A stretch of 64,000 nucleotides of DNA from positions 1,240,001 through 1,304,000 of the forward strand of contig NZ_AP024235.1 of the NCBI RefSeq assembly GCF_016756315.1, given 5' to 3'. The position numbers and the translations under genes were made by a program. Source of the DNA: Alteromonas sp. KC3 (GTDB taxonomy: Bacteria; Pseudomonadota; Gammaproteobacteria; Enterobacterales; Alteromonadaceae). This document shows positions 1 to 64,000 of this stretch, in pieces (the first letter of the stretch is position 1; every line of letters starts with the position of its first letter). The notes beneath the pieces were generated by a model, which had not been told where the DNA came from, did no database searches, and was given only the letters and a program-made list of their open reading frames with translations.

Positions 1-591
1 GAATGGTGCGCGGTGGTATTGGCCATGGCCTATGTGTTTTTGGCAGCCAAGCAAAGTAGTTGGTGCTGGCTGTGTGCATTTATTAGCACAGCGATTTACA
101 CGTGGTTATTTTGGCAAGTTACTTTACCGTTTCAGGCCGCGTTAAACTTTTTCTATATGGTGATGGCGGGGTATGGTTATTATCAATGGTCAAAAGGTGG
201 TCAAAATGGCGAGGCAAAACCCATTCGCTTTTGGCCGTGGTGGGTGCACGCTATCATCGTCCCTACTATGCTCTGTGCTGCTTGGGTAATGTCTGAAGTC
301 GCCACGTCTCAGTTTAACAGTGAACATCTTCTTTTAGATGCAAGTATTAATTTACTGAGTGTGATTACCACGTTTATGGTGGCACACAAAATACTGCAAA
401 ATTGGGTATACTGGTTCTTTATTAACATTGCGTCTGCTTATTTGTATTTACAGGTAGGTTATGCACTTTCTGCTTGCTTGTTTTTGGGCTATGTTGGGTT
501 TTCCGTTTTCGGCTATGTCCAATGGCGAGTAGAGTATAAGGAGCAACGTGGACACATCGACTATTCTGGCGCAGCTTCACAACGCATTTAA
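1..591 (+). CDS. pnuC: PnuC-family vitamin transporter, 5' end cut by the window edge
   Basis: Inner-membrane carrier of the PnuC family, which takes up nicotinamide riboside (PnuC), thiamine (PnuT) or riboflavin (PnuX). The frame is open back to base 1, reading E-W-C-A-V before the first GTG at 13. PnuC proteins normally have a further helix before this WxEA-like stretch, so the start lies outside the window. Several hydrophobic segments are visible, with the aromatic-rich core (YMVMAGYGYYQW) typical of the family. It overlaps the following kinase gene by 44 bases, so the two are co-translated. Because that partner resembles a thiamine-type kinase, thiamine is a plausible substrate, but the sequence alone does not decide this. 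Confidence 0.8.
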   Translation, partial: EWCAVVLAMAYVFLAAKQSSWCWLCAFISTAIYTWLFWQVTLPFQAALNFFYMVMAGYGYYQWSKGGQNGEAKPIRFWPWWVHAIIVPTMLCAAWVMSEVATSQFNSEHLLLDASINLLSVITTFMVAHKILQNWVYWFFINIASAYLYLQVGYALSACLFLGYVGFSVFGYVQWRVEYKEQRGHIDYSGAASQRI

Positions 592-1357
592 CTTAAGCAG
601 CGACGTGGTTCTCTCGCGTCATCCATCTGGTGCGGTAAATCATGTTTATCGTCTGCAAGACAAAACGCAACACATTGACTACGCAGTAAAGTGGTTAGGT
701 GATGACAATTTTAGTGGCGTTAACCGCACGCATCAGTTTGTGTTACAACAACAGCTGTGCCAAGTAGATATTGCGCCAAAGCCCATTTGGTTGAGCGACG
801 ATGAGCGTATTTGGGTAGAGTATTGGCATCCAAATACGCGATTGGCTCAGCGCAACCCTGAAACTCTGGCAAATGTGTTGGCGCGTATTCATCAGCTACC
901 TGTTACCGCACGTCCGTTAAACCTTGCCGCCAGATGGCAGCACTACTTGCACGTTGCAAGTTTGTCTGAGGGCGATGCGTTGTATGACCGAGCAACGGCA
1001 CTTAGAAGCGCAGTTTTGCGTAGTGAGCAGGTCGATGAAGACCTGGTGTTGTGTCACAACGATTTGTTATACAGTCACGTATTGTGTCGAGAAGGCAATA
1101 CGCCGGTGGTTATCGATTGGGAATATTCAGCGATGGGTAACCGTTATTTTGATTTGGCTAGCTGTTGTTTGATTAACGAGCTCGACGATGCAACGAGTAA
1201 TAAGCTTGTCAGTTGCTATGCGGATATCCTTTCTATTTCACACGGTGAAGCAAAGGAAAAATTTAGTCTTCACAAAGACATTGTTAGCACAACCAATGCA
1301 CTTTGGTTCGAGGCGCTTTCTGAATCAACACCGAATGAGCTGCTAGCCGAAATCTAA
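548..1357 (+). CDS. Small-molecule phosphotransferase (APH/choline/thiamine kinase fold)
   Basis: Cytoplasmic kinase of the aminoglycoside phosphotransferase/choline kinase superfamily. The catalytic-loop motif HNDLL lies near residue 169 and the metal-binding IDWEYS near residue 190, followed by the usual NRYFDLA segment. It is 269 aa, similar to the ThiK-type thiamine kinases. The GTG start at 548 follows an AAGGAG ribosome site (539-544) inside the end of the PnuC-like gene. The coupled arrangement suggests metabolic trapping: the transported vitamin is phosphorylated on entry. Thiamine kinase is the best guess from family and context; another alcohol or amino-sugar kinase is possible. Confidence 0.75.
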   Translation: MDTSTILAQLHNAFNLSSDVVLSRHPSGAVNHVYRLQDKTQHIDYAVKWLGDDNFSGVNRTHQFVLQQQLCQVDIAPKPIWLSDDERIWVEYWHPNTRLAQRNPETLANVLARIHQLPVTARPLNLAARWQHYLHVASLSEGDALYDRATALRSAVLRSEQVDEDLVLCHNDLLYSHVLCREGNTPVVIDWEYSAMGNRYFDLASCCLINELDDATSNKLVSCYADILSISHGEAKEKFSLHKDIVSTTNALWFEALSESTPNELLAEI

Positions 1358-1403
1358 TGGCATGTTTACACCATTTATTTTCCAATTGGCGTGAATTAGT
1401 CTG

Positions 1404-1443
1404 AAAAAACATCGCATTGCATGTTAATTGAGCATGTGATGCG
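1404..1443 (-). terminator. Hairpin with a T tract on the minus strand
   Basis: CGCATTGCATG (1413-1423) pairs with CATGTGATGCG (1433-1443) as an 11-bp stem with two G-U pairs. The A run at 1405-1409 becomes a U tract on the minus strand. It lies after the kinase gene, but no minus-strand gene needs it, so its role may be a bidirectional or merely stabilising 3' hairpin. Confidence 0.3.
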
Positions 1444-1461
1444 TTAGGGCGACAAAAAGGC

Positions 1462-1489
1462 TTTACCTTTTAGATGTCATCCGTATAAT
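1462..1489 (+). promoter_or_regulatory. Sigma-70 promoter of tRNA-Trp
   Basis: The -10 box TATAAT (1484-1489) matches the consensus perfectly. TTTACC (1462-1467), 16 bp upstream, serves as the -35. The GC-rich stretch GCACAGCGCGC just after the -10 is a discriminator of the type seen at stringently controlled stable-RNA promoters. The tRNA begins 12 bases after the -10. Confidence 0.75.
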
Positions 1490-1501
1490 GCACAGCGCGC
1501 T

Positions 1502-1578
1502 AGGGGTGTAGTTCGAATTGGTAGAACAGCGGTCTCCAAAACCGATGGTTGGGGGTTCGAGTCCCTCCACCCCTGCCA
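1502..1578 (+). tRNA. tRNA-Trp (CCA anticodon)
   Basis: Complete 77-base cloverleaf. The acceptor stem AGGGGTG pairs with CACCCCT, the D arm contains AATTGGTAGA, the anticodon loop is CTCCAAA (anticodon CCA), and the T loop is TTCGAGT. The 3' CCA is encoded. The anticodon stem CGGT/ACCG closely resembles E. coli tRNA-Trp. It is a single gene with its own promoter. Confidence 0.95.
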
Positions 1579-1794
1579 CTTTTCCCTATTGTCGTTTCTA
1601 GGCAAACATCTACCAAAAGCATATTTAGTATCTTCACTGTCACTTTAATCAAACAACAGTTCTGGCATTACATCGTCGGATGTCTGCAGCGTCGACAGTT
1701 AAAAAACGGTAGACTTATCATTCGGGCTAAAGCTATTTAATGTCAGCAAAACATCACGTAAACTTACAGGTCTTAACTTACTAGCGTGAAATCT

Positions 1795-2370
1795 ATGTCA
1801 CTGTCTCCTTATCAACAAGCTATTTTACAAGAGATGGGCATTCCAGTTTGGGTGCCGAAAGCTGTATATGAAGCAAAGCTTGAAGAAACAGGGGCCCGTG
1901 CAACTGATAGCTCTACCAATGCTCATCACTCTGCAATGCCTGCACAAAGCAAACCGATAACACAAGAGCAAAAACAGTCAAGGCTGGCTCAGTTACGCGC
2001 GCAAATGGGATCTGAATCGAGCAAAGCAGATGATAAAAGCATTACAAAACCAGCTCACGCTATTCAACAAGCAAATCAGCCTGCTACGAGCACACCGCAA
2101 GCTGCGCCTTTCTCGTTACCTGATTCGCCTGAAGGGCTGCCGTTAAGTGCTGAGCAGACCAAGAAATGCGCTAAGTGGCTCGATGATCTACGGTTAGCCT
2201 GCGTGCAACTGGGTTTACCGTCTGAGTTAGCAAGCAAAGTGATGATAAGCAAAACCCTAGCGGTCGATGAGCAAGCAATTATTTTGCCTGCTGAACCACT
2301 GTCGTTAACCCCTTCACAAAAGCGCGCCCTGTGGCTAGCGCTAACTACCGTCGCAAAAACACAGAGTTAG
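1795..2370 (+). CDS. holD: DNA polymerase III psi subunit (HolD)
   Basis: Psi links the chi subunit, and through it SSB, to the clamp loader at the replication fork. The protein has the short N-terminal helix (YQQAILQEMGIPVW) used in other HolD proteins to contact chi. A Gln/Ser/Ala-rich linker of about 90 residues follows, then a C-terminal alpha/beta domain ending SQKRALWLAL, like E. coli TARAALWQQI. It is longer than E. coli HolD (137 aa) because of the linker. holD directly preceding rimI is the E. coli arrangement and is strong support. ATG 1795 was chosen over the upstream GTG at 1786; neither has a clear ribosome site. Confidence 0.8.
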   Translation: MSLSPYQQAILQEMGIPVWVPKAVYEAKLEETGARATDSSTNAHHSAMPAQSKPITQEQKQSRLAQLRAQMGSESSKADDKSITKPAHAIQQANQPATSTPQAAPFSLPDSPEGLPLSAEQTKKCAKWLDDLRLACVQLGLPSELASKVMISKTLAVDEQAIILPAEPLSLTPSQKRALWLALTTVAKTQS

Positions 2371-2375
2371 CAGCC

Positions 2376-2837
2376 TTGAATATTCAACTTGTTACTGCAG
2401 ACACACCAGCTGCATTGATTGAACGTGGTCATGCCATTCACGTACAAGCTCAGTTTTCGCCGTGGAAACTCAGCACATTCGCTGACTGTTTTACCCCACC
2501 TTATTATGGTTTATTTGCCCTTGATGAAAACGAGCTTGTTGGGTATGCCATTGTGCTTGAGGTACTTGATGAAGCCACATTAATGGATATTGCCGTCGTA
2601 CAGCATTGCCGAGGAAGGGGCGTGGGAAAGGCATTGCTTCAGCGCGTGCTTGATAAGGTGAAAGCGCGCAGTATGCGTGAGGTGTGGTTAGAGGTAAGAG
2701 AGAGTAACCTTGCTGCAATTCATTTATATGAAACACACGGTTTTGAACACATAGAATTGCGTAAAAACTACTATCCTACTGAAAATGGGAAAGAAAATGC
2801 TGCGATCATGAAATGGCCAAATCTTGCTATGGCGTAG
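2376..2837 (+). CDS. rimI: Ribosomal protein S18 alanine N-acetyltransferase (RimI)
   Basis: GNAT enzyme that acetylates the N-terminal alanine of ribosomal protein S18. It has the conserved LDEATLMDIAV segment, the acetyl-CoA loop RGRGVGKALL (Q/RxxGxG/A type), WLEVRESNLAAIHLYETHGF, and the C-terminal RNYYP motif of RimI. The TTG at 2376, just after the holD stop, gives 153 aa and aligns with the 148-aa E. coli protein. An in-frame GTG at 2331 would add 15 residues inside holD. No strong ribosome site is visible for either, so translational coupling to holD is likely. Confidence 0.9.
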   Translation: MNIQLVTADTPAALIERGHAIHVQAQFSPWKLSTFADCFTPPYYGLFALDENELVGYAIVLEVLDEATLMDIAVVQHCRGRGVGKALLQRVLDKVKARSMREVWLEVRESNLAAIHLYETHGFEHIELRKNYYPTENGKENAAIMKWPNLAMA

Positions 2838-2916
2838 TTGTGTTAGTGTAAATTCAGTAAGATTTGGTGTTGTCGTCAGTAGTGTAATCTTTTCTTTCCA
2901 TTTTGCTTAATCAAAC

Positions 2917-2932
2917 TTGACCAATTGGTCAA
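2917..2932. promoter_or_regulatory. Perfect 16-bp palindrome, RutR/TetR-type operator
   Basis: TTGACCAATTGGTCAA is an exact palindrome and fits the published E. coli RutR consensus TTGACCA-NN-TGGTCAA. It sits about 150 bases before the EamA transporter gene, and its left half could double as a -35 box (TTGACC). No TetR-family gene lies in this window, so the regulator would be encoded elsewhere. Confidence 0.55.
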
Positions 2933-3082
2933 TAAATCGCAACAAATTACGTCTCTTGCGGTTTCAATCCTGCCTCATTTCACTTATATTTGCGCCCTCT
3001 TAAAGTCTTGCCATGCTTGCAGTGTGTCAACAAGGCTTACGTTTTTCTCCAACGCAGAGGCGTGTCTCAGGGCGACGAATAA

Positions 3083-4009
3083 ATGTCTACAACATCATTG
3101 ATAGAAAAAGAGCAATCGAAAGGCATTAAAATGCTTTTAGTTGCGGTATTGTGCCTAGGACTCAATTGGCCCGGTATGAAAGTGGGCTTGGAAATTGTAG
3201 GCCCGGTTTGGATGGTGTGTTTACGCTTTTTGTTGAGCTTACCTGTGCTTGCGTTATTTGTACTTATAACCAAGAAACGTCTACCTCGCCTAAATAGAAA
3301 AGACCGCTCCGTGGTGTTCGTCGTCGCGTTTTTCCAGTTTATCTTGTCTATGGGCCTGATTACCGTGTCGTTGCAATTTATTCCTGCTGGGACCGCGAGT
3401 ATCCTTATCTATACAACACCGCTTTGGATGTTGTTAATTGATACATTGTGGTATCGACAAAAGCCGCCCTCAAAGCGACTTATCCTCACTGGTATATCAA
3501 CCATTGGATGCGCAATGATCTTGTTTGCGTCGGGTGAGCCAGGCGCGTGGCTGCCGCTTTTTGGCATGTTGTTGGCGTCTGCGTTATGGGCTGTGGCTAT
3601 TCGCAGAGTGTCTTTTCACAAGTGGCAGGGCAGCGTAATTGAAGCGGTTTTTTGGCAGTTTTCTATCGCTGGCATGGCGATGCTTGGTTTGGCACTTATT
3701 TTCGAACCTACGCCTGACTTTCTTAACTATGGTTGGCAAGATTGGTTACTACTAACATACATTGGCCCAGTCGCAACTGGTCTAGGTTTCGGATTAATGG
3801 TCGCTGCTGGCCCTAAACTAGCGCCAGACAAAATTGTGCTTATTAGCACGTTAACGCCTATTGTAGGCTATGTGAGCTCTGTGGTTATTTTGGGCGAGAC
3901 GCTACTACCTATGGTTGTCGCAGGTGCTGTTTTGATGATAGCGGCACTCATTGTTAATGGCTTGCCGCACACCACCCTGAAGAGGATTTTAGGTAAAGGC
4001 CGAGGCTAA
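3083..4009 (+). CDS. EamA/DMT-superfamily transporter
   Basis: Ten-helix inner-membrane exporter of the drug/metabolite transporter superfamily. It is built from two EamA repeats, about residues 12-140 and 150-295. The first helix carries the typical L-N-W-P-x-x-K pattern, and each half ends with the family's signature segment (PAGTASILIYTTPLWMLL and LAPDKIVLISTLTPIVGYV). Substrates in this family include amino acids, nucleosides and other metabolites; the sequence does not identify one. If the RutR-like palindrome upstream is functional, a pyrimidine-linked substrate would fit. The ATG at 3083 is the first in frame; its ribosome site is weak. Confidence 0.85.
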   Translation: MSTTSLIEKEQSKGIKMLLVAVLCLGLNWPGMKVGLEIVGPVWMVCLRFLLSLPVLALFVLITKKRLPRLNRKDRSVVFVVAFFQFILSMGLITVSLQFIPAGTASILIYTTPLWMLLIDTLWYRQKPPSKRLILTGISTIGCAMILFASGEPGAWLPLFGMLLASALWAVAIRRVSFHKWQGSVIEAVFWQFSIAGMAMLGLALIFEPTPDFLNYGWQDWLLLTYIGPVATGLGFGLMVAAGPKLAPDKIVLISTLTPIVGYVSSVVILGETLLPMVVAGAVLMIAALIVNGLPHTTLKRILGKGRG

Positions 4010-4015
4010 ACGTTC

Positions 4016-4903
4016 TTAAAGTATAAGTCTCGGCTGAATGAAGTCGAGAAATGCCGATATACGAGAAGATACCGCGCTGTTTCTGTAGTACACCGCCTGT
4101 ACTGATTCCCGTCGATTCGGCGACACTAGGTCATTTTCAAAAATAGGTACTAGTGATCCGTTCTCAATATCGCGATACACCATAAAATGAGACAACAAGG
4201 CAATGCCCTGTCCCGCAAGGCACAAATGGCGAATAGTTTCTCCACTGGATGCATGTAAGTGATAGCGCAACTCCACATCTTGTTTTAACGGCCAGCGATT
4301 AAGCTTTGGTGAGTCGCTAAAACCAATTAGCTTATGTTGAGCTAAATTACTGACATCCCCAACCGCCGGGCGCGCTTTTAAGTAGTCAGGGCTAGCCACA
4401 ATATGCAACTTGCTTTTACCCAGTTTGCGAGCATGCAAGTTTGAGTCACTCAAATCGCCTATACGTATAGCGATATCCGTTTTGTGTTCCAATAAATCAA
4501 TAATACTGTCGTGGCTGGTAATATCGAGTGCGATATCGGGGTAGGTTTCGCTAAATGCCTTTACCAGTGGGGCTAGCTGGTGAAGCACAAAAGGGCTTGC
4601 GGCATCGACACGTAGTTTTCCTGACGGTGCACGCTTAAGCAGTCGTAGCGCTTCTTCGCCTTTTTCCAACTTGTTGAGGCCGTCTCGCGCATAGCGTAAA
4701 AACATTTCTCCTTCTTCTGTCAGTTCTAACCTGCGTGTGGTTCGATTTAACAGTGTTGCTTCTAAAGTACTTTCTAAACGTGTAACTGCGCGGCTCACTT
4801 TGGCAACCTGTTGATTCAACAAGTTTGCTGCGCTCGAAAAGCTCCCGGTATCGACAACGGTAAGAAAGGCTTCTAAGTCTTCGGTTTTTGCTTTTACAGG
4901 CAT
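4016..4903 (-). CDS. LysR-family transcriptional regulator
   Basis: Winged helix-turn-helix at residues 5-64 (SFSSAANLLNQQVAKVSRAVTRLE), followed by a periplasmic-binding-like effector domain. The 295-aa length is normal. The ATG at 4903 was chosen because AGAGAA lies eight bases upstream; a TTG at 4924 would extend it by seven residues. It is transcribed away from the MFS-LLM-reductase operon starting at 5070, the classic arrangement for a LysR regulator of its divergent neighbour. Similar proteins respond to small aromatics or oxidants, but the effector is unknown. It ends six bases from the convergent transporter gene. Confidence 0.9.
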   Translation of the reverse strand: MPVKAKTEDLEAFLTVVDTGSFSSAANLLNQQVAKVSRAVTRLESTLEATLLNRTTRRLELTEEGEMFLRYARDGLNKLEKGEEALRLLKRAPSGKLRVDAASPFVLHQLAPLVKAFSETYPDIALDITSHDSIIDLLEHKTDIAIRIGDLSDSNLHARKLGKSKLHIVASPDYLKARPAVGDVSNLAQHKLIGFSDSPKLNRWPLKQDVELRYHLHASSGETIRHLCLAGQGIALLSHFMVYRDIENGSLVPIFENDLVSPNRRESVQAVYYRNSAVSSRISAFLDFIQPRLIL

Positions 4904-5008
4904 AGCGTTCTCTAATATTTTCAAAAATCACAAAAGTATTTTGTCATTAGTGCTGTTTTTTGCAAATAAAAATAACCTCACATTGTATGCACTTGTTAAA
5001 CACCCTAG

Positions 5009-5044
5009 GAACGTATGCTTCTATTTTCACTACAGCGTACGTTC
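5009..5044. promoter_or_regulatory. Inverted repeat in the divergent LysR/MFS control region
   Basis: GAACGTATGC (5009-5018) is mirrored by GCGTACGTTC (5035-5044) with one mismatch and a 16-base spacer. It ends 25 bases before the MFS start codon, within the 166-base region between the two divergent genes. It is a candidate binding site for the neighbouring LysR protein, although LysR arms are usually closer together. Confidence 0.4.
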
Positions 5045-5069
5045 ACTTTAACTTTTGTGAGGATAAACA

Positions 5070-6260
5070 ATGCCTATTGCATTATTTGCATTAACGTTAA
5101 GTGCGTTTGCTATTGGTACCACTGAGTTTGTCATAGTGGGGTTAGTACCCACTATAGCGACAGACCTTGGCGTTACATTACCCAGTGCGGGTTTACTTGT
5201 AAGCTTGTACGCTGTCGGTGTCGCCGTTGGTGCACCAGTGCTTACTGCACTTACTGGAAAGTGGAACAGAAAACACGTTTTACTCAGCCTGATGGCGCTG
5301 TTCGTGGCAGGCAACATGTTGGCGTGGCAAGCACCAAGCTATGAAAGCCTTATTGTGGCTAGGATACTAACAGGGCTCGCCCACGGCGTATTCTTTTCTA
5401 TCGGCTCAACCATTGCCACCGGTCTGGTTGCAAAAGAAAAAGAAGCCAGTGCTATTGCTATCATGTTTACAGGTTTAACAGTTGCACTAGTTACGGGTGT
5501 GCCGCTTGGCACCTGGATTGGTCAAAGCTTTGGCTGGAGAGCCACATTTTTAGTGGTTTCAGCGTTGGGCACAATTGCACTTATTGGCAGTGCGCTATTG
5601 GTGCCAAACAATTTAAAACAAAGTAAGCCTGCAAGCTTAAGTGAGCAAATGAAAGTGCTGATTCAGCCTCGTCTTGTGCTGGTCTATCTCATGACGATTT
5701 TAGGCTACGGCGGCACATTTACCGCGTTTACGTATTTAGCGCCTATTTTGCAAGAAGAAGCTGGCTTTGCTCCGTCGGCAATAAGTTTAATCATGCTCGT
5801 GTACGGCGTGTCTGTTGCAGTCGGTAACATTTATGGTGGCAAATTGGCTGACAAAAAAGGCCCAATTCGCGCACTAACCATCATTTTCTCTGCACTTGCC
5901 GTTATCTTATTCGCGTTAACTTTCACCATGGGAAGCAAAATAGCCGCTGTGATCACAGTATTGGTATGGGGCGCTTTTGCATTTGGTAATGTGCCAGGCC
6001 TTCAAGTTTACGTAGTGCAGCTGGCTGAGAAGTTTACACCTAATGCAGTGGACGTTGCCTCAGGTCTAAACATTGCGGCGTTTAATATTGGTATTGCTGT
6101 GGGGTCTATATTAGGCGGCGCCATTGTAGATGGCATGACACTGTCTGACACCGCGTGGATAGGTGCGCTTATATCCGTTGCTGCACTGGTCGTAACACGC
6201 TATAGCGGCCACTTAGATAAGCGCGCGCTAGCGAACGTTAAAAACGCTACAAACGCCTAA
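5070..6260 (+). CDS. MFS efflux transporter (DHA1 family)
   Basis: Twelve-helix proton-driven exporter. The N-terminus (FAIGTTEFVIVGLVPTIA) and the TM4-5 segment ending in TGVPLGTWIG (motif C region) are typical of AraJ/YdhP-like DHA1 drug or sugar efflux pumps. The 396-aa length is usual. It has a GAGG ribosome site and is the first gene of an operon with three oxidoreductases, divergent from the LysR gene. Together these suggest a set that exports or detoxifies a reactive, possibly quinone- or aldehyde-like compound; that role is inference. Confidence 0.88.
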   Translation: MPIALFALTLSAFAIGTTEFVIVGLVPTIATDLGVTLPSAGLLVSLYAVGVAVGAPVLTALTGKWNRKHVLLSLMALFVAGNMLAWQAPSYESLIVARILTGLAHGVFFSIGSTIATGLVAKEKEASAIAIMFTGLTVALVTGVPLGTWIGQSFGWRATFLVVSALGTIALIGSALLVPNNLKQSKPASLSEQMKVLIQPRLVLVYLMTILGYGGTFTAFTYLAPILQEEAGFAPSAISLIMLVYGVSVAVGNIYGGKLADKKGPIRALTIIFSALAVILFALTFTMGSKIAAVITVLVWGAFAFGNVPGLQVYVVQLAEKFTPNAVDVASGLNIAAFNIGIAVGSILGGAIVDGMTLSDTAWIGALISVAALVVTRYSGHLDKRALANVKNATNA

Positions 6261-6269
6261 GGAGCTATG

Positions 6270-7178
6270 ATGAGTACAACCTTTGACAAACTGTCACAGC
6301 ACGTATTTTCCATTGGCGTTGAGTTGCCATTAGACAATGATTGGGCGCATTTTGATGCGACAAAAGGTACGCCATTTGGCGTACCGGATATAAGTAAGCA
6401 TCACGAGCGTATTCAGCTAGCTGATAAGCTGGGTTTTAAAGCCGCATGGGTGCGTGATGTACCCATTTATGACCCAAATTTCGGTGATGCTGCACAAGTA
6501 TTCGAAACCTTTAGCTATCTTGGGTATTTGGCCGGCATAACAAAAAATATTTTGTTGGGAACCGCGGCGGTTGTGCTACCGCTTCGCCAACCATGGTTGG
6601 TAAAAAAAGCTGCTGCGACGGTACAACATCTAAGTAATGACCGCCTAATACTTGGTGTGGCAAGTGGCGATAGGCCTTCAGAATATCCGTTATTCGGTGT
6701 CGATTTCGATACTAGAGGTGAGCAGTTTAGGCAAGCGCTCGACATTGTAAAAAGTGGTAATGACCGGTTGAGTAACGGCATGGTGCTTCTACCAGAAGTC
6801 GCGCAGCCTCCATTATATGTAGCAGGTCTTGCCCAGCAAAATCCGCAGTGGGTTGGTGAAAATATGGATGGCTGGTTGGCATATCCGGGTACCCCAAATG
6901 ATCACGTTAAACGCGTTGCTCTGTGGCGCAGTGTTGCAGGTAATAAGCCCTATGTCAGTTTTATTCACTTAAACTTGTTAGAAGACGACGAAGCGCCGAT
7001 AAAACGCCATAGATTTGGGGTTGAAACCGGCGTAAATGGGCTTATCAAAGAACTACACGCGATGAAGGACGCGGGCGTTAACCACATAGGCTTACATTTT
7101 AGGCGTAATACACATTCTGTAGACGCTGCCATGCAGCGCATTGCGCAACACGTATTTCCCCATTTTCACGACAAATAA
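6270..7178 (+). CDS. LLM-class flavin-dependent oxidoreductase
   Basis: Luciferase-like monooxygenase fold, a TIM-barrel flavoenzyme using FMN or F420-type cofactor. Recognisable segments are AWVRDVPIYDPNFGD, ILLGTAAVVLPLRQPWLVKKAAATVQHLS and the glycine-rich LILGVASGDRPSEYPLFGVD. The length (302 aa) fits the small single-chain family. The second of two adjacent ATGs (6270) is better spaced from the AAGGAG site at 6259-6264. The stop codon of the MFS gene overlaps that ribosome site, so the two are tightly coupled. The substrate is unknown. Confidence 0.85.
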   Translation: MSTTFDKLSQHVFSIGVELPLDNDWAHFDATKGTPFGVPDISKHHERIQLADKLGFKAAWVRDVPIYDPNFGDAAQVFETFSYLGYLAGITKNILLGTAAVVLPLRQPWLVKKAAATVQHLSNDRLILGVASGDRPSEYPLFGVDFDTRGEQFRQALDIVKSGNDRLSNGMVLLPEVAQPPLYVAGLAQQNPQWVGENMDGWLAYPGTPNDHVKRVALWRSVAGNKPYVSFIHLNLLEDDEAPIKRHRFGVETGVNGLIKELHAMKDAGVNHIGLHFRRNTHSVDAAMQRIAQHVFPHFHDK

Positions 7179-7196
7179 TTTTCAAAAGGAGGCTTC

Positions 7197-8018
7197 ATGC
7201 CAACAGTAACTCAATCATCAGCTATTCCCTCGCTAGGTGTAGGCACCTTTCGTCTCAAAGATGATGAAGCGTACAACTCGGTGACAATGGCGCTAGATGT
7301 AGGCTTCAGGCATATCGATACGGCGCAAATTTACGGTAATGAAGAGGCCGTAGGGCGTGCCATAAAGGACAGTAGCGTGCCTCGTGAAGATATTTATGTT
7401 ACGACAAAAGTATGGAACGACAAGCTTAACAAGGCAGGTTTCATAGACAGTGTGAAAGAAAGCTTGGCTAAGCTTCAACTTTCTTACGTCGACTTGCTCC
7501 TCATTCATTGGCCATCACCGGAAAACGGAGAATCGATGGAAGAATATCTTGGCGAATTACGACGTGCCAAAGAGCTAGGGTTAACAAAAGCTATTGGCAT
7601 ATCTAATTTTACGGTAGCCCAAACTGAACAGGCTGTGCGTATTTTGGGCGATGGTGAAATTGCTACAAACCAAGTAGAGGTTCACCCATATTTAACCAAC
7701 GAGAAAGTACGTCAGGCGTGTGAGAAGCTGGGTATTACTGTAACTGGGTATATGCCATTTGCAGTAGGAAAAGTGCTAAAAGATGACACCATTAATGCAA
7801 TTGCTGACAAGCATGGTGTAACCGCTGCCGAAGTGGTTGTGGCATGGGAGCTCGCGCATGGTTTAGTTACTATCCCATCTTCTACAAAGCTTAAAAACTT
7901 GGAAATCAACTTCAATGCCTTATCACTGACCTTAGATACTGAAGACATTGCGAAGATTGATGCATTGGACTGTGGCGATCGCCAAGCTGCTCCTGATTTC
8001 TCACCGCAATGGGACTAA
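7197..8018 (+). CDS. dkgB: Aldo/keto reductase (2,5-diketo-D-gluconate reductase type)
   Basis: NADPH-dependent carbonyl reductase with an AKR (beta/alpha)8 barrel. The catalytic tetrad is visible: Asp in GFRHIDTAQIYGNE, the Tyr of that motif, Lys in VTTKVW and His in LLLIHWP. The NADPH-binding IPSSTK motif is near the C-terminus. The pattern and 273-aa length match E. coli DkgB, which also reduces methylglyoxal. A strong AAGGAGG site precedes ATG 7197. It is third in the LysR-linked operon. True physiological substrates are uncertain in this family. Confidence 0.85.
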   Translation: MPTVTQSSAIPSLGVGTFRLKDDEAYNSVTMALDVGFRHIDTAQIYGNEEAVGRAIKDSSVPREDIYVTTKVWNDKLNKAGFIDSVKESLAKLQLSYVDLLLIHWPSPENGESMEEYLGELRRAKELGLTKAIGISNFTVAQTEQAVRILGDGEIATNQVEVHPYLTNEKVRQACEKLGITVTGYMPFAVGKVLKDDTINAIADKHGVTAAEVVVAWELAHGLVTIPSSTKLKNLEINFNALSLTLDTEDIAKIDALDCGDRQAAPDFSPQWD

Positions 8019-8083
8019 GGGAAAGCGGGGTTTTGCTATCGACATTTAGTGCAAACGAATTGCAATATTCTGCGAGGAAAGTT

Positions 8084-9016
8084 ATGCAAGCTAACATTTG
8101 GCAGTTTGACAAAGCAGGAATGCCACTTGTCAAATCTACAAAAACATTACCATCGCCGGGAGCTGGGCGCATTATTGTGCGCAATTATGCAATTGGCGTT
8201 AATCCTGTGGATTGGAAATTTATAGACGATAACCCTCGCAATTGGCAACAGGGTCATGTGCCTGGCGTAGACGGTGCGGGTATCGTTGTTGCTGTAGGTG
8301 AAGGTGTTGATGAAGGATTATTAGGAAAGCGCGTAGCCTATCATCATAGTCTTGGTGAAGACGGAAGCTTTGCCGACCATACGTCTTTATACGCTAACCG
8401 CGTTGTGGAAATTCCTGAGAGTGTTGATTTTGCACTTGCAGCAGCAATGCCGTGCCCTATGCTTACCGCGTGGCAAGCTTTTAGCAAAGTCCCTTTAAGA
8501 GAGGGCGCTGATGTGTTGGTCACGGGGATGGGAGCAGTTAACAAGCTACTTGTTCAACTATTGTCGACCGCCGGCTTTAATGTGCATGTTATTTCGGCAA
8601 GCTTCGCTAAAGCGCAAGCTGAAGCAATGGGCGTGAAAAGTGTGTTTCGCAATGCGCCTAAAGACCAAACATTTTATGCACTGTTCGATGCAAACGGCCC
8701 TGAATATGCTAAAACGCTTGTGCCATTACTTGAGGCCAACGGCCATGTGGTAAGCATTTTGGGCAGAATAGAAGACCCGGTTGATGCGCCTTTCACACGC
8801 ACTATCTCGTACCATGAGATTGCGCTCGGCGCGCTGCACGACTATGGCGATGCTTTACAATGGCAACGTCTTATGCGAGATGGCGAAGCCTTGCTTAACA
8901 GCGTTGCTGAACAGTCGATAATTGTTGAGATCCCTACCATCTTTGAATTTGAAAAGCTTAATGAAGCGCTTCAGTTTTCAAAGCAGGAAAAACGCAAAGC
9001 GGTGGTTACGGTTTAG
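8084..9016 (+). CDS. Medium-chain zinc-type alcohol dehydrogenase/quinone reductase
   Basis: MDR-superfamily oxidoreductase with an N-terminal GroES-like domain (residues 25-110: GVNPVDWKFIDDNP, HVPGVDGAGIVVAVGEGV) and a C-terminal Rossmann domain. The Rossmann motif is VLVTGMGAVNKLLVQLL, a variant of GxGxxG. The structural-zinc cysteines are not seen, as in quinone-reductase-like members. ATG 8084 was chosen because it follows GAGGAAA and begins with a family-like N-terminus; the longer frame from 8009 overlaps the dkgB end. Last gene of the operon. Confidence 0.82.
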   Translation: MQANIWQFDKAGMPLVKSTKTLPSPGAGRIIVRNYAIGVNPVDWKFIDDNPRNWQQGHVPGVDGAGIVVAVGEGVDEGLLGKRVAYHHSLGEDGSFADHTSLYANRVVEIPESVDFALAAAMPCPMLTAWQAFSKVPLREGADVLVTGMGAVNKLLVQLLSTAGFNVHVISASFAKAQAEAMGVKSVFRNAPKDQTFYALFDANGPEYAKTLVPLLEANGHVVSILGRIEDPVDAPFTRTISYHEIALGALHDYGDALQWQRLMRDGEALLNSVAEQSIIVEIPTIFEFEKLNEALQFSKQEKRKAVVTV

Positions 9017-9053
9017 CGCTTCGCCAGACCTATGGGGTCAGACTAACCGTTTT

Positions 9054-10859
9054 TTACGCTCCAATAATCAGATTGCGCCCTTTGTCTTTTGCACGATAAA
9101 GGGCGCTGTCTGCACGCCTAAAGGTATCTACAATATTTTCTGCATTACTGCAGTGTGCCCAGCCAATACTTACGCCTACATGCTTACCTTCAACGTCATT
9201 TATCACAAGGGAGTTAATTGTTTTGTGGACTTTTTGAAGCTGCGATAAGAAGTGCTCATGCTCTTGGGTAGCGTTTTCAGCAGTTTGCGAAACCGGTGCT
9301 TTTCCTTGTGACGGGTGTTTAGGCTCAGCCGTAGGCTTATCAATACGTTGCACTATGGCAAATTCTTCGCCGCCATATCGGCCAGCAATTTGATTGTCAT
9401 TGTTCAAAGGGGCCAATGTTTTAGCAACGGCCTTCAGCACAATGTCGCCCGTCTCGTGACCATAGGTATCGTTAATATTTTTAAAATGATCTAGGTCGAG
9501 CAGGGCAATGAATAACTCAGTGGCGTTTTCGTTGTCTGAAGCAAAGCTTTCATCGACGAAAAAGTCGATACTTCTTCGGTTAGGTAGGCCGGTCAGCGCA
9601 TCGTAAGAGGCAAGTTTAGCCAATACGTCATTTGTTTTTTCTAACTCGAGTGTTCGCTGTTTGACTAACTGTTCTAGTTTTGCCGCTTGTTGCGCTTTGG
9701 TTTGAGCTGCCACTTTTTGCGCGTCTCTTTCTCTTTGTACAACGTTAACCATATAGCGCGTGGTAAGGGCGACAATGAACAAACACGTTAGCACAACCCC
9801 AGACATAAAGGTGGCTACAGGGTCTAACTGTATGTCCACATCAAATAAAGCCACAATGATAAGGAAAAAGGTGCTGAGTGTTACCGGAAACATAGCGCAA
9901 GCCAGCCATTTTGCGCGGTCAGAGCCCCGACGATGCTCGACAGTAATAACGATTACAGCGACAACGATAAACAAAAAGAAAAGTAAAACGGGAAGTCTTA
10001 GTGCCAAGTCGAGTCCGACGGTTTGCCATACGATAATGCCAATTATGGGGAGCGAGAAGCAGAATTGCTTTACCCATGTTGAACCGAAAACGTGGTGTCC
10101 TTCTCTCGCTAAGCTGGCAAATACCACCCAAAATGAAGAAAGCAAAACGGCATAAATACTTATCGCGTAACTAATATCATTCAAACTTGGATATTGCGGC
10201 CATAACAATTCAAAGGCGTATCCAAACACGCGAAAAAACCAAAACGTCGTTGCAAAAATAAAGGTCGCAAAGCTCAAAAAAACAAGATTTCGGCTAGCGA
10301 CAAACCCTAACAGGCACAACACGGTAAGTAATGCCATAGCACCAAAAAATGCCATATCCCGCTGAATAGTATTCACATACATATTGGTAAAATATTCAGG
10401 CGTGCCTACAACAAAAGAATAGCGTAGGATTTCTCCTGCCATATACCCTTGTATCTTAGCGGTTTCCATCTCGTTGAGTAAGATTGGAAAGTGATAGTTT
10501 GAAACGTGAATTTCTCTGGATGTAAAAGGGTAAGCGTCACCTGTCTTCCATACCTTCTCACCACTTTGTACTACCAATGTTTTCATTGCTGGAAAACCAA
10601 TACTGAACCATACGGGAATGGCGTCTTTTGTGGTGTTTTTGATGTTGACGCGAAAATGCAGGTATTGATGTGCTTGTCTATCAAGCGATGAGGCATCTTT
10701 TACCCAATGAAGATCGTCTGAAGAGGGAGAGTCGCTTAGTGCAAACTCCATATGGTCATTTAATGGAAGGGAAGTATTAACTGGATTGAAATTGACTGCG
10801 GCTGCCGCGCTTTTGCAAAAGAGCAATAGCGTAATAAGCAAAAACCAACTTCTTGTCAT
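9054..10859 (-). CDS. Membrane diguanylate cyclase with 7TMR-DISM sensor
   Basis: Makes cyclic di-GMP from GTP in response to an extracytoplasmic signal. It has a signal peptide (residues 1-20), a periplasmic 7TMR-DISM extracellular domain (about 25-170), seven predicted membrane helices (about 180-375), a coiled-coil linker (about 385-425) and a GGDEF domain. The active motif GGEEF is near residue 495. The RxxD product-inhibition site is absent; the corresponding residues are N/D/N/Q. The central domain contains an insertion rich in Glu, Lys and Pro after GGEEF. It converges with the reductase operon. Confidence 0.92.
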   Translation of the reverse strand: MTRSWFLLITLLLFCKSAAAAVNFNPVNTSLPLNDHMEFALSDSPSSDDLHWVKDASSLDRQAHQYLHFRVNIKNTTKDAIPVWFSIGFPAMKTLVVQSGEKVWKTGDAYPFTSREIHVSNYHFPILLNEMETAKIQGYMAGEILRYSFVVGTPEYFTNMYVNTIQRDMAFFGAMALLTVLCLLGFVASRNLVFLSFATFIFATTFWFFRVFGYAFELLWPQYPSLNDISYAISIYAVLLSSFWVVFASLAREGHHVFGSTWVKQFCFSLPIIGIIVWQTVGLDLALRLPVLLFFLFIVVAVIVITVEHRRGSDRAKWLACAMFPVTLSTFFLIIVALFDVDIQLDPVATFMSGVVLTCLFIVALTTRYMVNVVQRERDAQKVAAQTKAQQAAKLEQLVKQRTLELEKTNDVLAKLASYDALTGLPNRRSIDFFVDESFASDNENATELFIALLDLDHFKNINDTYGHETGDIVLKAVAKTLAPLNNDNQIAGRYGGEEFAIVQRIDKPTAEPKHPSQGKAPVSQTAENATQEHEHFLSQLQKVHKTINSLVINDVEGKHVGVSIGWAHCSNAENIVDTFRRADSALYRAKDKGRNLIIGA

Positions 10860-11226
10860 GCAACGTCCTTGTTTGAACCTTTAGTCACTACAGTGATTTT
10901 TAACCACAACTTCATTGGCTCACTATATCACAACACAAGTGCCAAGCTAGAGGCGCTTGTCAACTGAAAACGTGAAAGCGTATTTGTTGAAATGGTTGAG
11001 TGGATTAAATAACGTATTTTGCTCGATAAAGATGACAAAGTTTCTTGCCAATTCGCTCTACTGTTACGCGTTGTAAAATGCTAAAATCCGCGCCAATAAA
11101 TTCCATGCCGTATCAAGCGTTTTATCGCAACAGTAGATTTGCGCGGAAAAGCCATGCTTATCCGTTACAAAACGCGCCTGCAAATACGTTGTTTGCAGAG
11201 ATAATAGATAACGAAGATAAGTATTG
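10860..11226. other. Intergenic region between divergent cyclase and prfC
   Basis: A 367-base stretch with no convincing gene. Short open frames on both strands lack ribosome sites and known motifs. A small dyad TCACT-AC-AGTGA (10885-10896) lies just upstream of the cyclase start and may be an operator. It should hold promoters for both flanking genes, but no strong -35/-10 pair was identified. Confidence 0.5.
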
Positions 11227-12816
11227 ATGTCAGATAAAAAGCTGTTAGAAGAGATTAAAAAGCGACGTACGTTCGCGATTATATCGCACCCCGATGCGGG
11301 TAAAACCACCATTACTGAAAAGGTATTGTTGTTCGGACGCGCGTTACAAACTGCCGGCACCGTGAAGGGCAAAAAGTCTGGTCAACATGCCAAGTCAGAC
11401 TGGATGGAAATGGAGAAAGAACGTGGTATCTCTGTTACCACCTCTGTGATGCAGTTTCCATACAGCGATCACCTCGTCAATCTACTGGATACTCCGGGGC
11501 ACGAAGACTTCTCTGAAGATACCTATCGTACACTTACGGCAGTTGACTCATGCCTAATGGTTATCGATGCCGCGAAAGGGGTTGAGGATAGAACGCGCAA
11601 GTTGATGGAAGTAACGCGTCTTCGCGATACGCCTATCGTAACCTTTATGAACAAGCTTGACCGAGATATCCGTGACCCTATGGAGCTACTTGACGAAGTA
11701 GAAACTGAGCTTGATATTTTGTGTGCGCCAATTACCTGGCCTATCGGCTGTGGAAAAAGCTTTAAAGGCGTTTACCACTTACATCGTGACGAAACTATTT
11801 TGTACCAAAGCGGCCAAGGTCACACCATTCAAGATGTACGTATCATTAAAGGGTTGGATAACCCAGAGCTTGATACTGCAGTTGGAAGCGATCTGGCTGA
11901 AACGCTTCGCGATGAACTTGAGCTTGTGCGCGGTGCGTCGAATGAATTCGAGCAAGAATTATTCTTGGAAGGTCAGTTAACACCAGTATTCTTTGGAACG
12001 GCATTGGGTAACTTTGGTGTAGACCATATGCTAGACGGTTTAGTGGAGTGGGCTCCTGCACCATTAGGCCGTGACACTGAAGAAGGCACGATTGAAAGTA
12101 CTGACGGCAAGTTCAGTGGTTTTGTATTTAAAATTCAAGCCAACATGGACCCTAAACACCGTGACCGTATTGCATTCTGTCGAATTGTATCGGGTAAGTA
12201 CGAAAAAGGCATGAAAATGCGCAATAGTCGTTTAGGTAAAGACGTGCGTATTTCTGATGCATTAACCTTTTTGGCAGGCGATCGCGCCTTGTTGGAAGAA
12301 GCGTATGCCGGCGATATTATCGGTTTGCACAATCACGGTACTATTCGTATAGGTGACACCTTTACTTCGGGCGATAACTATCGCTTTACGGGGATTCCTA
12401 ACTTTGCACCTGAGCTGTTTAAACGTATCCGCTTAAAAGATCCGCTTAAGCAAAAGCAATTATTAAAAGGCCTTATCCAGCTTTCTGAAGAAGGTGCGGT
12501 ACAGGTTTTCCGTCCGTTGGCGAATAACGATTTGATTGTTGGTGCGGTTGGTGTGCTGCAGTTTGATGTCGTGGTTGCGCGCCTTAAGGCAGAATACAAC
12601 GTTGATGCGCTTTACGAACATGTAAACGTCGCTACCGCGCGTTGGGTATACAGTGGCGATGAGAAAAAGCTGGATGAATTTAGACGCAAAGGTGAGCAAA
12701 ACCTTGCGCTAGATGGTGGTGACAACCTGACGTACATTGCGCCCACTATGGTGAATTTGCAGCTAGCGCAAGAGCGTTATCCAGATATCCAGTTTACAAA
12801 CACGCGCGAAAATTAA
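11227..12816 (+). CDS. prfC: Peptide chain release factor 3
   Basis: Translational GTPase that removes RF1/RF2 from the ribosome after peptide release. The G domain is intact: P-loop SHPDAGKTT near residue 18, switch [20 protein letters not shown], and NKLDRD for guanine specificity. Domains II and III follow, and the length (529 aa) equals E. coli RF3. ATG 11227 gives the canonical [14 protein letters not shown] N-terminus; the in-frame TTG just before it is less likely. Confidence 0.97.
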
Positions 12817-12880
12817 ACTTGTAGAAGTCAAAGCTTGCTAAGAGCAAAGCGAGCAAAGAGCAAAAAAGACAAAATATATT

Positions 12881-14611
12881 ATGAACATACATGCACTATT
12901 AGTTAACCGTTTCACTGATGCACTACAAGAAATGGGCGTAGACAATGCACCCGTACCAGTGTCGCGCAGCGCTCGACCAGAGTTTGGCGAATACCAATTC
13001 AACGGTGCCATGGCGTTGGCTAAGCAGCTTAAACAGAAGCCTCGTGATATTGCCGAAAAGATCGTTGAAACGGTAAAGCTTGACGACATTGCCAGCAAAC
13101 TTGAAGTCGCCGGCCCAGGTTTTATCAACGTACACCTTAGCGATGCTTGGCTTGCAAACCAATGTGAATCGTCGTTAAACGATTCGCGTCTTGGCATTAC
13201 AAAATCACAAGAACAAAACATTGTAGTGGATTACTCATCGCCAAACTTGGCCAAAGAGATGCACGTGGGTCACCTACGTACCACGATCATTGGCGATGCA
13301 GTGGTGAAAGTACTTGAATTCTTAGGGCATAACGTTATTCGTCAGAACCACATGGGCGACTGGGGTACGCAGTTTGGTATGCTACTCGCGCACCTTTCTG
13401 ACAAACTTCAAGACGAGGTGGCTGAGACAGCCCTGTCTGACCTTGAAGACTTTTATCGTGAAGCCAAAGTGCGCTTTGACGAAGAAGAAGGTTTTGCCGA
13501 TCGTGCGCGTGAATACGTGGTTAAGCTTCAAGGTGGCGATGCCCAGTGCTTAGCGTTATGGGAAAAATTCATCGATGTATCAATTGCACATTCAGAAGAA
13601 GTGTACGACAAACTAAATGTTAGCCTAACGCGCAAAGACATTATGGGTGAGTCAGCATACAACGACGATCTCGCAAACGTTATTAGCGACCTAAAAGCAC
13701 AAGGTATTGCGGTAGAAGACCAAGGTGCGCAGGTGGTGTTTATCCCAGAACTTGCCGACAAAGAAGGCAACCCTGCGGTGTACATTGTACAAAAATCAGG
13801 TGGCGGCTATTTGTACGCAACCACTGACCTTGCTGCAATGCGCTATCGCAGTGGCAAACTTAACGCCGATCGCACCCTTATTCTTACTGATGCCCGTCAG
13901 GCACTGCATTTCAAACAAACTGAAATTGTGGGTCGTAAAGCCGGCTTTATGAAAGAAGAACAGACTTACGAGCATTGCCCATTCGGTATGATGTTAGGCA
14001 GTGACGGTAAACCATTTAAAACCCGTACTGGCGGTACGGTTAAGTTGGTGGAATTGCTGGATGAAGCCGTTGAACGTGCGGGTAAATTAATTGCCGAGCG
14101 CGACAATGACCTAACGGAGGCAGAGCTTAAAGAAGTGGCGCGTAAAGTGGGTATTGGCGCGGTTAAATACGCAGACCTATCTAAAAACCGCACCACAGAC
14201 TACATGTTCAACTGGGACTCGATGCTAAGCTTCGAAGGTAATACCGCACCTTACCTTCAATATGCGTACACGCGTGTGAAGAGCTTGTTTAGAAAAGCGG
14301 GTGTGAATATGGCAAGCATGCCAGTGGACATCACTGTCGCTGAAAAGCAAGAGCATGCCCTTGCAGTATTACTACTTCAATTTGAAGAAGTGATTGGTAT
14401 GGTCTCTCGTGAAGCAACACCGCATGTGTTGTGTACATATCTTTATGATGTGGCCTCTGCGTTTATGACCTTCTACGAAGCATGCCCTATGTTAAAAGAC
14501 GGGATTGAGCCTCAGGTTCGCGATAGCCGTCTGGCACTGTCAGCGTTGGTTGCCAAAACACTCGAGCAAGGATTAACGCTACTTGGTATTGAAACACTAG
14601 AAAAAATGTAG
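12881..14611 (+). CDS. argS: Arginyl-tRNA synthetase
   Basis: Class I synthetase charging tRNA-Arg. It has the N-terminal Add-1 tRNA-recognition domain (residues 1-90), the HIGH-type signature HVGH near residue 128 within [15 protein letters not shown], and a Rossmann core. As in E. coli ArgS, the KMSKS position is replaced by a [15 protein letters not shown] loop. The C-terminal DALR anticodon-binding domain ends [20 protein letters not shown]. Length 576 aa is normal. The leader just upstream (12838-12867) contains repeated AGAGCAAA units and no obvious ribosome site. Confidence 0.97.
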
Positions 14612-14642
14612 CGTTCGCGGTACAACACGTACGGTGATATCG

Positions 14643-14674
14643 AAAAGGCTGACATTTATTGTCAGCCTTTTTTT
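14643..14674 (+). terminator. Rho-independent terminator of argS
   Basis: AAAAGGCTGACA (14643-14654) pairs perfectly with TGTCAGCCTTTT (14660-14671) around a five-base loop and runs into seven T residues. It lies 31 bases after the argS stop. The A tract on the left side makes it potentially bidirectional. Confidence 0.9.
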
Positions 14675-14785
14675 ATGCTTAGCTATTAATTGTATCTGTA
14701 GCGTAAATATATGCTATTCCACAGAACCGTTAGTGCTATTGTTACCTATAAAGAAAAACATTAAAAACAACGATAGGAATCTCAC

Positions 14786-15355
14786 ATGACCAAGATCCTT
14801 GCATTTGCAGGCAGTACCCGAAAAGGTTCATTTAACCAAGCTATCATGAAAGTCGCTGCAGAAGGTGCGCGCGAAGCTGGCGCTGAAGTCACTGTCATCG
14901 ATTTAGCCGATTACCAAATGCCACTATTCAACGAAGATGAAGAAGCTGAATTTGGCACACCTGAAAAAGCGCAGGCCTTCAAAGAGCTGCTAATGAGCCA
15001 TGATGGCTTCCTTATCGCTTCTCCTGAATACAATTCAAGCTATCCCGCTCTTCTCAAAAATGCTATCGACTGGGCATCGCGTATGAGTGAAGGTGAAAAG
15101 CCGCTACAAGCTTATCGCGGCAAAGTGGCTGGTATTATGGCTGCATCTGCTGGTGGATTAGGCGGCATGCGCGTTTTAGTCGTGCTAAGAATGCTGTTGG
15201 AAAACTTAGGCACCATGGTTATTCCTAATCAAAAAGCTATCGCCAAAGTGAACACGTTAATGAATGATGATGGCGAAATATCTGACGAAAAAACCATTAA
15301 ACAGCTGAAAAACCTAGGTAAAGAAACCGCTGAAATGGCGGCCAAACTTAGCTAA
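14786..15355 (+). CDS. NAD(P)H-dependent FMN reductase
   Basis: Flavodoxin-fold reductase of the NADPH-dependent FMN reductase family (chromate/azo/quinone reductase type). The phosphate-binding loop FAGSTRKGSFNQ is at residues 6-17. The second conserved segment SPEYNSSYPALLKNAIDWAS is at about 80-100, and the GGLGGMRV stretch near residue 126 is also present. Length 189 aa is standard and it is probably a soluble homodimer. A GGAA ribosome site precedes the ATG. It stands alone behind the argS terminator, so it has its own promoter. Confidence 0.88.
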   Translation: MTKILAFAGSTRKGSFNQAIMKVAAEGAREAGAEVTVIDLADYQMPLFNEDEEAEFGTPEKAQAFKELLMSHDGFLIASPEYNSSYPALLKNAIDWASRMSEGEKPLQAYRGKVAGIMAASAGGLGGMRVLVVLRMLLENLGTMVIPNQKAIAKVNTLMNDDGEISDEKTIKQLKNLGKETAEMAAKLS

Positions 15356-15427
15356 TACTGGTAATTACGCAAAAAACGCGTAGGGTAGAAATCTACCTTG
15401 CGCGTTATATGCGGAGCTACCAAAGCC

Positions 15428-16966
15428 ATGGAAGAAAATGATAACGTAAAGCAAAACATGCTTTTAGCGCTTAACGCGCGTATCCACCAAACATCTGACG
15501 ACGGCCGTCAACATCATATCGAAAAGCGAAAACGTAAAGGTTTTAACAGCGCTAGAGAAAACCTGGCTTTGCTTTGTGACACGCAAACATTTCAAGAATA
15601 CGGGCAATTCGCCGTTGCTGCACAAAGGCAGCGCAAAGACTATGAAAAGCTGAAGTCTGATACCGCCGCCGACGGCGTTATTACGGGCATCGGTCATGTA
15701 AATGCAGGGGCTTTTCCCACTGGACAAACCGCAACGGCATTGGTGATAAACGATTATAGCGTGCTTGCGGGTACGCAGGGGTATTTTCACCACTTAAAAT
15801 TAGACAGAATGATAGACGTTGCCAAACAACGAAACCTACCTGTCATCATGTTTACCGAAGGTGGGGGAGGAAGGCCTGGCGATACTGATATTACTACCGT
15901 TAATTCGGGGCTTCAGTGCCAGTCGTTCTCAAATTGGGCATCGCTATCGGGTGTTGTGCCTAGAATAGCGGTAAATAACGGCTATTGCTTTGCAGGCAAC
16001 GCGGCGCTTTTTGGCTCTGCAGATATCACTATTGCCACTTCATCGTCGAGTATTGGTATGGCTGGTCCCGCCATGATTGAAGGCGGTGGACTCGGTGTGT
16101 TTTCACCAGAACAAATTGGCCCTATTGAAACCCAAGCCCAAAACGGTGTTGTCGATATTGTCGTTAATGACGAAAACCATGCCATTGATATTGCTAAGTT
16201 TTGTTTATCCTTCTTTCAGGGTGATGTTGAGCACTGGCAAGCATCATCGCAAGAGAACATTTTTTCGTTGTTACCAAATGATCGTCGTTTTGCTTATGAC
16301 GTTCGACAGATCATTAATACCTTGGTGGACACCAACAGTTTTATTGAACTAAAAGCACAATACGGTGGCGCAATTATTACTGGTTTTTGTCGCTTTAAAG
16401 GTAAAGCGGTGGGCATGATTGCGAGTAACTGCAAAGTGTTAGGCGGGGCAATAGATGTTGATGCCGCCGAGAAATGCGCTGACTTTCTTGCGCTTTGCCA
16501 GCGTTTTTCGCTGCCCGTCGCAAGTCTATGTGACACGCCTGGATTTATGGTAGGGCCTGAGCACGAAAAGCTGGGGGCAGTGCGACGCCTGAATCGTATG
16601 TTCTCAGTTGGGGCTAGTCTAAATGTGCCTTTTATCGCCGTTGTCTTAAGGAAGTGCTACGGGCTTGGGGCGCAAGCCATGTTAGGAGGCAGCACGTCAA
16701 AGCCTGATTATACGGTGTCTTGGCCAAGCGGTGAATTCGGAGCAATGGGCCTTGAAGGCGCAGTAAAGCTTGGATTTAAGGCTGAACTAGAGCAAATATC
16801 TGACGATGAAGAACGACATGCACGTTTTGACACCTTATTGAAACAGGCCTACGCAAAAGGGCAGGCGAGTGAAGTCGCGTCAGTATTAGAAATAGATGCC
16901 GTTATCGACCCAGTCAAAACACGAGACATTATTGCTGACTTTTTCGCATCGCAAACTGTTAAGTAA
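15428..16966 (+). CDS. Acyl-CoA carboxyltransferase (PccB-like), orphan
   Basis: Carboxyltransferase subunit of the biotin-dependent acyl-CoA carboxylase type, with two crotonase-like halves. The N-terminal half contains TEGGGGRPGD and the acyl-CoA loop SSSIGMAGPAMIEGGGLG. The C-terminal half contains GVASLCDTPGFMVGPEHEK-like and LRKCYGLGAQAMLGG segments, as in propionyl- or methylcrotonyl-CoA carboxylase beta chains. About 512 aa. No biotin carboxylase or biotin carrier gene lies nearby, so its partner must be elsewhere or it acts differently. ATG 15428 was preferred to the TTG at 15398; GGAG lies 12 bases upstream. Confidence 0.8.
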   Translation: MEENDNVKQNMLLALNARIHQTSDDGRQHHIEKRKRKGFNSARENLALLCDTQTFQEYGQFAVAAQRQRKDYEKLKSDTAADGVITGIGHVNAGAFPTGQTATALVINDYSVLAGTQGYFHHLKLDRMIDVAKQRNLPVIMFTEGGGGRPGDTDITTVNSGLQCQSFSNWASLSGVVPRIAVNNGYCFAGNAALFGSADITIATSSSSIGMAGPAMIEGGGLGVFSPEQIGPIETQAQNGVVDIVVNDENHAIDIAKFCLSFFQGDVEHWQASSQENIFSLLPNDRRFAYDVRQIINTLVDTNSFIELKAQYGGAIITGFCRFKGKAVGMIASNCKVLGGAIDVDAAEKCADFLALCQRFSLPVASLCDTPGFMVGPEHEKLGAVRRLNRMFSVGASLNVPFIAVVLRKCYGLGAQAMLGGSTSKPDYTVSWPSGEFGAMGLEGAVKLGFKAELEQISDDEERHARFDTLLKQAYAKGQASEVASVLEIDAVIDPVKTRDIIADFFASQTVK

Positions 16967-17131
16967 AATGATTCCAAAAAAGGTTCTCCACTTTTTTTCT
17001 ATCGATCGCATTCAGCCAAACAAAATACATGCTTTTTAATTGGCTGAAATACCGTTATGTGACTAATCTAAAATAAAAAACTTTAGACTTTAAACTTTCG
17101 TAGTACCTGATTCGATAGAACGGAGGCTTTG

Positions 17132-18109
17132 ATGTTCGACAGACTATTTGACGGTAGTCTAATGCCACATGGTCATTGCTTACTTTGGCGGTGGGATTTG
17201 TTGTTTCTGCATCTCGGTGGCGATTTGATGACAGTTGTCGCATATTCAGTAATCCCCCTTGGTATTTTCTATTTCCTATATAAACGAAAAGACATCAAAT
17301 TTGATGGTTTAGCAGCCTTATTCGCTTGCTTTATCGCATTTTGTGGCTTGTCGCATTTAGCTGGTATCGTCAATATCTGGAATGGCTACTATTTTATAGA
17401 AGGAGCAATTAAGTTCGCTACGGGTTTGGTATCAATAGTAACGGCCTACTATTTGTGGAAACTGATGCCCGTTTTTATCAACATACCAAGCATTACTATG
17501 TTGAAAGAGCGTAATAAAGCGTTAGAAGAACTTAAAGCACAGCTAGAAGAAGCTAACCACTCTCTTGAAGAAAAGGTAAAAGAGAGAACATTAGAATTGG
17601 AACAGCAAGCTAACACTGACGCAGTGACCGGTGTTGCCAGTCGCTTTTGTATTATGGAAACGCTTAATCACAACTGTGGGCTTTTCGAACGGTACGGCCG
17701 TCCTTTTTCAATTCTGATGATAGACGTAGACCACTTTAAGGATGTAAACGATACCCATGGCCACCAAGCAGGTGATGAGGTGCTATCGCTAATGGCAGAA
17801 TGTATTTCAAATAATATCCGCTCAGTTGACGCCATTGGCCGTTATGGCGGTGAAGAGTTTCTAGTTATATTGCCAGAAACGCCACAGAACATCGCTATCG
17901 ATCTCGCTGAGCGCATACGAACAGGTGTTGAAAAACTGTCTTTGCCCTTTGAAATAGAAGTCACCTGTAGTGTTGGCGTGTCGACTATGACACAAGGTTT
18001 GTCAGATGATGGTTTAGTAAGCCAAGCAGATCACGCCTTATACACAGCTAAACGTTCAGGCCGAAATCAGGTTGTTGTATTCGAGGAAAGTATGTCTGAA
18101 AGCCCTTAG
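17132..18109 (+). CDS. Diguanylate cyclase with ethylene-receptor-like membrane domain
   Basis: Residues 20-110 form three hydrophobic helices resembling the ethylene-binding domain of plant ETR1 and bacterial Etr1 proteins. Asp31, Tyr38, Ile41, Pro42, Ile68, Cys71 and His75 correspond to the seven ETR1 residues known to be essential for copper-dependent ethylene binding, all at a constant offset of six. A coiled coil (about 128-160) leads to a GGDEF domain with active-site GGEEF at 239-243 and an intact RSVD inhibition site at 230-233. The ATG follows an excellent CGGAGG site. It is a single-gene unit. The cyclic di-GMP output is secure; the ligand is inference. Confidence 0.9.
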   Translation: MFDRLFDGSLMPHGHCLLWRWDLLFLHLGGDLMTVVAYSVIPLGIFYFLYKRKDIKFDGLAALFACFIAFCGLSHLAGIVNIWNGYYFIEGAIKFATGLVSIVTAYYLWKLMPVFINIPSITMLKERNKALEELKAQLEEANHSLEEKVKERTLELEQQANTDAVTGVASRFCIMETLNHNCGLFERYGRPFSILMIDVDHFKDVNDTHGHQAGDEVLSLMAECISNNIRSVDAIGRYGGEEFLVILPETPQNIAIDLAERIRTGVEKLSLPFEIEVTCSVGVSTMTQGLSDDGLVSQADHALYTAKRSGRNQVVVFEESMSESP

Positions 18110-18127
18110 AACTGTAGTTAGAATTTC

Positions 18128-18484
18128 CTACTCTTCTCGATTATCAGATTTTCGTTTTAGCATCTCTTCGATAATGGCCACTTTTTTCCTATCTGATTCT
18201 ATGCGATTTAGGAAGAAGTCTTTTTTTGCAAACAGTGCGCTTTCAAGGTTTGGGCAAAGTTTACCTAGCTCAATAAGGGTTCTATATCCCGCTTGAATTT
18301 CTGATAACGAGAAACCAATTGCTTTGCCATTGCTCACAAATGAAAGCTGTTTAACATGCAGCTCCGTGTAGATTCTATATCCATTGTCGCTGCGTTTAGG
18401 TGCAGTGATAATGCCCTCTTTTTCATAAAATCTTATGGTATCTCTTGATAGTCCGGTGCGTTTTTCGAGTGTTGAAATATTCAT
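18128..18484 (-). CDS. MerR-family transcriptional regulator
   Basis: Small MerR-type activator of 118 aa. The N-terminal winged helix reads ISTLEKRTGLSRDTIRFYEKEGII, then GYRIY, with a C-terminal dimerisation coiled coil at about 75-115. The single Cys (near residue 77) is not part of a clear metal motif, so an organic or redox signal is more likely than a metal. It is divergent from the metallo-hydrolase gene, and the 61-base gap holds a promoter with a MerR-style long spacer. Confidence 0.88.
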   Translation of the reverse strand: MNISTLEKRTGLSRDTIRFYEKEGIITAPKRSDNGYRIYTELHVKQLSFVSNGKAIGFSLSEIQAGYRTLIELGKLCPNLESALFAKKDFFLNRIESDRKKVAIIEEMLKRKSDNREE

Positions 18485-18493
18485 AACTATAGG

Positions 18494-18524
18494 TTGACTG
18501 TGGACTTACTCCATACTTTAGCAT
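18494..18524 (+). promoter_or_regulatory. MerR-type promoter with 19-bp spacer
   Basis: TTGACT (18494-18499) and TAGCAT (18519-18524) are separated by 19 bp. This over-long spacer is typical of promoters that MerR proteins untwist. Within it, GACTGTGGACT and ACTCCATACTT form an imperfect dyad (7 of 11 positions) around T18507. It points at the metallo-hydrolase gene, whose ATG is at 18546. Confidence 0.6.
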
Positions 18525-18545
18525 GTAAAAAAAGATGGAGGGAAC

Positions 18546-19310
18546 ATGAAAATTACACAATTACGAAACGCGACAATACTTATATCATTTGATAAACAAA
18601 CCATTATTGTAGATCCAATGTTAGCGAAAAAGGCAACGCTCCCTAAACTGCGTTACTTTAAAAGCAACAAGAAAAACCCATTGGTAGACATACCCGAAAG
18701 CTTTAAACAGTTACGAAACACCGTTAGTGCTGCACTCGTTACACACTGTCAAAAGGGCCACTTTGACCATCTAGATAGAGCCGGAGTCAAATGGCTGGCT
18801 GAAAATCAAATTCCTACTTTTTGTACTCGTCGAGACGAGAATTATCTCGCTAAGAAAAAAATACTGACGCAAGCATTACCTAACCACAGTAACCCATTTT
18901 TTGAGGGGAAAATTACGCTTATACCTGCAACACATACGCGTGGATGGTTGTCACCATTTATGGAGCATGGAACGGGATATTTTATAGAACTCCCTTCTCA
19001 CCCCTCTCTTTACCTAATGGGGGATACCGTACTCACCGACACGATAAGAGATTTCATTAGAAGCTATCAGCCTGATTACATAGTAGCTCCCACTGGAAAA
19101 GCGCAGTTTGATATTGGTGCTCCTTTACTGCTGGACGAACAAGAGATAATTGAATTGTTTACATTATCCAATGGAACCATCATCTGTAATCACATGGAGG
19201 CACTTGACCACTGTCGTATTTCAAGGGAAGGCTTGAAAAAGCTTTTGGCGTTGTCAGGAATAAAGAGCAGATACAAAATACCAAAAGATGGAGAAACACT
19301 TATATTATGA
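18546..19310 (+). CDS. Metallo-beta-lactamase-fold hydrolase
   Basis: UlaG/lactonase-like MBL-fold enzyme. The metal motif is present in a variant form, THCQKGHFDHLD near residue 74, where the first His of HxHxDH is replaced by Cys/Gln spacing. Further ligand candidates are His near TLIPATHTRGW, Asp in YLMGDTVL and His in CNHMEALDH. Length 254 aa, no signal peptide, so cytoplasmic. A GGAGGG site precedes the ATG. It is probably switched on by the divergent MerR protein. The substrate is unknown. Confidence 0.82.
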   Translation: MKITQLRNATILISFDKQTIIVDPMLAKKATLPKLRYFKSNKKNPLVDIPESFKQLRNTVSAALVTHCQKGHFDHLDRAGVKWLAENQIPTFCTRRDENYLAKKKILTQALPNHSNPFFEGKITLIPATHTRGWLSPFMEHGTGYFIELPSHPSLYLMGDTVLTDTIRDFIRSYQPDYIVAPTGKAQFDIGAPLLLDEQEIIELFTLSNGTIICNHMEALDHCRISREGLKKLLALSGIKSRYKIPKDGETLIL

Positions 19311-19339
19311 GGCTAACAAATTTTTGAGCATAGAGTGAA

Positions 19340-20194
19340 TTAGCGCACTTCAAGCACGCTCTCTAACCATTCAATAAACTTTACATTGTGCCGTGAAGTG
19401 AGCGCTTCTTTGTTTGCGATATAGTAGCAAAGCGACGAGTTTACAGCAGTGGTGTGCGCCTCGCTAAGTACGCCTGATGCGAGATAGTTCTGGGCGAGCG
19501 TTTGTGAACAAAAAACGTAGGCATTTTCTAGGAGTGCTTGTTGAATCCCGAAAAGTTCTTGGTCGAAGTACTTTACGCTTAATTGTTGATGGTCAAGGTT
19601 ATTGGCGAGGATCCACTCTTGTAAAGGGACTTTAGGCAGTGCGCTGTTTTTCCATTCTGTTGTATAGATAGATAATTGGCGTCTGTGGCTGAAGTCTAGC
19701 TCTGCGTTAGGGCCGCAAAATAGATTAAATCGTTCACGCTTAAGCATGTCCGAAGGTATCTGTTTATCAATATCACCTAGCCTTATTGGCAACGTAAATT
19801 TACTGGCTTCAATATTTTCGCCACTGGTTATGTTTACCTTGATTTCAGGGTGTTCAGTGTAGAACTGCTGTAGTGCAGGAATAAGAACAAGTGCCGCAAA
19901 TGAAGAGGTAGTAGCAATATTAATGTCTTTTTCGCTGGCAACAACCGTTTCAAGTGCAATAGCAATAGTAGCAAACCCTTGAGTAGCCGCTGATGACAGC
20001 ACTTTGCCGTTGTCGGTTAATGCTATCTGTCTAGCACGCCTGACAAATAACGTTGTGCCTAATCGTTGTTCAAGATTAGTTATGTGGTGAGATACTGCTG
20101 TGGGGGTTAGCGATAACTCTTCAGCAGCACGCTTAAAGCTGCCGAGCCTAGCAGCTGCTTCGAAGGCTTTAAGGGCAGGTAAGGACACTTGCAT
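19340..20194 (-). CDS. LysR-family regulator (GcvA-like)
   Basis: GcvA-type LysR regulator: the N-terminus LPALKAFEAAARLGSFKRAAEELSLTPTAVSHHITNLEQRLG is the characteristic winged helix of this subgroup, followed by an effector-binding domain. 284 aa. It is divergent from azoR across 138 bases containing an inverted repeat, so it most likely controls azoR in response to a quinone, azo or other electrophile. It is convergent with the MBL gene. Confidence 0.9.
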   Translation of the reverse strand: MQVSLPALKAFEAAARLGSFKRAAEELSLTPTAVSHHITNLEQRLGTTLFVRRARQIALTDNGKVLSSAATQGFATIAIALETVVASEKDINIATTSSFAALVLIPALQQFYTEHPEIKVNITSGENIEASKFTLPIRLGDIDKQIPSDMLKRERFNLFCGPNAELDFSHRRQLSIYTTEWKNSALPKVPLQEWILANNLDHQQLSVKYFDQELFGIQQALLENAYVFCSQTLAQNYLASGVLSEAHTTAVNSSLCYYIANKEALTSRHNVKFIEWLESVLEVR

Positions 20195-20232
20195 AGGTTT
20201 TCTCTACTTGTGCTACTTGAATGCTAAAAGAT

Positions 20233-20251
20233 AGGTGATTTTTATTCACCT
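20233..20251. promoter_or_regulatory. Inverted repeat between divergent lysR and azoR
   Basis: AGGTGA (20233-20238) and TCACCT (20246-20251) form a perfect 6-bp inverted repeat with a seven-base AT spacer. It lies 38 bases from the LysR start and 81 from azoR, a suitable position for an autoregulatory LysR operator. Confidence 0.4.
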
Positions 20252-20332
20252 GTAAATGCGTATTAGTCGTTTGTCAGCTAGTGGCGTAAGCGCAAAAATA
20301 AAACACATATTTAACAGCTGAGGACTTCTAAA

Positions 20333-21007
20333 ATGAGTGTTTTATTACATGTTGATTCAAGCGTCAGAAATATCTCGAACGCCAACCCCGATCATAATTC
20401 TATTTCCAAAAATCTAGCTAAGCAGTTAGTTTCAGCACTTCGAGAACATAATGCTATAGATGAGTATATTTATCGTGATGTCGGTGTGAACCCTCCGGGT
20501 TTTATTACCCAAGAATGGATTGGTGCCGTATTTACACCAGAGCTACAGCAAACGCCACAGCAGCGCGAATTGTTGCTTCAATCGAATACTTTAATAGACG
20601 AAGTTGAAAGGGCCGATATCATCGTCATCTCTTCACCCATGTACAATTACGGTATGCCTGCTCAGCTAAAGGCATGGTTTGATCAAATTATTCGTATTAA
20701 TAAAACGTTTGATTTCGATCTGTCTCGTGGCGATAAGCCTTTGGCTCCTCTCTTTTCTGGTAAAACCCTTGTGATAGTAACGTCAAGCGGAGAGTTCGGG
20801 TTTGAGAAAGGAGGAGTTAACGAAAAGGCCAGTCACTTGGTTCCTCATCTTCGCACGTTAAGCCGTTATTTAGGCGTAGAAAATATCTATGAAGTTGCCT
20901 CGGAATATCAAGAGTTTGGTGATGCACGACATCAAGCGTCTTTGAATAATGCCAGAATTAAAGTGGGCGACATCGCGTTGCGGTTAGCTAAACAGGTTGG
21001 TTTGTAA
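20333..21007 (+). CDS. azoR: FMN-dependent NADH-azoreductase
   Basis: Flavodoxin-like quinone/azo reductase of the AcpD/AzoR family, a dimeric FMN enzyme that performs two-electron reduction of quinones and azo compounds. The phosphate loop is VDSSVRNISNANPDHNSIS near the N-terminus. The conserved SPMYNYGMPAQLKAWFDQIIR lies at about 101-121, and TSSGEFGF lines the flavin pocket. 224 aa, slightly longer than E. coli AzoR (201). It is divergent from a GcvA-type LysR gene. Confidence 0.88.
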   Translation: MSVLLHVDSSVRNISNANPDHNSISKNLAKQLVSALREHNAIDEYIYRDVGVNPPGFITQEWIGAVFTPELQQTPQQRELLLQSNTLIDEVERADIIVISSPMYNYGMPAQLKAWFDQIIRINKTFDFDLSRGDKPLAPLFSGKTLVIVTSSGEFGFEKGGVNEKASHLVPHLRTLSRYLGVENIYEVASEYQEFGDARHQASLNNARIKVGDIALRLAKQVGL

Positions 21008-21076
21008 CTGTAATAATCGTAGCCATGAAAAAGGTCGTGAAATGGGGTGAGAGGTGAAATTACTCGTTATGTGAAT

Positions 21077-21649
21077 TTACTTCTCGCTCGGTTCGTTTTT
21101 TGACGCAAAAGAACTTAATTCGCCGTAGGTTGCGACATGAGCTTCTTCGTACTTCCGTTTGGCAGCGTTTAAGTTAACTAAGGCCTCCTTGAATACACTG
21201 TTTTTTTGCGCAAGTTCATAGACTAACGTTGCTTTTAACTTTTCAAGTTCTCCAATTTCAGCAGTTCCCATTTCCGCTGAAGCTTGAGCAAATGATGCTC
21301 TTTCCATAAACGAGTTTGAGCGATTGGACACCATTTCTTGTTTGAAAAGCGTATTTCTAATTCTAATTTCAAAGGCATTTTGGCAGACAGTATACGTTAA
21401 ACGTGAATTCCGACGCTTCTTTTTCTCACAGACATAATGTAAATCAGAGTCGCCAACTAACGTGTTAAACGTGTCAAATACAGCAAATGTTGCGGCTTCG
21501 TATTGTTCACGCAGAAGTGTAAGTGGTTTTGACGTTGTTACTTCTATCACTTCAACCTGAGTGTCAGGCCTAGTAGGTAGGTTATTTGCTAGTGCCGAAA
21601 ATGAACCTAACACACTGATGAGTACTATGCCCGTTGTCTTGAACATCAT
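21077..21649 (-). CDS. Hypothetical exported protein with coiled coil
   Basis: No family recognised. A signal peptide is clear (residues 1-21, ending SALA-N), so the 190-aa precursor should be periplasmic. Two cysteines about 15 residues apart (VCEKKK and TVCQNA) could form a disulfide. The second half (about 115-180) is charged, helical and coiled-coil-like. AAGGT lies six bases before the first of two adjacent ATGs. It converges with azoR and diverges from the DUF2167 gene. Confidence 0.7.
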   Translation of the reverse strand: MMFKTTGIVLISVLGSFSALANNLPTRPDTQVEVIEVTTSKPLTLLREQYEAATFAVFDTFNTLVGDSDLHYVCEKKKRRNSRLTYTVCQNAFEIRIRNTLFKQEMVSNRSNSFMERASFAQASAEMGTAEIGELEKLKATLVYELAQKNSVFKEALVNLNAAKRKYEEAHVATYGELSSFASKNEPSEK

Positions 21650-21846
21650 CCTGATACCTTATTTCCATTGACCTCATCAGTGTAGCAATCAGCTCAACAG
21701 TTTTCCAAGCCATACTCTTAAAAGACGCTAAACAAAAAATTGACAAGGTGGGTTATCTAATAGACATTAGCGAATAGAGGTAATAGCGATTTTTGTGTTG
21801 CTGTGCCTGAATTGTCTAATACTTATAAGAATAACAGGGATGTCCT

Positions 21847-22794
21847 ATGAAAAAGTCCTTTATTGCATCTGGGCTTGGCTCAATGCTCTTTTTATCAACC
21901 GCACTATATGGGCAAGCATTAGAAACTGAAACGCCGAATGAGGTTGTAGAGCCTGTCGCCGCACTATCCGAAGATGAAATTAAACATCAAGAATACCTGA
22001 AATGGGCAGAAGAGTTTGAAGCGTCGCTCACTTATCAAACTGGGAAAATTACACTGCCAGGCGGTAAGGCAACACTTAACGTACCCGAAGATTACTATTA
22101 TCTGTCACCACAAGATACAAAGCGTGTACTAGAAGAAGCATGGGGTAATCCGGAAGGGGAGCCTATGCTTGGAATGTTATTTCCGCAGGAATACCGCGTA
22201 CTCGATAGTGCATCATGGGGCGTTACCATAGAATATGCAGAAGATGGTTATGTTTCTGACGAAGATGCAGAAGATATAGATTATGATGATCTTCTAAAAG
22301 AAATGAAAAGTGATACTGCTGAAGAGTCTGAATGGCGCTTAGAGCAGGGCTACCCCAGCATTGAGTTAGTTGGGTGGGCTGAGCAGCCTTACTACGATGC
22401 GAATACACATAAGTTGTATTGGGCTAAAGAGCTTATTTTTGGCGGAAATGAAGCGCATACCTTGAATTACAATGTTCGAGCTCTGGGTAGACAAGGTTAT
22501 TTGGTAATGAATTTTATTGCCAATATGGGACAACTCGAAGAAGTTAACGCAGCCCGAGACGAAGTGCTCGCAATGGTCAGCTTTAACGATGGCCATAAAT
22601 ACAGCGAGTTCGATCCTGACATCGACAAGGTTGCTGCTTATGGCATAGGTGGACTTATAGCGGGTAAAGTACTTGCCAAAACTGGCTTTTTAGCACTGGC
22701 TCTGGTGTTTCTGAAAAAGTTCTGGTTTGTAATATTGCTGCCGTTGTATTGGTTGAGAAATAAGATATTTGGTAAAAAAGAAACGGCCGAGTAA
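21847..22794 (+). CDS. DUF2167 membrane-anchored protein
   Basis: The family signature is visible: ITLPGGKATLNVPEDYYYLSPQDTKRVLEEAWGNP, then LGMLFP and WGVTIEYAEDGYVSDEDAEDIDYDDLL. A signal peptide covers residues 1-24. After a domain of about 220 residues there are one or two C-terminal membrane segments (about 265-305) ending in a basic tail. DUF2167 has no established function. A GGGA site lies upstream of the ATG, and the gene is single, closed by a strong terminator. Confidence 0.85.
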   Translation: MKKSFIASGLGSMLFLSTALYGQALETETPNEVVEPVAALSEDEIKHQEYLKWAEEFEASLTYQTGKITLPGGKATLNVPEDYYYLSPQDTKRVLEEAWGNPEGEPMLGMLFPQEYRVLDSASWGVTIEYAEDGYVSDEDAEDIDYDDLLKEMKSDTAEESEWRLEQGYPSIELVGWAEQPYYDANTHKLYWAKELIFGGNEAHTLNYNVRALGRQGYLVMNFIANMGQLEEVNAARDEVLAMVSFNDGHKYSEFDPDIDKVAAYGIGGLIAGKVLAKTGFLALALVFLKKFWFVILLPLYWLRNKIFGKKETAE

Positions 22795-22821
22795 GTCGGG
22801 AGTTGCTTTCAAATATTGTGG

Positions 22822-22856
22822 AATAAAGGTGGCGCTAAGCCACCTTTATTTTTTGT
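22822..22856 (+). terminator. Rho-independent terminator, overlaps convergent gene end
   Basis: AATAAAGGTGGC (22822-22833) pairs perfectly over 12 bp with GCCACCTTTATT (22839-22850), followed by TTTT. It ends the DUF2167 transcript. The loop contains the stop codon of the convergent PLP-enzyme gene (22835-22837), so the right stem arm is also coding sequence on the minus strand. Confidence 0.88.
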
Positions 22857-23881
22857 AAGTGCTCATCATACTCTTCGGTTGGACCTATTTCGCTGCTAAC
22901 CCAATCAGCATTGTAATAGGTATTTGAATAGCGCTCTCCACTGTCACACATGAGCGTAACGATAGATCCAGATTCCCCTTTTTCTATCATCGAGGCGGCA
23001 ACCTGTAATGCGCCCCACAAATTAGTCCCCGTCGAAGGGCCAGCTTTAATCCCCATCGTGTTGTTGAGCCAGTGCATCGTAGCGATACTGGCTGCATCTG
23101 GCACTCGCATCATAGAATCAATAACGTCGTGCTGGAATGAAGCCTCTACCTTTGGGCGTCCTATGCCTTCAATTCGGCTGCCTCTGCTGGCGGTAAGCGT
23201 TGAATCTCTTTGCTGATAGCTATCAAAAAAGACACTGTGTTCTGGGTCAACAACCATAAGCTTAGAGGGTAAGCCCTTGTAACGAATATATCGACCTATA
23301 GTCGCAGACGTACCACCAGTACCTGCACTCATCACGACTGTGTGAGGAATTGGGTGAGGTTCTGCTTTCATTTGTTCAAATATTGACTCGGCAATATTAT
23401 TATTTCCTCGCCAGTCTGTCGCACGTTCTGCAAACAAAAATTGGTCCATGAAATACCCGTTTAGCTGCTGTGCAATACGCTGAGCTTCACAGTGCATTTG
23501 CGTTGGACACTCAACAAAATGGCATGTACCACCATATTTTTCAATAAGCGCAATTTTACTTTGCGCCGTCGAACGGGGCATAACGGCGACAAACGGAACA
23601 CCAATCATTTTGGCAAAGTACGCTTCTGATACGGCGGTACTGCCAGATGACGCCTCTATTACCGTGGTATTTTGATTAATTTTTCCGTTACATAATGCAT
23701 ATAGAAAAAGCGAGCGAGCCAAACGGTGCTTTAAGCTGCCGGTAGGGTGGGTGCTTTCATCTTTCAAATAGATATCTACACCCTGAAGCGTAAGTTGTTC
23801 TAGCTTGATTAAATGCGTGTCCGCAGAGCGTTGGTAATCTGCATTTATGGTTTTTATGGCTTTCGTTACCCAGTCTGACAT
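22835..23881 (-). CDS. PLP-dependent cysteine synthase/desulfhydrase-like enzyme
   Basis: Fold-type II PLP enzyme of the cysteine synthase family. The PLP lysine is Lys51 in THPTGSLKHR, the substrate loop is EASSGSTAVSEAY, and the phosphate-binding glycine loop is SAGTGGTSATIGRY near residue 195. The C-terminal extension and the sequence SRIEGIGRPKVEASF resemble Cds1-type L-cysteine desulfhydrases rather than CysK, so hydrogen sulfide release from cysteine is a reasonable prediction. 348 aa, cytoplasmic, with a GGGGAG ribosome site. Not linked to a cys operon here. Confidence 0.82.
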   Translation of the reverse strand: MSDWVTKAIKTINADYQRSADTHLIKLEQLTLQGVDIYLKDESTHPTGSLKHRLARSLFLYALCNGKINQNTTVIEASSGSTAVSEAYFAKMIGVPFVAVMPRSTAQSKIALIEKYGGTCHFVECPTQMHCEAQRIAQQLNGYFMDQFLFAERATDWRGNNNIAESIFEQMKAEPHPIPHTVVMSAGTGGTSATIGRYIRYKGLPSKLMVVDPEHSVFFDSYQQRDSTLTASRGSRIEGIGRPKVEASFQHDVIDSMMRVPDAASIATMHWLNNTMGIKAGPSTGTNLWGALQVAASMIEKGESGSIVTLMCDSGERYSNTYYNADWVSSEIGPTEEYDEHLQKIKVA

Positions 23882-24140
23882 TATTTCTCCCCTGCGTTTT
23901 TGTCTAAGGCCTGTTGGTCTTTACTGTGTAACAAACATCAACAGGTCCTAGCTACAATATCAATGTTGGATGAGTAAAAACGCCTAAAAAATTATGGTTT
24001 GAAGGATGTTTTAAGGTAAAAATTTCTTCGTATGGCTAAAAGTGTAGTGATTTTTTTTAGTGTGTGTTTTTTGTTCATTGTCTTTTCTGAAAATAAACCC
24101 ATTACATATATCACACAAAGCTGCGGGTGCTGGGAGCAAC

Positions 24141-24410
24141 ATGAGTTTAGAAACGTATACAATTTTGATGAGTTTATTGGTATGTCTGGGCACACTTCTT
24201 AGTCTTGGCTTCTTTGCACTGATGTACAAATGGGCAAAAAAGCAAAAAGGAGCGGCAATGGCCTTTGGCATGTTAGTTCAAATGTTTTTACCCGATCCTA
24301 AAGTAGAGCAAACCATAGAGATGGTGGTTGAGTCGAAAAAAGAAGTGAGTGGTGAGCGAGAAGCTGATAACACCTCAAATGAAGGGGACACAGAGGAATG
24401 GAAATCTTAA
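24141..24410 (+). CDS. Small single-pass membrane protein, unknown function
   Basis: 89 aa; no family recognised. One N-terminal transmembrane helix (about residues 5-30: ILMSLLVCLGTLLSLGFFALMYKW) is followed by a basic patch (KWAKKQKG), a second weakly hydrophobic stretch and a highly acidic tail (EREADNTSNEGDTEEWK). The ATG at 24141 follows GGGAG at good spacing; upstream extension to 24060 lacks a ribosome site. It is about 60 bases before the exonuclease-phosphatase gene and could share its transcript. Confidence 0.6.
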   Translation: MSLETYTILMSLLVCLGTLLSLGFFALMYKWAKKQKGAAMAFGMLVQMFLPDPKVEQTIEMVVESKKEVSGEREADNTSNEGDTEEWKS

Positions 24411-24470
24411 ACTAGAACAGATTTGACGACCCTGATATCTTAAATATTCCTTCACTGCACTGGTCATCTT

Positions 24471-25655
24471 ATGAAAACAAAAGCATTTTTTATGCTCTTC
24501 TCAATAATGCCGTTTATGCTTGTTGCGCAAACGCTCAAGGTAGCTACATTCAACGTAAGTATGGAGTCGACTAATTACAAGTCATTGGGCATGGCGCCAA
24601 GCGAAAAAGTACTGGCGCACATACTAAGTAATGGCGAACACCCCCAAGTTAGAAATATTGCTGAAATTATTCAACGCGTTCGGCCTGACATTATTTTACT
24701 CAATGAATTTGATTACATTAAGGACAAGAATAAGGGCATTAATGCGTTTGTGAAAAACTACTTGAATGTGTCTCAGGCGCAGCAGCAACCCATTGACTAT
24801 CCGTATACGTACATAGCGCCTGTCAACACGGGCGCACCGACACCCTTTGACCTCGACAATAATGGTAAAGTCGAGCGGTTTGGCGGCGATGCCTTTGGCT
24901 ACGGCTTGTATGAAGGGCAATATGGAATGGCACTGCTGTCGAAATACCCAATAGATGAAACTCACGTGCGCACCTTTCAATTTTTCAAATGGCACCATAT
25001 GCCGCACCCGCAAAAGCCATTTTTACCTAGCGCAAGCGGCGAGATGGAAGAGAGCGAGTCGTGGTATGACGAAGAAGAATGGGCAGCTTTTCGACTTAGT
25101 TCTAAGTCTCATTGGGATGTGCCCATTAACGTAGGTGATCAGGTTGTACATATATTGGCGATGCACCCAACCCCACCTAACTTCGATGGTGAAGAAGACA
25201 GAAACGGCAAGCGCAATGCCGATGAAATAAGGTTGATGGCCGATTATCTAACGCCCGATAAAGGAATCTATATTTACGATGATAATAGCAACAAAGTCAC
25301 TTTAGAAGCGGACTCGCGTTTTGTTCTTGTTGGTGATTTTAATGCCGCAGATATTGGCGATAAATACCGTGAAGGAGTGATTGAGCAGTTAACTAATAGC
25401 CCGTACGTCAACAATAGCGTGATCCCGAAAAGTGCCGGCGGTGCTCAATCATCTGCAGAAACCTACAGTGAACGTTACACCGCCTATTGGGGGGCTAGAG
25501 CGGATTATGTACTACCTTCTTCATACGGTTTTGAGGTTGTTGACGCCGGTGTGTTTTGGCCCGCGAAAACAAGTGATCTACATAGGTTAGTTAAAGATAG
25601 ACAGGCAAGTTCAGATCACCGATTAGTTTGGACAACACTTTCGCTGTCACAATAG
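24471..25655 (+). CDS. Secreted endonuclease/exonuclease/phosphatase-family protein
   Basis: EEP-fold metal-dependent phosphodiesterase. Signal peptide at residues 1-19 (ending FMLVAQ), then the family motifs KVATFNVSMES, LLNEFDY (catalytic Glu), MALLSKYPI, GDFNAADIG and the terminal SSDHRLVW. Such exported enzymes act as nucleases or phosphoesterases for scavenging, among other roles; the substrate cannot be told from sequence. 394 aa. The ATG lacks a clear ribosome site. It converges with the DUF417 gene. Confidence 0.85.
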   Translation: MKTKAFFMLFSIMPFMLVAQTLKVATFNVSMESTNYKSLGMAPSEKVLAHILSNGEHPQVRNIAEIIQRVRPDIILLNEFDYIKDKNKGINAFVKNYLNVSQAQQQPIDYPYTYIAPVNTGAPTPFDLDNNGKVERFGGDAFGYGLYEGQYGMALLSKYPIDETHVRTFQFFKWHHMPHPQKPFLPSASGEMEESESWYDEEEWAAFRLSSKSHWDVPINVGDQVVHILAMHPTPPNFDGEEDRNGKRNADEIRLMADYLTPDKGIYIYDDNSNKVTLEADSRFVLVGDFNAADIGDKYREGVIEQLTNSPYVNNSVIPKSAGGAQSSAETYSERYTAYWGARADYVLPSSYGFEVVDAGVFWPAKTSDLHRLVKDRQASSDHRLVWTTLSLSQ

Positions 25656-25720
25656 GCAGTTACAGCACATGAAAGGGCGGGCGGCGGTTAAGCGCCTTTC
25701 GCCCGCAAAAAGTGTGTTTG

Positions 25721-26575
25721 TTAGTTGCGACTTTTAGTCGCGCTGGTCCAAAGCGTGTAATACCCCACTACAACTAAATTTGCTATAAACCAAAGATCTT
25801 TAATCACAAATTGTCCTAGGCGATTAAAAATCGTCTCGCTGCTAAGCGTATCTGGAACCGTAAATATAAAGGTTTGCGTCATCAAGAAAACTGACAGGGC
25901 AGCAAGTCCACTTACTTTGATGATAGTTTTCTGATTGAGCAATAAACCAATACCTAATGCGAGGGCAAAAAAGACATCGAATACACCAATAACATTTGAC
26001 GCACCTTGAACACTAAATAGTGTATACAACCATGACATGAAGGGTGATGTTTCGATAAGTCCCACTATGCCGTTTGCTTCAAATTCATAAAATTTCATGC
26101 CACCAATCCACAAAAGCACCATAGCCACGGGGACATAGTTTGCCCACGCCAGTTGCTTATCGGTAAACTTATGCCGATAAAAAAGAAAGAAAAACAACGG
26201 GAAAACAGCAACGTATTTAATAATGCCCTGACCGCTGCCAATAATAGGGAACCCTCCAAGGTCTGCCATCCATCTACTCGGCGAAAGTAAGGTTAATAGT
26301 GGTATGCTTACGATGATAAATGTAAATAAGGTAGCGAGTTTTATTGAGACGAGCTTGAGCCTAGCGGCTACCGCTAAAAGAGCGATCATCAAAAACGCTA
26401 CACCTGCAATAACACCCATTGTGGCGTCTGAAAACGCACTTGATAGTCCGTAAAAATGGAGTGTCGCTTTTATTGAGCCAGGGCTGGCGCCAAGCAAAAA
26501 TGTCAGCCCTAATAAGCCTAGGCTAAACACCAGTAAGAAAGTGACGAGATTTTCTGTCTGTTTAAGTGTCATCAT
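25721..26575 (-). CDS. DUF417 (YkgB/RclC-like) multi-pass membrane protein
   Basis: The C-terminal two-thirds carries the DUF417 signature (WIGGMKFYEFEANGIVGLIETSPFMSWLY, then VIGVFDVFFALALGIGLL and QFVIKDLWFIANL). The family includes E. coli YkgB/RclC, linked to reactive-chlorine resistance. The N-terminal part adds about three or four more helices not found in the roughly 200-aa E. coli protein. Two adjacent ATGs at 26575/26572 follow GCGGAA; an ATG at 26632 has no ribosome site. Role in envelope redox stress is a family-based guess. Confidence 0.82.
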   Translation of the reverse strand: MMTLKQTENLVTFLLVFSLGLLGLTFLLGASPGSIKATLHFYGLSSAFSDATMGVIAGVAFLMIALLAVAARLKLVSIKLATLFTFIIVSIPLLTLLSPSRWMADLGGFPIIGSGQGIIKYVAVFPLFFFLFYRHKFTDKQLAWANYVPVAMVLLWIGGMKFYEFEANGIVGLIETSPFMSWLYTLFSVQGASNVIGVFDVFFALALGIGLLLNQKTIIKVSGLAALSVFLMTQTFIFTVPDTLSSETIFNRLGQFVIKDLWFIANLVVVGYYTLWTSATKSRN

Positions 26576-26697
26576 TATTCCGCGTAGTACATCAGGCAAA
26601 TATAGACCTTGCTCAATGCATTCATATTTCAATTATTTGCTCAAAAGCATCGTAAAAAGCCATATGCTTTGCGTTATTATTCATGTGATACAAGAAC

Positions 26698-26726
26698 TTG
26701 TTAAGATTATGTGGTCATACTCTCAT
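26698..26726 (+). promoter_or_regulatory. Possible sigma-70 promoter of the lipoprotein gene
   Basis: TTGTTA (26698-26703) and TCTCAT (26721-26726) are separated by the ideal 17 bp and lie 28 bases before the GTG start at 26755. Both boxes match four of six consensus positions, so support is moderate. Confidence 0.4.
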
Positions 26727-26754
26727 ACACCCTAAATCACTAAAGGATATTGTA

Positions 26755-27165
26755 GTGCGACAATTATATTTATTGGGCCTGTTTTTATTAGGAGGATGTG
26801 GGGCACAAGCACCTGTCGATATGCCCAGCCCTCTAGAAATCGAAAAGCTTGAGTTTGAAGTGGACACATCGCTGCCGCTAGTTCAACAAGCTTACTCAAT
26901 AGAAAGTGAGTCAGTCTGTGAAAAGCATAATGGACGATGGCAAAGAGTAGGCAGGCAACAGCAATATGCGTGCATTCTCGACACTCGTGATGGCGGCAAA
27001 GCCTGTTCAAGTAATAAAGAGTGTGAGGTTGGCTGTGTTGTGGCCAATAGTGAGGCCGTTGCCGGTGAGCACACAACAGGGATATGCCTTGAAAATACAG
27101 ACCTATTTGGTTGTCGCGCGTATGTATCTAACGGCGTGGTAGAACCTACTCTGTGCGTCGATTGA
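26755..27165 (+). CDS. Cysteine-rich lipoprotein, unknown function
   Basis: 136-aa precursor with a short signal sequence ending in a lipobox (LLGGC), so it should be a lipid-anchored envelope protein. The mature part holds eight further cysteines, an even number, several in a dense stretch (KACSSNKECEVGC), suggesting a compact disulfide-bonded domain. No named family recognised. GTG 26755 was chosen because AAGGA lies seven bases upstream and it gives a proper signal peptide; the longer frame from 26698 does not. Confidence 0.7.
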   Translation: MRQLYLLGLFLLGGCGAQAPVDMPSPLEIEKLEFEVDTSLPLVQQAYSIESESVCEKHNGRWQRVGRQQQYACILDTRDGGKACSSNKECEVGCVVANSEAVAGEHTTGICLENTDLFGCRAYVSNGVVEPTLCVD

Positions 27166-27210
27166 CGATATTAAATGAAGCCGTTGCGATAAGATACCGC
27201 AAGATTTAAT

Positions 27211-28104
27211 CTAAAAGCGGCATCTCTCAATAAGGTAGTCGACGAGAGCTCGCGTTCTACTCGGTACGTGTTTGCGTGAAGGATAAACTAGCGTGAATAG
27301 TAAATTATCACTACTTATGCGTGGGCATATTCGAACTAAGTCACCACGTGCTACTTCTTGCTTCACAGTGGAAGGCAGTAATGTTGATATCCCAAGTCCA
27401 GTTTTTACCATCTCTTGTACCAAGTATGGTGAATTACAAAGTTCGTATTGCTGAGGGACAATTTCTATCGGGGAGTCGTCTAGCATCAAATATTGCATAG
27501 TGCGATTGTTTAGTTGGGAAAGTAAAATCCAACGGTGTTGCTGCAAAGACGCGATGTCATCTGGGGTGCCATATCTTAAGAGGTAATCAGGGCTTGCATA
27601 TAATGCAAATCGCTCTTGGTATAATACTCGTCCAACCAAAGAGTCGTCTTTGGGTAGCCCGATGCGTAAACCGATATCAATATTTTCTGCAATCAAATCT
27701 AGCTTTTCATCACTGCTAATAATATGAAGTTCAATGTCTGGGTATCGCTGCTTGAATTCTGGAAGTAGCGGGAGCAAGAACTTGTGTGCAATATCGTTTG
27801 TAACGGTTATCGATACTCGACCTTTCGGTAACGATTGATTCAGGCTTTCATCAACATCATGCAGAATTTCATGGCACTTTTTTGCATGCTCATATATTGC
27901 CTTTCCCTCTTCGGTAAGGGCGAGTTGTCGCGTAGTGCGTTGTAGTAGGCGCACATTGAGTACCGCTTCAAGGTTAGCAACCTGCTCACTCACCCTTGAA
28001 CGACTTGTATTAAGTCGTCTCGCGGCTTCTGCAAAGCTATTGCTGTCGACAACGGTCGCGAATATCGCAAGTCCCTTGAGTTGTGAAAATTCAATTGTAC
28101 TCAT
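27211..28104 (-). CDS. LysR-family transcriptional regulator
   Basis: N-terminal winged helix (SFAEAARRLNTSRSRVSEQVANLEAVLNVRLLQRTTRQLALTEEG region, residues 8-65) and a LysR effector domain of the subgroup that typically acts on divergent oxidoreductase genes. 297 aa. It diverges from the NmrA-like reductase gene, which is its most likely target. It converges with the lipoprotein gene. Confidence 0.9.
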   Translation of the reverse strand: MSTIEFSQLKGLAIFATVVDSNSFAEAARRLNTSRSRVSEQVANLEAVLNVRLLQRTTRQLALTEEGKAIYEHAKKCHEILHDVDESLNQSLPKGRVSITVTNDIAHKFLLPLLPEFKQRYPDIELHIISSDEKLDLIAENIDIGLRIGLPKDDSLVGRVLYQERFALYASPDYLLRYGTPDDIASLQQHRWILLSQLNNRTMQYLMLDDSPIEIVPQQYELCNSPYLVQEMVKTGLGISTLLPSTVKQEVARGDLVRICPRISSDNLLFTLVYPSRKHVPSRTRALVDYLIERCRF

Positions 28105-28209
28105 TTTTATTACAATCCATTCTGAATTGGTCTACTTATCATAACAGTTTAAGGCGCACATAATGAAGCTGTGTTTGAAACAATGATTTGTAATGAAGAG
28201 GATATGAAT

Positions 28210-29067
28210 ATGATTGCTGTAACAGGAGCAAACGGTCAGTTAGGTCAAAAGGTTATCGATGCACTTTTAGTATCGCAAGCCCCACACAATATCGTTGCAT
28301 TGGTGCGAAACCCAGACAACGCAAGCTCGCTTAAAGAGAAGGGGGTTGTAGTAAGAAAGGCAGATTACAACTTACCAGAAACGCTTACGGAAGCATTGGA
28401 CGGCGTGAGTAAAGTACTATTGATATCAGGTACTGAATTTGGAAAGCGCGTCGAGCAACATAGAGCTGTTATTGATGCTGCTATTCGCCAAAATGTTTCA
28501 CTTATTGCCTATACCAGTTTGATAAAAGCAAGCACGTCTCCACTATTGTTGGCACAAGAACACAAAGATACGGAAGCCTATTTGAAGGACGTAAACGCGC
28601 CTTTTGTCATATTGCGTAATGGTTGGTATACCGAAAACTATACTGAAAATGTGGCAAGTGTTTTGGCAATGGGGGCGGTTGCTGGTGCGGCTAAACAAGG
28701 CGTGATTTCTACAGCAAGTCGTCAAGATTACGCTGAAGCGGCCGCCGCTGTGTTGGTGACAAAGCAAGATTATGTAGGTAAAACACTAGAGCTTGCGGGT
28801 GATAGTGGCTTTACATTAAGTGAATACGCACAGGCAATATCAGAGGCGACTGGCAAGCACATCGATTTTATTGACATGGACGAGCAAGCATATCGGCAAG
28901 CACTTATTGACGCCGGTTTGCCTGAAGCGATGGCCGTTGCGATAGCTGATTCTGAGCATTACGCCGCAACAGGATGGCTTCACGATGACAGTCACACCTT
29001 GTCTGGTTTGATAGGAAGGCCGACTACATCATTGCAAGCCTCCTTAGACCGTGCCCTAAACAATTAG
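28210..29067 (+). CDS. NmrA-like NAD(P)H-binding reductase (QorB-type)
   Basis: Atypical short-chain reductase with Rossmann motif TGANGQLG at residues 4-11. It closely follows the pattern of E. coli QorB, NAD(P)H:quinone oxidoreductase 2 (MIAITGATGQLG). 285 aa from ATG 28210, against 286 in E. coli. Two earlier in-frame ATGs are worse spaced from the GAAGAGG ribosome site (28195-28201). Divergent LysR neighbour suggests induction by a quinone or related electrophile; activity has not been shown from sequence. Confidence 0.82.
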   Translation: MIAVTGANGQLGQKVIDALLVSQAPHNIVALVRNPDNASSLKEKGVVVRKADYNLPETLTEALDGVSKVLLISGTEFGKRVEQHRAVIDAAIRQNVSLIAYTSLIKASTSPLLLAQEHKDTEAYLKDVNAPFVILRNGWYTENYTENVASVLAMGAVAGAAKQGVISTASRQDYAEAAAAVLVTKQDYVGKTLELAGDSGFTLSEYAQAISEATGKHIDFIDMDEQAYRQALIDAGLPEAMAVAIADSEHYAATGWLHDDSHTLSGLIGRPTTSLQASLDRALNN

Positions 29068-29169
29068 CTGACCCTCTATTGTAATTTTAGTAGGGCTATT
29101 GTTGTAAATAGTCCTATCGTGACACACTAACGTATTCCAATTACTAAGGTTGCAACAGGGAGATGTTAG

Positions 29170-29610
29170 ATGTTGTCTAAAATTATGCTCTATGCGAAGA
29201 GTATTTTTGCGTCGTTATTGGCGATTTTTGTTTGTTTTGCTGTGCTTGATTTCCTATGGCTTGGCGTTATTGCTGACAGTTGGTACCAAGCTGAAATGGC
29301 GCCATTGCTTCGCAGTGCGTTTATTACCTGGCCTTGGTTAGTCTTTTATCTGATGTATGGTTTTGTAGTATTTGTCTTAGCTGTGGTTGCCAATAGAGAT
29401 AAGTCACTGCTTTATGCGGGCATAGATGGGGCTTTGTTAGGACTGGCGAGTTATGGCGCATACAACCTTACTGCCTACAGCATAATAGATGGGTTTACAC
29501 TCTTTATCATGGCGATAGATTGGGGGTGGGGCACCTTTCTAACCAGTGCGAGTGCAATGGCGGGATGGCTTGGATTCCAACTGCTTCGCCACGATGCCCG
29601 CCCATCGTAG
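29170..29610 (+). CDS. DUF2177 membrane protein
   Basis: 146-aa protein with four hydrophobic helices. Family features are FLWLGVIADSWYQ in helix 1, WLVFYLMYGFVVFVLAVVA, a GALLGLASYGAYNLTAYSII segment and DWGWGTFLTSASAMAG. Function of DUF2177 is unknown. The ATG at 29170 follows GGGAG. It lies about 100 bases after the reductase gene and may be cotranscribed. Confidence 0.82.
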   Translation: MLSKIMLYAKSIFASLLAIFVCFAVLDFLWLGVIADSWYQAEMAPLLRSAFITWPWLVFYLMYGFVVFVLAVVANRDKSLLYAGIDGALLGLASYGAYNLTAYSIIDGFTLFIMAIDWGWGTFLTSASAMAGWLGFQLLRHDARPS

Positions 29611-29672
29611 TTTGCTCAAGTAATTTTTCTCAAGTGACTTTGCTAAAACATTGGCATGCTTATTAAAAATGC

Positions 29673-30809
29673 CTAAGGAAAAGAATAGCGTATTATTCTT
29701 TTCACTACACTGGCGTACTGGCGCATGAAGCTGCCAGTATTGTAATGCATGCCATGTTGCTTAAAAATTTCCCGTACCTTTGGTGCCATTTCTCTATAGC
29801 GTTTAGCAGGAATATCTGGAAAGAGGTGGTGCTCGATCTGAAAGCTCAAATGACCCGTTAGCACGTGAAATAGGTTACCACCTTTAATGTTTGACGACCC
29901 CAGTGCTTGTCGATAATACCATTGACCCTGCGTTTCATTTTTACAATCTGCCTCGCTAAAGGTTTCCACATCGCCCGTGAAATGGCCACAGAATATGATG
30001 GTTGATGTCCATAGATTACGAAGTAGATTTGCTACGAGATTACCCGTTAGTACCCATAAGAATAAAGGGCCAGCTAGAAGTGGGAAGAGCACATAATCTT
30101 TGGCTAGTTGGCGAGCGCCTTTACTAAAAAAACGCCTCTTTAATTCTTTGTGCGTCAGCGTGTTTTTTCGATTCTCCTTTTTCTTACCAAAAAATACGCG
30201 CTCAGCGGCCATTTCGTGATAAGACACGCCCCACTGAAACATTATGCTTAACACGGCGTAAGTCGCCAGTTGCCATAGGTTTTTTACTCGCCAGCGAAAA
30301 TCATTGGAAAGGCGTAATAGGCCGTAGCCAAAATCACGGTCTTTCCCAATAATATTCGTGTACGTGTGGTGCTCATAATTGTGGACTCTATTCCAACTTG
30401 AACCATCGCAGGCAATATCCCACTCATAGGATTTTGAGTTGATATGCTTGTCATTCATCCAGTCATATTGACCATGCATAACATTGTGACCAATTTCCAT
30501 GTTGTCGAGTATTTTTGCAGCGGCTAGGGACAATACGCCAATGACCCATAAAGCAGGCTGTAAAAAACCGAGCATTAATAGAATACGTCCCGTCCATTCG
30601 CAAAGCCTCTGAATGCGAATGATTCGACGGATATAGTTGGCATCTTCTTGGCCAAGTTTGCGCTTTACGTCAGCTTTCAACTCATCAAGCTGTACGGCGA
30701 GTAGATCAAAATTGGGCTGAGTTGACATTTTCTTTTCACAAATTGTTGTTGAAGTAGAAGCCACCGTGTGGTCCGGTTGTGGTTGTTCTCGAAGAACGGT
30801 CGTGCTCAT
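29673..30809 (-). CDS. Membrane fatty acid desaturase (acyl-CoA/acyl-lipid type)
   Basis: Di-iron desaturase with the three histidine boxes: HNVMH near residue 108, HNYEHH near 143 and QIEHH near 322, plus four membrane helices. It introduces a double bond into a saturated acyl chain using electrons from its ferredoxin-type reductase, encoded immediately upstream. Its ATG overlaps the TGA of the (frame-corrected) reductase as ATGA, supporting this start and translational coupling. 378 aa. The pair resembles the Pseudomonas desCB arrangement. Regulation by the tandem FabR/DesT-like sites at 31908-31948 is likely. Confidence 0.92.
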   Translation of the reverse strand: MSTTVLREQPQPDHTVASTSTTICEKKMSTQPNFDLLAVQLDELKADVKRKLGQEDANYIRRIIRIQRLCEWTGRILLMLGFLQPALWVIGVLSLAAAKILDNMEIGHNVMHGQYDWMNDKHINSKSYEWDIACDGSSWNRVHNYEHHTYTNIIGKDRDFGYGLLRLSNDFRWRVKNLWQLATYAVLSIMFQWGVSYHEMAAERVFFGKKKENRKNTLTHKELKRRFFSKGARQLAKDYVLFPLLAGPLFLWVLTGNLVANLLRNLWTSTIIFCGHFTGDVETFSEADCKNETQGQWYYRQALGSSNIKGGNLFHVLTGHLSFQIEHHLFPDIPAKRYREMAPKVREIFKQHGMHYNTGSFMRQYASVVKRIIRYSFP

Positions 30810-31881
30810 GCTTGTAACTCCAAATCGGTAGCAGCTTGCGATACACAGAGTTGAATAAGCTGCTCTGCGCTGTCTGATAATTCACCTGTGCGAACGTCGC
30901 GCACAACACCGCTTTTCTTAATACACTGACATTGGTGACAAATACCCATGCCACAGCCATAACTAACGGGGCATCTGCTTTTTGTAGCTGTGTTAGCAGT
31001 GTTTCCGTATTACTCACAGTCAGTGTGGTCTTGTTGTGTTTAACGATAAGCTGTTGTTTCGGCGAATTAGTGTTGTCAGTTAGATGCGGGAATGCGACAA
31101 AGTGCTCACTATCAACCGGTACGTTAATCAACTTGGCGGTCTGTGCCACTTGTTGATACAGCTCGAAAGGACCACATACCATCCAGTGCGAAGTGCCATG
31201 TTGGGCAAGATAAGGTTCTATATCGCCGTCATGCATCCGGCTTAGCAATTGAAAGCTGAAAGATTCATTGTGGTTTGCAAATTCGGTTAACTCTTCAACC
31301 AAAAGGTGCTCATGTGGTTTGGCATAGTAAATAAGATGAATGGACTGTTTATCCTCTAGGCTACCTTTTTTATTGGCTTGATAGTCCTCTAGCATCGCGA
31401 GAAATGGGGTTATGCCAGACCCGCCAGCAATCATCAGCACTGATTTACCATGTGGAAGTGAGAACGAACCCATCGGGGGCGAAATGTTTACCCATTTACC
31501 CTTGCTAAAGTTGCCCAGAAAAGGCGTGAGTGCTCCATCATCTTTTACTTTAATAATAAGACGAATAACGCCTTGACTCTTTCGTGTCGTTGTACCGCAT
31601 GCGATGGTAAAAATGCGTGTGATTAGTTTCCCATCAACCTCAACGGTCAACGCTATGTGCTGCCCAGCCTTATGTATTGGCCATTTTTTTTCTGGCGACA
31701 GCGTTAACTGAACGACATCTGCTCTTAGACTTTTAAACGCTACTACTTTTGCCCGGTAATAGCTATCGCGCCACGCTGGAAGGAATAATTGAATGATGGG
31801 CTCCCAATACCCCTTCCACGTTTTGTGATGAAAAAGCTGATGAGTAATTTTGTTGAAAATAGCATTCACGGCGTCTGTCAC
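30806..31881 (-). CDS. Ferredoxin-type oxidoreductase for the desaturase, frameshifted
   Basis: Electron donor of the desaturase: FAD domain with PAGQH-like KAGQHIAL and RIFTIAC, NAD-binding domain with MIAGGSGITPFLAML and WMVCGPFE, then a plant-type 2Fe-2S ferredoxin. As written, the frame leaves the ferredoxin domain at a five-A run (plus-strand T run 30979-30983) and continues out of register to 30736. Adding one A restores the cysteine cluster (YGCGMGICHQCQC, then QLCVSQAA) and ends at a TGA (30806-30808) overlapping the desaturase start. The open frame reaches GTG 31914, inside the operator, so GTG 31881 or 31869 is the likelier start. Confidence 0.8.
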
Positions 31882-31907
31882 ACCTAAAAAGACGAAAATT
31901 AAATTTG

Positions 31908-31948
31908 AGCGCACATGTGTACGCTGATTGAGCGAACAAGTGTAAGCT
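31908..31948. promoter_or_regulatory. Two tandem FabR/DesT-like operators
   Basis: AGCGCACATGTGTACGCT (31908-31925) and AGCGAACAAGTGTAAGCT (31931-31948) share the pattern AGCGnACAnGTGTnnGCT. Their centres are 23 bp apart. Both are imperfect 18-bp palindromes (7/9 and 6/9 matching half-site positions), close to the AGCG-TACA...TGT-CGCT type of FabR operator known from E. coli fabA/fabB. They lie immediately upstream of the reductase-desaturase pair, consistent with control of membrane unsaturation by a TetR-family regulator encoded elsewhere. Confidence 0.6.
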
Positions 31949-32037
31949 TAAATGAAAAAAGATCAAGTGAATTGTTTTGTGTTCATGCTGTGTAGATAGT
32001 GTGCAAACGAATGAGAGAGTGTTGCATCACTTTTTAA

Positions 32038-32499
32038 ATGTCTTTAGTCTTCATACCCCCTTTGAAAAAGTGGTACAAAAAATTGACAAATAAACTAGCC
32101 CCAGAGGTTCAAACCGCCTATAAAAAAGCCCTAATCGCGAGGGACAATTCATATTCTCCATATTCGCATTTTAAGGTAGGTGCTGCGGTTAAATTTAAAG
32201 ATTGTGACGATGTTTTTGTTGGCTGTAATGTGGAAAACGCGAGTTACGGCGCCACTATTTGTGCAGAACGTAATGCGATTTGGAGCGGCGTAGCGGCGGT
32301 GGGTAAGCGCGATATGGAATATCTCATTGTGGTTGCCGACCAAGACGAGCCAGTTCCGCCGTGTGCATTGTGCTTGCAGGTAATTTCTGAGTTTTACGAT
32401 CCCAAAATGCCTATCTATTTAGGCAACTTAAATGGCATTCAAAAGTGTTATCTACTAGAAGAGATATTACCTGTGCCATTTAATAGTTTTGTGGCGTGA
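32038..32499 (+). CDS. cdd: Cytidine deaminase
   Basis: Zinc enzyme of pyrimidine salvage converting cytidine and deoxycytidine to the uridine forms. Motifs are YSPYSHFKVGAAV, NVENASYGATICAERNA (first Zn Cys and catalytic Glu) and PPCALCLQVI (two further Zn Cys). The three-cysteine zinc site and 153-aa length indicate the homotetrameric class rather than the E. coli dimeric one. About 20 extra N-terminal residues are basic. The ATG at 32038 lacks a clear ribosome site. Confidence 0.92.
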   Translation: MSLVFIPPLKKWYKKLTNKLAPEVQTAYKKALIARDNSYSPYSHFKVGAAVKFKDCDDVFVGCNVENASYGATICAERNAIWSGVAAVGKRDMEYLIVVADQDEPVPPCALCLQVISEFYDPKMPIYLGNLNGIQKCYLLEEILPVPFNSFVA

Positions 32500-32535
32500 T
32501 TTGGTGGCGTATCGCGCAAATAGGAGAAAAAAATA

Positions 32536-32754
32536 CTATTTACTTCTGTTGCGATAAAGCCAGCTTGCAATGCCAATACCCGCAACTAAAACGGATAGAG
32601 TAGGCCATACTGATGACACTGGCACACCATCTGGACATTGCAAAGTCATTGCAGAGCCTGCGAGATTATCGCACTCCACCATTGGACCGATTGCCAATAG
32701 CAGCAGCCCAATAAGCACACCAATAATGGCTGAAGATAAATTATTTAGAGACAT
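32536..32754 (-). CDS. Small two-helix membrane protein, unknown
   Basis: 72 aa with two predicted transmembrane helices (residues 7-26 and 50-67) around a loop that contains two Cys (VECDN and LQCPDG), then a basic tail RNRSK. No family recognised. Composition is that of a genuine membrane protein, and the reading direction is opposite to cdd and prfB. No strong ribosome site is seen, so confidence is moderate. Confidence 0.5.
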   Translation of the reverse strand: MSLNNLSSAIIGVLIGLLLLAIGPMVECDNLAGSAMTLQCPDGVPVSSVWPTLSVLVAGIGIASWLYRNRSK

Positions 32755-33050
32755 TGGTGTAAAAACTGAAACAGTCCGTTTTTTCTGAGTATGTTAAAGA
32801 TATAGGCATAAACGGCTGGTATACAACCCTTAACGGCCGCAATTCATCGGTAAGATTTTACCGTTGAACGACTTTGAACAACGCATCGATAAGTTCATAC
32901 CTCGCTGCCTTTTGCGCCTTATGTCAACGTGAAGGCACGAGGCCTAAATTATCACATAACAAATGTACCTTATTTGCGTTAACCACTATCAAAATTAACG
33001 TAAATTCGGTACTATCCGCGGTCTTAAATTTTTAATGAAATAAGCGGACT

Positions 33051-34149
33051 ATGTTTGAAATAAACCCCGTTACTAATGCGATAAAAGATATCCGCGAGCG
33101 CACTGAAGCGCTTAGGGGGTATCTTTGACTTTGATGCAAAGTCAGAGCGTTTAGAAGAAGTTAGCCGAGAGTTAGAAAGCCCTGATGTTTGGAACGAGCC
33201 AGACAGAGCGCAGGCACTTGGCAAAGAAAAAGTGGCTTTAGAGCAAATAGTAGAAACTATTCACAAACTTGACCAGGGTACGGAAGACGTAGAAGGTTTG
33301 GTTGAGCTTGCGGTTGAAGCTGAAGACGAAGATACCTTCGTTGAGGCCCAAAGTGAGCTTGAAGGTTTAATTGAGCAACTAGAAGTGCTCGAATTTCGCC
33401 GCATGTTTTCTGGCCCTAATGACGAGAACGACTGCTATATTGACATTCAGTCGGGGTCAGGCGGTACAGAAGCGCAGGATTGGGCAAACATGCTATTGCG
33501 TATGTATTTGCGCTGGGGTGAAGCTCATGGTTTTAAAACCGAACTGATAGAAGTATCGGAAGGCGAAGTAGCAGGTATTAAAAGTGCCACACTTCGCGTT
33601 CAGGGCGAATATGCGTTTGGTTGGCTACGCACAGAAACAGGCGTACACCGCTTGGTGCGAAAATCACCATTTGACTCGGGCAACCGCCGTCATACGTCGT
33701 TTTCATCTGCGTTTGTATACCCTGAAATTGATGACGACATCGATATTGAAATTAATCCGTCTGACTTACGTATAGACACCTATCGCGCGTCGGGTGCGGG
33801 TGGTCAGCACGTAAACAGAACAGACTCTGCGGTGCGCATTACTCACGAACCGACAGGCATTGTGGTGCAGTGTCAGAACGACCGCTCGCAGCACAAAAAC
33901 AAAGATCAGGCGATGAAGCAGTTAAAAGCCAAACTTTATGAGTTTGAACTGCAAAAACAAAACGCCGAAAAACAAGCGATGGAAGACAGCAAGTCAGATA
34001 TTGGCTGGGGTAGTCAGATACGTTCTTACGTACTAGACGACTCTCGCATTAAAGATTTGCGAACAGGCGTGGAAACACGTAATACTCAAGCCGTTCTAGA
34101 TGGCGACTTGGACAAATTCATTCAAGCCAGCCTGAAATCTGGGCTGTAA
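33051..34149 (+). CDS. prfB: Peptide chain release factor 2, programmed +1 frameshift
   Basis: RF2 recognises UGA and UAA stop codons. The start ATG 33051 reads 25 codons to an in-frame TGA (33126-33128). A +1 shift at CTT-TGA then joins the long frame from GAC at 33127, giving 365 aa, exactly the E. coli length. The SPF codon-recognition tripeptide (VRKSPFDSG) and the catalytic GGQ ([14 protein letters not shown]) are intact. Low RF2 favours frameshifting, so the protein autoregulates. prfB followed by lysS is the E. coli order. Confidence 0.97.
33114..33129 (+). promoter_or_regulatory. RF2 recoding site
   Basis: AGGGGGTATCTTTGAC contains the internal Shine-Dalgarno AGGGGG, correctly spaced three bases before the slippery CTT and the TGA stop followed by C. 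This is the classic prfB autoregulatory +1 frameshift element. Confidence 0.97.
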
Positions 34150-34173
34150 ACCGAACAACGAAGTGACAAGGTT

Positions 34174-35736
34174 ATGACTGACCAACAAACTGACGATAAC
34201 AAATTGATTGCAGAGCGCCGCTCAAAGTTAAGCGCTATTCGCGAACAGTGCCGTGCAAATGGCTTCCCAAACAGCTTCCGTCGTGAAAACTATGCTGATG
34301 AACTTCAAGCAAAGTTCGGTGAATTCGACAAAGAAACTCTGCAAGAGCAGGGCAACAAGGTAAGCATTGCTGGTCGTATTATGGCTAAACGCGGCCCATT
34401 CTTGCTATTACAAGATATGACTGGTCGTATTCAGGCATACGCCGACAAAGACACACAAAAAGACCTTAAGGCCAAATATGGTGCGCTAGATATTGGTGAC
34501 ATCATTGGTGTTGCCGGTGACCTACACAAGTCAGGTAAGGGCGATTTGTATGTGAATATGGAGCATTACGAATTGCTGACTAAAGCACTTCGCCCATTGC
34601 CTGAAAAATTCCATGGTTTGAGTGATCAAGAAACCAAGTATCGCCAGCGTTACGTAGACTTGATCACCAGTGAGCAAACGCGCAAAACCTTTATGATCCG
34701 CAGTAAAATTGTAAATGGTATTCGCAAGTACCTTACAGAGCGTGATTACCTAGAAGTCGAAACGCCAATGCTGCAAGTCATTCCGGGCGGTGCAACGGCG
34801 AAGCCTTTCGTAACACATCACAATGCACTTGATATTGATATGTACTTGCGTATTGCCCCAGAGCTTTACCTTAAGCGTCTTGTAGTGGGTGGCTTTGAGC
34901 GCGTGTTCGAAATTAACCGTAACTTCCGTAACGAAGGTTTATCAACTCGTCACAATCCAGAGTTTACTATGCTTGAGTTCTATCAAGCTTACGCAGACTA
35001 CAACGACTTGATGAACCTAACTGAAGACATGCTTCGTACATTAGCAGAAGATATTCTTGGTACGACTATTATTACCAATACCACGAAAGATACTGAAGGT
35101 AATGTGACGAGCGAAGTTGAATATGACTTTGGTAAGCCATTTGACCGCTTAAGCATGGGCGAAGCTATTCTTAAATACTGGCCAGAAGCCAATGAAGCTG
35201 CAATTCGCGACCCTGAGGCGAATCTAGACGCCCTTAAAGCAATGGCAAAACAGCTTCACATTAAAGAGCCTGAAGTCGATGGTATTTGGGGCGCAGGTAA
35301 GTACCTTTGCGAAATCTTTGAAGCGACAGCGGAAGAGAAGCTTATTCAGCCTACGTTTATTACTGAATACCCGTGGGAAGTATCGCCGCTTGCGCGTCGC
35401 AATGACAATAACCCGTTCATTACTGACCGTTTCGAATTCTTTGTAGGTGGACGCGAGCTAGCGAACGGCTTTAGCGAGCTAAACGACCCAGAAGATCAGG
35501 CAGAGCGCTTCGCTAAGCAGGTTGAAGAGAAAGATGCAGGCGACGATGAAGCCATGCATTTTGACGACGACTACATTCGCGCGCTTGAATATGGCTTGCC
35601 GCCAACGGCGGGTGAAGGTATCGGGATTGACCGTTTAGCGATGCTATTTACTGATAGCTCAACGATTAAAGACGTTATCTTATTCCCTCACATGAAGCCG
35701 CAAGTGTCTAAAGACGCTCAAGACGCAGAGGAATAA
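34174..35736 (+). CDS. lysS: Lysyl-tRNA synthetase, class II
   Basis: Charges tRNA-Lys. An N-terminal OB-fold anticodon-binding domain (residues 60-165, [19 protein letters not shown] region) precedes the class II catalytic core. Motif 2 is [23 protein letters not shown] near residue 252, and motif 3 is [19 protein letters not shown] near the C-terminus. Length 520 aa is slightly longer than E. coli LysS (505), with an acidic insertion around residues 440-455. It begins 24 bases after prfB and is most likely cotranscribed. Confidence 0.97.
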
Positions 35737-35756
35737 AGTAAGGACAAGCGTGCAGA

Positions 35757-36689
35757 TTAAAGCGCGTTTACCTTTTCTACCAAGAGGGCATTGACGGGAA
35801 CGTCGATGCCCTTTTTTGTGCCCATGTCTACAATGTAGCCATTGATCGCTGATATTTCTGTTTTTCTCCCCAACTTCACATCTTGATGCATACTTGAAAA
35901 GTTATTTCCTGTTGCCTTTGCCACCTTGATGACATTCTGATGAATATCTTGTGCGCAAAACTTGAAGCCGTATGCGCCGGCAACATCGACAAATTCTTGG
36001 CAAACCGCGTGACGTAGATAGCTAAACTGGTCGTGAACAATGCATTTATTTTGAATATTATTAAGGGCGGTAAGAGGGTTGATAACTGCATTCACACTTA
36101 GCTTTTGCCACAACGCCCGCAATATATTGGGCGTGTAGGTAAAATCAGGTAAAGCATTATTAAGTAAGGCTATTGCCTTACGCAGTTTGGGTGTGAGCAC
36201 ATCCATCTCTTTTATATGATCTAATTCAGCTAATGAAACAGGGACGCCAATTTGCGTTGTACCTGCACCACTGTAGACCACCATATTGTTACTGTTTTCA
36301 TCTTGTCGCTTAAACGCCCCATGGCTAGTGGTGGCAAGTAATAAGGGATAGTTGAAGGGCAATACCTGCTGTGCAACTTCAAGTCCACCCATGCCATTGT
36401 GCAGTAACACAACCGTGGGCTTATTCTTAAGGAAAGGAAGCCATTCAGTGAGCGCCTTGTTAAGCTGATAGACTTTTAACGGTAAAAGTAACACGTCATC
36501 CTCGTCTAACACTTCAAGAGAAGATTGAGCTGGAGGCAGTGGAAACTGAGTTCCATCCAACCACCTTGCAATGCTTGGTGCAGTATCAAGCGTTCGAGGA
36601 TAACGCGCGCAAACCATGTTAGCTCTATGCGCGCCTGCGGCAACCAAGCTGCCTATGGCTCCTGCACCTACGATATGAAGCTTACTCAT
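35757..36689 (-). CDS. panE: 2-dehydropantoate 2-reductase (ketopantoate reductase)
   Basis: NADPH-dependent step of pantothenate (coenzyme A) synthesis, ketopantoate to pantoate. The Rossmann motif GAGAIGS is at residues 7-13. HNGMGGLEVAQQVLP and LWQKLSVNAVINPLTALNNIQNK contain the conserved catalytic Lys and Asn residues, and a C-terminal helical domain follows. 310 aa. It converges with lysS and lies six bases downstream of the pseudouridine synthase gene, forming a minus-strand unit with it and the Hpt gene. Confidence 0.88.
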   Translation of the reverse strand: MSKLHIVGAGAIGSLVAAGAHRANMVCARYPRTLDTAPSIARWLDGTQFPLPPAQSSLEVLDEDDVLLLPLKVYQLNKALTEWLPFLKNKPTVVLLHNGMGGLEVAQQVLPFNYPLLLATTSHGAFKRQDENSNNMVVYSGAGTTQIGVPVSLAELDHIKEMDVLTPKLRKAIALLNNALPDFTYTPNILRALWQKLSVNAVINPLTALNNIQNKCIVHDQFSYLRHAVCQEFVDVAGAYGFKFCAQDIHQNVIKVAKATGNNFSSMHQDVKLGRKTEISAINGYIVDMGTKKGIDVPVNALLVEKVNAL

Positions 36690-36694
36690 AATCG

Positions 36695-37483
36695 CTAATC
36701 CCTGTTTTCGTTTAGTTCACTATTCTCGCGTATTGAAACGCTTTGTTGTTGATAGCGAGCAGGTACGTTTGGCCATGGAAATGCTTCAGGTTTATTCAGT
36801 GATGCAAACCACGTTTGGACATCCTCGTGTAGAAACATCTCGCCACTTTGCATGTGAGCGGTTACTGATACAGTATCGTGCGATAGAGGAAGTACCAGTT
36901 TCCAGGCATGAAGATGCAGTCTGTCTACATCTTGACCACCATATAATGTATCCCCTAATATTGGCGCGCCAATACTTTTGAGAGCTACACGAATTTGATG
37001 AGTCTTGCCCGAATAAGGTTTAACGATAAAGCCTCTAATTCCTGGGCTGGCTGATTGACTAAAAAATTGGGTAATCGCTGGGTTCTGCGTACTTTTAAGC
37101 AAGATACGCTGGCCACCGCGACGGTTTTTCATATCGCCAATAACAATCCCTTGTTTTTTCTTTGGCTTTTGCGCACTTAGCGCAAGATAATATTTGTTGA
37201 CCTGTCGCGAAGCGAATAATTCACCAATTTCCCGCGCCATGTTGTCAGTTTTGGCAAGACACAAACAACCAGAAGTCCCCGTATCTAATCGATGGCATAG
37301 GTGTAGTTGGGCGATACCCAGTTGCGCTTTTAATAAAGTAACTACGCCTGCACTTAAATCGGCGCTGTTGTTTGACTGTTGAGAACTTGCGTTATTGTTG
37401 GCGTCACCATGCATGCTGACGCCTGAAGGCTTGTTAACAACCAACAGGTTGTCATCTTCGTAAAGTATGGGAATGTCGCGCAA
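36695..37483 (-). CDS. RluA-family RNA pseudouridine synthase
   Basis: Converts specific uridines in RNA to pseudouridine. The RluA catalytic motif HRLDTGTSGCLCLAK carries the nucleophilic Asp near residue 67. The later PYSGKTHQIRVALKSIGAPILGDTLYGG is the conserved substrate-binding segment. There is no N-terminal S4 domain. 262 aa, within the small RluA/TIGR01621-like group; the target position in RNA cannot be assigned. It starts 10 bases after the Hpt gene. Confidence 0.9.
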   Translation of the reverse strand: MRDIPILYEDDNLLVVNKPSGVSMHGDANNNASSQQSNNSADLSAGVVTLLKAQLGIAQLHLCHRLDTGTSGCLCLAKTDNMAREIGELFASRQVNKYYLALSAQKPKKKQGIVIGDMKNRRGGQRILLKSTQNPAITQFFSQSASPGIRGFIVKPYSGKTHQIRVALKSIGAPILGDTLYGGQDVDRLHLHAWKLVLPLSHDTVSVTAHMQSGEMFLHEDVQTWFASLNKPEAFPWPNVPARYQQQSVSIRENSELNENRD

Positions 37484-37492
37484 TGCTTGAAC

Positions 37493-38065
37493 CTAGTTAC
37501 TTTCCAGTTTCTCAATGGCTTGTTCGTAGTCCAACTCATCAACCGCATCTACAATAGCGGTGCGCTTGGCGTTGTCAAAACCTATCGTGTCGAGCCAAGT
37601 GTCGAGTCTATCTTGTGAAATAAATTCACTGGCTTTAAGCGCAGTTAATAGTTGCTTTTTGGCTTGCTGCGCTGCAGCGCTTTCATTTTCAGTATTGCTA
37701 CCTGTGCTAGCTTGCTCAGAGGGGGCCGCTGTAAGCGCCTTTACCGCAGTAATAGTATCATGAAGACAGTTGGCAAATTGGGCAAAATCGTCAGGTATGC
37801 GCTTATCATTTCTTATACTACTTTCAACAGGCTTGCTGGCATTGTGAAGTGCAAAAAGTCCCAAGTTACCCGTTACGCCCTTAAGGGTATGAACGAGTGA
37901 ATAGGCTTCATCAAATTCGCCTTTTTCTACCAACGCCTGAAGTTCCGTATCCGTAGACTGATACTCATCAGTAAATTTACCTAATAAGGTGAACAGTAGC
38001 TTTTCATTACCACTTAGCTGAGACATTCCAAAATCGATATCAATTACTGTCGTTGACTGTTCCAT
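37493..38065 (-). CDS. Hpt-domain protein
   Basis: Histidine phosphotransfer domain (residues 15-110) with the phospho-accepting His in SLVHTLKGVTGNLGLFAL near residue 57. A Ser/Ala/Glu-rich linker and a second helical region of about 60 residues follow, with no kinase or receiver domain. Such stand-alone Hpt proteins relay phosphate between hybrid kinases and response regulators; the hybrid kinase at 45171 is one possible partner, but this is only proximity. 190 aa. Confidence 0.85.
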   Translation of the reverse strand: MEQSTTVIDIDFGMSQLSGNEKLLFTLLGKFTDEYQSTDTELQALVEKGEFDEAYSLVHTLKGVTGNLGLFALHNASKPVESSIRNDKRIPDDFAQFANCLHDTITAVKALTAAPSEQASTGSNTENESAAAQQAKKQLLTALKASEFISQDRLDTWLDTIGFDNAKRTAIVDAVDELDYEQAIEKLESN

Positions 38066-38323
38066 GCAACCATCCTTTTAACTGCAGTGCCTCTATTTAT
38101 CACGATGAGACGTTTCGCCAGCTGTTTTCGATTACTCAGCGCATCGCGCTTGGGTATTCGAGTGAATCTGTAGACTATAAGCGTAAGTGTATTTCAGAAA
38201 TACACAAATTAATACAATCATAGCAAAGTCAGAGCAGGTAAAGCGCTAAAAAGTCTGGTAATCTTTCGAAGATCAGACAAAGGGTGGTCCTTTGATAAAT
38301 GTTGTAACTAAAAAGGAATAAGC

Positions 38324-41176
38324 ATGTCAGGAAAACTGACTTTTCGTACCTTAGTTGTTTTAATGACGATTATTTCGGTTTCGGCGTGTCAGCGCACGCA
38401 AATTGAACCAGCTTTAGATGATACTGGGGTATCTATCCCTTACGAAAAATACACGTTACCCAACGGTCTTACCGTAATTCTTCACGAAGACCACTCCGAC
38501 CCGTTAGTGCATGTCGATGTAACCTATCACGTAGGCTCTGCGCGCGAAGAAGTGGGTAAATCTGGCTTTGCACATTTTTTTGAACACATGATGTTTCAAG
38601 GCTCAAAGCATGTGGCTGACGAGCAGCATTTTAAGGTGATTACCGAGGCAGGTGGCAACCTCAACGGTACCACGAATACTGATAGAACTAACTACTTCCA
38701 AACGGTACCCGCCAACCAACTTGAAAAAGTCTTGTGGCTTGAGTCAGATAGAATGGGCTATTTACTCGAAGCTGTTGATCAGGAGAAATTTGAAAACCAG
38801 CGAGAAACCGTTAAAAACGAACGTGCACAACGGGTTGATAATCAGCCTTACGGATTGCGATTTGAGTTAAACGGTGAAGCGTTATTTCCTGAAGGACACC
38901 CGTATTCTTGGTTAACCATTGGCTATGTAGAAGATTTAGACCGTGTTAACGTCAATGACTTAAAAGCATTTTTTAAGCGCTGGTATGGCCCAAACAATGC
39001 TGTGCTAACAATTGGCGGCGACATTGATGTAGCTAAAACCAAGGCGTGGATAAAAAAATACTTTGGTGAAATTCCAAGGGGGCCAGAGGTTGCGCAGCCT
39101 GTTCCTTCGCTAGTTACCCTTGATGAAACGCGCTACATGACGCTTGAAGATAAAGTGCATCTTCCACTGCTACAAATTACGTATCCAACGGTGTATGCGC
39201 GACACGAAGATGAAGCGCCACTTGATGTACTTTCCGATATCTTGGGCGGCGGAAAGACGTCACTGTTTTACAAAAATTTGGTGAAGCAAGGTATGGCAGT
39301 ACAGGCCGTAGTGTCTCACCCGTGCAGAGAACTCGCATGTGAGTTCCAGCTTCTTGCATTGGCGAACCCTGCAAAAGTTACGTCTTTAGCCACGCTTCAA
39401 GAGGTATTAGATGCGACGCTGAAAGAGTTTGAAACTCGTGGGGTTACTGAAGATGATCTGGCTCGCACTAAAGGCGAAATTGAAGCGCGAACAGTTTTTG
39501 GACTACAGAGTGTGTCTGGAAAAGTATCAGCGCTAGCGGCAAATGAAACCTTCCATCAAACCCCAGATTTAATTGCAGAAGATATCGCTCGCTATAATGC
39601 AGTCACCGGCGAAGACGTGATGCGCGTATACAACAAGTACATTAAAGGTGCTAATCGTATTGTACTGAGTGTTGTGCCCAAAGGGCAGCCTGAACTTGCG
39701 GCAGCAGAACAAACCTTTGAGCGTCCGCGTCGCACCATCCCTGACTATGGGAATGACATTACCGACGTTAACGATGAACACTTCGAAAGCGCGCCAACCA
39801 GTTTTGATCGCAGCATAATGCCTCAAGCGGGTAAAGCGCCAGTGGTAGAGGTGCCAGCATACTGGGAAGCACACTTATCTAATGGTATTAAAGTGCTAGG
39901 CGTTACTAGCAGTGAAACGCCAACGGTCACCCTGACGCTAGGTATGGACGGTGGCGTACTACTTGAGAGCAAAGAAAAAGCAGGAACAGCCTATCTCACC
40001 GCACTGTTGATGAACGAAACAACAAAGAACTACACCAATGAAGCGTTAGCGAGCGAACTTGCCAAGTTGGGGAGTAGTATTCGTTTCAGTGCAGCGGGAC
40101 GTTATTCACAAGTTTATGTGTCTACGTTGACGAAGAACCTTGATCAAACACTGGCGCTACTACAAGAAAAATTGTTTAACCCTGCGTTTAACGAAGATGA
40201 TTTTAATAGAATGAAGGAGCGAGTGCTTCAAGGACTGCAGCAGCAAGCAAAAACGCCGTCTAGCTTGGCGCGCCGCGCACGAGATTTGGTATTGTTTGGC
40301 GCTGAAAACCGTGTAAGTCTGCCAGATGAAGGTACGTTGGCAACCGTTCAAAACATAACGCTAGACGATGTAAAAGCGTTTTACGAACGATATTACTCAC
40401 CGTCAAAGGCCAGCATTGTAGTTGTTGGCAATCTTCCCAAGGCACAAATGCTTAATACCATCGACTTTATCGGTAAGTGGCAAGGAGAAGATTATGCGAT
40501 TGGCGATTACCATGCATTTCCTTCTTATAACGAAAACACCATTTATTTGGTCGATAGTCCTGAAGCAGTGCAATCGGTTGTTTATATGGTGGATAGAAGT
40601 CTTCCTTTCGATGCAACGGGTGAACACTTTAAAACGCGTTTAATGAACTTCCCATTAGGTGGCGCATTTAACAGCCGAATAAATCTTAATTTAAGAGAAG
40701 ATAAAGGGTACACCTATGGCGCAAACAGTGGCTTTGTAGGCGGAAAGACACTGGGGTGGTTTGAGGCAAGCGCCGACCTTAATATGGTGAACACTGCGCA
40801 GGGCATTCAAGAAATTTTTAGCGAAATAAAACGCTATCGTGAAGAAGGGGTAACCCAGCAAGAAATAGACTTTATGCGCAGTGCATTTACACTAAGCGAT
40901 GCGCTAGAGTTTGAAACGCCTACCAGCAAAGCGCGATTCCTAAGGCAGTTGCTTAGTTATGATTTAACTCAAGGGTATCGCAAAGCACAACTTGAGATAA
41001 TCAATAACATCGACAAAGCCACCCTCGACATGCTCGCGAAGCAATATTTGAATATAGATAAAATGCAAATTATTGTAGTAGGTGATAAAACGAAGGTTCT
41101 GCCTCAATTGAACGCGTTATCAATGCCAATTGTCGAGTTATCAGTAGAGAGTAACACCAGAGAAACGTTAAACTGA
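38324..41176 (+). CDS. M16-family zinc metalloprotease, predicted lipoprotein
   Basis: Insulinase/pitrilysin-family peptidase with two tandem M16 halves. The inverted zinc motif HFFEH is near residue 84, and the third ligand Glu lies in ETVKNERAQRVDNQPYG about 75 residues later. The second half lacks the motif, as usual. The N-terminus is a signal sequence ending VSAC, a lipobox, so it is probably anchored in the periplasm. 950 aa. A small dyad CAAAGG-CCTTTG (38279-38295) lies just before the gene. Probably degrades peptides from the envelope. Confidence 0.92.
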   Translation: MSGKLTFRTLVVLMTIISVSACQRTQIEPALDDTGVSIPYEKYTLPNGLTVILHEDHSDPLVHVDVTYHVGSAREEVGKSGFAHFFEHMMFQGSKHVADEQHFKVITEAGGNLNGTTNTDRTNYFQTVPANQLEKVLWLESDRMGYLLEAVDQEKFENQRETVKNERAQRVDNQPYGLRFELNGEALFPEGHPYSWLTIGYVEDLDRVNVNDLKAFFKRWYGPNNAVLTIGGDIDVAKTKAWIKKYFGEIPRGPEVAQPVPSLVTLDETRYMTLEDKVHLPLLQITYPTVYARHEDEAPLDVLSDILGGGKTSLFYKNLVKQGMAVQAVVSHPCRELACEFQLLALANPAKVTSLATLQEVLDATLKEFETRGVTEDDLARTKGEIEARTVFGLQSVSGKVSALAANETFHQTPDLIAEDIARYNAVTGEDVMRVYNKYIKGANRIVLSVVPKGQPELAAAEQTFERPRRTIPDYGNDITDVNDEHFESAPTSFDRSIMPQAGKAPVVEVPAYWEAHLSNGIKVLGVTSSETPTVTLTLGMDGGVLLESKEKAGTAYLTALLMNETTKNYTNEALASELAKLGSSIRFSAAGRYSQVYVSTLTKNLDQTLALLQEKLFNPAFNEDDFNRMKERVLQGLQQQAKTPSSLARRARDLVLFGAENRVSLPDEGTLATVQNITLDDVKAFYERYYSPSKASIVVVGNLPKAQMLNTIDFIGKWQGEDYAIGDYHAFPSYNENTIYLVDSPEAVQSVVYMVDRSLPFDATGEHFKTRLMNFPLGGAFNSRINLNLREDKGYTYGANSGFVGGKTLGWFEASADLNMVNTAQGIQEIFSEIKRYREEGVTQQEIDFMRSAFTLSDALEFETPTSKARFLRQLLSYDLTQGYRKAQLEIINNIDKATLDMLAKQYLNIDKMQIIVVGDKTKVLPQLNALSMPIVELSVESNTRETLN

Positions 41177-41201
41177 TAGATTGATCATTGTTGAATTTAC
41201 C

Positions 41202-41230
41202 TTATTGCCCCCCATAACAAGGGGCAATAA
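41202..41230 (+). repeat. Perfect 10-bp hairpin in the gshA leader
   Basis: TTATTGCCCC (41202-41211) pairs perfectly with GGGGCAATAA (41221-41230) around a nine-base loop. It lies between the M16 stop and the gshA TTG start, ending 20 bases before it. No T tract follows on either strand, so it is not a standard intrinsic terminator. Confidence 0.6.
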
Positions 41231-41250
41231 TGACATAACGGACCATCATT

Positions 41251-42849
41251 TTGACTGCAAACTCAAACCGTTTCGACGCGCGAATTGAAGCGCTTAAGTC
41301 TCCCGAGTTTTTAACGACGCTAAAAGATATAAAGCGTGGCGTAGAACGCGAAGCTCTTCGCATTAACCCTAATGGTACTTTGTCTCAGGCACCGCATCCT
41401 TTGCCATTGGGTTCTGCCTTAACACATGAATCAATCACCACTGATTTTTCAGAATCGTTGCTTGAATTCATTACGCCACCTGAGAACAGTGCAGCGAAAA
41501 CGGTTGCCCAGTTAAAGGATATTCACAAGTTTGTTATCGACAACATTGGCGATGAATATATCTGGCCGTTAAGTATGCCGTGTTTCATTGATGATGAAAC
41601 TCACATACCTATTGCTTATTTTGGCGAGTCAAATGTGGGCAAAATGAAGCGCGTTTATCGCATTGGGCTTAAAAATCGTTATGGCAGCATGATGCAAGCA
41701 ATAGCGGGCGTGCATTTCAATTTTTCTCTGCCAGAGAGTTTCTGGAAATTGTGGGCTGAACTTAATGGCAACACGCACTCACAAGATCAAACATCAGCAG
41801 ACTATTTTGGACTTATTCGAAACTATCGACGTTTTTGTTGGTTGATTCCCTATTTATATGGCGCATCTCCAGCGTTGTGTGGTTCATTCCTAAAAGGCAA
41901 AGAACATGCGTTGCCATTCAAAAAAGTAGGTAAAGGTACGGTTTATATGCCTTATGCCACGTCGTTGCGCATGAGCGATTTAGGGTATACCAGCGCCGAG
42001 CAGTCTTCACTTAAGATTTGTTACAACCAACTTGATAACTATGTCCGCTTGTTGCGAGGCGCAATGACAACACCGTCTGCACGATTTAGCCAATTTGCTG
42101 CGGGCGAAGAGGGCAATTATCAGCAATTAAGTCGCAACATTATTCAAATTGAGAACGAGCTTTATTCACCCATACGACCTAAGCAGCCAACACAGTCAAT
42201 GGAGAAACCTACTGATGCACTTGTGCGTCGAGGTATTAACTACATTGAGGTGAGAGCATTGGATGTGAATCCGTTCTCTGCGCTGGGAATAACGCAGACC
42301 CAATTCGACTTCTTAGATGTCTTTTTGCTTGCCTGTCTGTTGATACCCAGTGGCGAGTTAGACGAGGCTCAGCTTAATGAAGCCAAAGAGAATATGAACA
42401 AGGTCGTGCTTCAAGGACGTGATCCTGAGTTAATGTTAAGCAATAACGGCAAAGCCGTGTCATTGCGAGCGTGGAGTGAGTCTTTATTTGGCTATTTCAA
42501 GCAAGCCGCTGATTTACTTGATAAAGCAAATGAAACCGAACGCTATTCTCAGGCCGTGGCCAGCGAATTTGAGAAAGTAGGAAACCCTAACCTTACGCCT
42601 TCAGGTATGTTGCTAAACACGTTGTTAGAGAATGATAAAGATAACGGTGTGTTTGGTCTTGAACTCGCGAAAATGTACCAAGATGAGATGAAAGCGTTTA
42701 ACTATCAGTATACCGACGCCGCTGGCTTTATGGCGCAGGCGGAAGTGTCTTTGAAAGCGCAAAAAGAGGTTGAAGAGGCTGATACCAAAGACTTTGACAG
42801 CTTCATACGCGATTATTTTTCAGAACCTCCAGCAAAAAAAAATGCCTGA
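41251..42849 (+). CDS. gshA: Glutamate-cysteine ligase
   Basis: First step of glutathione synthesis, ATP-dependent joining of glutamate and cysteine. It matches the E. coli GshA family throughout: IKRGVEREALRINPNG, SALTHESITTDFSESLLEFITPP, WPLSMPCFIDDE, GVHFNFSLPESFW and RGINYIEVRALDVNPF. Length 532 aa. No ATG fits the family N-terminus; the TTG at 41251 does. E. coli gshA also starts at TTG, which keeps expression low. The perfect leader hairpin just upstream may add control. Confidence 0.95.
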   Translation: MTANSNRFDARIEALKSPEFLTTLKDIKRGVEREALRINPNGTLSQAPHPLPLGSALTHESITTDFSESLLEFITPPENSAAKTVAQLKDIHKFVIDNIGDEYIWPLSMPCFIDDETHIPIAYFGESNVGKMKRVYRIGLKNRYGSMMQAIAGVHFNFSLPESFWKLWAELNGNTHSQDQTSADYFGLIRNYRRFCWLIPYLYGASPALCGSFLKGKEHALPFKKVGKGTVYMPYATSLRMSDLGYTSAEQSSLKICYNQLDNYVRLLRGAMTTPSARFSQFAAGEEGNYQQLSRNIIQIENELYSPIRPKQPTQSMEKPTDALVRRGINYIEVRALDVNPFSALGITQTQFDFLDVFLLACLLIPSGELDEAQLNEAKENMNKVVLQGRDPELMLSNNGKAVSLRAWSESLFGYFKQAADLLDKANETERYSQAVASEFEKVGNPNLTPSGMLLNTLLENDKDNGVFGLELAKMYQDEMKAFNYQYTDAAGFMAQAEVSLKAQKEVEEADTKDFDSFIRDYFSEPPAKKNA

Positions 42850-42864
42850 CAAGGGTCAGGCATT
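42834..42864 (-). terminator. Terminator-like hairpin at gshA end, T tract on minus strand
   Basis: AATGCCTGAC (42841-42850) and GTCAGGCATT (42855-42864) form a perfect 10-bp stem with a four-base loop, containing the gshA stop codon. The run of As at 42834-42842 gives a U tract only on the minus strand; the plus side continues AAAGGG. It reads as an intrinsic terminator for leftward transcription, although no leftward gene lies nearby. Confidence 0.6.
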
Positions 42865-42916
42865 AAAGGGTTCCAGGGAAACACACATTTTACTAGAACA
42901 TTAATTAAGACAAGTT

Positions 42917-43555
42917 ATGAACCAAAAGTTCAAAAAATTGGTTATTTTTTTATCAACTTTCATCGTTCTTTTTCCGCTGTTTATCGCGGGGTGTGCAACT
43001 ACGCCTCCTAAAGACATCAGTAATTTATGCGAAATATTCTACGAAAAGGACGATTGGTATGATGCAGCTGCTGATGCGAGAGATAAATGGGGTGTTCCCA
43101 TTCACGTGCCAATGGCAATGATGTACCAAGAAAGCTCGTTTAGGCACGATGCCCTCCCTCCGAGAGATTACGTGTTTTTCGGGTTGATCCCATGGGGACG
43201 TGTAAGTTCTGCATACGGCTATTCTCAGGCTAAAACGCCAACGTGGTCAGACTATATTCGCGAAACCGGCAATAGCGGCGCAGATAGGGATGATTTTGAT
43301 GATGCCATCGATTTCATGGGGTGGTTTATTTATAAATCACAAAAAGTTAATGGCGTGTCTAAGTGGGATGCGTATGCACAGTACCTGAACTACCACGAAG
43401 GGTGGGGAGGGTATAAGCGCAGAAGTTATGACCGCAAACCTTGGCTGAAGAAAGTGGCCTCTAAAGTAAAAGCGAGATCATTACGTTATGCCACACAATT
43501 AAAAACCTGTGAAGAAGACCTTCAAAAAGGTTGGTTCATGAAGTTATTTAGCTAG
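42917..43555 (+). CDS. SLT-domain lytic transglycosylase-like lipoprotein
   Basis: 212-aa precursor with a signal peptide ending in a lipobox (FIAGC, Cys26). The body is a lysozyme-like transglycosylase domain. The likely catalytic Glu is in MAMMYQESSFRHDA near residue 73, followed by SSAYGYSQAKTPTW, which matches the usual GLMQ/GYAQ segment, and YLNYHEGWGGY near residue 160. It probably cleaves peptidoglycan from the outer membrane inner face. Stand-alone gene behind gshA, with its own possible promoter. Confidence 0.85.
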   Translation: MNQKFKKLVIFLSTFIVLFPLFIAGCATTPPKDISNLCEIFYEKDDWYDAAADARDKWGVPIHVPMAMMYQESSFRHDALPPRDYVFFGLIPWGRVSSAYGYSQAKTPTWSDYIRETGNSGADRDDFDDAIDFMGWFIYKSQKVNGVSKWDAYAQYLNYHEGWGGYKRRSYDRKPWLKKVASKVKARSLRYATQLKTCEEDLQKGWFMKLFS

Positions 43556-43596
43556 CGCTTGTTTATTTACCAATAACAATAATAAGGGATGTGAAA

Positions 43597-45075
43597 ATGA
43601 AAAAAGCAATTGGGATAGCTGTTTTAGCGTTGTTAGTGTTGGTGTCTCTACTGGTTGTCCGCGCGCTTACCGTGTTTAGTGATAATCAAGTTTCCCCAAA
43701 TGCGTCATTTTCACCACTTATTATTGACGAGTCACTAGTGGTAGAGCGTTTCGCCAAGGCTATTCGTTTTCCAACAATTTCCCATGAAGACGCTACTAAG
43801 TTCGACCACCAAGCTTTCTCAGGCTTGCATGCATTCATAGAATCTTCCTACCCCCTTGTTCACAACAAAATGAGCAAAACTGTCATCAGTGAATACAGTT
43901 TGGTCTACAAACTAGCAGGCTCCGACTCGACGCTAAAGCCAGCTTTGTTTATGGGGCATATGGATGTAGTGCCTGTAGATTCTGCGACTGAATCACAATG
44001 GCTTCACGCTCCTTTTAGTGGAGATATAAGTGACGGGGCGATATGGGGGCGAGGCACTCTAGATGACAAAGTGACGGTGTTTGCGTTACTAGAAGCAATG
44101 GAACATTTGTTAGCCAAAGGACTGACCCCTAAACGCACTATTTACTTTGCGTTTGGGCACGATGAAGAAATTGGCGGTGAGCAAGGCGCCGCAAAAGTTG
44201 CAGACTGGTTTGCAGCGCAGAATATTGAATTTGAATTTGTGCTTGATGAAGGCGGTGCGATTACACGAGGCCTGATGGTGGGAACTGAGCGCACAGTTGC
44301 AGTGGTGGGTATTGCAGAAAAAGGCTATGCAAATATTCGTTTAACAGTGAATGATGATGGCGGGCACTCATCGCAACCTCCTGAACATACCGCAGTTGGT
44401 GTTCTCAGTCAGGCCATTGTGAAGCTTGAAAATAACCAATTGCCTACAGATTTCCAGTTCATCAACAAAACGTTCGAAAAAATGGGTTACTACACCGACT
44501 TTCCAACCCGCATGGCTATGGCTAATTTGTGGTTGCTTTCCCCGCTTATCGAAGGCGCGATGTTGAGCAAGCCAAGCTCTGCCGCCAGCATTCGCACCAC
44601 GACCGCCGCGACTATGGTTGAAGGAAGTTCAAAGTCTAATATATTGCCAACTCAGGCAGTTGGCGTAATAAATTACCGGCTTATGCCAGGCATGACTATC
44701 GACGACTTGGTGGCGCATGTAAACGGAACTATTGATGATCCTCGTGTGGGTGTTGAAGCCTACATGGCAAATGAAGCCAGTAATGTGTCTACCATGGATA
44801 GTATGGGGTATCGCTTAATTGAGAGCACTATCCGGACTATGCAAAATGAAACGCTGGTCGCGCCATATTTAGTTCAAGGCGGCACAGATGCAAAACACTT
44901 CACCGCACTGTCAGACAGTATTTATCGATTTATGATGGTAGAGCTTAACCCCGAAACCCTTAAACAGTTTCATGGTGTAAATGAGCAAATTCCTATTACA
45001 GATTATATTAGTGCAATTCAATTTTATGGTGAGCTCATCAAGCAAAGTGCAGAAGGCTCAGTGCATAACCAATAG
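43597..45075 (+). CDS. M20-family zinc peptidase (PM20D1/carboxypeptidase S-like)
   Basis: Metallopeptidase with an N-terminal membrane anchor or signal (residues 3-24). Zinc ligands are visible: His in MGHMDVVPV, Asp in WGRGTLDDKV, the catalytic Glu pair in HDEEIGGEQG, a later ligand near VLDEGGA, and the C-terminal His in QFHGVNEQI. A dimerisation domain with GGHSSQPPEHTAVG is inserted in the middle. 492 aa from ATG 43597, which has AAGGGA well placed; a GTG two codons earlier is unlikely. Probably cleaves small acyl-amino acids or dipeptides in the envelope. Confidence 0.9.
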   Translation: MKKAIGIAVLALLVLVSLLVVRALTVFSDNQVSPNASFSPLIIDESLVVERFAKAIRFPTISHEDATKFDHQAFSGLHAFIESSYPLVHNKMSKTVISEYSLVYKLAGSDSTLKPALFMGHMDVVPVDSATESQWLHAPFSGDISDGAIWGRGTLDDKVTVFALLEAMEHLLAKGLTPKRTIYFAFGHDEEIGGEQGAAKVADWFAAQNIEFEFVLDEGGAITRGLMVGTERTVAVVGIAEKGYANIRLTVNDDGGHSSQPPEHTAVGVLSQAIVKLENNQLPTDFQFINKTFEKMGYYTDFPTRMAMANLWLLSPLIEGAMLSKPSSAASIRTTTAATMVEGSSKSNILPTQAVGVINYRLMPGMTIDDLVAHVNGTIDDPRVGVEAYMANEASNVSTMDSMGYRLIESTIRTMQNETLVAPYLVQGGTDAKHFTALSDSIYRFMMVELNPETLKQFHGVNEQIPITDYISAIQFYGELIKQSAEGSVHNQ

Positions 45076-45170
45076 GCCTTATTTTTCTTTTAACTATGTG
45101 TTCATGTAGAGCCTTGCACAAATACTGCTATAGTTTGATGTAGTTGTAATGGTAGGGGCAAAGTGGAAGT

Positions 45171-47588
45171 ATGAGTGAGCGATTACGCGCGTTAGAACAA
45201 GAAGTAGAAGCGCTAAAACTAGCGCTGAGACGTGCTGAGGCCGAAAACACAAAATATAAAACACTCTTTGATGTCTCTGGTGACGCGCTTTCAATAATTG
45301 ATCTAACGTCGGGCAAGTTCATTGAATGTAATCAAGCTGCCATTGATCTTCACGGCGTTGGCAGTGCTCAATATTTTCTAAACCTTTCACCTTCCGATTT
45401 GTCACCTGAGTACCAGCCATGCGGTCGGCGTTCAGATGAACTAGCAAAAAAATATATTGAAGATACCCTTGTTCATGGCCCTCAACTTTTTCAATGGGTG
45501 CACAGTCGCCTTGATGGCTCAACCTTTCAGTGTTTAGTGTCTCTTACTTCGCTTCCTCTTGAAGACAAGCAGCTTGTACTTGCAATTGGGAGGGATATTT
45601 CCGAGCTTTTGGAAACAAAGGGCAAGCTGGATGATGTGGTTTCTGATTTCGAAAGTGTTAAAACGGCTTATTTGAAAGAAAAGGAAAAGTTTGAACTATT
45701 CGTAAACCTCGCTCCAGTAGGCATTGCCATAAATAAAATGAGTAGTGGGGAATTTGACTATGTGAATAAAGAGTTTAGCCGTTTTAGCGGGTACGATGTT
45801 GATGAATTAAATCAGATGGACTATTGGCAGCTGACACCCAAAAAATATGATAAGCAAGAACAAGAGCAGCTAACTTCACTTACTAAAACAGGCCGTTATG
45901 GCCCTTATGTCAAAGAGTACATTCACAAAGATGGGCACGTTTATCCCGTTCAATTGTCAGGTGTACAAATTAAAAGCGCAACAGATGAAGAGTTTATCTG
46001 CTCTGTTGTACAAGATATCTCGGAACAAAAAGCGATTGAATCGCAGTTGCAATCGGCCAAAGAGCACGCGGAAAGTAATGCACTGCGTCTAAAGCTGGCT
46101 AACGATTCTGCTGAAATTGGTGTATGGGAGTGGGATGTCGAAACAGACGAGCTCATCTGGGATAAATGGATGTACAAGCTTTATGGAATAACTGAAAGCT
46201 GTTTCTCTGGCGCTTATGAGGCATGGCAAAACAGTGTACACCCTGACGATATTGCTTACTGTCATAATTTGCTTACCGAAGCGGTAAAAGGAGGTGTGCG
46301 ATTTGAACCCGAGTTTCGTGTAGTCCACTCTAACGGTAACATTAGAACCATTAAAGCGAGTGCCGAAATTATTCGCAATGACAAAGGAAAAGCATTGCGG
46401 GTTATCGGTGTTAATTATGATGTTACCGAAAAGAATGAAGCGATAAATGCGCTAGAGTGGGCAAGAAACGAAGCTGAGAAGGCGAGTAAAACCAAGAGCG
46501 AGTTTCTAGCCAATATGAGTCACGAAATTCGAACGCCAATGAATGCCATTTTGGGCGGATTGCAAATGGTTGACCAGCGCAGCTTAGATAAGCGGTCACA
46601 AATCATGTTGGAAAATGCTACGTCTTCTGCGCAATCTTTATTGACCATTATCAATGATATTCTTGACTACTCAAAGATAGAAGATAACAAACTCGACCTT
46701 GAGCAGGCTCCATTTTTGATGACCGAAGTGCTTAAGTCGGTGCGCTTTGAAGTGGACGGTATATTGAGTCAGAAAGGTATTGAACTTATTACGAATATTG
46801 ATGAGGCCTTTTCTGATGGCTGGCTTGGCGATATGGTCAGAGTAAAGCAGATTTGCCTAAATTTGGTATCGAACGCAGTTAAGTTTACTGAACATGGCAA
46901 TGTAACGGTCAACCTTTACCCTATCACGTTAGAAAGCCGGGCAGCGATAGGTCTAACGGTAATTGATACTGGCATTGGCATGAGCGAAGAAGCTTTGACG
47001 CGCGTATTTGAGCGATTCTCGCAAGCGGACAGTTCCACCACACGCAGGTTTGGAGGAACCGGGCTTGGCATGTCTATCACGCTGAGCTTGGTGAAAATGA
47101 TGGGGGGAACTATCGATGTTCAAAGTCAAACAGGCGTCGGGACCACATTTACGGTGCATTTACCATTACCTAAAGCGACACAGGTAATTAAACCGTTGCC
47201 GGATAACATCTTTAACACACCACAGTTAAGTGGCAAGCGCATTTTGATAGCAGAAGACAATGAAATAAACCGTATGATTGTGCGCTCAATGCTGGAAAAA
47301 ACGAGCGCAAAAATGCTTACCGTGACAAATGGCAAACTAGCGGTAGAGGCCGCGACACAAAAACATTTCGACATTATTTTAATGGATATTCAAATGCCAG
47401 AGATGGATGGTGTAGAGGCAATGCTTAAGATTAAGGCAGTAAACCCCACAATCCCTATTGTGGCGCTTACCGCTAATGCAATGGTCAGTGATGTAAAGCA
47501 TTACTTGCAAGAAGGGTTCGACGAACACCTCAGTAAGCCAATAGACATGAATAAGCTCTTCAGACTGCTCAATACGCTCATAAGCTAG
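45171..47588 (+). CDS. Hybrid sensor histidine kinase with PAS repeats
   Basis: 805 aa, soluble, no membrane helices. It has a short N-terminal coiled coil (1-28), three PAS domains (about 30-150, 175-285, 300-425, the last with a PAC segment), a HisKA domain with His near residue 450 (FLANMSHEIRTPMNAILGG), an HATPase with GGTGLGMSI, and a C-terminal receiver with the acceptor Asp near residue 738 (IILMDIQMPEMDG). Such kinases often need an Hpt protein to pass phosphate on. GGAAGT lies before the ATG. The signal is cytoplasmic and unknown. Confidence 0.93.
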   Translation: MSERLRALEQEVEALKLALRRAEAENTKYKTLFDVSGDALSIIDLTSGKFIECNQAAIDLHGVGSAQYFLNLSPSDLSPEYQPCGRRSDELAKKYIEDTLVHGPQLFQWVHSRLDGSTFQCLVSLTSLPLEDKQLVLAIGRDISELLETKGKLDDVVSDFESVKTAYLKEKEKFELFVNLAPVGIAINKMSSGEFDYVNKEFSRFSGYDVDELNQMDYWQLTPKKYDKQEQEQLTSLTKTGRYGPYVKEYIHKDGHVYPVQLSGVQIKSATDEEFICSVVQDISEQKAIESQLQSAKEHAESNALRLKLANDSAEIGVWEWDVETDELIWDKWMYKLYGITESCFSGAYEAWQNSVHPDDIAYCHNLLTEAVKGGVRFEPEFRVVHSNGNIRTIKASAEIIRNDKGKALRVIGVNYDVTEKNEAINALEWARNEAEKASKTKSEFLANMSHEIRTPMNAILGGLQMVDQRSLDKRSQIMLENATSSAQSLLTIINDILDYSKIEDNKLDLEQAPFLMTEVLKSVRFEVDGILSQKGIELITNIDEAFSDGWLGDMVRVKQICLNLVSNAVKFTEHGNVTVNLYPITLESRAAIGLTVIDTGIGMSEEALTRVFERFSQADSSTTRRFGGTGLGMSITLSLVKMMGGTIDVQSQTGVGTTFTVHLPLPKATQVIKPLPDNIFNTPQLSGKRILIAEDNEINRMIVRSMLEKTSAKMLTVTNGKLAVEAATQKHFDIILMDIQMPEMDGVEAMLKIKAVNPTIPIVALTANAMVSDVKHYLQEGFDEHLSKPIDMNKLFRLLNTLIS

Positions 47589-47650
47589 ATCTCTTCTATT
47601 TCAGTTTTATTTCTTGTATTTATACGAGTAGTCATTCATTTCCAATGTGT

Positions 47651-47705
47651 CTGTCCGCGATAAACTGCCGGACAGTCAAAAGTGTCCGCTGCGGACACTT
47701 TTTCT
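47651..47705. promoter_or_regulatory. TGTCC/GGACA inverted repeats upstream of the export operon
   Basis: CTGTCCG (47651-47657) is mirrored by CGGACAG (47669-47675). Just after it, GTGTCCGC and GCGGACAC (47682-47698) form a nearly gapless palindrome flanked by AAAA and TTTTT. The sites share TGTCC/GGACA half-sites and lie 55-100 bases upstream of a possible sigma-54 promoter, as activator sites of NtrC-type regulators do. The second could alternatively be an intrinsic terminator of the hybrid kinase gene. Confidence 0.5.
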
Positions 47706-47749
47706 ATGTCTGTCTTTTAAATTCCTATTAAATTCAATTATTTAACTTT

Positions 47750-47765
47750 TGGCATGCTATTGGTA
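47750..47765 (+). promoter_or_regulatory. Possible sigma-54 promoter
   Basis: TGGCATG, four bases, TGGTA (47750-47765) resembles the -24/-12 consensus TGGCACG-N4-TTGCW. The GG at -24 and the spacing are right, but the invariant GC at -12 reads GT, a serious weakness. It is considered because the operon encodes its own sigma-54 activator. Between this site and the first genes (47766-47842) nothing else is evident. Confidence 0.35.
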
Positions 47766-47842
47766 TTAGCTTCAGTAGCAAAATCAATTACAACGCATAC
47801 CGCTACTAAATCGGTATATGCCACTGAGGAATCAAGGCCATT

Positions 47843-47941
47843 ATGATGTTACTTCATTATATTTCTGCACCCTTGTTGGTCTGTGTATTCAGCATAGTGC
47901 TGGCCAACATAGAAACGCTATTCGGTAGGGAAACTCGATGA
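47843..47941 (+). CDS. 32-residue hydrophobic ORF coupled to the export operon
   Basis: ATG 47843 follows AAGG at eight bases and reads 32 codons to a TGA that overlaps the ATG of the membrane-fusion gene (ATGA at 47938-47941). The product has one hydrophobic stretch (LLVCVFSIVLA), then ETLFGRETR, so it could be a single-pass micro-protein or a translated leader. Its start (MLLHYI) echoes the first residues of the permease at 49944. No family known to me. Confidence 0.5.
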   Translation: MMLLHYISAPLLVCVFSIVLANIETLFGRETR

Positions 47942-49191
47942 TTAAAGATACAAGCAACCAAGATAGCGTTGTAGAGCGCAAAACACATAAAAAGAATTGG
48001 GTTCTGTCATTGAGTGGGGTTGTTGCAGCGGGTGTATTGGGGTACATGCTACTGTCTGCGCCGACGGCTGATGTTTCTTTAGCTAAAGAGTCGTTAAAAG
48101 TGCATACCGTTTCTAAAGGTGATTTGGTGCGCGATATCATTACCACGGGCAAAATCATCGCCGCAAATGCCCCTCAAGTTTATAGCCCAGAGCAAGGCTA
48201 TGTCATGCTCAATGTTATGCCAGGTGATTTTATCAAGGCCGGTGACACCATAGCGGTTGTAGACTCTCCCGAGTTGCAAAGTACATTGAAGCAAGAGCAG
48301 TTGGTGCTCGCCAGTTTACAAAGTGACCTAGCTCGTCAGGAGCTCGATGTCAGACGTCAAACACTTCTGCTAAATAAGCAAGCTGATTTGGCCAAGGTCG
48401 AACTTGATGCCGCTATGCGCGAAGACAAGCGTGCAGCGTTATCAATAGAGAATCATCTCATCAGCCAGATTGATTTTGAAAAAGCGCAGGACGATTTAGC
48501 ACGCGCTCGGGTTACACACAAACACGCCATGGGTGAAATAGCGCTAGCGGCGGATACCTTAGCCTTTGAGCTTAAAACCAGTGAAGACAAAGTGGCAAGG
48601 CAAGCTCTCATTGTAAAAGAGCTTGAACGTCAATTGGCTAACTTACGCATAAGAGCAAGCGTTTCTGGCATTGTGGGTAATGTGCTTATTCAGCCAAATG
48701 CGCTGGTGGCCAAAAATGAACTGCTGATGACGCTAGTTGACTTGTCTGCCTATGAAGCACAACTCAATGTAGCAGAAAGTTATGCTGGCGAACTCGGTAT
48801 TGGAATGGATGTAGAGCTAACCATGGGCGGAGAAACTGTACTTGGCAAGCTGGTGTCAATATCGCCTGAAGTCGTCGAGCGCCAAGTTACTGCCCGTGTT
48901 CGTTTTCCTGAAAACAGTGTGCAATCTATCCGTCAGAATCAACAAGTGTCAGCGCGTATTTTATTAGAAAACAAAAGTGATGTGCTGAAAGTGGCACGAG
49001 GTAGCTTTCTTCAATCTGGTGGGCATACCGCTTATATCGTACGCGGAGATATCGCAGAAAAAGTGGCTATTCAAATAGGTGCTACCAGTATGCGTGAAGT
49101 GGAGATTCTTGAAGGCCTTCAAGAAGGCGATCAAATCATTACATCAAACTACGACAAATTTAAACAAGCGCCTTCGGTGCTACTTCGATAA
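47938..49191 (+). CDS. Periplasmic adaptor (HlyD/MacA-type membrane-fusion protein)
   Basis: 417-aa membrane-fusion subunit of an ABC exporter. One N-terminal membrane anchor (residues 20-40) is followed by a barrel-sandwich lipoyl hybrid domain (about 60-100 and 215-250), an alpha-hairpin coiled coil (about 105-210), a beta-barrel and a C-terminal membrane-proximal domain. It would bridge the permeases downstream to an outer-membrane channel such as TolC, which is not encoded here. AGGGA precedes the ATG, overlapped by the 32-codon ORF stop. Order adaptor-ATPase-permeases matches MacAB-type systems. Confidence 0.9.
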   Translation: MIKDTSNQDSVVERKTHKKNWVLSLSGVVAAGVLGYMLLSAPTADVSLAKESLKVHTVSKGDLVRDIITTGKIIAANAPQVYSPEQGYVMLNVMPGDFIKAGDTIAVVDSPELQSTLKQEQLVLASLQSDLARQELDVRRQTLLLNKQADLAKVELDAAMREDKRAALSIENHLISQIDFEKAQDDLARARVTHKHAMGEIALAADTLAFELKTSEDKVARQALIVKELERQLANLRIRASVSGIVGNVLIQPNALVAKNELLMTLVDLSAYEAQLNVAESYAGELGIGMDVELTMGGETVLGKLVSISPEVVERQVTARVRFPENSVQSIRQNQQVSARILLENKSDVLKVARGSFLQSGGHTAYIVRGDIAEKVAIQIGATSMREVEILEGLQEGDQIITSNYDKFKQAPSVLLR

Positions 49192-49207
49192 GACAAGGAA
49201 TAATAAA

Positions 49208-49942
49208 ATGTTAAAAATGCACAACATTAGCAAGGTGTATCAAACGGACAGTGTTCAAACCCATGCATTAAGAGATTTTTCGCTTGAAGTAAACGAAGGT
49301 GAATTTATTGCAGTTACTGGCCCATCCGGTTCAGGTAAAACTACGTTCCTCAACATGGCAGGTTTATTAGAGCCCTTCACCTCAGGGCAATATACCCTTG
49401 ATGGCATTGATGTGGGAGGATTGTCTGACAATCAACGAGCTGATTTGCGCAATCAAAAAATTGGTTTTATCTTCCAAGGCTTTAACCTAATTCCCGACCT
49501 CAATATCTTTGAAAACGTTGAAGTACCTTTACGGTATCGTGGTGTGTCGTCGAAAGAGCGAAAACGCAGAATTGATGAATGCTTGGAGCAAGTTGGACTT
49601 GCGAGTCGAGCTAAACACCTTCCACAGCAGCTTTCAGGTGGCCAACAACAGCGCGTTGCCATTGCTAGAGCACTTGCAGGTAATCCTCGCTTTTTGCTTG
49701 CCGATGAACCTACCGGTAATCTAGATACCTTGATGGCTCGTCAGGTTATGGAGTTACTCGAAGAGATTAACCGCAATGGCGCAACTATCGTTATGGTGAC
49801 GCACGACCCAGAACTAGCGCGTAGAGCACCTCGTAACATTCAAGTGGTTGATGGTCAGCTGGCGGATTTTACGCTATATCAGGGCAACCCTGATTCTGAA
49901 TCGGTTGGTGATATTGAACGCTTGAAAGCGGCTGGGGTGTAA
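49208..49942 (+). CDS. ABC transporter ATP-binding protein (LolD/MacB type)
   Basis: 244-aa ATPase. Walker [10 protein letters not shown] near residue 38, Q-loop [13 protein letters not shown], signature LSGGQQQR near 139, Walker [13 protein letters not shown] and the switch His in MVTHD. This class powers MacB, LolCDE and FtsX-like permeases that move substrates by mechanotransmission rather than through a channel. ATG 49208 follows AAGGA. The permease gene begins two bases after its stop. Confidence 0.95.
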
Positions 49943-49943
49943 T

Positions 49944-51257
49944 ATGCTACTTCACTATATTGATTTAAGCTGGCGGAGCATTAAGAGTACGCCCATCATT
50001 AGTTTCTTGATGGTATTTGCAATCGCCATTGGAATTGGCATTACCATGACGAGTCTGTCAGTGTTCCACATGATGTCAATGGATCCAATTCCTCACAAGA
50101 GTAGCAAAATTCATTACCCACAATTGCAGTTAATGGATGAGGGTAATGAATGGAATTCTTCTGACAACTTGCCTCGCCAGCTGACTTACCAAGATGCCAC
50201 AAACCTTTATAACGCGGACATTGATGTACTGAGCAGCCCCAGTTTTCGCAGCGGGTTTTCAGTGCACCTTAATACGCCAGATGTTAAGCCTCGCATGGAA
50301 CCGGCGCGACTCGTCAATAGAGAGTTTTTTGACATTTTCGATAGGCCTTTCATCTATGGCCAAGCTTGGTCGCGTGACGCGCAAGAGAACAAACCTTATG
50401 TTGCCGTTATCACCAAGGAGATTAACGACCGTTTTTTCAATGGAGAGAACTCTGTCGGCAAGGAAATATTCTTAGATAACAAGAGCTATCGGATTGTGGG
50501 GGTAACTGAAAATTGGGACCACCATGTAAAGTACTATGATGTAAACAACGGTGCTTTTAACTCATCAGAGTCGATTTACATTCCATTCACCATAGCGCCA
50601 CTAGAAGAAGTTGGCACGTGGGGCAACATGAACGGCTGGAAACAAGAAGCGATGAGAGGGTATCAAGATTTGCTGGCCTCTGAAAAGCTCTGGACACAGT
50701 TTTGGGTATTGTTGGAGAACGAACAACAAAAAGAGGCTTATGGCCAGTTTTTAATGGCTTATATGGAAGACCAGAAAGCTCGGGGGCGCTTTCAACGTGA
50801 CAATTTAGAATACAAGCTACGCAACGTTAATGAGTGGATGGAATATACCGAAGTGGTATCTGAAGATAATCGTATTCTCGTCGCACTTAGTTTTATGTTC
50901 TTAATGGTTTGTGTAGCAAATATTCTTGGGCTTCTGTTAGCGAAGTTTTTGAAAAGAGCACCTGAAGTGGGGGTAAGGCGTGCACTTGGCGCGAGCAAGC
51001 GTCAGATATTTTTGCAGCACATTGTCGAAGTCTCTGTCATTGGTGTTGCAGGTGGCCTACTAGGTATTGCTGTTGCGCAGTTAGGTTTGTGGGGAGTGCG
51101 CACGACAAACAACTATTACAATGCCCTTGCGACGATGGATTGGTCGATGCTACTTGCTGCGCCGACCATCTCACTACTCGCGAGTTTTATAGCAGGCTTA
51201 TACCCTGCGTGGTTGGTGTGTAAGACTCAGCCAGCTATTTACCTTAAGAGCCAATAG
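49944..51257 (+). CDS. ABC transporter permease, MacB/FtsX type (first)
   Basis: 437 aa with the four-helix MacB layout: TM1 at about 18-40, a large periplasmic MacB_PCD domain (about 45-300), and three C-terminal helices (about 315-435) containing the FtsX signature RAPEVGVRRALGASKRQIF. It would form a heterodimer with the next gene product. Exact spacing of two bases from the ATPase gene points to one operon. Confidence 0.9.
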   Translation: MLLHYIDLSWRSIKSTPIISFLMVFAIAIGIGITMTSLSVFHMMSMDPIPHKSSKIHYPQLQLMDEGNEWNSSDNLPRQLTYQDATNLYNADIDVLSSPSFRSGFSVHLNTPDVKPRMEPARLVNREFFDIFDRPFIYGQAWSRDAQENKPYVAVITKEINDRFFNGENSVGKEIFLDNKSYRIVGVTENWDHHVKYYDVNNGAFNSSESIYIPFTIAPLEEVGTWGNMNGWKQEAMRGYQDLLASEKLWTQFWVLLENEQQKEAYGQFLMAYMEDQKARGRFQRDNLEYKLRNVNEWMEYTEVVSEDNRILVALSFMFLMVCVANILGLLLAKFLKRAPEVGVRRALGASKRQIFLQHIVEVSVIGVAGGLLGIAVAQLGLWGVRTTNNYYNALATMDWSMLLAAPTISLLASFIAGLYPAWLVCKTQPAIYLKSQ

Positions 51258-51268
51258 GAGGGCGTATC

Positions 51269-52477
51269 ATGCTTGATATAAAACCAATATTTAGCGCACT
51301 GCTGCGCTCCAAAGTAGGTGCTGTTTTACTGTTTTTACAAATTGCACTGACAACCGCAATTGTCAGTAATGCGGCTTTTATGATTAACGATAATTTATCT
51401 TACTTGCGCGAAGACACTGGCTATCCTCAGCAAGAGATCTTTAGCTTTACTGTAATGACCTTCGGAAAGGACATTGATTTAAGACAGCAGACTGAATTAG
51501 ACGAGGCCATGTTGCGCCAAATTCCGGGTGTTATTAACGCCACACTTACCCAGGCCGTGCCGCTATCAGGCGGTGGTTCGTCTACCTCAATTAGGTTAAA
51601 ACCCCTTCCAGAGCAATCGAGAGAAGGCCGCTTGATGTACTTCTACGGCGATGAACATGCACTTGACACCTTTGGTGTAGAACTCATCGAAGGAAGAAAT
51701 TTCAGGCCTGAGGAAATCATGATTAGTGATAGCTATCACGACAATGGCCCTACTACTATTATCGTTTCGCAGGCACTCGCTAAGAGCATGTTTGATGATG
51801 AGTCTGCACTGGGTAAATCGATTTACGTTGATGGAAGAGCCCTTGAAATAATCGGTGTTGTCGCCTTAATGGAAAGTGCATGGCCTCGTGCAGAAGATAG
51901 TAATACCACGGGTATTATTCCCTATATTAATGCGCAAAGTTATCAGCATTTTCTTGTAAGAACCGATGCAAATGAGCGTGCTAATATCATGAAGATCATA
52001 GAAGACAAGATGTTATCAGCCTATGACAAGCGCGTGATCATCAATGTGGACGGCCTTGACGAGAGTAAAGAAGCCTATGATGCTACTGACGTACTCATGA
52101 TGCGTATGTTAATTGTGCTGGTGGTTATACTGGTTTTGGTTACCGCGCTGGGCATTTTTGGGTTGACCCAATTCAATATCAGCAAACGCACTAAACAAAT
52201 TGGAACGCGTCGAGCTTTAGGTGCACGAAAATCTGCTATTGTGCGTTATTTCTTGGTTGAAAATGCCATGATATGTACAGTAGGCCTAGTGATAGGTAGC
52301 ATCGCCGCTATTTTCTTAGGTCGAGGACTAATGAAAGCCTACTCCATTGAAGCGCTGGAGATAGAGTATGTGCTGGTTACTGCTTTTTGTATTCTGATAA
52401 TGAGTTTATTGGCAGTAGTGTTGTCCGCTATGCGTGCCGCAAACATTTCACCTAGCATAGCAACAAGAAGTATTTAA
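51269..52477 (+). CDS. ABC transporter permease, MacB/FtsX type (second)
   Basis: 402 aa, same layout as its neighbour: an N-terminal helix (15-38), a periplasmic MacB-like domain (about 40-270), and three C-terminal helices containing SKRTKQIGTRRALGARKSAIVRYFLVE. The two permeases are clearly related but differ in their periplasmic domains. AGGAGG lies just before the ATG. Substrates of such pairs include peptides, toxins and lipoproteins; none can be assigned. Confidence 0.9.
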   Translation: MLDIKPIFSALLRSKVGAVLLFLQIALTTAIVSNAAFMINDNLSYLREDTGYPQQEIFSFTVMTFGKDIDLRQQTELDEAMLRQIPGVINATLTQAVPLSGGGSSTSIRLKPLPEQSREGRLMYFYGDEHALDTFGVELIEGRNFRPEEIMISDSYHDNGPTTIIVSQALAKSMFDDESALGKSIYVDGRALEIIGVVALMESAWPRAEDSNTTGIIPYINAQSYQHFLVRTDANERANIMKIIEDKMLSAYDKRVIINVDGLDESKEAYDATDVLMMRMLIVLVVILVLVTALGIFGLTQFNISKRTKQIGTRRALGARKSAIVRYFLVENAMICTVGLVIGSIAAIFLGRGLMKAYSIEALEIEYVLVTAFCILIMSLLAVVLSAMRAANISPSIATRSI

Positions 52478-52562
52478 TATGCGCTAATATTGCTGCTTAC
52501 CTATTGTGGGTAAGCAGCGCTTATGACAATAAAAACAAACAGTAGAATGGATACGTATTTCA

Positions 52563-53903
52563 ATGACGAAGATTTTAATAGTAGATGACAACACTGCAGT
52601 GCTAGAAGCGTTGTCGCTACTACTAGAGATCCACGGATATCAAATAGTCACTGCCACCTCGCCTAAAGAGGCACTTCAAATAGTTAACTACCAATCTATA
52701 GCGCTAGTGATCCAAGATATGAATTTTAGTGCGGATACTACGTCAGGCGAAGAGGGCAGAGTGCTGTTTAGTGACCTACGTAGCTTAAATCCATTGCTTC
52801 CGATTATCTTGATAACCGCATGGACTGAGCTTGAGCAGGCCGTCGAACTTGTAAAAGCGGGGGCGGCAGATTACATCCCAAAACCTTGGGACGATACAAA
52901 ATTAGTGACGACAGTAAACAATCTAATAGCGTTAGGGCAAGCCAATACAAAGAACAAGGCGCTACAACAGCACGCCAACGTATTTGATACCGCCAAGCAA
53001 GCGGCGCAAAGTGTCGGGCTGGTTTACGATAGTGCCGCAATGCAGCGCGTTGTTGATATGGCACTTCAAGTGGCAAAGTCTGACGTACCAGTTTTGATCA
53101 CTGGCCCTAATGGTAGCGGAAAAGAGAAAATTGCAGAGCTCATTCAGCGACAGTCACCGTTAAATCAAGCGCCTTTCGTTAAAGTGAATGCAGGTGCACT
53201 ACCTCAAGAGCTCATAGAAGCAGAATTGTTCGGTGCAGAGGCGGGGGCGTTTACAAGCGCCAATAAAAGCCGAATTGGCAGATTTGAAGCAGCTAATGGT
53301 GGAACTTTATTTCTAGATGAAATTGGAAACTTACCACTATCTGGTCAGGTGAAATTACTTCGCGTCTTACAAACCGGTGAATTTGAAAAGTTGGGTTCGG
53401 TGAAAACTCAGCGCACTACCGTGAGGATTATCTCCGCAACCAACGCTGATCTTGTGGCAGATATTGCGAAAGGCACATTTCGAGAAGATTTATTTTATCG
53501 GCTCAACGTTATCGAGATAAATGTTCCTCCTCTGTGCGAGCGTGGGGATGATGCGTTAGCGTTGGTAAAACATTTTCTACCCGGTCGGGAACTGAGTCTT
53601 ACCGCCCAACAAGCTATCACGCAGCACATGTGGCCAGGCAATGTAAGAGAGTTAGAAAACGCCTGTCGTAGAGTTGACATTCTATACCCTGAAGGCGTGT
53701 TAGGTGCAGACGCATTCGGGTTGACAAGCGAGGCAAAAAACACAGTGCCTAGAGCAAATACAACAGAGCCAACGCAAGTAGAAATAGAGGCAGCTTTGGT
53801 GACTTACAATGGCGTAATCGCTAAGGTCGCTAAACATTTTGGTCTGTCTCGTCAGGCACTTTATCGTCGTTTAGACAAGTACGCGATAGATTACAAATCG
53901 TGA
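52563..53903 (+). CDS. Sigma-54-dependent response regulator (NtrC family)
   Basis: 446 aa. Receiver domain (1-125) with acceptor Asp52 and the conserved Lys in [11 protein letters not shown]+ domain (about 155-375) with Walker A GPNGSGKE and Walker [12 protein letters not shown]. The sigma-54-contacting loop reads GAFTSA (about 229-234) instead of GAFTGA. C-terminal Fis-type helix-turn-helix ends [19 protein letters not shown]. It should activate a sigma-54 promoter, probably that of its own operon, when phosphorylated by the kinase encoded next. Confidence 0.94.
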
Positions 53904-55216
53904 ATACCATTAGAAATAAACTGATTGCTGCGGCAATGGCATCTACCGCCGTTGGTATTGCGCCTTTGTTGTATTTCGTTGCTTTGTCGGTTGAAACCAA
54001 AATTCTGATTATAAGTGGTGTACTTGTGTTGAGCGGTTTTTGTTTTTACACACTTACAAAGCCCATTGATAAGAACTTGAAAGCGCTTAATGTAGGGCTA
54101 CTTAATTTTAAAGACGGTGAGTATTCATCAACATTGGCGTGTACCTCTTCTGATGAGTTTGGCGAGCTTTGCGCCTTATTCAACGCAACTGCCGAAACGC
54201 TAAGAAAAGAAAAACAGTGGCTTCATCAGCGGGAACTTATGTTAGACAAAGTACTACAAACGTCTCCTGATGTGTTGTTACTTGTAAATAGTGACAATCG
54301 AATAGTGTTTAGTAATTACCAAGCGAGACACTTTTTCAACGCGGCCCATCGCTTAGAAGGTGAGTTGATTGACACGCTTTTGACACAAAAGCCAAGCGCA
54401 CTTGGCGATATGATGAACAACCGTCAGGAAGGGCTATTTACACTACCGCTTGAAGACAAAGGTGTTGAAACGTGGCATATCGCAAAGGGGACATTCTTAC
54501 TGAATAACCAATCACATAAGCTCTTTATTTTGAAACAAATGACACGGGAGTTGAATCGACAAGAGGTATCGGTTTGGAAGAAGGTTATTCGCGTAATAAG
54601 CCATGAGCTCAATAACTCACTCGGTCCAATCTCCAGTCTGCTACATAGTGGGAAGATAGTGAGTAACCAAAATAGTGATCCGCGTTTGGTTCGGGTGTTT
54701 GACACTATTGAAGAGCGTATTGCCCACCTAAACCAATTTGTGCAGGGATACGGAAAATTCGCCAAACTTCCGGTACCAGTATTTGACACCATTAGCTGGG
54801 ATGATGTCTTAGCGCAATTAGCGCAGCAGTATCCATTTAAGTTGTCTATGCCAGAACCCGTTGATTTAAAAGCCGACGCCATCCAATTAGAGCAGTTGCT
54901 CATTAACTTGCTAAAAAATGCCCATGAATCGGGGAGTGCACCTGACGATGTGGAATTAGTGATTACACAGAATACATCGCAAGTCGTGATCGAAGTGTTG
55001 GATAAGGGCAAAGGTATGTCTGAGAGCGTAATGGCGAATGCCCTAGTGCCATTTTATTCGACTAAAGCGACAGGAAGTGGATTAGGGTTAGCATTATGCC
55101 GCGAGATTACTGATGCGCATCGTGGACATTTGGTGATACAAAATAGACAAAATGACGGGTTATGTGTTCGCGTCGTGTTTGAAAAAATAAGGGATAGACG
55201 GGCGTCTATCCCTTAG
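53900..55216 (+). CDS. NtrB-like membrane sensor histidine kinase
   Basis: 438 aa. Two N-terminal membrane helices (about 8-53) with almost no periplasmic loop, then a HAMP-like linker, a PAS domain (about 115-210), the phosphorylation box VISHELNNSLGPISSLL with His near 235, and an HATPase with DKGKGMS and GSGLGLAL. The lack of an external domain suggests sensing within the membrane or by the transporter itself, as in BceS-type kinases. The GTG start overlaps the regulator's TGA (GTGA), so the pair is translationally coupled. Confidence 0.93.
   Translation: MNTIRNKLIAAAMASTAVGIAPLLYFVALSVETKILIISGVLVLSGFCFYTLTKPIDKNLKALNVGLLNFKDGEYSSTLACTSSDEFGELCALFNATAETLRKEKQWLHQRELMLDKVLQTSPDVLLLVNSDNRIVFSNYQARHFFNAAHRLEGELIDTLLTQKPSALGDMMNNRQEGLFTLPLEDKGVETWHIAKGTFLLNNQSHKLFILKQMTRELNRQEVSVWKKVIRVISHELNNSLGPISSLLHSGKIVSNQNSDPRLVRVFDTIEERIAHLNQFVQGYGKFAKLPVPVFDTISWDDVLAQLAQQYPFKLSMPEPVDLKADAIQLEQLLINLLKNAHESGSAPDDVELVITQNTSQVVIEVLDKGKGMSESVMANALVPFYSTKATGSGLGLALCREITDAHRGHLVIQNRQNDGLCVRVVFEKIRDRRASIP
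55182..55215 (-). terminator. Strong intrinsic terminator on the minus strand
   Basis: TAAGGGATAGACG (55188-55200) and CGTCTATCCCTTA (55203-55215) form a perfect 13-bp stem. On the minus strand it is followed by six Ts (plus-strand As 55182-55187). It overlaps the stop codon of the kinase gene on the plus strand. The amylase operon has another hairpin much nearer its own end, so this terminator may serve the small RNA proposed here. Confidence 0.8.
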
Positions 55217-55259
55217 CGACGCTAAGCCAAGACCGTTTTTTACCCAACGTCGAACAGGC
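55182..55259 (-). ncRNA. Candidate Fur-regulated small RNA
   Basis: Predicted transcript of about 78 bases on the minus strand. A promoter (TTGAAA, 17 bp, TATCTT) at 55294-55266 would start it near 55259, and the perfect 13-bp terminator with a U6 tract ends it at 55182. A Fur-box-like sequence fills the spacer between -35 and -10. No open frame of note lies inside. Length and control layout match RyhB/PrrF-type iron-response RNAs, although I see no sequence similarity to RyhB. Purely predicted. Confidence 0.5.
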
Positions 55260-55265
55260 ATTCAC

Positions 55266-55294
55266 AAGATAATCTAAATGATAATTATTTTCAA
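55266..55294 (-). promoter_or_regulatory. Promoter overlapped by a Fur box
   Basis: On the minus strand TTGAAA (55294-55289) and TATCTT (55271-55266) are separated by exactly 17 bp. Plus-strand CTAAATGATAATTATTTTC (55274-55292) matches the 19-bp Fur consensus GATAATGATAATCATTATC at 14 positions. The location between two convergent genes excludes a protein-gene promoter for either neighbour. Confidence 0.55.
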
Positions 55295-55348
55295 TAACTA
55301 TTTTGGGATTATTTAAAGTTATCTTGGGGCGGGCTGGCCCTAAGCCAT

Positions 55349-55382
55349 AAAAACCTTTCTAGCCCTCTTACACGAGGGCTAG
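55349..55382 (-). terminator. Probable terminator of the glucosidase operon
   Basis: CTAGCCCTC (55359-55367) and GAGGGCTAG (55374-55382) form a perfect 9-bp stem, 10 bases past the glucosidase stop on the minus strand. A run of five Ts (plus-strand As 55349-55353) follows after a five-base gap, so the U tract is displaced. Confidence 0.5.
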
Positions 55383-55391
55383 TTAAGCCTG

Positions 55392-57074
55392 CTACTTTAT
55401 TTTTAGTACTATCGCTTGCCAAGGCTTTAGGCGAATGCCTCCTTCAACTTTCTCAATGGTGTTAGCATTGTTGATAAGAACTTGTCCATATTGCAGTTCG
55501 TTTGGCAAATACGCAGTTTGAGCAGAACTTGCATAGTTCAGCAATACTAAAATAACATCACTATCCAGTGTTCTTGTGTAAGCGTAAATACACTCATGAT
55601 CTGCAAGTAGCAGTTCGTACGCACCATATACTAAGCAAAGGTGGTCTTTTCGAAGTTTGGTAAGCGCGCGGAAGTAGTTAAGCGGAGAGTTATCTCTCGT
55701 TTCTTGCTCAGCGGCATTAATCTCTGCGTAGTTTTCGGTTACTTTCAACCACGGTGTTGCGCTTGAAAAACCCGCGTTGGGTGAATCATCCCATTGAAAT
55801 GGCGTTCGCGCATTGTCCCGGCCGCTTAGTTTGTGTGACTCAAGTAGCTTTTGTGCATCACCACCTTCGGCCAATGTGAGGTTGTACCAATTAATTGTCA
55901 TCAAATCATTGTAGTCATCGATACTTTCAAACTTAGCGTTTGTCATGGCTAATTCGTCTCCCATGTAATAGTAAGGAGTGCCACGCATAGTGAGTAGAAA
56001 AGTACTAAGCAGCTTTGAGGATTGTTCTCGGTGTTCAGGTGTGTCGTCGCCGAACCACGAGACTTGGCGAGGAAAATCGTGATTTGTATGCCATTGGGTA
56101 CCCCAGCCTTTTTCGTCAAAAGCCGTTGCCCAGTCACTCATAATTTTCTTAAACTTGACAAGATTTTTGTGGTCGCTATTCACGATTTTTCGGGCGTCTA
56201 GACCGAGTTCAACATGCTCAAAATGGTAATTCATATTGAGTTCTTGTCGGTCCTCATCAACAAGATCGTGAATATTCGACAAATTAGTGCCCGGTCCTTC
56301 TGCGACCGTCATTATGTCGTAGTGTTGCAGTACTTCCCGGTTCATTTCGTGCAAAAATTCATGAAGACGAGGACCACTGGCATATACGTCAATCATTTTA
56401 TCTCCATGCACACCTTCAAATATCGGGTAACCGTCGTGCTTAGAGATAAACGTAATAACATCCATCCTGAACCCATCAATGCCTTTTTTAAACCAAAAGT
56501 GCATCATGTCGAAAATTTCTCTGCGTACAGTTGGGTTTTCCCAGTTCAAGTCCGGCTGCGTTTTATCAAAGTAGTGCAAATAGTACGCATTAGTTTGCTC
56601 GTCGAACGCCCACGCGCTGCCTTCTTCATCAAAATACGACCAACGCTCCGGTGGAGTTCCTTTTTCAGCTGGCCACCAGTGATAATAATCGCGGTAAGGA
56701 TTGTCTCGTGAAGCCCGTGAGGCTTTAAACCATTCGTGCTCGCTGCTTGAGTGATTTACCACAAGATCCATAACCACCTTGATACCTCGTTGATGGAATC
56801 CTTCCAGCATTTCTTCGAAGTCGCGCATGGTGCCAAAGTCATCCATTATGTTGCGATAATCTGATATGTCGTAGCCATTATCGTAATTAGGTGACTGATA
56901 AATAGGGTTGAGCCAGACAATGTCTATGCCTAAGGATGCGATATAGTCGAGTCGCTGAATGATGCCTCTAAGATCACCAATTCCATCGCCGTTTGAGTCT
57001 TGAAAGCTGCGAGGATATATCTGATACACCACACCTTCTTTCCACCATTGACGGTTGATAGTGCTAAGTTTCAT
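55392..57074 (-). CDS. Alpha-glucosidase (GH13, oligo-1,6-glucosidase type)
   Basis: 560-aa cytoplasmic enzyme hydrolysing short alpha-glucosides. The GH13 (beta/alpha)8 barrel has all four conserved regions: DLVVNHSS, the nucleophile Asp near 203 in GFRMDVITF, the acid Glu near 258 in VAEGPG, and NHDFPR near residue 330. The start WWKEGVVYQIYPRSFQDSNGDGIGDL and the B-domain length match MalL/trehalase-C-like proteins. No signal peptide. Its ATG overlaps the end of the sugar-transporter gene (4 bases), so import and hydrolysis are coupled. Confidence 0.92.
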   Translation of the reverse strand: MKLSTINRQWWKEGVVYQIYPRSFQDSNGDGIGDLRGIIQRLDYIASLGIDIVWLNPIYQSPNYDNGYDISDYRNIMDDFGTMRDFEEMLEGFHQRGIKVVMDLVVNHSSSEHEWFKASRASRDNPYRDYYHWWPAEKGTPPERWSYFDEEGSAWAFDEQTNAYYLHYFDKTQPDLNWENPTVRREIFDMMHFWFKKGIDGFRMDVITFISKHDGYPIFEGVHGDKMIDVYASGPRLHEFLHEMNREVLQHYDIMTVAEGPGTNLSNIHDLVDEDRQELNMNYHFEHVELGLDARKIVNSDHKNLVKFKKIMSDWATAFDEKGWGTQWHTNHDFPRQVSWFGDDTPEHREQSSKLLSTFLLTMRGTPYYYMGDELAMTNAKFESIDDYNDLMTINWYNLTLAEGGDAQKLLESHKLSGRDNARTPFQWDDSPNAGFSSATPWLKVTENYAEINAAEQETRDNSPLNYFRALTKLRKDHLCLVYGAYELLLADHECIYAYTRTLDSDVILVLLNYASSAQTAYLPNELQYGQVLINNANTIEKVEGGIRLKPWQAIVLKIK

Positions 57075-58402
57075 CCTACTTTCTCCTGATTGGCTATATG
57101 GTCTGGCTTGGAATTAATGCGAAGTGCTAAGCCAGCACCTATGATGAATAGTACGCCTGATAACGCTAGTGCATTTCGAGGGTCACTGGCTAGAAGAGAA
57201 TCGTACACATAGCCGATAGTGACCATTTCAAGAATTTGAGGAAGGCAGATCATGGCGTTCAGTAAACCCATGTACACACCCACTCTTGCTGCTGGGGTAA
57301 CATCAGCAGTAATAATAAAGGGCACCGTCATTACAGCCGACCAGCCAACGCCTATCAACGCCATACAAACGAAAGTCATATTGAGGTCGGTAGTTAACTG
57401 CATCGACAAAAAGCCAGCGCCGCCAATTAGAAGAAAAAGCGCGTAGGTGTTGGCATCACCAATAAGTTTCACGCAGCGAACAATTACAAAGGCCATCACA
57501 ATAGTAGCGATATTCATGATAGTAAATGCCATGCCTACCTGTGCCGTTCCCTCTACAAAACCGGGGCTATCTGGTGTGGGAGCGTTATAAACGTGGCGAG
57601 CAATTGACAATGAGAGGTATTGCCACATTAATGGCAGTGCAAACCATGTGGCGAGTTTTACCCACCAAATTGCTTTTAATGATTTGGGCATTTCTAGCAT
57701 TGCATTTAATAGCTCTGAGAAAACGTGACCGACCGATTTATGCTGCTGGTTTTTGCGAAAGGCGGCTATATCTTCTGGTGGTATCTCCTTGGTAGTAAAA
57801 AAAGACCATGTCGAAGAAATCAGTATGACCACTACACCGGCGATAAAAGAGTATTTAACAACTTCGGGAATTTCTTTGCCGTCAGTTTCAATTGAAACAC
57901 CAAATGCAATCATGATCAGCGGCATAAGTCCCGCAAGCATTTGCCCTGCTGCCACCATGAAAGTCTGTAACGCGTAGGCTAATGGTCTTTGCTGGTGATT
58001 TACTTTATCACCAACAAGGGCGCGGTAAGGTTCCATCGCGGTATTCATGGCAGCATCAAGCATCCAAAATAGCCCAACAACCATCCACAGTTCAGGTACG
58101 TAGGGCATGAACATAACAGCAATAGAACCTACCAATGCGCCCATCATGAAAAATGGCTTACGACGGCCAAAGCGAGTCCAGGTACCATCGCTGATCACGC
58201 CAATAAGAGGCTGTATCAGTAATCCAGTAACTGGTCCTGCTAGCCACAAAATGGGAAGCTCATGTTCTGCCGCACCGTGATAACGAAAGATCGGACTTAA
58301 GTTGGCCTGTTGCAGACCAAATCCGTATTGGATGCCAAAGAACCCGAAGCACATGTTCCATATTTGCCAGAAGCTCATTGTTGGCTTGAGTGAATCTTTC
58401 AT
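57071..58402 (-). CDS. Sugar:cation symporter, MFS/SLC45-like
   Basis: 443-aa, twelve-helix importer related to the GPH/SLC45 sucrose and maltose symporters. The N-terminus FWQIWNMCFGFFGIQYGFGLQQANLSPIFRYHGA and the SDGTWTRFGRRKPFF loop are typical of that group. It is first in a two-gene operon with the alpha-glucosidase, so maltose, isomaltose-like or sucrose-like glucosides are likely substrates. A perfect operator-like palindrome lies 23 bases upstream of the ATG. Confidence 0.9.
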   Translation of the reverse strand: MKDSLKPTMSFWQIWNMCFGFFGIQYGFGLQQANLSPIFRYHGAAEHELPILWLAGPVTGLLIQPLIGVISDGTWTRFGRRKPFFMMGALVGSIAVMFMPYVPELWMVVGLFWMLDAAMNTAMEPYRALVGDKVNHQQRPLAYALQTFMVAAGQMLAGLMPLIMIAFGVSIETDGKEIPEVVKYSFIAGVVVILISSTWSFFTTKEIPPEDIAAFRKNQQHKSVGHVFSELLNAMLEMPKSLKAIWWVKLATWFALPLMWQYLSLSIARHVYNAPTPDSPGFVEGTAQVGMAFTIMNIATIVMAFVIVRCVKLIGDANTYALFLLIGGAGFLSMQLTTDLNMTFVCMALIGVGWSAVMTVPFIITADVTPAARVGVYMGLLNAMICLPQILEMVTIGYVYDSLLASDPRNALALSGVLFIIGAGLALRINSKPDHIANQEKVG

Positions 58403-58424
58403 ATTGAAAACTCGTTATTAATTA

Positions 58425-58447
58425 TTTGATAACATTTTGTTATCAAA
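58425..58447. promoter_or_regulatory. Perfect operator-like palindrome of the sugar operon
   Basis: TTTGATAACA (58425-58434), a TTT spacer, and TGTTATCAAA (58438-58447) form a perfect 10-bp inverted repeat immediately before the symporter gene. It overlaps where the promoter should be, as expected for a repressor site. No repressor gene is in the window. The three-base spacer differs from the CG-centred LacI-type operators of many sugar operons. Confidence 0.65.
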
Positions 58448-58608
58448 ACTTAATCGTTTAAGTTTCATCTGTCAAATGTATTTACCAGAAATTTGCTAAG
58501 CAGAAGGTAATTGCTAAAAAGTGAAAAGAGGATAAGTACACCAATACAAAAATAGCATTGCGGTTACTTTGTTAGGAACAGAACGGAAACACAACTTTCA
58601 CCTGTCAT

Positions 58609-58700
58609 TTGATGTAGATCAACAATGCCCAACAGTGAAGTGCTTGGCGCTTGGCACATTGATCTAGATCAGGTTTAGGCTGCTGTTCTTTCTCTATGAT
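58609..58700 (+). promoter_or_regulatory. Tandem FNR boxes and class-II promoter
   Basis: TTGATGTAGATCAA (58609-58622) is a perfect FNR box (TTGAT-N4-ATCAA). TTGATCTAGATCAG (58659-58672) matches nine of ten positions. The -10 TATGAT (58695-58700) predicts a start near 58707, placing the second box at about -41.5 and the first at about -91.5. The rest of the 324-base gap (58403-58608) shows only the sugar-operon palindrome at its left end. Confidence 0.7.
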
Positions 58701-58726
58701 TAATGCAGTTAAAGAGGAGAACGATT

Positions 58727-58852
58727 ATGTTGTGGACAATGATTAAAGACCCAGTAGTGTGGGGCTCACTTTTAGGTATAGGTATTATTGTTGGCATGAT
58801 GATGTATTACACATACCTGTTTATGCACAATAGTGCTGACGAGGAAAAATAA
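58727..58852 (+). CDS. DUF3149 single-pass micro-protein
   Basis: 41 aa, preceded by a strong AGAGGAGA ribosome site. It reads as an amphipathic start (LWTMIKDP), one transmembrane helix (about residues 9-33: VVWGSLLGIGIIVGMMMYYTYLFM) and an acidic tail. This fits the DUF3149 pattern of DPV-x-GSLLGIG near the N-terminus. Function is unknown. The tandem FNR boxes upstream predict induction under oxygen limitation, suggesting a part in respiratory or envelope adaptation, perhaps as a small subunit like CydX or CcoQ; that is speculation. Confidence 0.8.
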   Translation: MLWTMIKDPVVWGSLLGIGIIVGMMMYYTYLFMHNSADEEK

Positions 58853-58880
58853 ACGTTTATTACCTGCTACAGTGAATTTT

Positions 58881-59501
58881 CTAACGTTTATTATTATGCA
58901 ACGGGATATCAATTAATACCAACAGTGCCGCTTGTCCGCCGTATTCCAGTGGTGCTTGGTGAAATGCTCTTACGTGAGGGTGCTGTACAAGGTAATGTGG
59001 CAGGGCGGCTTTAAGAACGCCTTGCCCGAAACCATGCATAATGCTTACACAGTCAATTGACGATTTTCTAGCAGAGTGAATAAGTGCTGCCAGTTCCGCT
59101 TTTGCCATTTCTCTTGTTAAACCATGCAAATCTAGCATCATCTCAGGTGAGTAATCACCGCGTCTTAGTTGCTTAACAATGTGGGAAGACTCGCCGTCTC
59201 TGCAATAACGCATTGGTCCTTCTTGCGGCAAAGCAGCCTGATACATGTCTGAAAAACTAAATGAGGCAGCAAGTTGTTTGCTATGAGTGAGGTGTGCTGT
59301 TGAAGCCTGTTGGCGTTTGTTAAATAGCGCGACTTGTTTATCAGGTTCAATTTTGTCCTGCTGAAGGGGTTTTACGCCTTGCATTGCATCGGCAAATGAA
59401 AAGGTCTCTTCTTCAACACGGTCGATACTACCCGCATTGTTAAGTTTAGAAGCTAAAGTTTGTTTCTTTAAGGCTTTTAGTTCTTTTTTAAACGCTTTCA
59501 T
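58881..59501 (-). CDS. smrB: Ribosome-rescue endonuclease SmrB
   Basis: 206-aa protein with a C-terminal Smr domain: DLHGLTREMAKAELAALI near residue 125, IMHGFGQGVLKAALPHYL (HGxG motif) near 155 and AFHQAPLEYGGQAALLVLI at the end. In E. coli SmrB cuts mRNA at collided ribosomes to start rescue. The N-terminal helix with FADAMQGVKPL resembles the ribosome-binding part. The order smrB-prmB-aroC with smrB divergent is the same as in E. coli. Confidence 0.92.
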   Translation of the reverse strand: MKAFKKELKALKKQTLASKLNNAGSIDRVEEETFSFADAMQGVKPLQQDKIEPDKQVALFNKRQQASTAHLTHSKQLAASFSFSDMYQAALPQEGPMRYCRDGESSHIVKQLRRGDYSPEMMLDLHGLTREMAKAELAALIHSARKSSIDCVSIMHGFGQGVLKAALPHYLVQHPHVRAFHQAPLEYGGQAALLVLIDIPLHNNKR

Positions 59502-59588
59502 TATGAATCAATATGCAAATTAACATGGGCGAACACACTAAATGTTAGTATGATACCAGCTTTGTAATTGTTGATGTACTCAAACACC

Positions 59589-60524
59589 ATGACCGATAAG
59601 TTTTACCTAGAAGAAGCCATTGAAGATCTGCATACATTGTTAGATATGACACGATGGGCAACCAGTCGATTTAATGATGCGGCGTTGTATTTTGGTCATG
59701 GTACCGACAATGCATGGGACGAAGCGACAAGCTTGGTTATGCAAGCGTTGCATTTGCCACACCCTATTTTAGAGCAAGTCGGTGAAAGTGTACTGACATC
59801 TCGGTTAACCAAGAGTGAACGCGAGAAAATTGCAGAGCTTGTACTTAAGCGCGTACAAACCCGTATGCCGCTGCCTTATATCACCAATGAGGCGTGGTTT
59901 TGTGGCATGCCATTTTATGTTGATGAACGTGTACTTATTCCGCGTTCGCCTTTTGCTGAGCTGATTCAAAATGAATTTGCGCCGTTTGTGGAAATCGCAC
60001 CTTCGAGTATTCTCGATATGTGCACGGGCGGGGGCTGTATCGCCATTGCGTTGGCGCACGCCTATCCTGAAGCGCAAGTTGATGCAGTGGACATCAGTAC
60101 CGACGCGTTAGAAGTGGCGGATATCAATATTCAGGAGCACGGATTAAGTCACCGTGTTTACCCCATTCAATCAGACTTGTTTTCAAGTTTAGAAGGTCAA
60201 CGATACGACCTTATTGTGTCTAACCCACCTTATGTCGACGCCGAAGATATGGCGGATTTACCTGAGGAATATCACCATGAGCCTGAGCTTGCGCTCGCGG
60301 CAGGTGAAGATGGCCTTGAACTGGTTGATATAATGTTGAAGCAAGCGCCCACGTACCTCAATGATGGTGGGTGGTTATTTGTGGAAGTGGGAAATAGTGA
60401 AGTGCACATGAATACGCGGTTTCCTGGCCTAGAAGTTATCTGGCTTGAATTTGAAAACGGCGGCTCTGGCATTTTTGCTGTGCGAAAAGAGACACTGGTA
60501 GAACACTTTGGTAGTAAGGATTAA
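59589..60524 (+). CDS. prmB: Ribosomal protein L3 glutamine methyltransferase
   Basis: SAM-dependent enzyme that methylates a glutamine of ribosomal protein L3. The SAM motif is ILDMCTGGGCIAIALAH and the catalytic NPPY motif is in YDLIVSNPPYVDAEDM. The remaining sequence tracks E. coli PrmB closely (YGHGTDN-WDEA, WFCGMPFYVDERVLIPRSP). ATG 59589 gives 311 aa, against 310 in E. coli; upstream ATG 59574 would add five residues. It ends nine bases before aroC, forming an operon with it. Confidence 0.95.
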   Translation: MTDKFYLEEAIEDLHTLLDMTRWATSRFNDAALYFGHGTDNAWDEATSLVMQALHLPHPILEQVGESVLTSRLTKSEREKIAELVLKRVQTRMPLPYITNEAWFCGMPFYVDERVLIPRSPFAELIQNEFAPFVEIAPSSILDMCTGGGCIAIALAHAYPEAQVDAVDISTDALEVADINIQEHGLSHRVYPIQSDLFSSLEGQRYDLIVSNPPYVDAEDMADLPEEYHHEPELALAAGEDGLELVDIMLKQAPTYLNDGGWLFVEVGNSEVHMNTRFPGLEVIWLEFENGGSGIFAVRKETLVEHFGSKD

Positions 60525-60533
60525 TAGTTAATT

Positions 60534-61631
60534 ATGTCAGGTAACAGCTTCGGAAAACTCTTCACTGTAACCACATTTGGCGAAAGCCATGGTATAGCAA
60601 TTGGCGGCGTGGTAGATGGTTGCCCCCCAGGTTTAAGTATTACTGAAGACGACCTTCAGGTTGACCTTGATAGACGTAAACCAGGCACATCTCGTTACAC
60701 CACAGCGCGACGTGAAGATGATGAAGTACAAATTTTATCTGGCGTATTTGAAGGTAAAACCACCGGTACCAGCATTGGCCTTTTAATTAAAAATAAAGAC
60801 CAGCGCAGCCAAGACTACGGTAATATTAAAGACCGCTTCCGTCCAGGTCATGCAGACTACACTTACGACCAAAAGTATGGAAGTCGCGATTATCGCGGCG
60901 GCGGTCGCTCCTCTGCACGTGAGACGGCAATTCGGGTTGCCGCTGGTGGTATTGCTAAGAAATACCTTAAAGAAATGCATGGTATTGAGGTACTGGGTTA
61001 CTTATCTCAGCTTGGCCCAATCGCCGTTGAAACGGTTGACCATAACGTCACAAATACAAACCCATTTTTCTGCCCGGATGCATCAAAACTTGAAGCGCTT
61101 GATGAATACATGCGCGACCTCAAAAAGTCGGGCGACAGCATTGGTGCTAAAGTGTCAGTTGTAGCTAAAAACGTGCCTGTTGGATTAGGGGAACCGGTTT
61201 TTGATCGCTTAGATGCTGAAATTGCTCATGCCATGATGGGAATAAACGCGGTTAAAGGCGTAGAAATTGGTGATGGGTTTGACGTGATTAATCAAAAAGG
61301 TAGTGAGCATCGCGACACTCTAACGCCTGATGGTTTTACATCAAATCACTCTGGCGGTGTGCTAGGGGGCATTTCTACCGGACAAGACATTGAAGTTCAT
61401 ATGGCGCTTAAGCCAACATCAAGCATTTCAGTACCCGGTAAGACAATCAATAAAGATAACGAAGAAATAGATATTGTGACGAAAGGCCGTCACGACCCGT
61501 GCGTGGGCATTCGTGCAGTACCTATTGCAGAGGCGATGTTAGCCCTTGTTCTGATGGACCACTTGCTCCGCCACCGCGCACAGAATCAGGGTATTGCTTC
61601 AACCACTGCACCTATCGCAGGCAAAGCGTAG
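60534..61631 (+). CDS. aroC: Chorismate synthase
   Basis: Final step of the shikimate pathway, converting EPSP to chorismate with reduced FMN. All signatures are present: TFGESHG near the start, [37 protein letters not shown], and [17 protein letters not shown] near residue 272. Full length at 365 aa. It follows prmB, as in E. coli. Confidence 0.97.
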
Positions 61632-61783
61632 CGATTATTTTTAGTCGGTTATCTTTGAGTAAACGCGCTTAAAGGTTACCGGCATGTGCTAGGTGCATCG
61701 CCATTAACTTTTTAGCTAGTTTTAACGCTTGTCTAAGCGCGATGCTAAAACGTTGATGGCGTTTTTGTATATGGAGATTTCTA

Positions 61784-62959
61784 TTGGCATTTCGTGCTAA
61801 TTCATCACTTATTATTTTAGCTATTACATATTGGCTGTACTTTGGCCAGCTAGGCGTTCTTGTTCCGTATTTAGGGATCTTTCTAGATGGGCGCGGTTTT
61901 TCTTCGGCTGACATCGGTGAGTTGTTTGCGGTCATTACCCTTGCACGTATTTTGGGCCCTGGTTTATGGGCTGGTGTCGCAGATAAAACTGGCAATGCCA
62001 TTGGTGTAATGCGGCTGGGTTGTTTGCTAACCGTGCTAACCTTCAGTTCAGTGCTGTATTTTGACAGCTTTTGGGGGCTGACCTTGTCATTTGGCCTAAT
62101 GATGATGTTCTGGACGGCGGTACTTCCCCAACTTGAAGTGATCACCATGAATAGCGTCGCCAATACTAAGGCCACTTACGGTCAGGTAAGACTATGGGGA
62201 AGTGTTGGTTTTATTTGTTTGACGGTAATGGTGGGTAAGGCCCTAGATAGTTTTTCAACAGAAACGCCTGTTCATGTCAGTATTGGGGTACTCGCACTTT
62301 TGTTTGTCAGTACGTTGTTTATTCGCGCGCCGGCTCAAACGGTTTCGCATGAGAGCGCCGTTGGTTCTATCTGGGCTTTTGCTAAACAAAAACCGTTTGC
62401 TGTTTTTATTTTTGCATCTGCGTGTTTGCAAATAAGCTTTGGCGCTTATTATGGATTTTTTGCCTTGTACATGCGTGACTTAGGCTATAGTGGCCAACAA
62501 ACGGGCTTTTTTATTGCGCTAGGCGTGCTTGCCGAGGTCGGAATATTTATACTCGCACGGCGACTCATCAGTCACTTTGGTGTATGGAACTTATTGTTCG
62601 CCAGTCTCGCACTCACTGCGCTTAGGTGGTATGCCATGGCGGCATTTGCTGACTATTGGACAGTGATTATGTTAAGCCAGCTTATCCATGCTTTAAGTTT
62701 TGGGTTAACCCACGCGGTGTCGGTCCATTTTATCCACTTATATTTGCCGAAGGCTTACCAGAGTCGAGGGCAAGCGGTATATATCAGTATTGCATTTGGT
62801 CTTGGCGGAGCTTTTGGTAATTACATGGCCGGACAGCAATGGTCACAAGGTACCAATGCCTACGCTACGTTTGTGACGGCAGCGGTATTTGCCGCTTTAG
62901 GCGCAATGTCATTATTGCTTTGCGCCAAAAAGCGTTTTGATACTGCGCCGGAACATTAA
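61784..62959 (+). CDS. MFS transporter (HcaT/LacY-like subgroup)
   Basis: 391 aa with twelve hydrophobic helices. The start SLIILAITYWLYFGQLGVLVPYLGIFLDGRGFSSADIGEL and the middle ASACLQISFGAYYGFFALYMRDLGYSGQQTG match the MFS_1-like group that includes E. coli HcaT (YfhS-type), a putative phenylpropionate permease. Substrate unknown. The start is a TTG at 61784: GGAG lies eight bases before it, and no in-frame ATG fits the N-terminus. Confidence 0.85.
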   Translation: MAFRANSSLIILAITYWLYFGQLGVLVPYLGIFLDGRGFSSADIGELFAVITLARILGPGLWAGVADKTGNAIGVMRLGCLLTVLTFSSVLYFDSFWGLTLSFGLMMMFWTAVLPQLEVITMNSVANTKATYGQVRLWGSVGFICLTVMVGKALDSFSTETPVHVSIGVLALLFVSTLFIRAPAQTVSHESAVGSIWAFAKQKPFAVFIFASACLQISFGAYYGFFALYMRDLGYSGQQTGFFIALGVLAEVGIFILARRLISHFGVWNLLFASLALTALRWYAMAAFADYWTVIMLSQLIHALSFGLTHAVSVHFIHLYLPKAYQSRGQAVYISIAFGLGGAFGNYMAGQQWSQGTNAYATFVTAAVFAALGAMSLLLCAKKRFDTAPEH

Positions 62960-62998
62960 TGTTTGGCGATATACATGTTTCATCGTTCACCGCGAGGC

Positions 62999-64000
62999 TT
63001 ATTCAGCCTGCGGTGTTCGTCTGCATTCTGCTATTAATTCAATACCGTCGTCGCCATTGTCTTGCTCTAATCGCACATCAAACTTCCATAGACGATGGAG
63101 ATGACGCATTACCTCGTCTTTTGAGTCTCCCAACGGGATTTTTCGCTGAGGAATATAGCGTAACGTAAGCGAGCGATCGCCTCGTACATCCACGTTATGC
63201 ACTTGGATATTCGGCTCTAGATTACTTAAGTTATATTGTGCCGAAAGCTTTTCTTTTATTGTCTGGTAACCGAGCTCATCGTGAATAGCACTTACGCTTA
63301 TAAACGGCTTTTCTGTGTCGTCTTCCAATGCAAACAACTTAAAATCGCGAATGACTTTAGGGGATAAAAACTGGCTAATAAAGCTTTCATCTTTAAAATT
63401 CTGCATTGCAAAGTGTACCGTTTCAAGCCAGTCTTTACCAGCTATGCTAGGTAAGTATTTATAATCTTCTTCGGTGGGCGACTGACACACTCGCTTGATA
63501 TCCATAAACATAGAAAAGCCCAGTGCGTAGGGGTTAATACCCGAGTAATAGGGGCTGTTGTATTCCGGTTGCATAACCACACTGGAATGACTGTGCAAAA
63601 ACTCCATCATAAACCTGTCGCTTACTAAACCTTCGTCATACATTTGGTTCAGTATGTGATAATGCCAAAAGCACGCCCAGCCTTCGTTCATCACTTGGGT
63701 TTGTTTTTGGGGGTAAAAATATTGAGAAATCTTCCGCACAATGCGCACTATCTCGCGCTGCCACGGCTCAAGTAGAGGGGCATTTTTTTCGATGAAGTAG
63801 AGTAAGTTCTCTTGTGGCTCACGAGGGAATCGAATTTGCTCCTTGTTTTTGTGAGCACTGCTTTCTGGCAAAGTACGCCAAAGTTCATTAACTTGCGATT
63901 GCAGATAAGCTTCTCGTTCTTCTTGACGATTTTTCTCTTCTTGCAGTGAGATTTTCTGAGGGCGTTTGTATCTGTCGACACCGTAATTCATCAGAGCGTG
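62999..64000 (-). CDS. SpoVR/YcgB-family protein, 5' end cut by the window edge
   Basis: C-terminal part of a SpoVR-family protein. Visible family features include NYGVDRYKRP, VMNEGWACFWHYHILNQMYDEG, SGINPYALGFSMFMDIKR and VRGDRSLTLRYIPQRKIPL. The frame continues past the ATG at 63991 to the window end (reading H-A-L before M), and full-length homologues are about 500 aa, so roughly the first third is missing. In proteobacteria the gene usually accompanies yeaH/yeaG (a PrkA-type kinase), which would lie to the right of the window. Molecular function is unclear. Confidence 0.9.
   Translation of the reverse strand, partial: HALMNYGVDRYKRPQKISLQEEKNRQEEREAYLQSQVNELWRTLPESSAHKNKEQIRFPREPQENLLYFIEKNAPLLEPWQREIVRIVRKISQYFYPQKQTQVMNEGWACFWHYHILNQMYDEGLVSDRFMMEFLHSHSSVVMQPEYNSPYYSGINPYALGFSMFMDIKRVCQSPTEEDYKYLPSIAGKDWLETVHFAMQNFKDESFISQFLSPKVIRDFKLFALEDDTEKPFISVSAIHDELGYQTIKEKLSAQYNLSNLEPNIQVHNVDVRGDRSLTLRYIPQRKIPLGDSKDEVMRHLHRLWKFDVRLEQDNGDDGIELIAECRRTPQAE

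Follow-up and report, generated by a model that had tools for sequence, protein, structure and literature searches.

The window, as we call the whole 64,000-nucleotide stretch of DNA analysed here, comes from a 4.56 Mb genome held in a single contig (G000). Within it, an uninterrupted frame of 325 amino acids runs from an ATG at 17132 to a stop ending at 18109, and its product joins an ethylene-receptor-type sensor to a diguanylate cyclase. The features of the gene and protein are as follows.

17122..17126, + strand: GGAGG, a Shine-Dalgarno-like sequence 5 nt upstream of the ATG, read from the sequence
17132..18109, + strand: ethylene-sensor/diguanylate cyclase fusion gene (product P0001, 325 aa)
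17165..17179, + strand: PHGHC motif, residues 12-16, N-terminal to helix 1; PHGxC is typical of bacterial sensors
17192..17482, + strand: predicted three-helix membrane sensor, residues 21-117 (helices 21-51, 58-84 and 87-117; ETR1_N 23-117)
17222..17224, + strand: Asp31, equivalent to ETR1 D25, in 57/58 aligned fused proteins
17342..17344, + strand: Cys71, equivalent to ETR1 C65, expected Cu(I) ligand, 58/58 aligned
17354..17356, + strand: His75, equivalent to ETR1 H69, expected Cu(I) ligand, 58/58 aligned
17411..17413, + strand: Lys94, equivalent to ETR1 K91, expected helix 3 partner of the aspartate, 58/58 aligned
17492..17608, + strand: helical linker, residues 121-159, predicted as one helix
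17609..18070, + strand: GGDEF diguanylate cyclase domain, residues 160-313 (Pfam, 149 bits)
17819..17830, + strand: RSVD, residues 230-233, product-inhibition site motif (RxxD), R and D invariant in 58/58
17846..17860, + strand: GGEEF, residues 239-243, active-site motif, 58/58

The Pfam model ETR1_N (PF25487) matched residues 23-117 with 101.1 bits against a curated cut-off of 27 (E 4.3e-29), a strong match that bears out the original prediction of an ethylene-receptor-like sensor. The fusion gene was the only match to this model in its genome, and none of 14 control genomes contained one. ETR1_N and GGDEF were the sole families above the Pfam cut-off in the protein, with no HisKA/HATPase output of the SynEtr1/AzoEtr1 type above that level. 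The model of the fusion protein (mean pLDDT 85.0) contained three predicted membrane helices, and in structure models, which are prediction only, D31, C71, H75 and K94 lie at one depth, the helix arrangement that the proposed binding site calls for. The assignment of the protein as an ethylene-receptor-type sensor with a diguanylate cyclase is thus confirmed. Where plant receptors have a cysteine pair at the N-terminus, the fusion protein and bacterial sensors have PHGxC instead; this motif might serve as a second metal site or as a dimer site. A set of 86 different sensors, 22 of them fused, was taken from genomes gathered by Pfam-model searches; the cysteine of the motif (Cys16) was conserved in 83.

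All seven residues singled out beforehand as an ETR1-like binding site (D31, Y38, I41, P42, I68, C71 and H75) were found in the protein where they had been placed. BLASTP of the ETR1 N-terminus against the fusion protein gave 26% identity (E 6e-10). The claim of a constant offset of six without gaps holds from D31/D25 through L76/L70; it fails for the domain as a whole, there being a gap just before D31 and a helix 2-3 loop three residues shorter, which accounts for K94 matching ETR1 K91 at an offset of three. We take Y32, I35, P36 and I62 of ETR1 to be members of its seven ethylene-binding residues. PMC11819568 names D25, C65, H69 and K91 and refers to 'seven amino acids' in connection with ethylene binding; it also pairs K91 with D25, as PMC13012798 does without numbering.

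These positions are strongly conserved. In an alignment of 58 fused proteins (that of the window and 57 thinned from 120 listed database relatives), each of the seven sites and K94 was at least 98% conserved: I41, P42, I68, C71, H75 and K94 were invariant, and D31 and Y38 differed in a single row, P0064 (E and F, respectively). Equal conservation was seen at 38 of 116 sensor positions, which puts the chance of seven out of seven at P 2.7e-4, a rough value given that the rows are kin. Among the 86 different sensors, the ETR1 residues were retained in 84 (D25), 81 (Y32), 77 (I35), 75 (P36), 77 (I62), 84 (C65), 84 (H69) and 82 (K91) cases, and every departure fell in a non-fused protein (0/22 fused).

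The cyclase is also intact, as had been predicted from its GGEEF and RxxD motifs, both present and invariant across the 58 proteins. RSVD and GGEEF are spaced by five residues, and R230, D233, G239-F243 and D198, presumably a metal ligand of the cyclase, are invariant. The spacing from P119 to D163 was identical in 56 of the 58 proteins, and the sensor was more conserved than the enzyme part. GGDEF domains are plentiful in this genome, with 61 matches in about 60 frames.

SynEtr1/UirS (Slr1212) and AzoEtr1 likewise carry a three-helix ethylene-binding domain at the N-terminus, complete with these seven residues, and AzoEtr1 has the helix 3 lysine, K98, as well (PMC6682694, PMC11819568, PMC5812497). 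For both, ethylene binding and an effect on motility or biofilm have been shown (PMC6682694, PMC11819568). However, they are histidine kinases acting with response regulators, whereas the fusion protein has its own diguanylate cyclase and no kinase. With the plant ETR1 family it shares the seven binding residues, the aspartate-lysine pair and the N-terminal position of the domain, but identity is 26% and both GAF and kinase domains are absent. The phytochrome-activated cyclase of Idiomarina (5llw/5llx) and WspR are likewise sensor-linker-GGDEF cyclases with light or phosphorylation as input; in the fusion protein, by contrast, the sensor is a membrane ethylene-receptor domain. We found no solved structure of an ethylene-binding domain.

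ETR1_N matches were present, one each, in 25 of 59 Alteromonas genomes including our own: 14 were fused (13 and our own), 7 were histidine kinases, 3 were low-scoring long frames (one below the ETR1_N cut-off) and 1 was a contig-end fragment. The fused and kinase forms never occurred together in a genome, but with about 1.7 such genomes expected by chance (14 x 7 / 59) this is not significant, and we rejected mutual exclusion of the two forms. In the family sample the domain was found at 68 places in 61 of 246 genomes; 13 of these places had frames of 322-357 aa, with GGDEF confirmed in 10. Among the best 80 of 565 named loci, 36 proteins were sensor-GGDEF and one further protein was sensor-PAS-GGDEF. 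In a phylogenetic tree built on 113 columns and with many open forks, 35 short fused proteins fell into one gammaproteobacterial clade (support 100/96); the fusions of Methylovorus and Methylomonas were separate, and there were three label changes in all. The closest protein among the matches listed was from Alteromonas sp. McT4-15 (97%).

The rarity implied by the original prediction was therefore overstated, since the fused proteins make up a widespread clade and GGDEF, along with EAL, already appears among ethylene-receptor domains in a table note of 2023 (PMC10088873). The fused architecture is likewise present in public databases, where record P0095 is named Ethylene response sensor, and a diguanylate-cyclase gene is described as adjoining one Geitlerinema receptor gene (PMC6682694). 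The open-access PMC literature searched, to which subscription reviews do not belong, yielded no report of a tested ethylene sensor-cyclase fusion and none of a family-wide link between ethylene sensors and cyclic di-GMP. The fusion is thus not unique; what is new is the wiring of such sensors to receiver-GGDEF genes across the family.

This wiring emerged from the loci whose ethylene sensor has no cyclase of its own. Of the 55 non-fused places in the family sample, 51 were examined, and 43 of these had a receiver-GGDEF gene within 2.5 kb, measured from gene edge to gene edge. Such genes numbered 45 in 250 kb of near sequence versus 4 in 309 kb farther away. The nearest one was downstream on the same strand at 33 of the 43 loci, upstream on the same strand at 4, convergent at 4 and divergent at 2. 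All seven sensor kinases of the genus set also had a receiver-GGDEF gene within 2.5 kb (five divergent, two downstream; Pfam check on four). For comparison, of the 65 HATPase domains in this genome only 1 lay within 2.5 kb of the GGDEF domain of a receiver-GGDEF frame, 2 within 5 kb and 3 within 6 kb, a control in which distance runs from domain to domain, rather than between gene edges, and six receiver-GGDEF frames were assigned by equal frame length. Outside the family, none of 14 loci in the phylum sample (of 25 places, some on stretches reaching contig ends) had such a neighbour, and in the named set a receiver-GGDEF gene followed on the same strand at 12 of 19 gammaproteobacterial loci versus 0 of 21 alphaproteobacterial ones. 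The sensor loci are mutually related, and these counts are not independent events.

The ethylene-sensor histidine kinases that lie next to a receiver-GGDEF gene in this genus and family (L058-L064 and most of L218-L256) thus have the same type of sensor and the same messenger as the fusion, but as two-component systems of two or more genes, whereas the fusion is a single polypeptide. These gene arrangements suggest that cyclic di-GMP is what ethylene-type sensors of the family usually control. Of the ethylene-to-cyclic-di-GMP switch first proposed for the fusion protein, it is the output that stands on firmer ground, because most cyclase-less sensors of the family adjoin receiver-GGDEF genes.

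Five loci (L203, 5275-5823 on the + strand, and L204, L205, L206 and L207) encode free-standing ETR1_N proteins of 182-184 aa that have no output domain. Each is flanked by histidine kinases within a signalling cluster that is itself conserved, and in four of the five a receiver-GGDEF gene is close by. ETR1 P36 is replaced by T in three of these sensors. The one receiver-GGDEF protein checked with Pfam, that of L203, is REC-GGDEF-EAL, so the output of this type could equally be cyclic di-GMP breakdown. We also observed decayed sensors in two Alteromonas kinases, L063 (7508-11218, + strand; G050) and L042 (G051), in which F or L stands at the position of ETR1 C65 and further sites, several of them, are lost together; despite its decayed sensor, L063 still adjoins a receiver-GGDEF gene.

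Among the 13 other Alteromonas fused loci, only L052 has upstream genes in common with the window. L045, L048, L050, L051, L055 and L057 share at least 10 neighbour frames per pair; L046 and L053 have 10 in common as a pair and share 3 with these six loci; L047, L049 and L056 have 4 to 7 in common, and L054 none. Since sharing is confined to sub-groups, the fused gene occupies several sites, each stable within its sub-group, and none of its neighbours is found throughout. Just upstream of it in the window is a carboxyltransferase gene (15398-16966, + strand) with a close copy (at least 73%) in 4 of 59 Alteromonas genomes including our own; this is an accessory gene. In G049 the argS-FMN reductase-carboxyltransferase block is followed by another gene and not by the sensor. 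A short MerR-type regulator (18128-18484, - strand) is convergent with the sensor gene, 18 bp past its end; its MerR-DNA-bind match is partial and below the cut-off, and the gene has no match in the L052 locus. About 6 kb upstream is a second cyclase gene (9054-10859, - strand) with a 7TMR-DISM sensor and GGDEF. None of the neighbours examined points to ethylene or copper, and profile searches of five window neighbours gave no copper gene. A single copper-ATPase match in the genome, scoring above its cut-off, is a possible source of copper. A conserved run of genes 3' of the fused gene in L055 (10186-13199, - strand), which, judged by eye from the starts of the genes, resemble genes for N-acetylglucosamine use, is common to L045, L048, L050, L051 and L057 (seen incompletely in L045 and L050).

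From the sequence, domains, conservation, predicted helices and family wiring, we consider it probable, if well short of certain, that the protein works as a one-component receptor, depends on Cu(I) to sense ethylene or some similar small ligand, and thereby tunes the cyclase it carries. The receptor would be membrane-bound and probably dimeric, its three helices forming a pocket of the ethylene-receptor type; there, Cu(I) would be held by Cys71 and His75, and Asp31, with Lys94, would couple ligand binding to helix 3. Binding of ethylene or a very similar small ligand to the copper would shift helix 3, and the shift may travel along the fixed-length helix of residues 121-161, which would govern the way the two GGEEF domains pair, thus changing cyclic di-GMP output, which the RxxD site would cap by product inhibition. 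We infer the copper, the ethylene, the dimer and the coiled-coil transmission from what is known of the family. In plants, ethylene acts against receptor output. Because of this, and because the same is perhaps true of SynEtr1, whose signalling ethylene is suggested to inhibit in a review (PMC5812497), our guess would be that ethylene lowers cyclase activity. Several findings count against this mechanism: identity to ETR1 is only 26%, the distribution is patchy (25/59 Alteromonas genomes, 14 of them with the fused type), neighbours are shared only inside sub-groups and those examined give no hint of ethylene or copper, the genome has about 60 GGDEF frames to begin with, and a receiver-GGDEF gene is missing at 8 of 51 family loci, at all 14 outside the family and at all 21 alphaproteobacterial loci, the class to which AzoEtr1 belongs.

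Copper or redox state might itself be the signal, with occupancy of Cys71/His75, together with the outer HxxC motif, setting the cyclase and ethylene being adventitious. The invariance of Cys71 and His75 in all 58 proteins fits such a gauge, as do the retained PHGxC motif (Cys16, 83/86), which could bind metal, and the MerR-type gene next downstream, the MerR family including metal regulators. We nevertheless regard it as unlikely: Y38, I41, P42, I68 and K94, which are not metal sites, are just as conserved, and no copper gene was among the five profile-searched neighbours. Moreover, CueR has a pair of cysteines and the MerR protein has one, as well as being unmatched in the related L052 locus. 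The KD of ETR1 for Cu(I) is given as near 1e-15 M (PMC6586836), and a similar affinity here would be too tight for a reversible gauge.

The Cu(I) pocket might instead serve a different small ligand (propylene, acetylene, isoprene, carbon monoxide or a sulphur volatile, for example), since marine bacteria probably meet many volatiles, and the open-access PMC literature gave no gas tests on the fused clade. All seven ETR1 ethylene-binding sites are kept, however, as they are in AzoEtr1, which is described as binding ethylene (PMC11819568), making this quite improbable. That the sensor is a mere membrane anchor or dimeriser for a constitutively active cyclase seems highly improbable, even though the lack of a neighbour common to all Alteromonas loci leaves no evident partner pathway: polar D31, H75 and K94 are held within membrane helices, the sensor is better conserved than the enzyme, and decay, which takes several sites together in the non-fused L041, L042 and L063, is seen in 0 of 22 fused proteins.

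If the fusion protein does bind ethylene, as the Cu(I)-dependent sensor we favour would, a plant hormone gas would be linked directly to the main lifestyle messenger of bacteria in one polypeptide and without a phosphorelay. Perception would be easy to measure, gas in and cyclic di-GMP out, which makes the fusion worth testing; it would also allow the ethylene-binding domain to be studied in a compact system and hint at the reason for which marine bacteria retain the receptor. Ethylene may set attachment or dispersal in related bacteria, and the family wiring gives a clear genetic prediction for laboratory strains. There may also be a link to algal contact. More tentatively, the ethylene-receptor domain in the window's family may be a dedicated cyclic di-GMP input wired in three ways (fused; as a kinase with a receiver-GGDEF protein; as a separate sensor of 182-184 aa within a kinase cluster), in which case ethylene in solution, released by algae and by sunlit organic matter, could be a general marine signal for attachment or dispersal. 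A search of four clade genomes for the AMO/pMMO family gave no match, nor did the control genomes, so that this search was uninformative. According to PMC4036023, which also describes ethylene-assimilating Haliea, coastal water contains dilute ethylene, at 17-951 pmol/L, that comes from algae and photochemistry; two of the fused-type loci, L106 and L107, belong to the genus Haliea.
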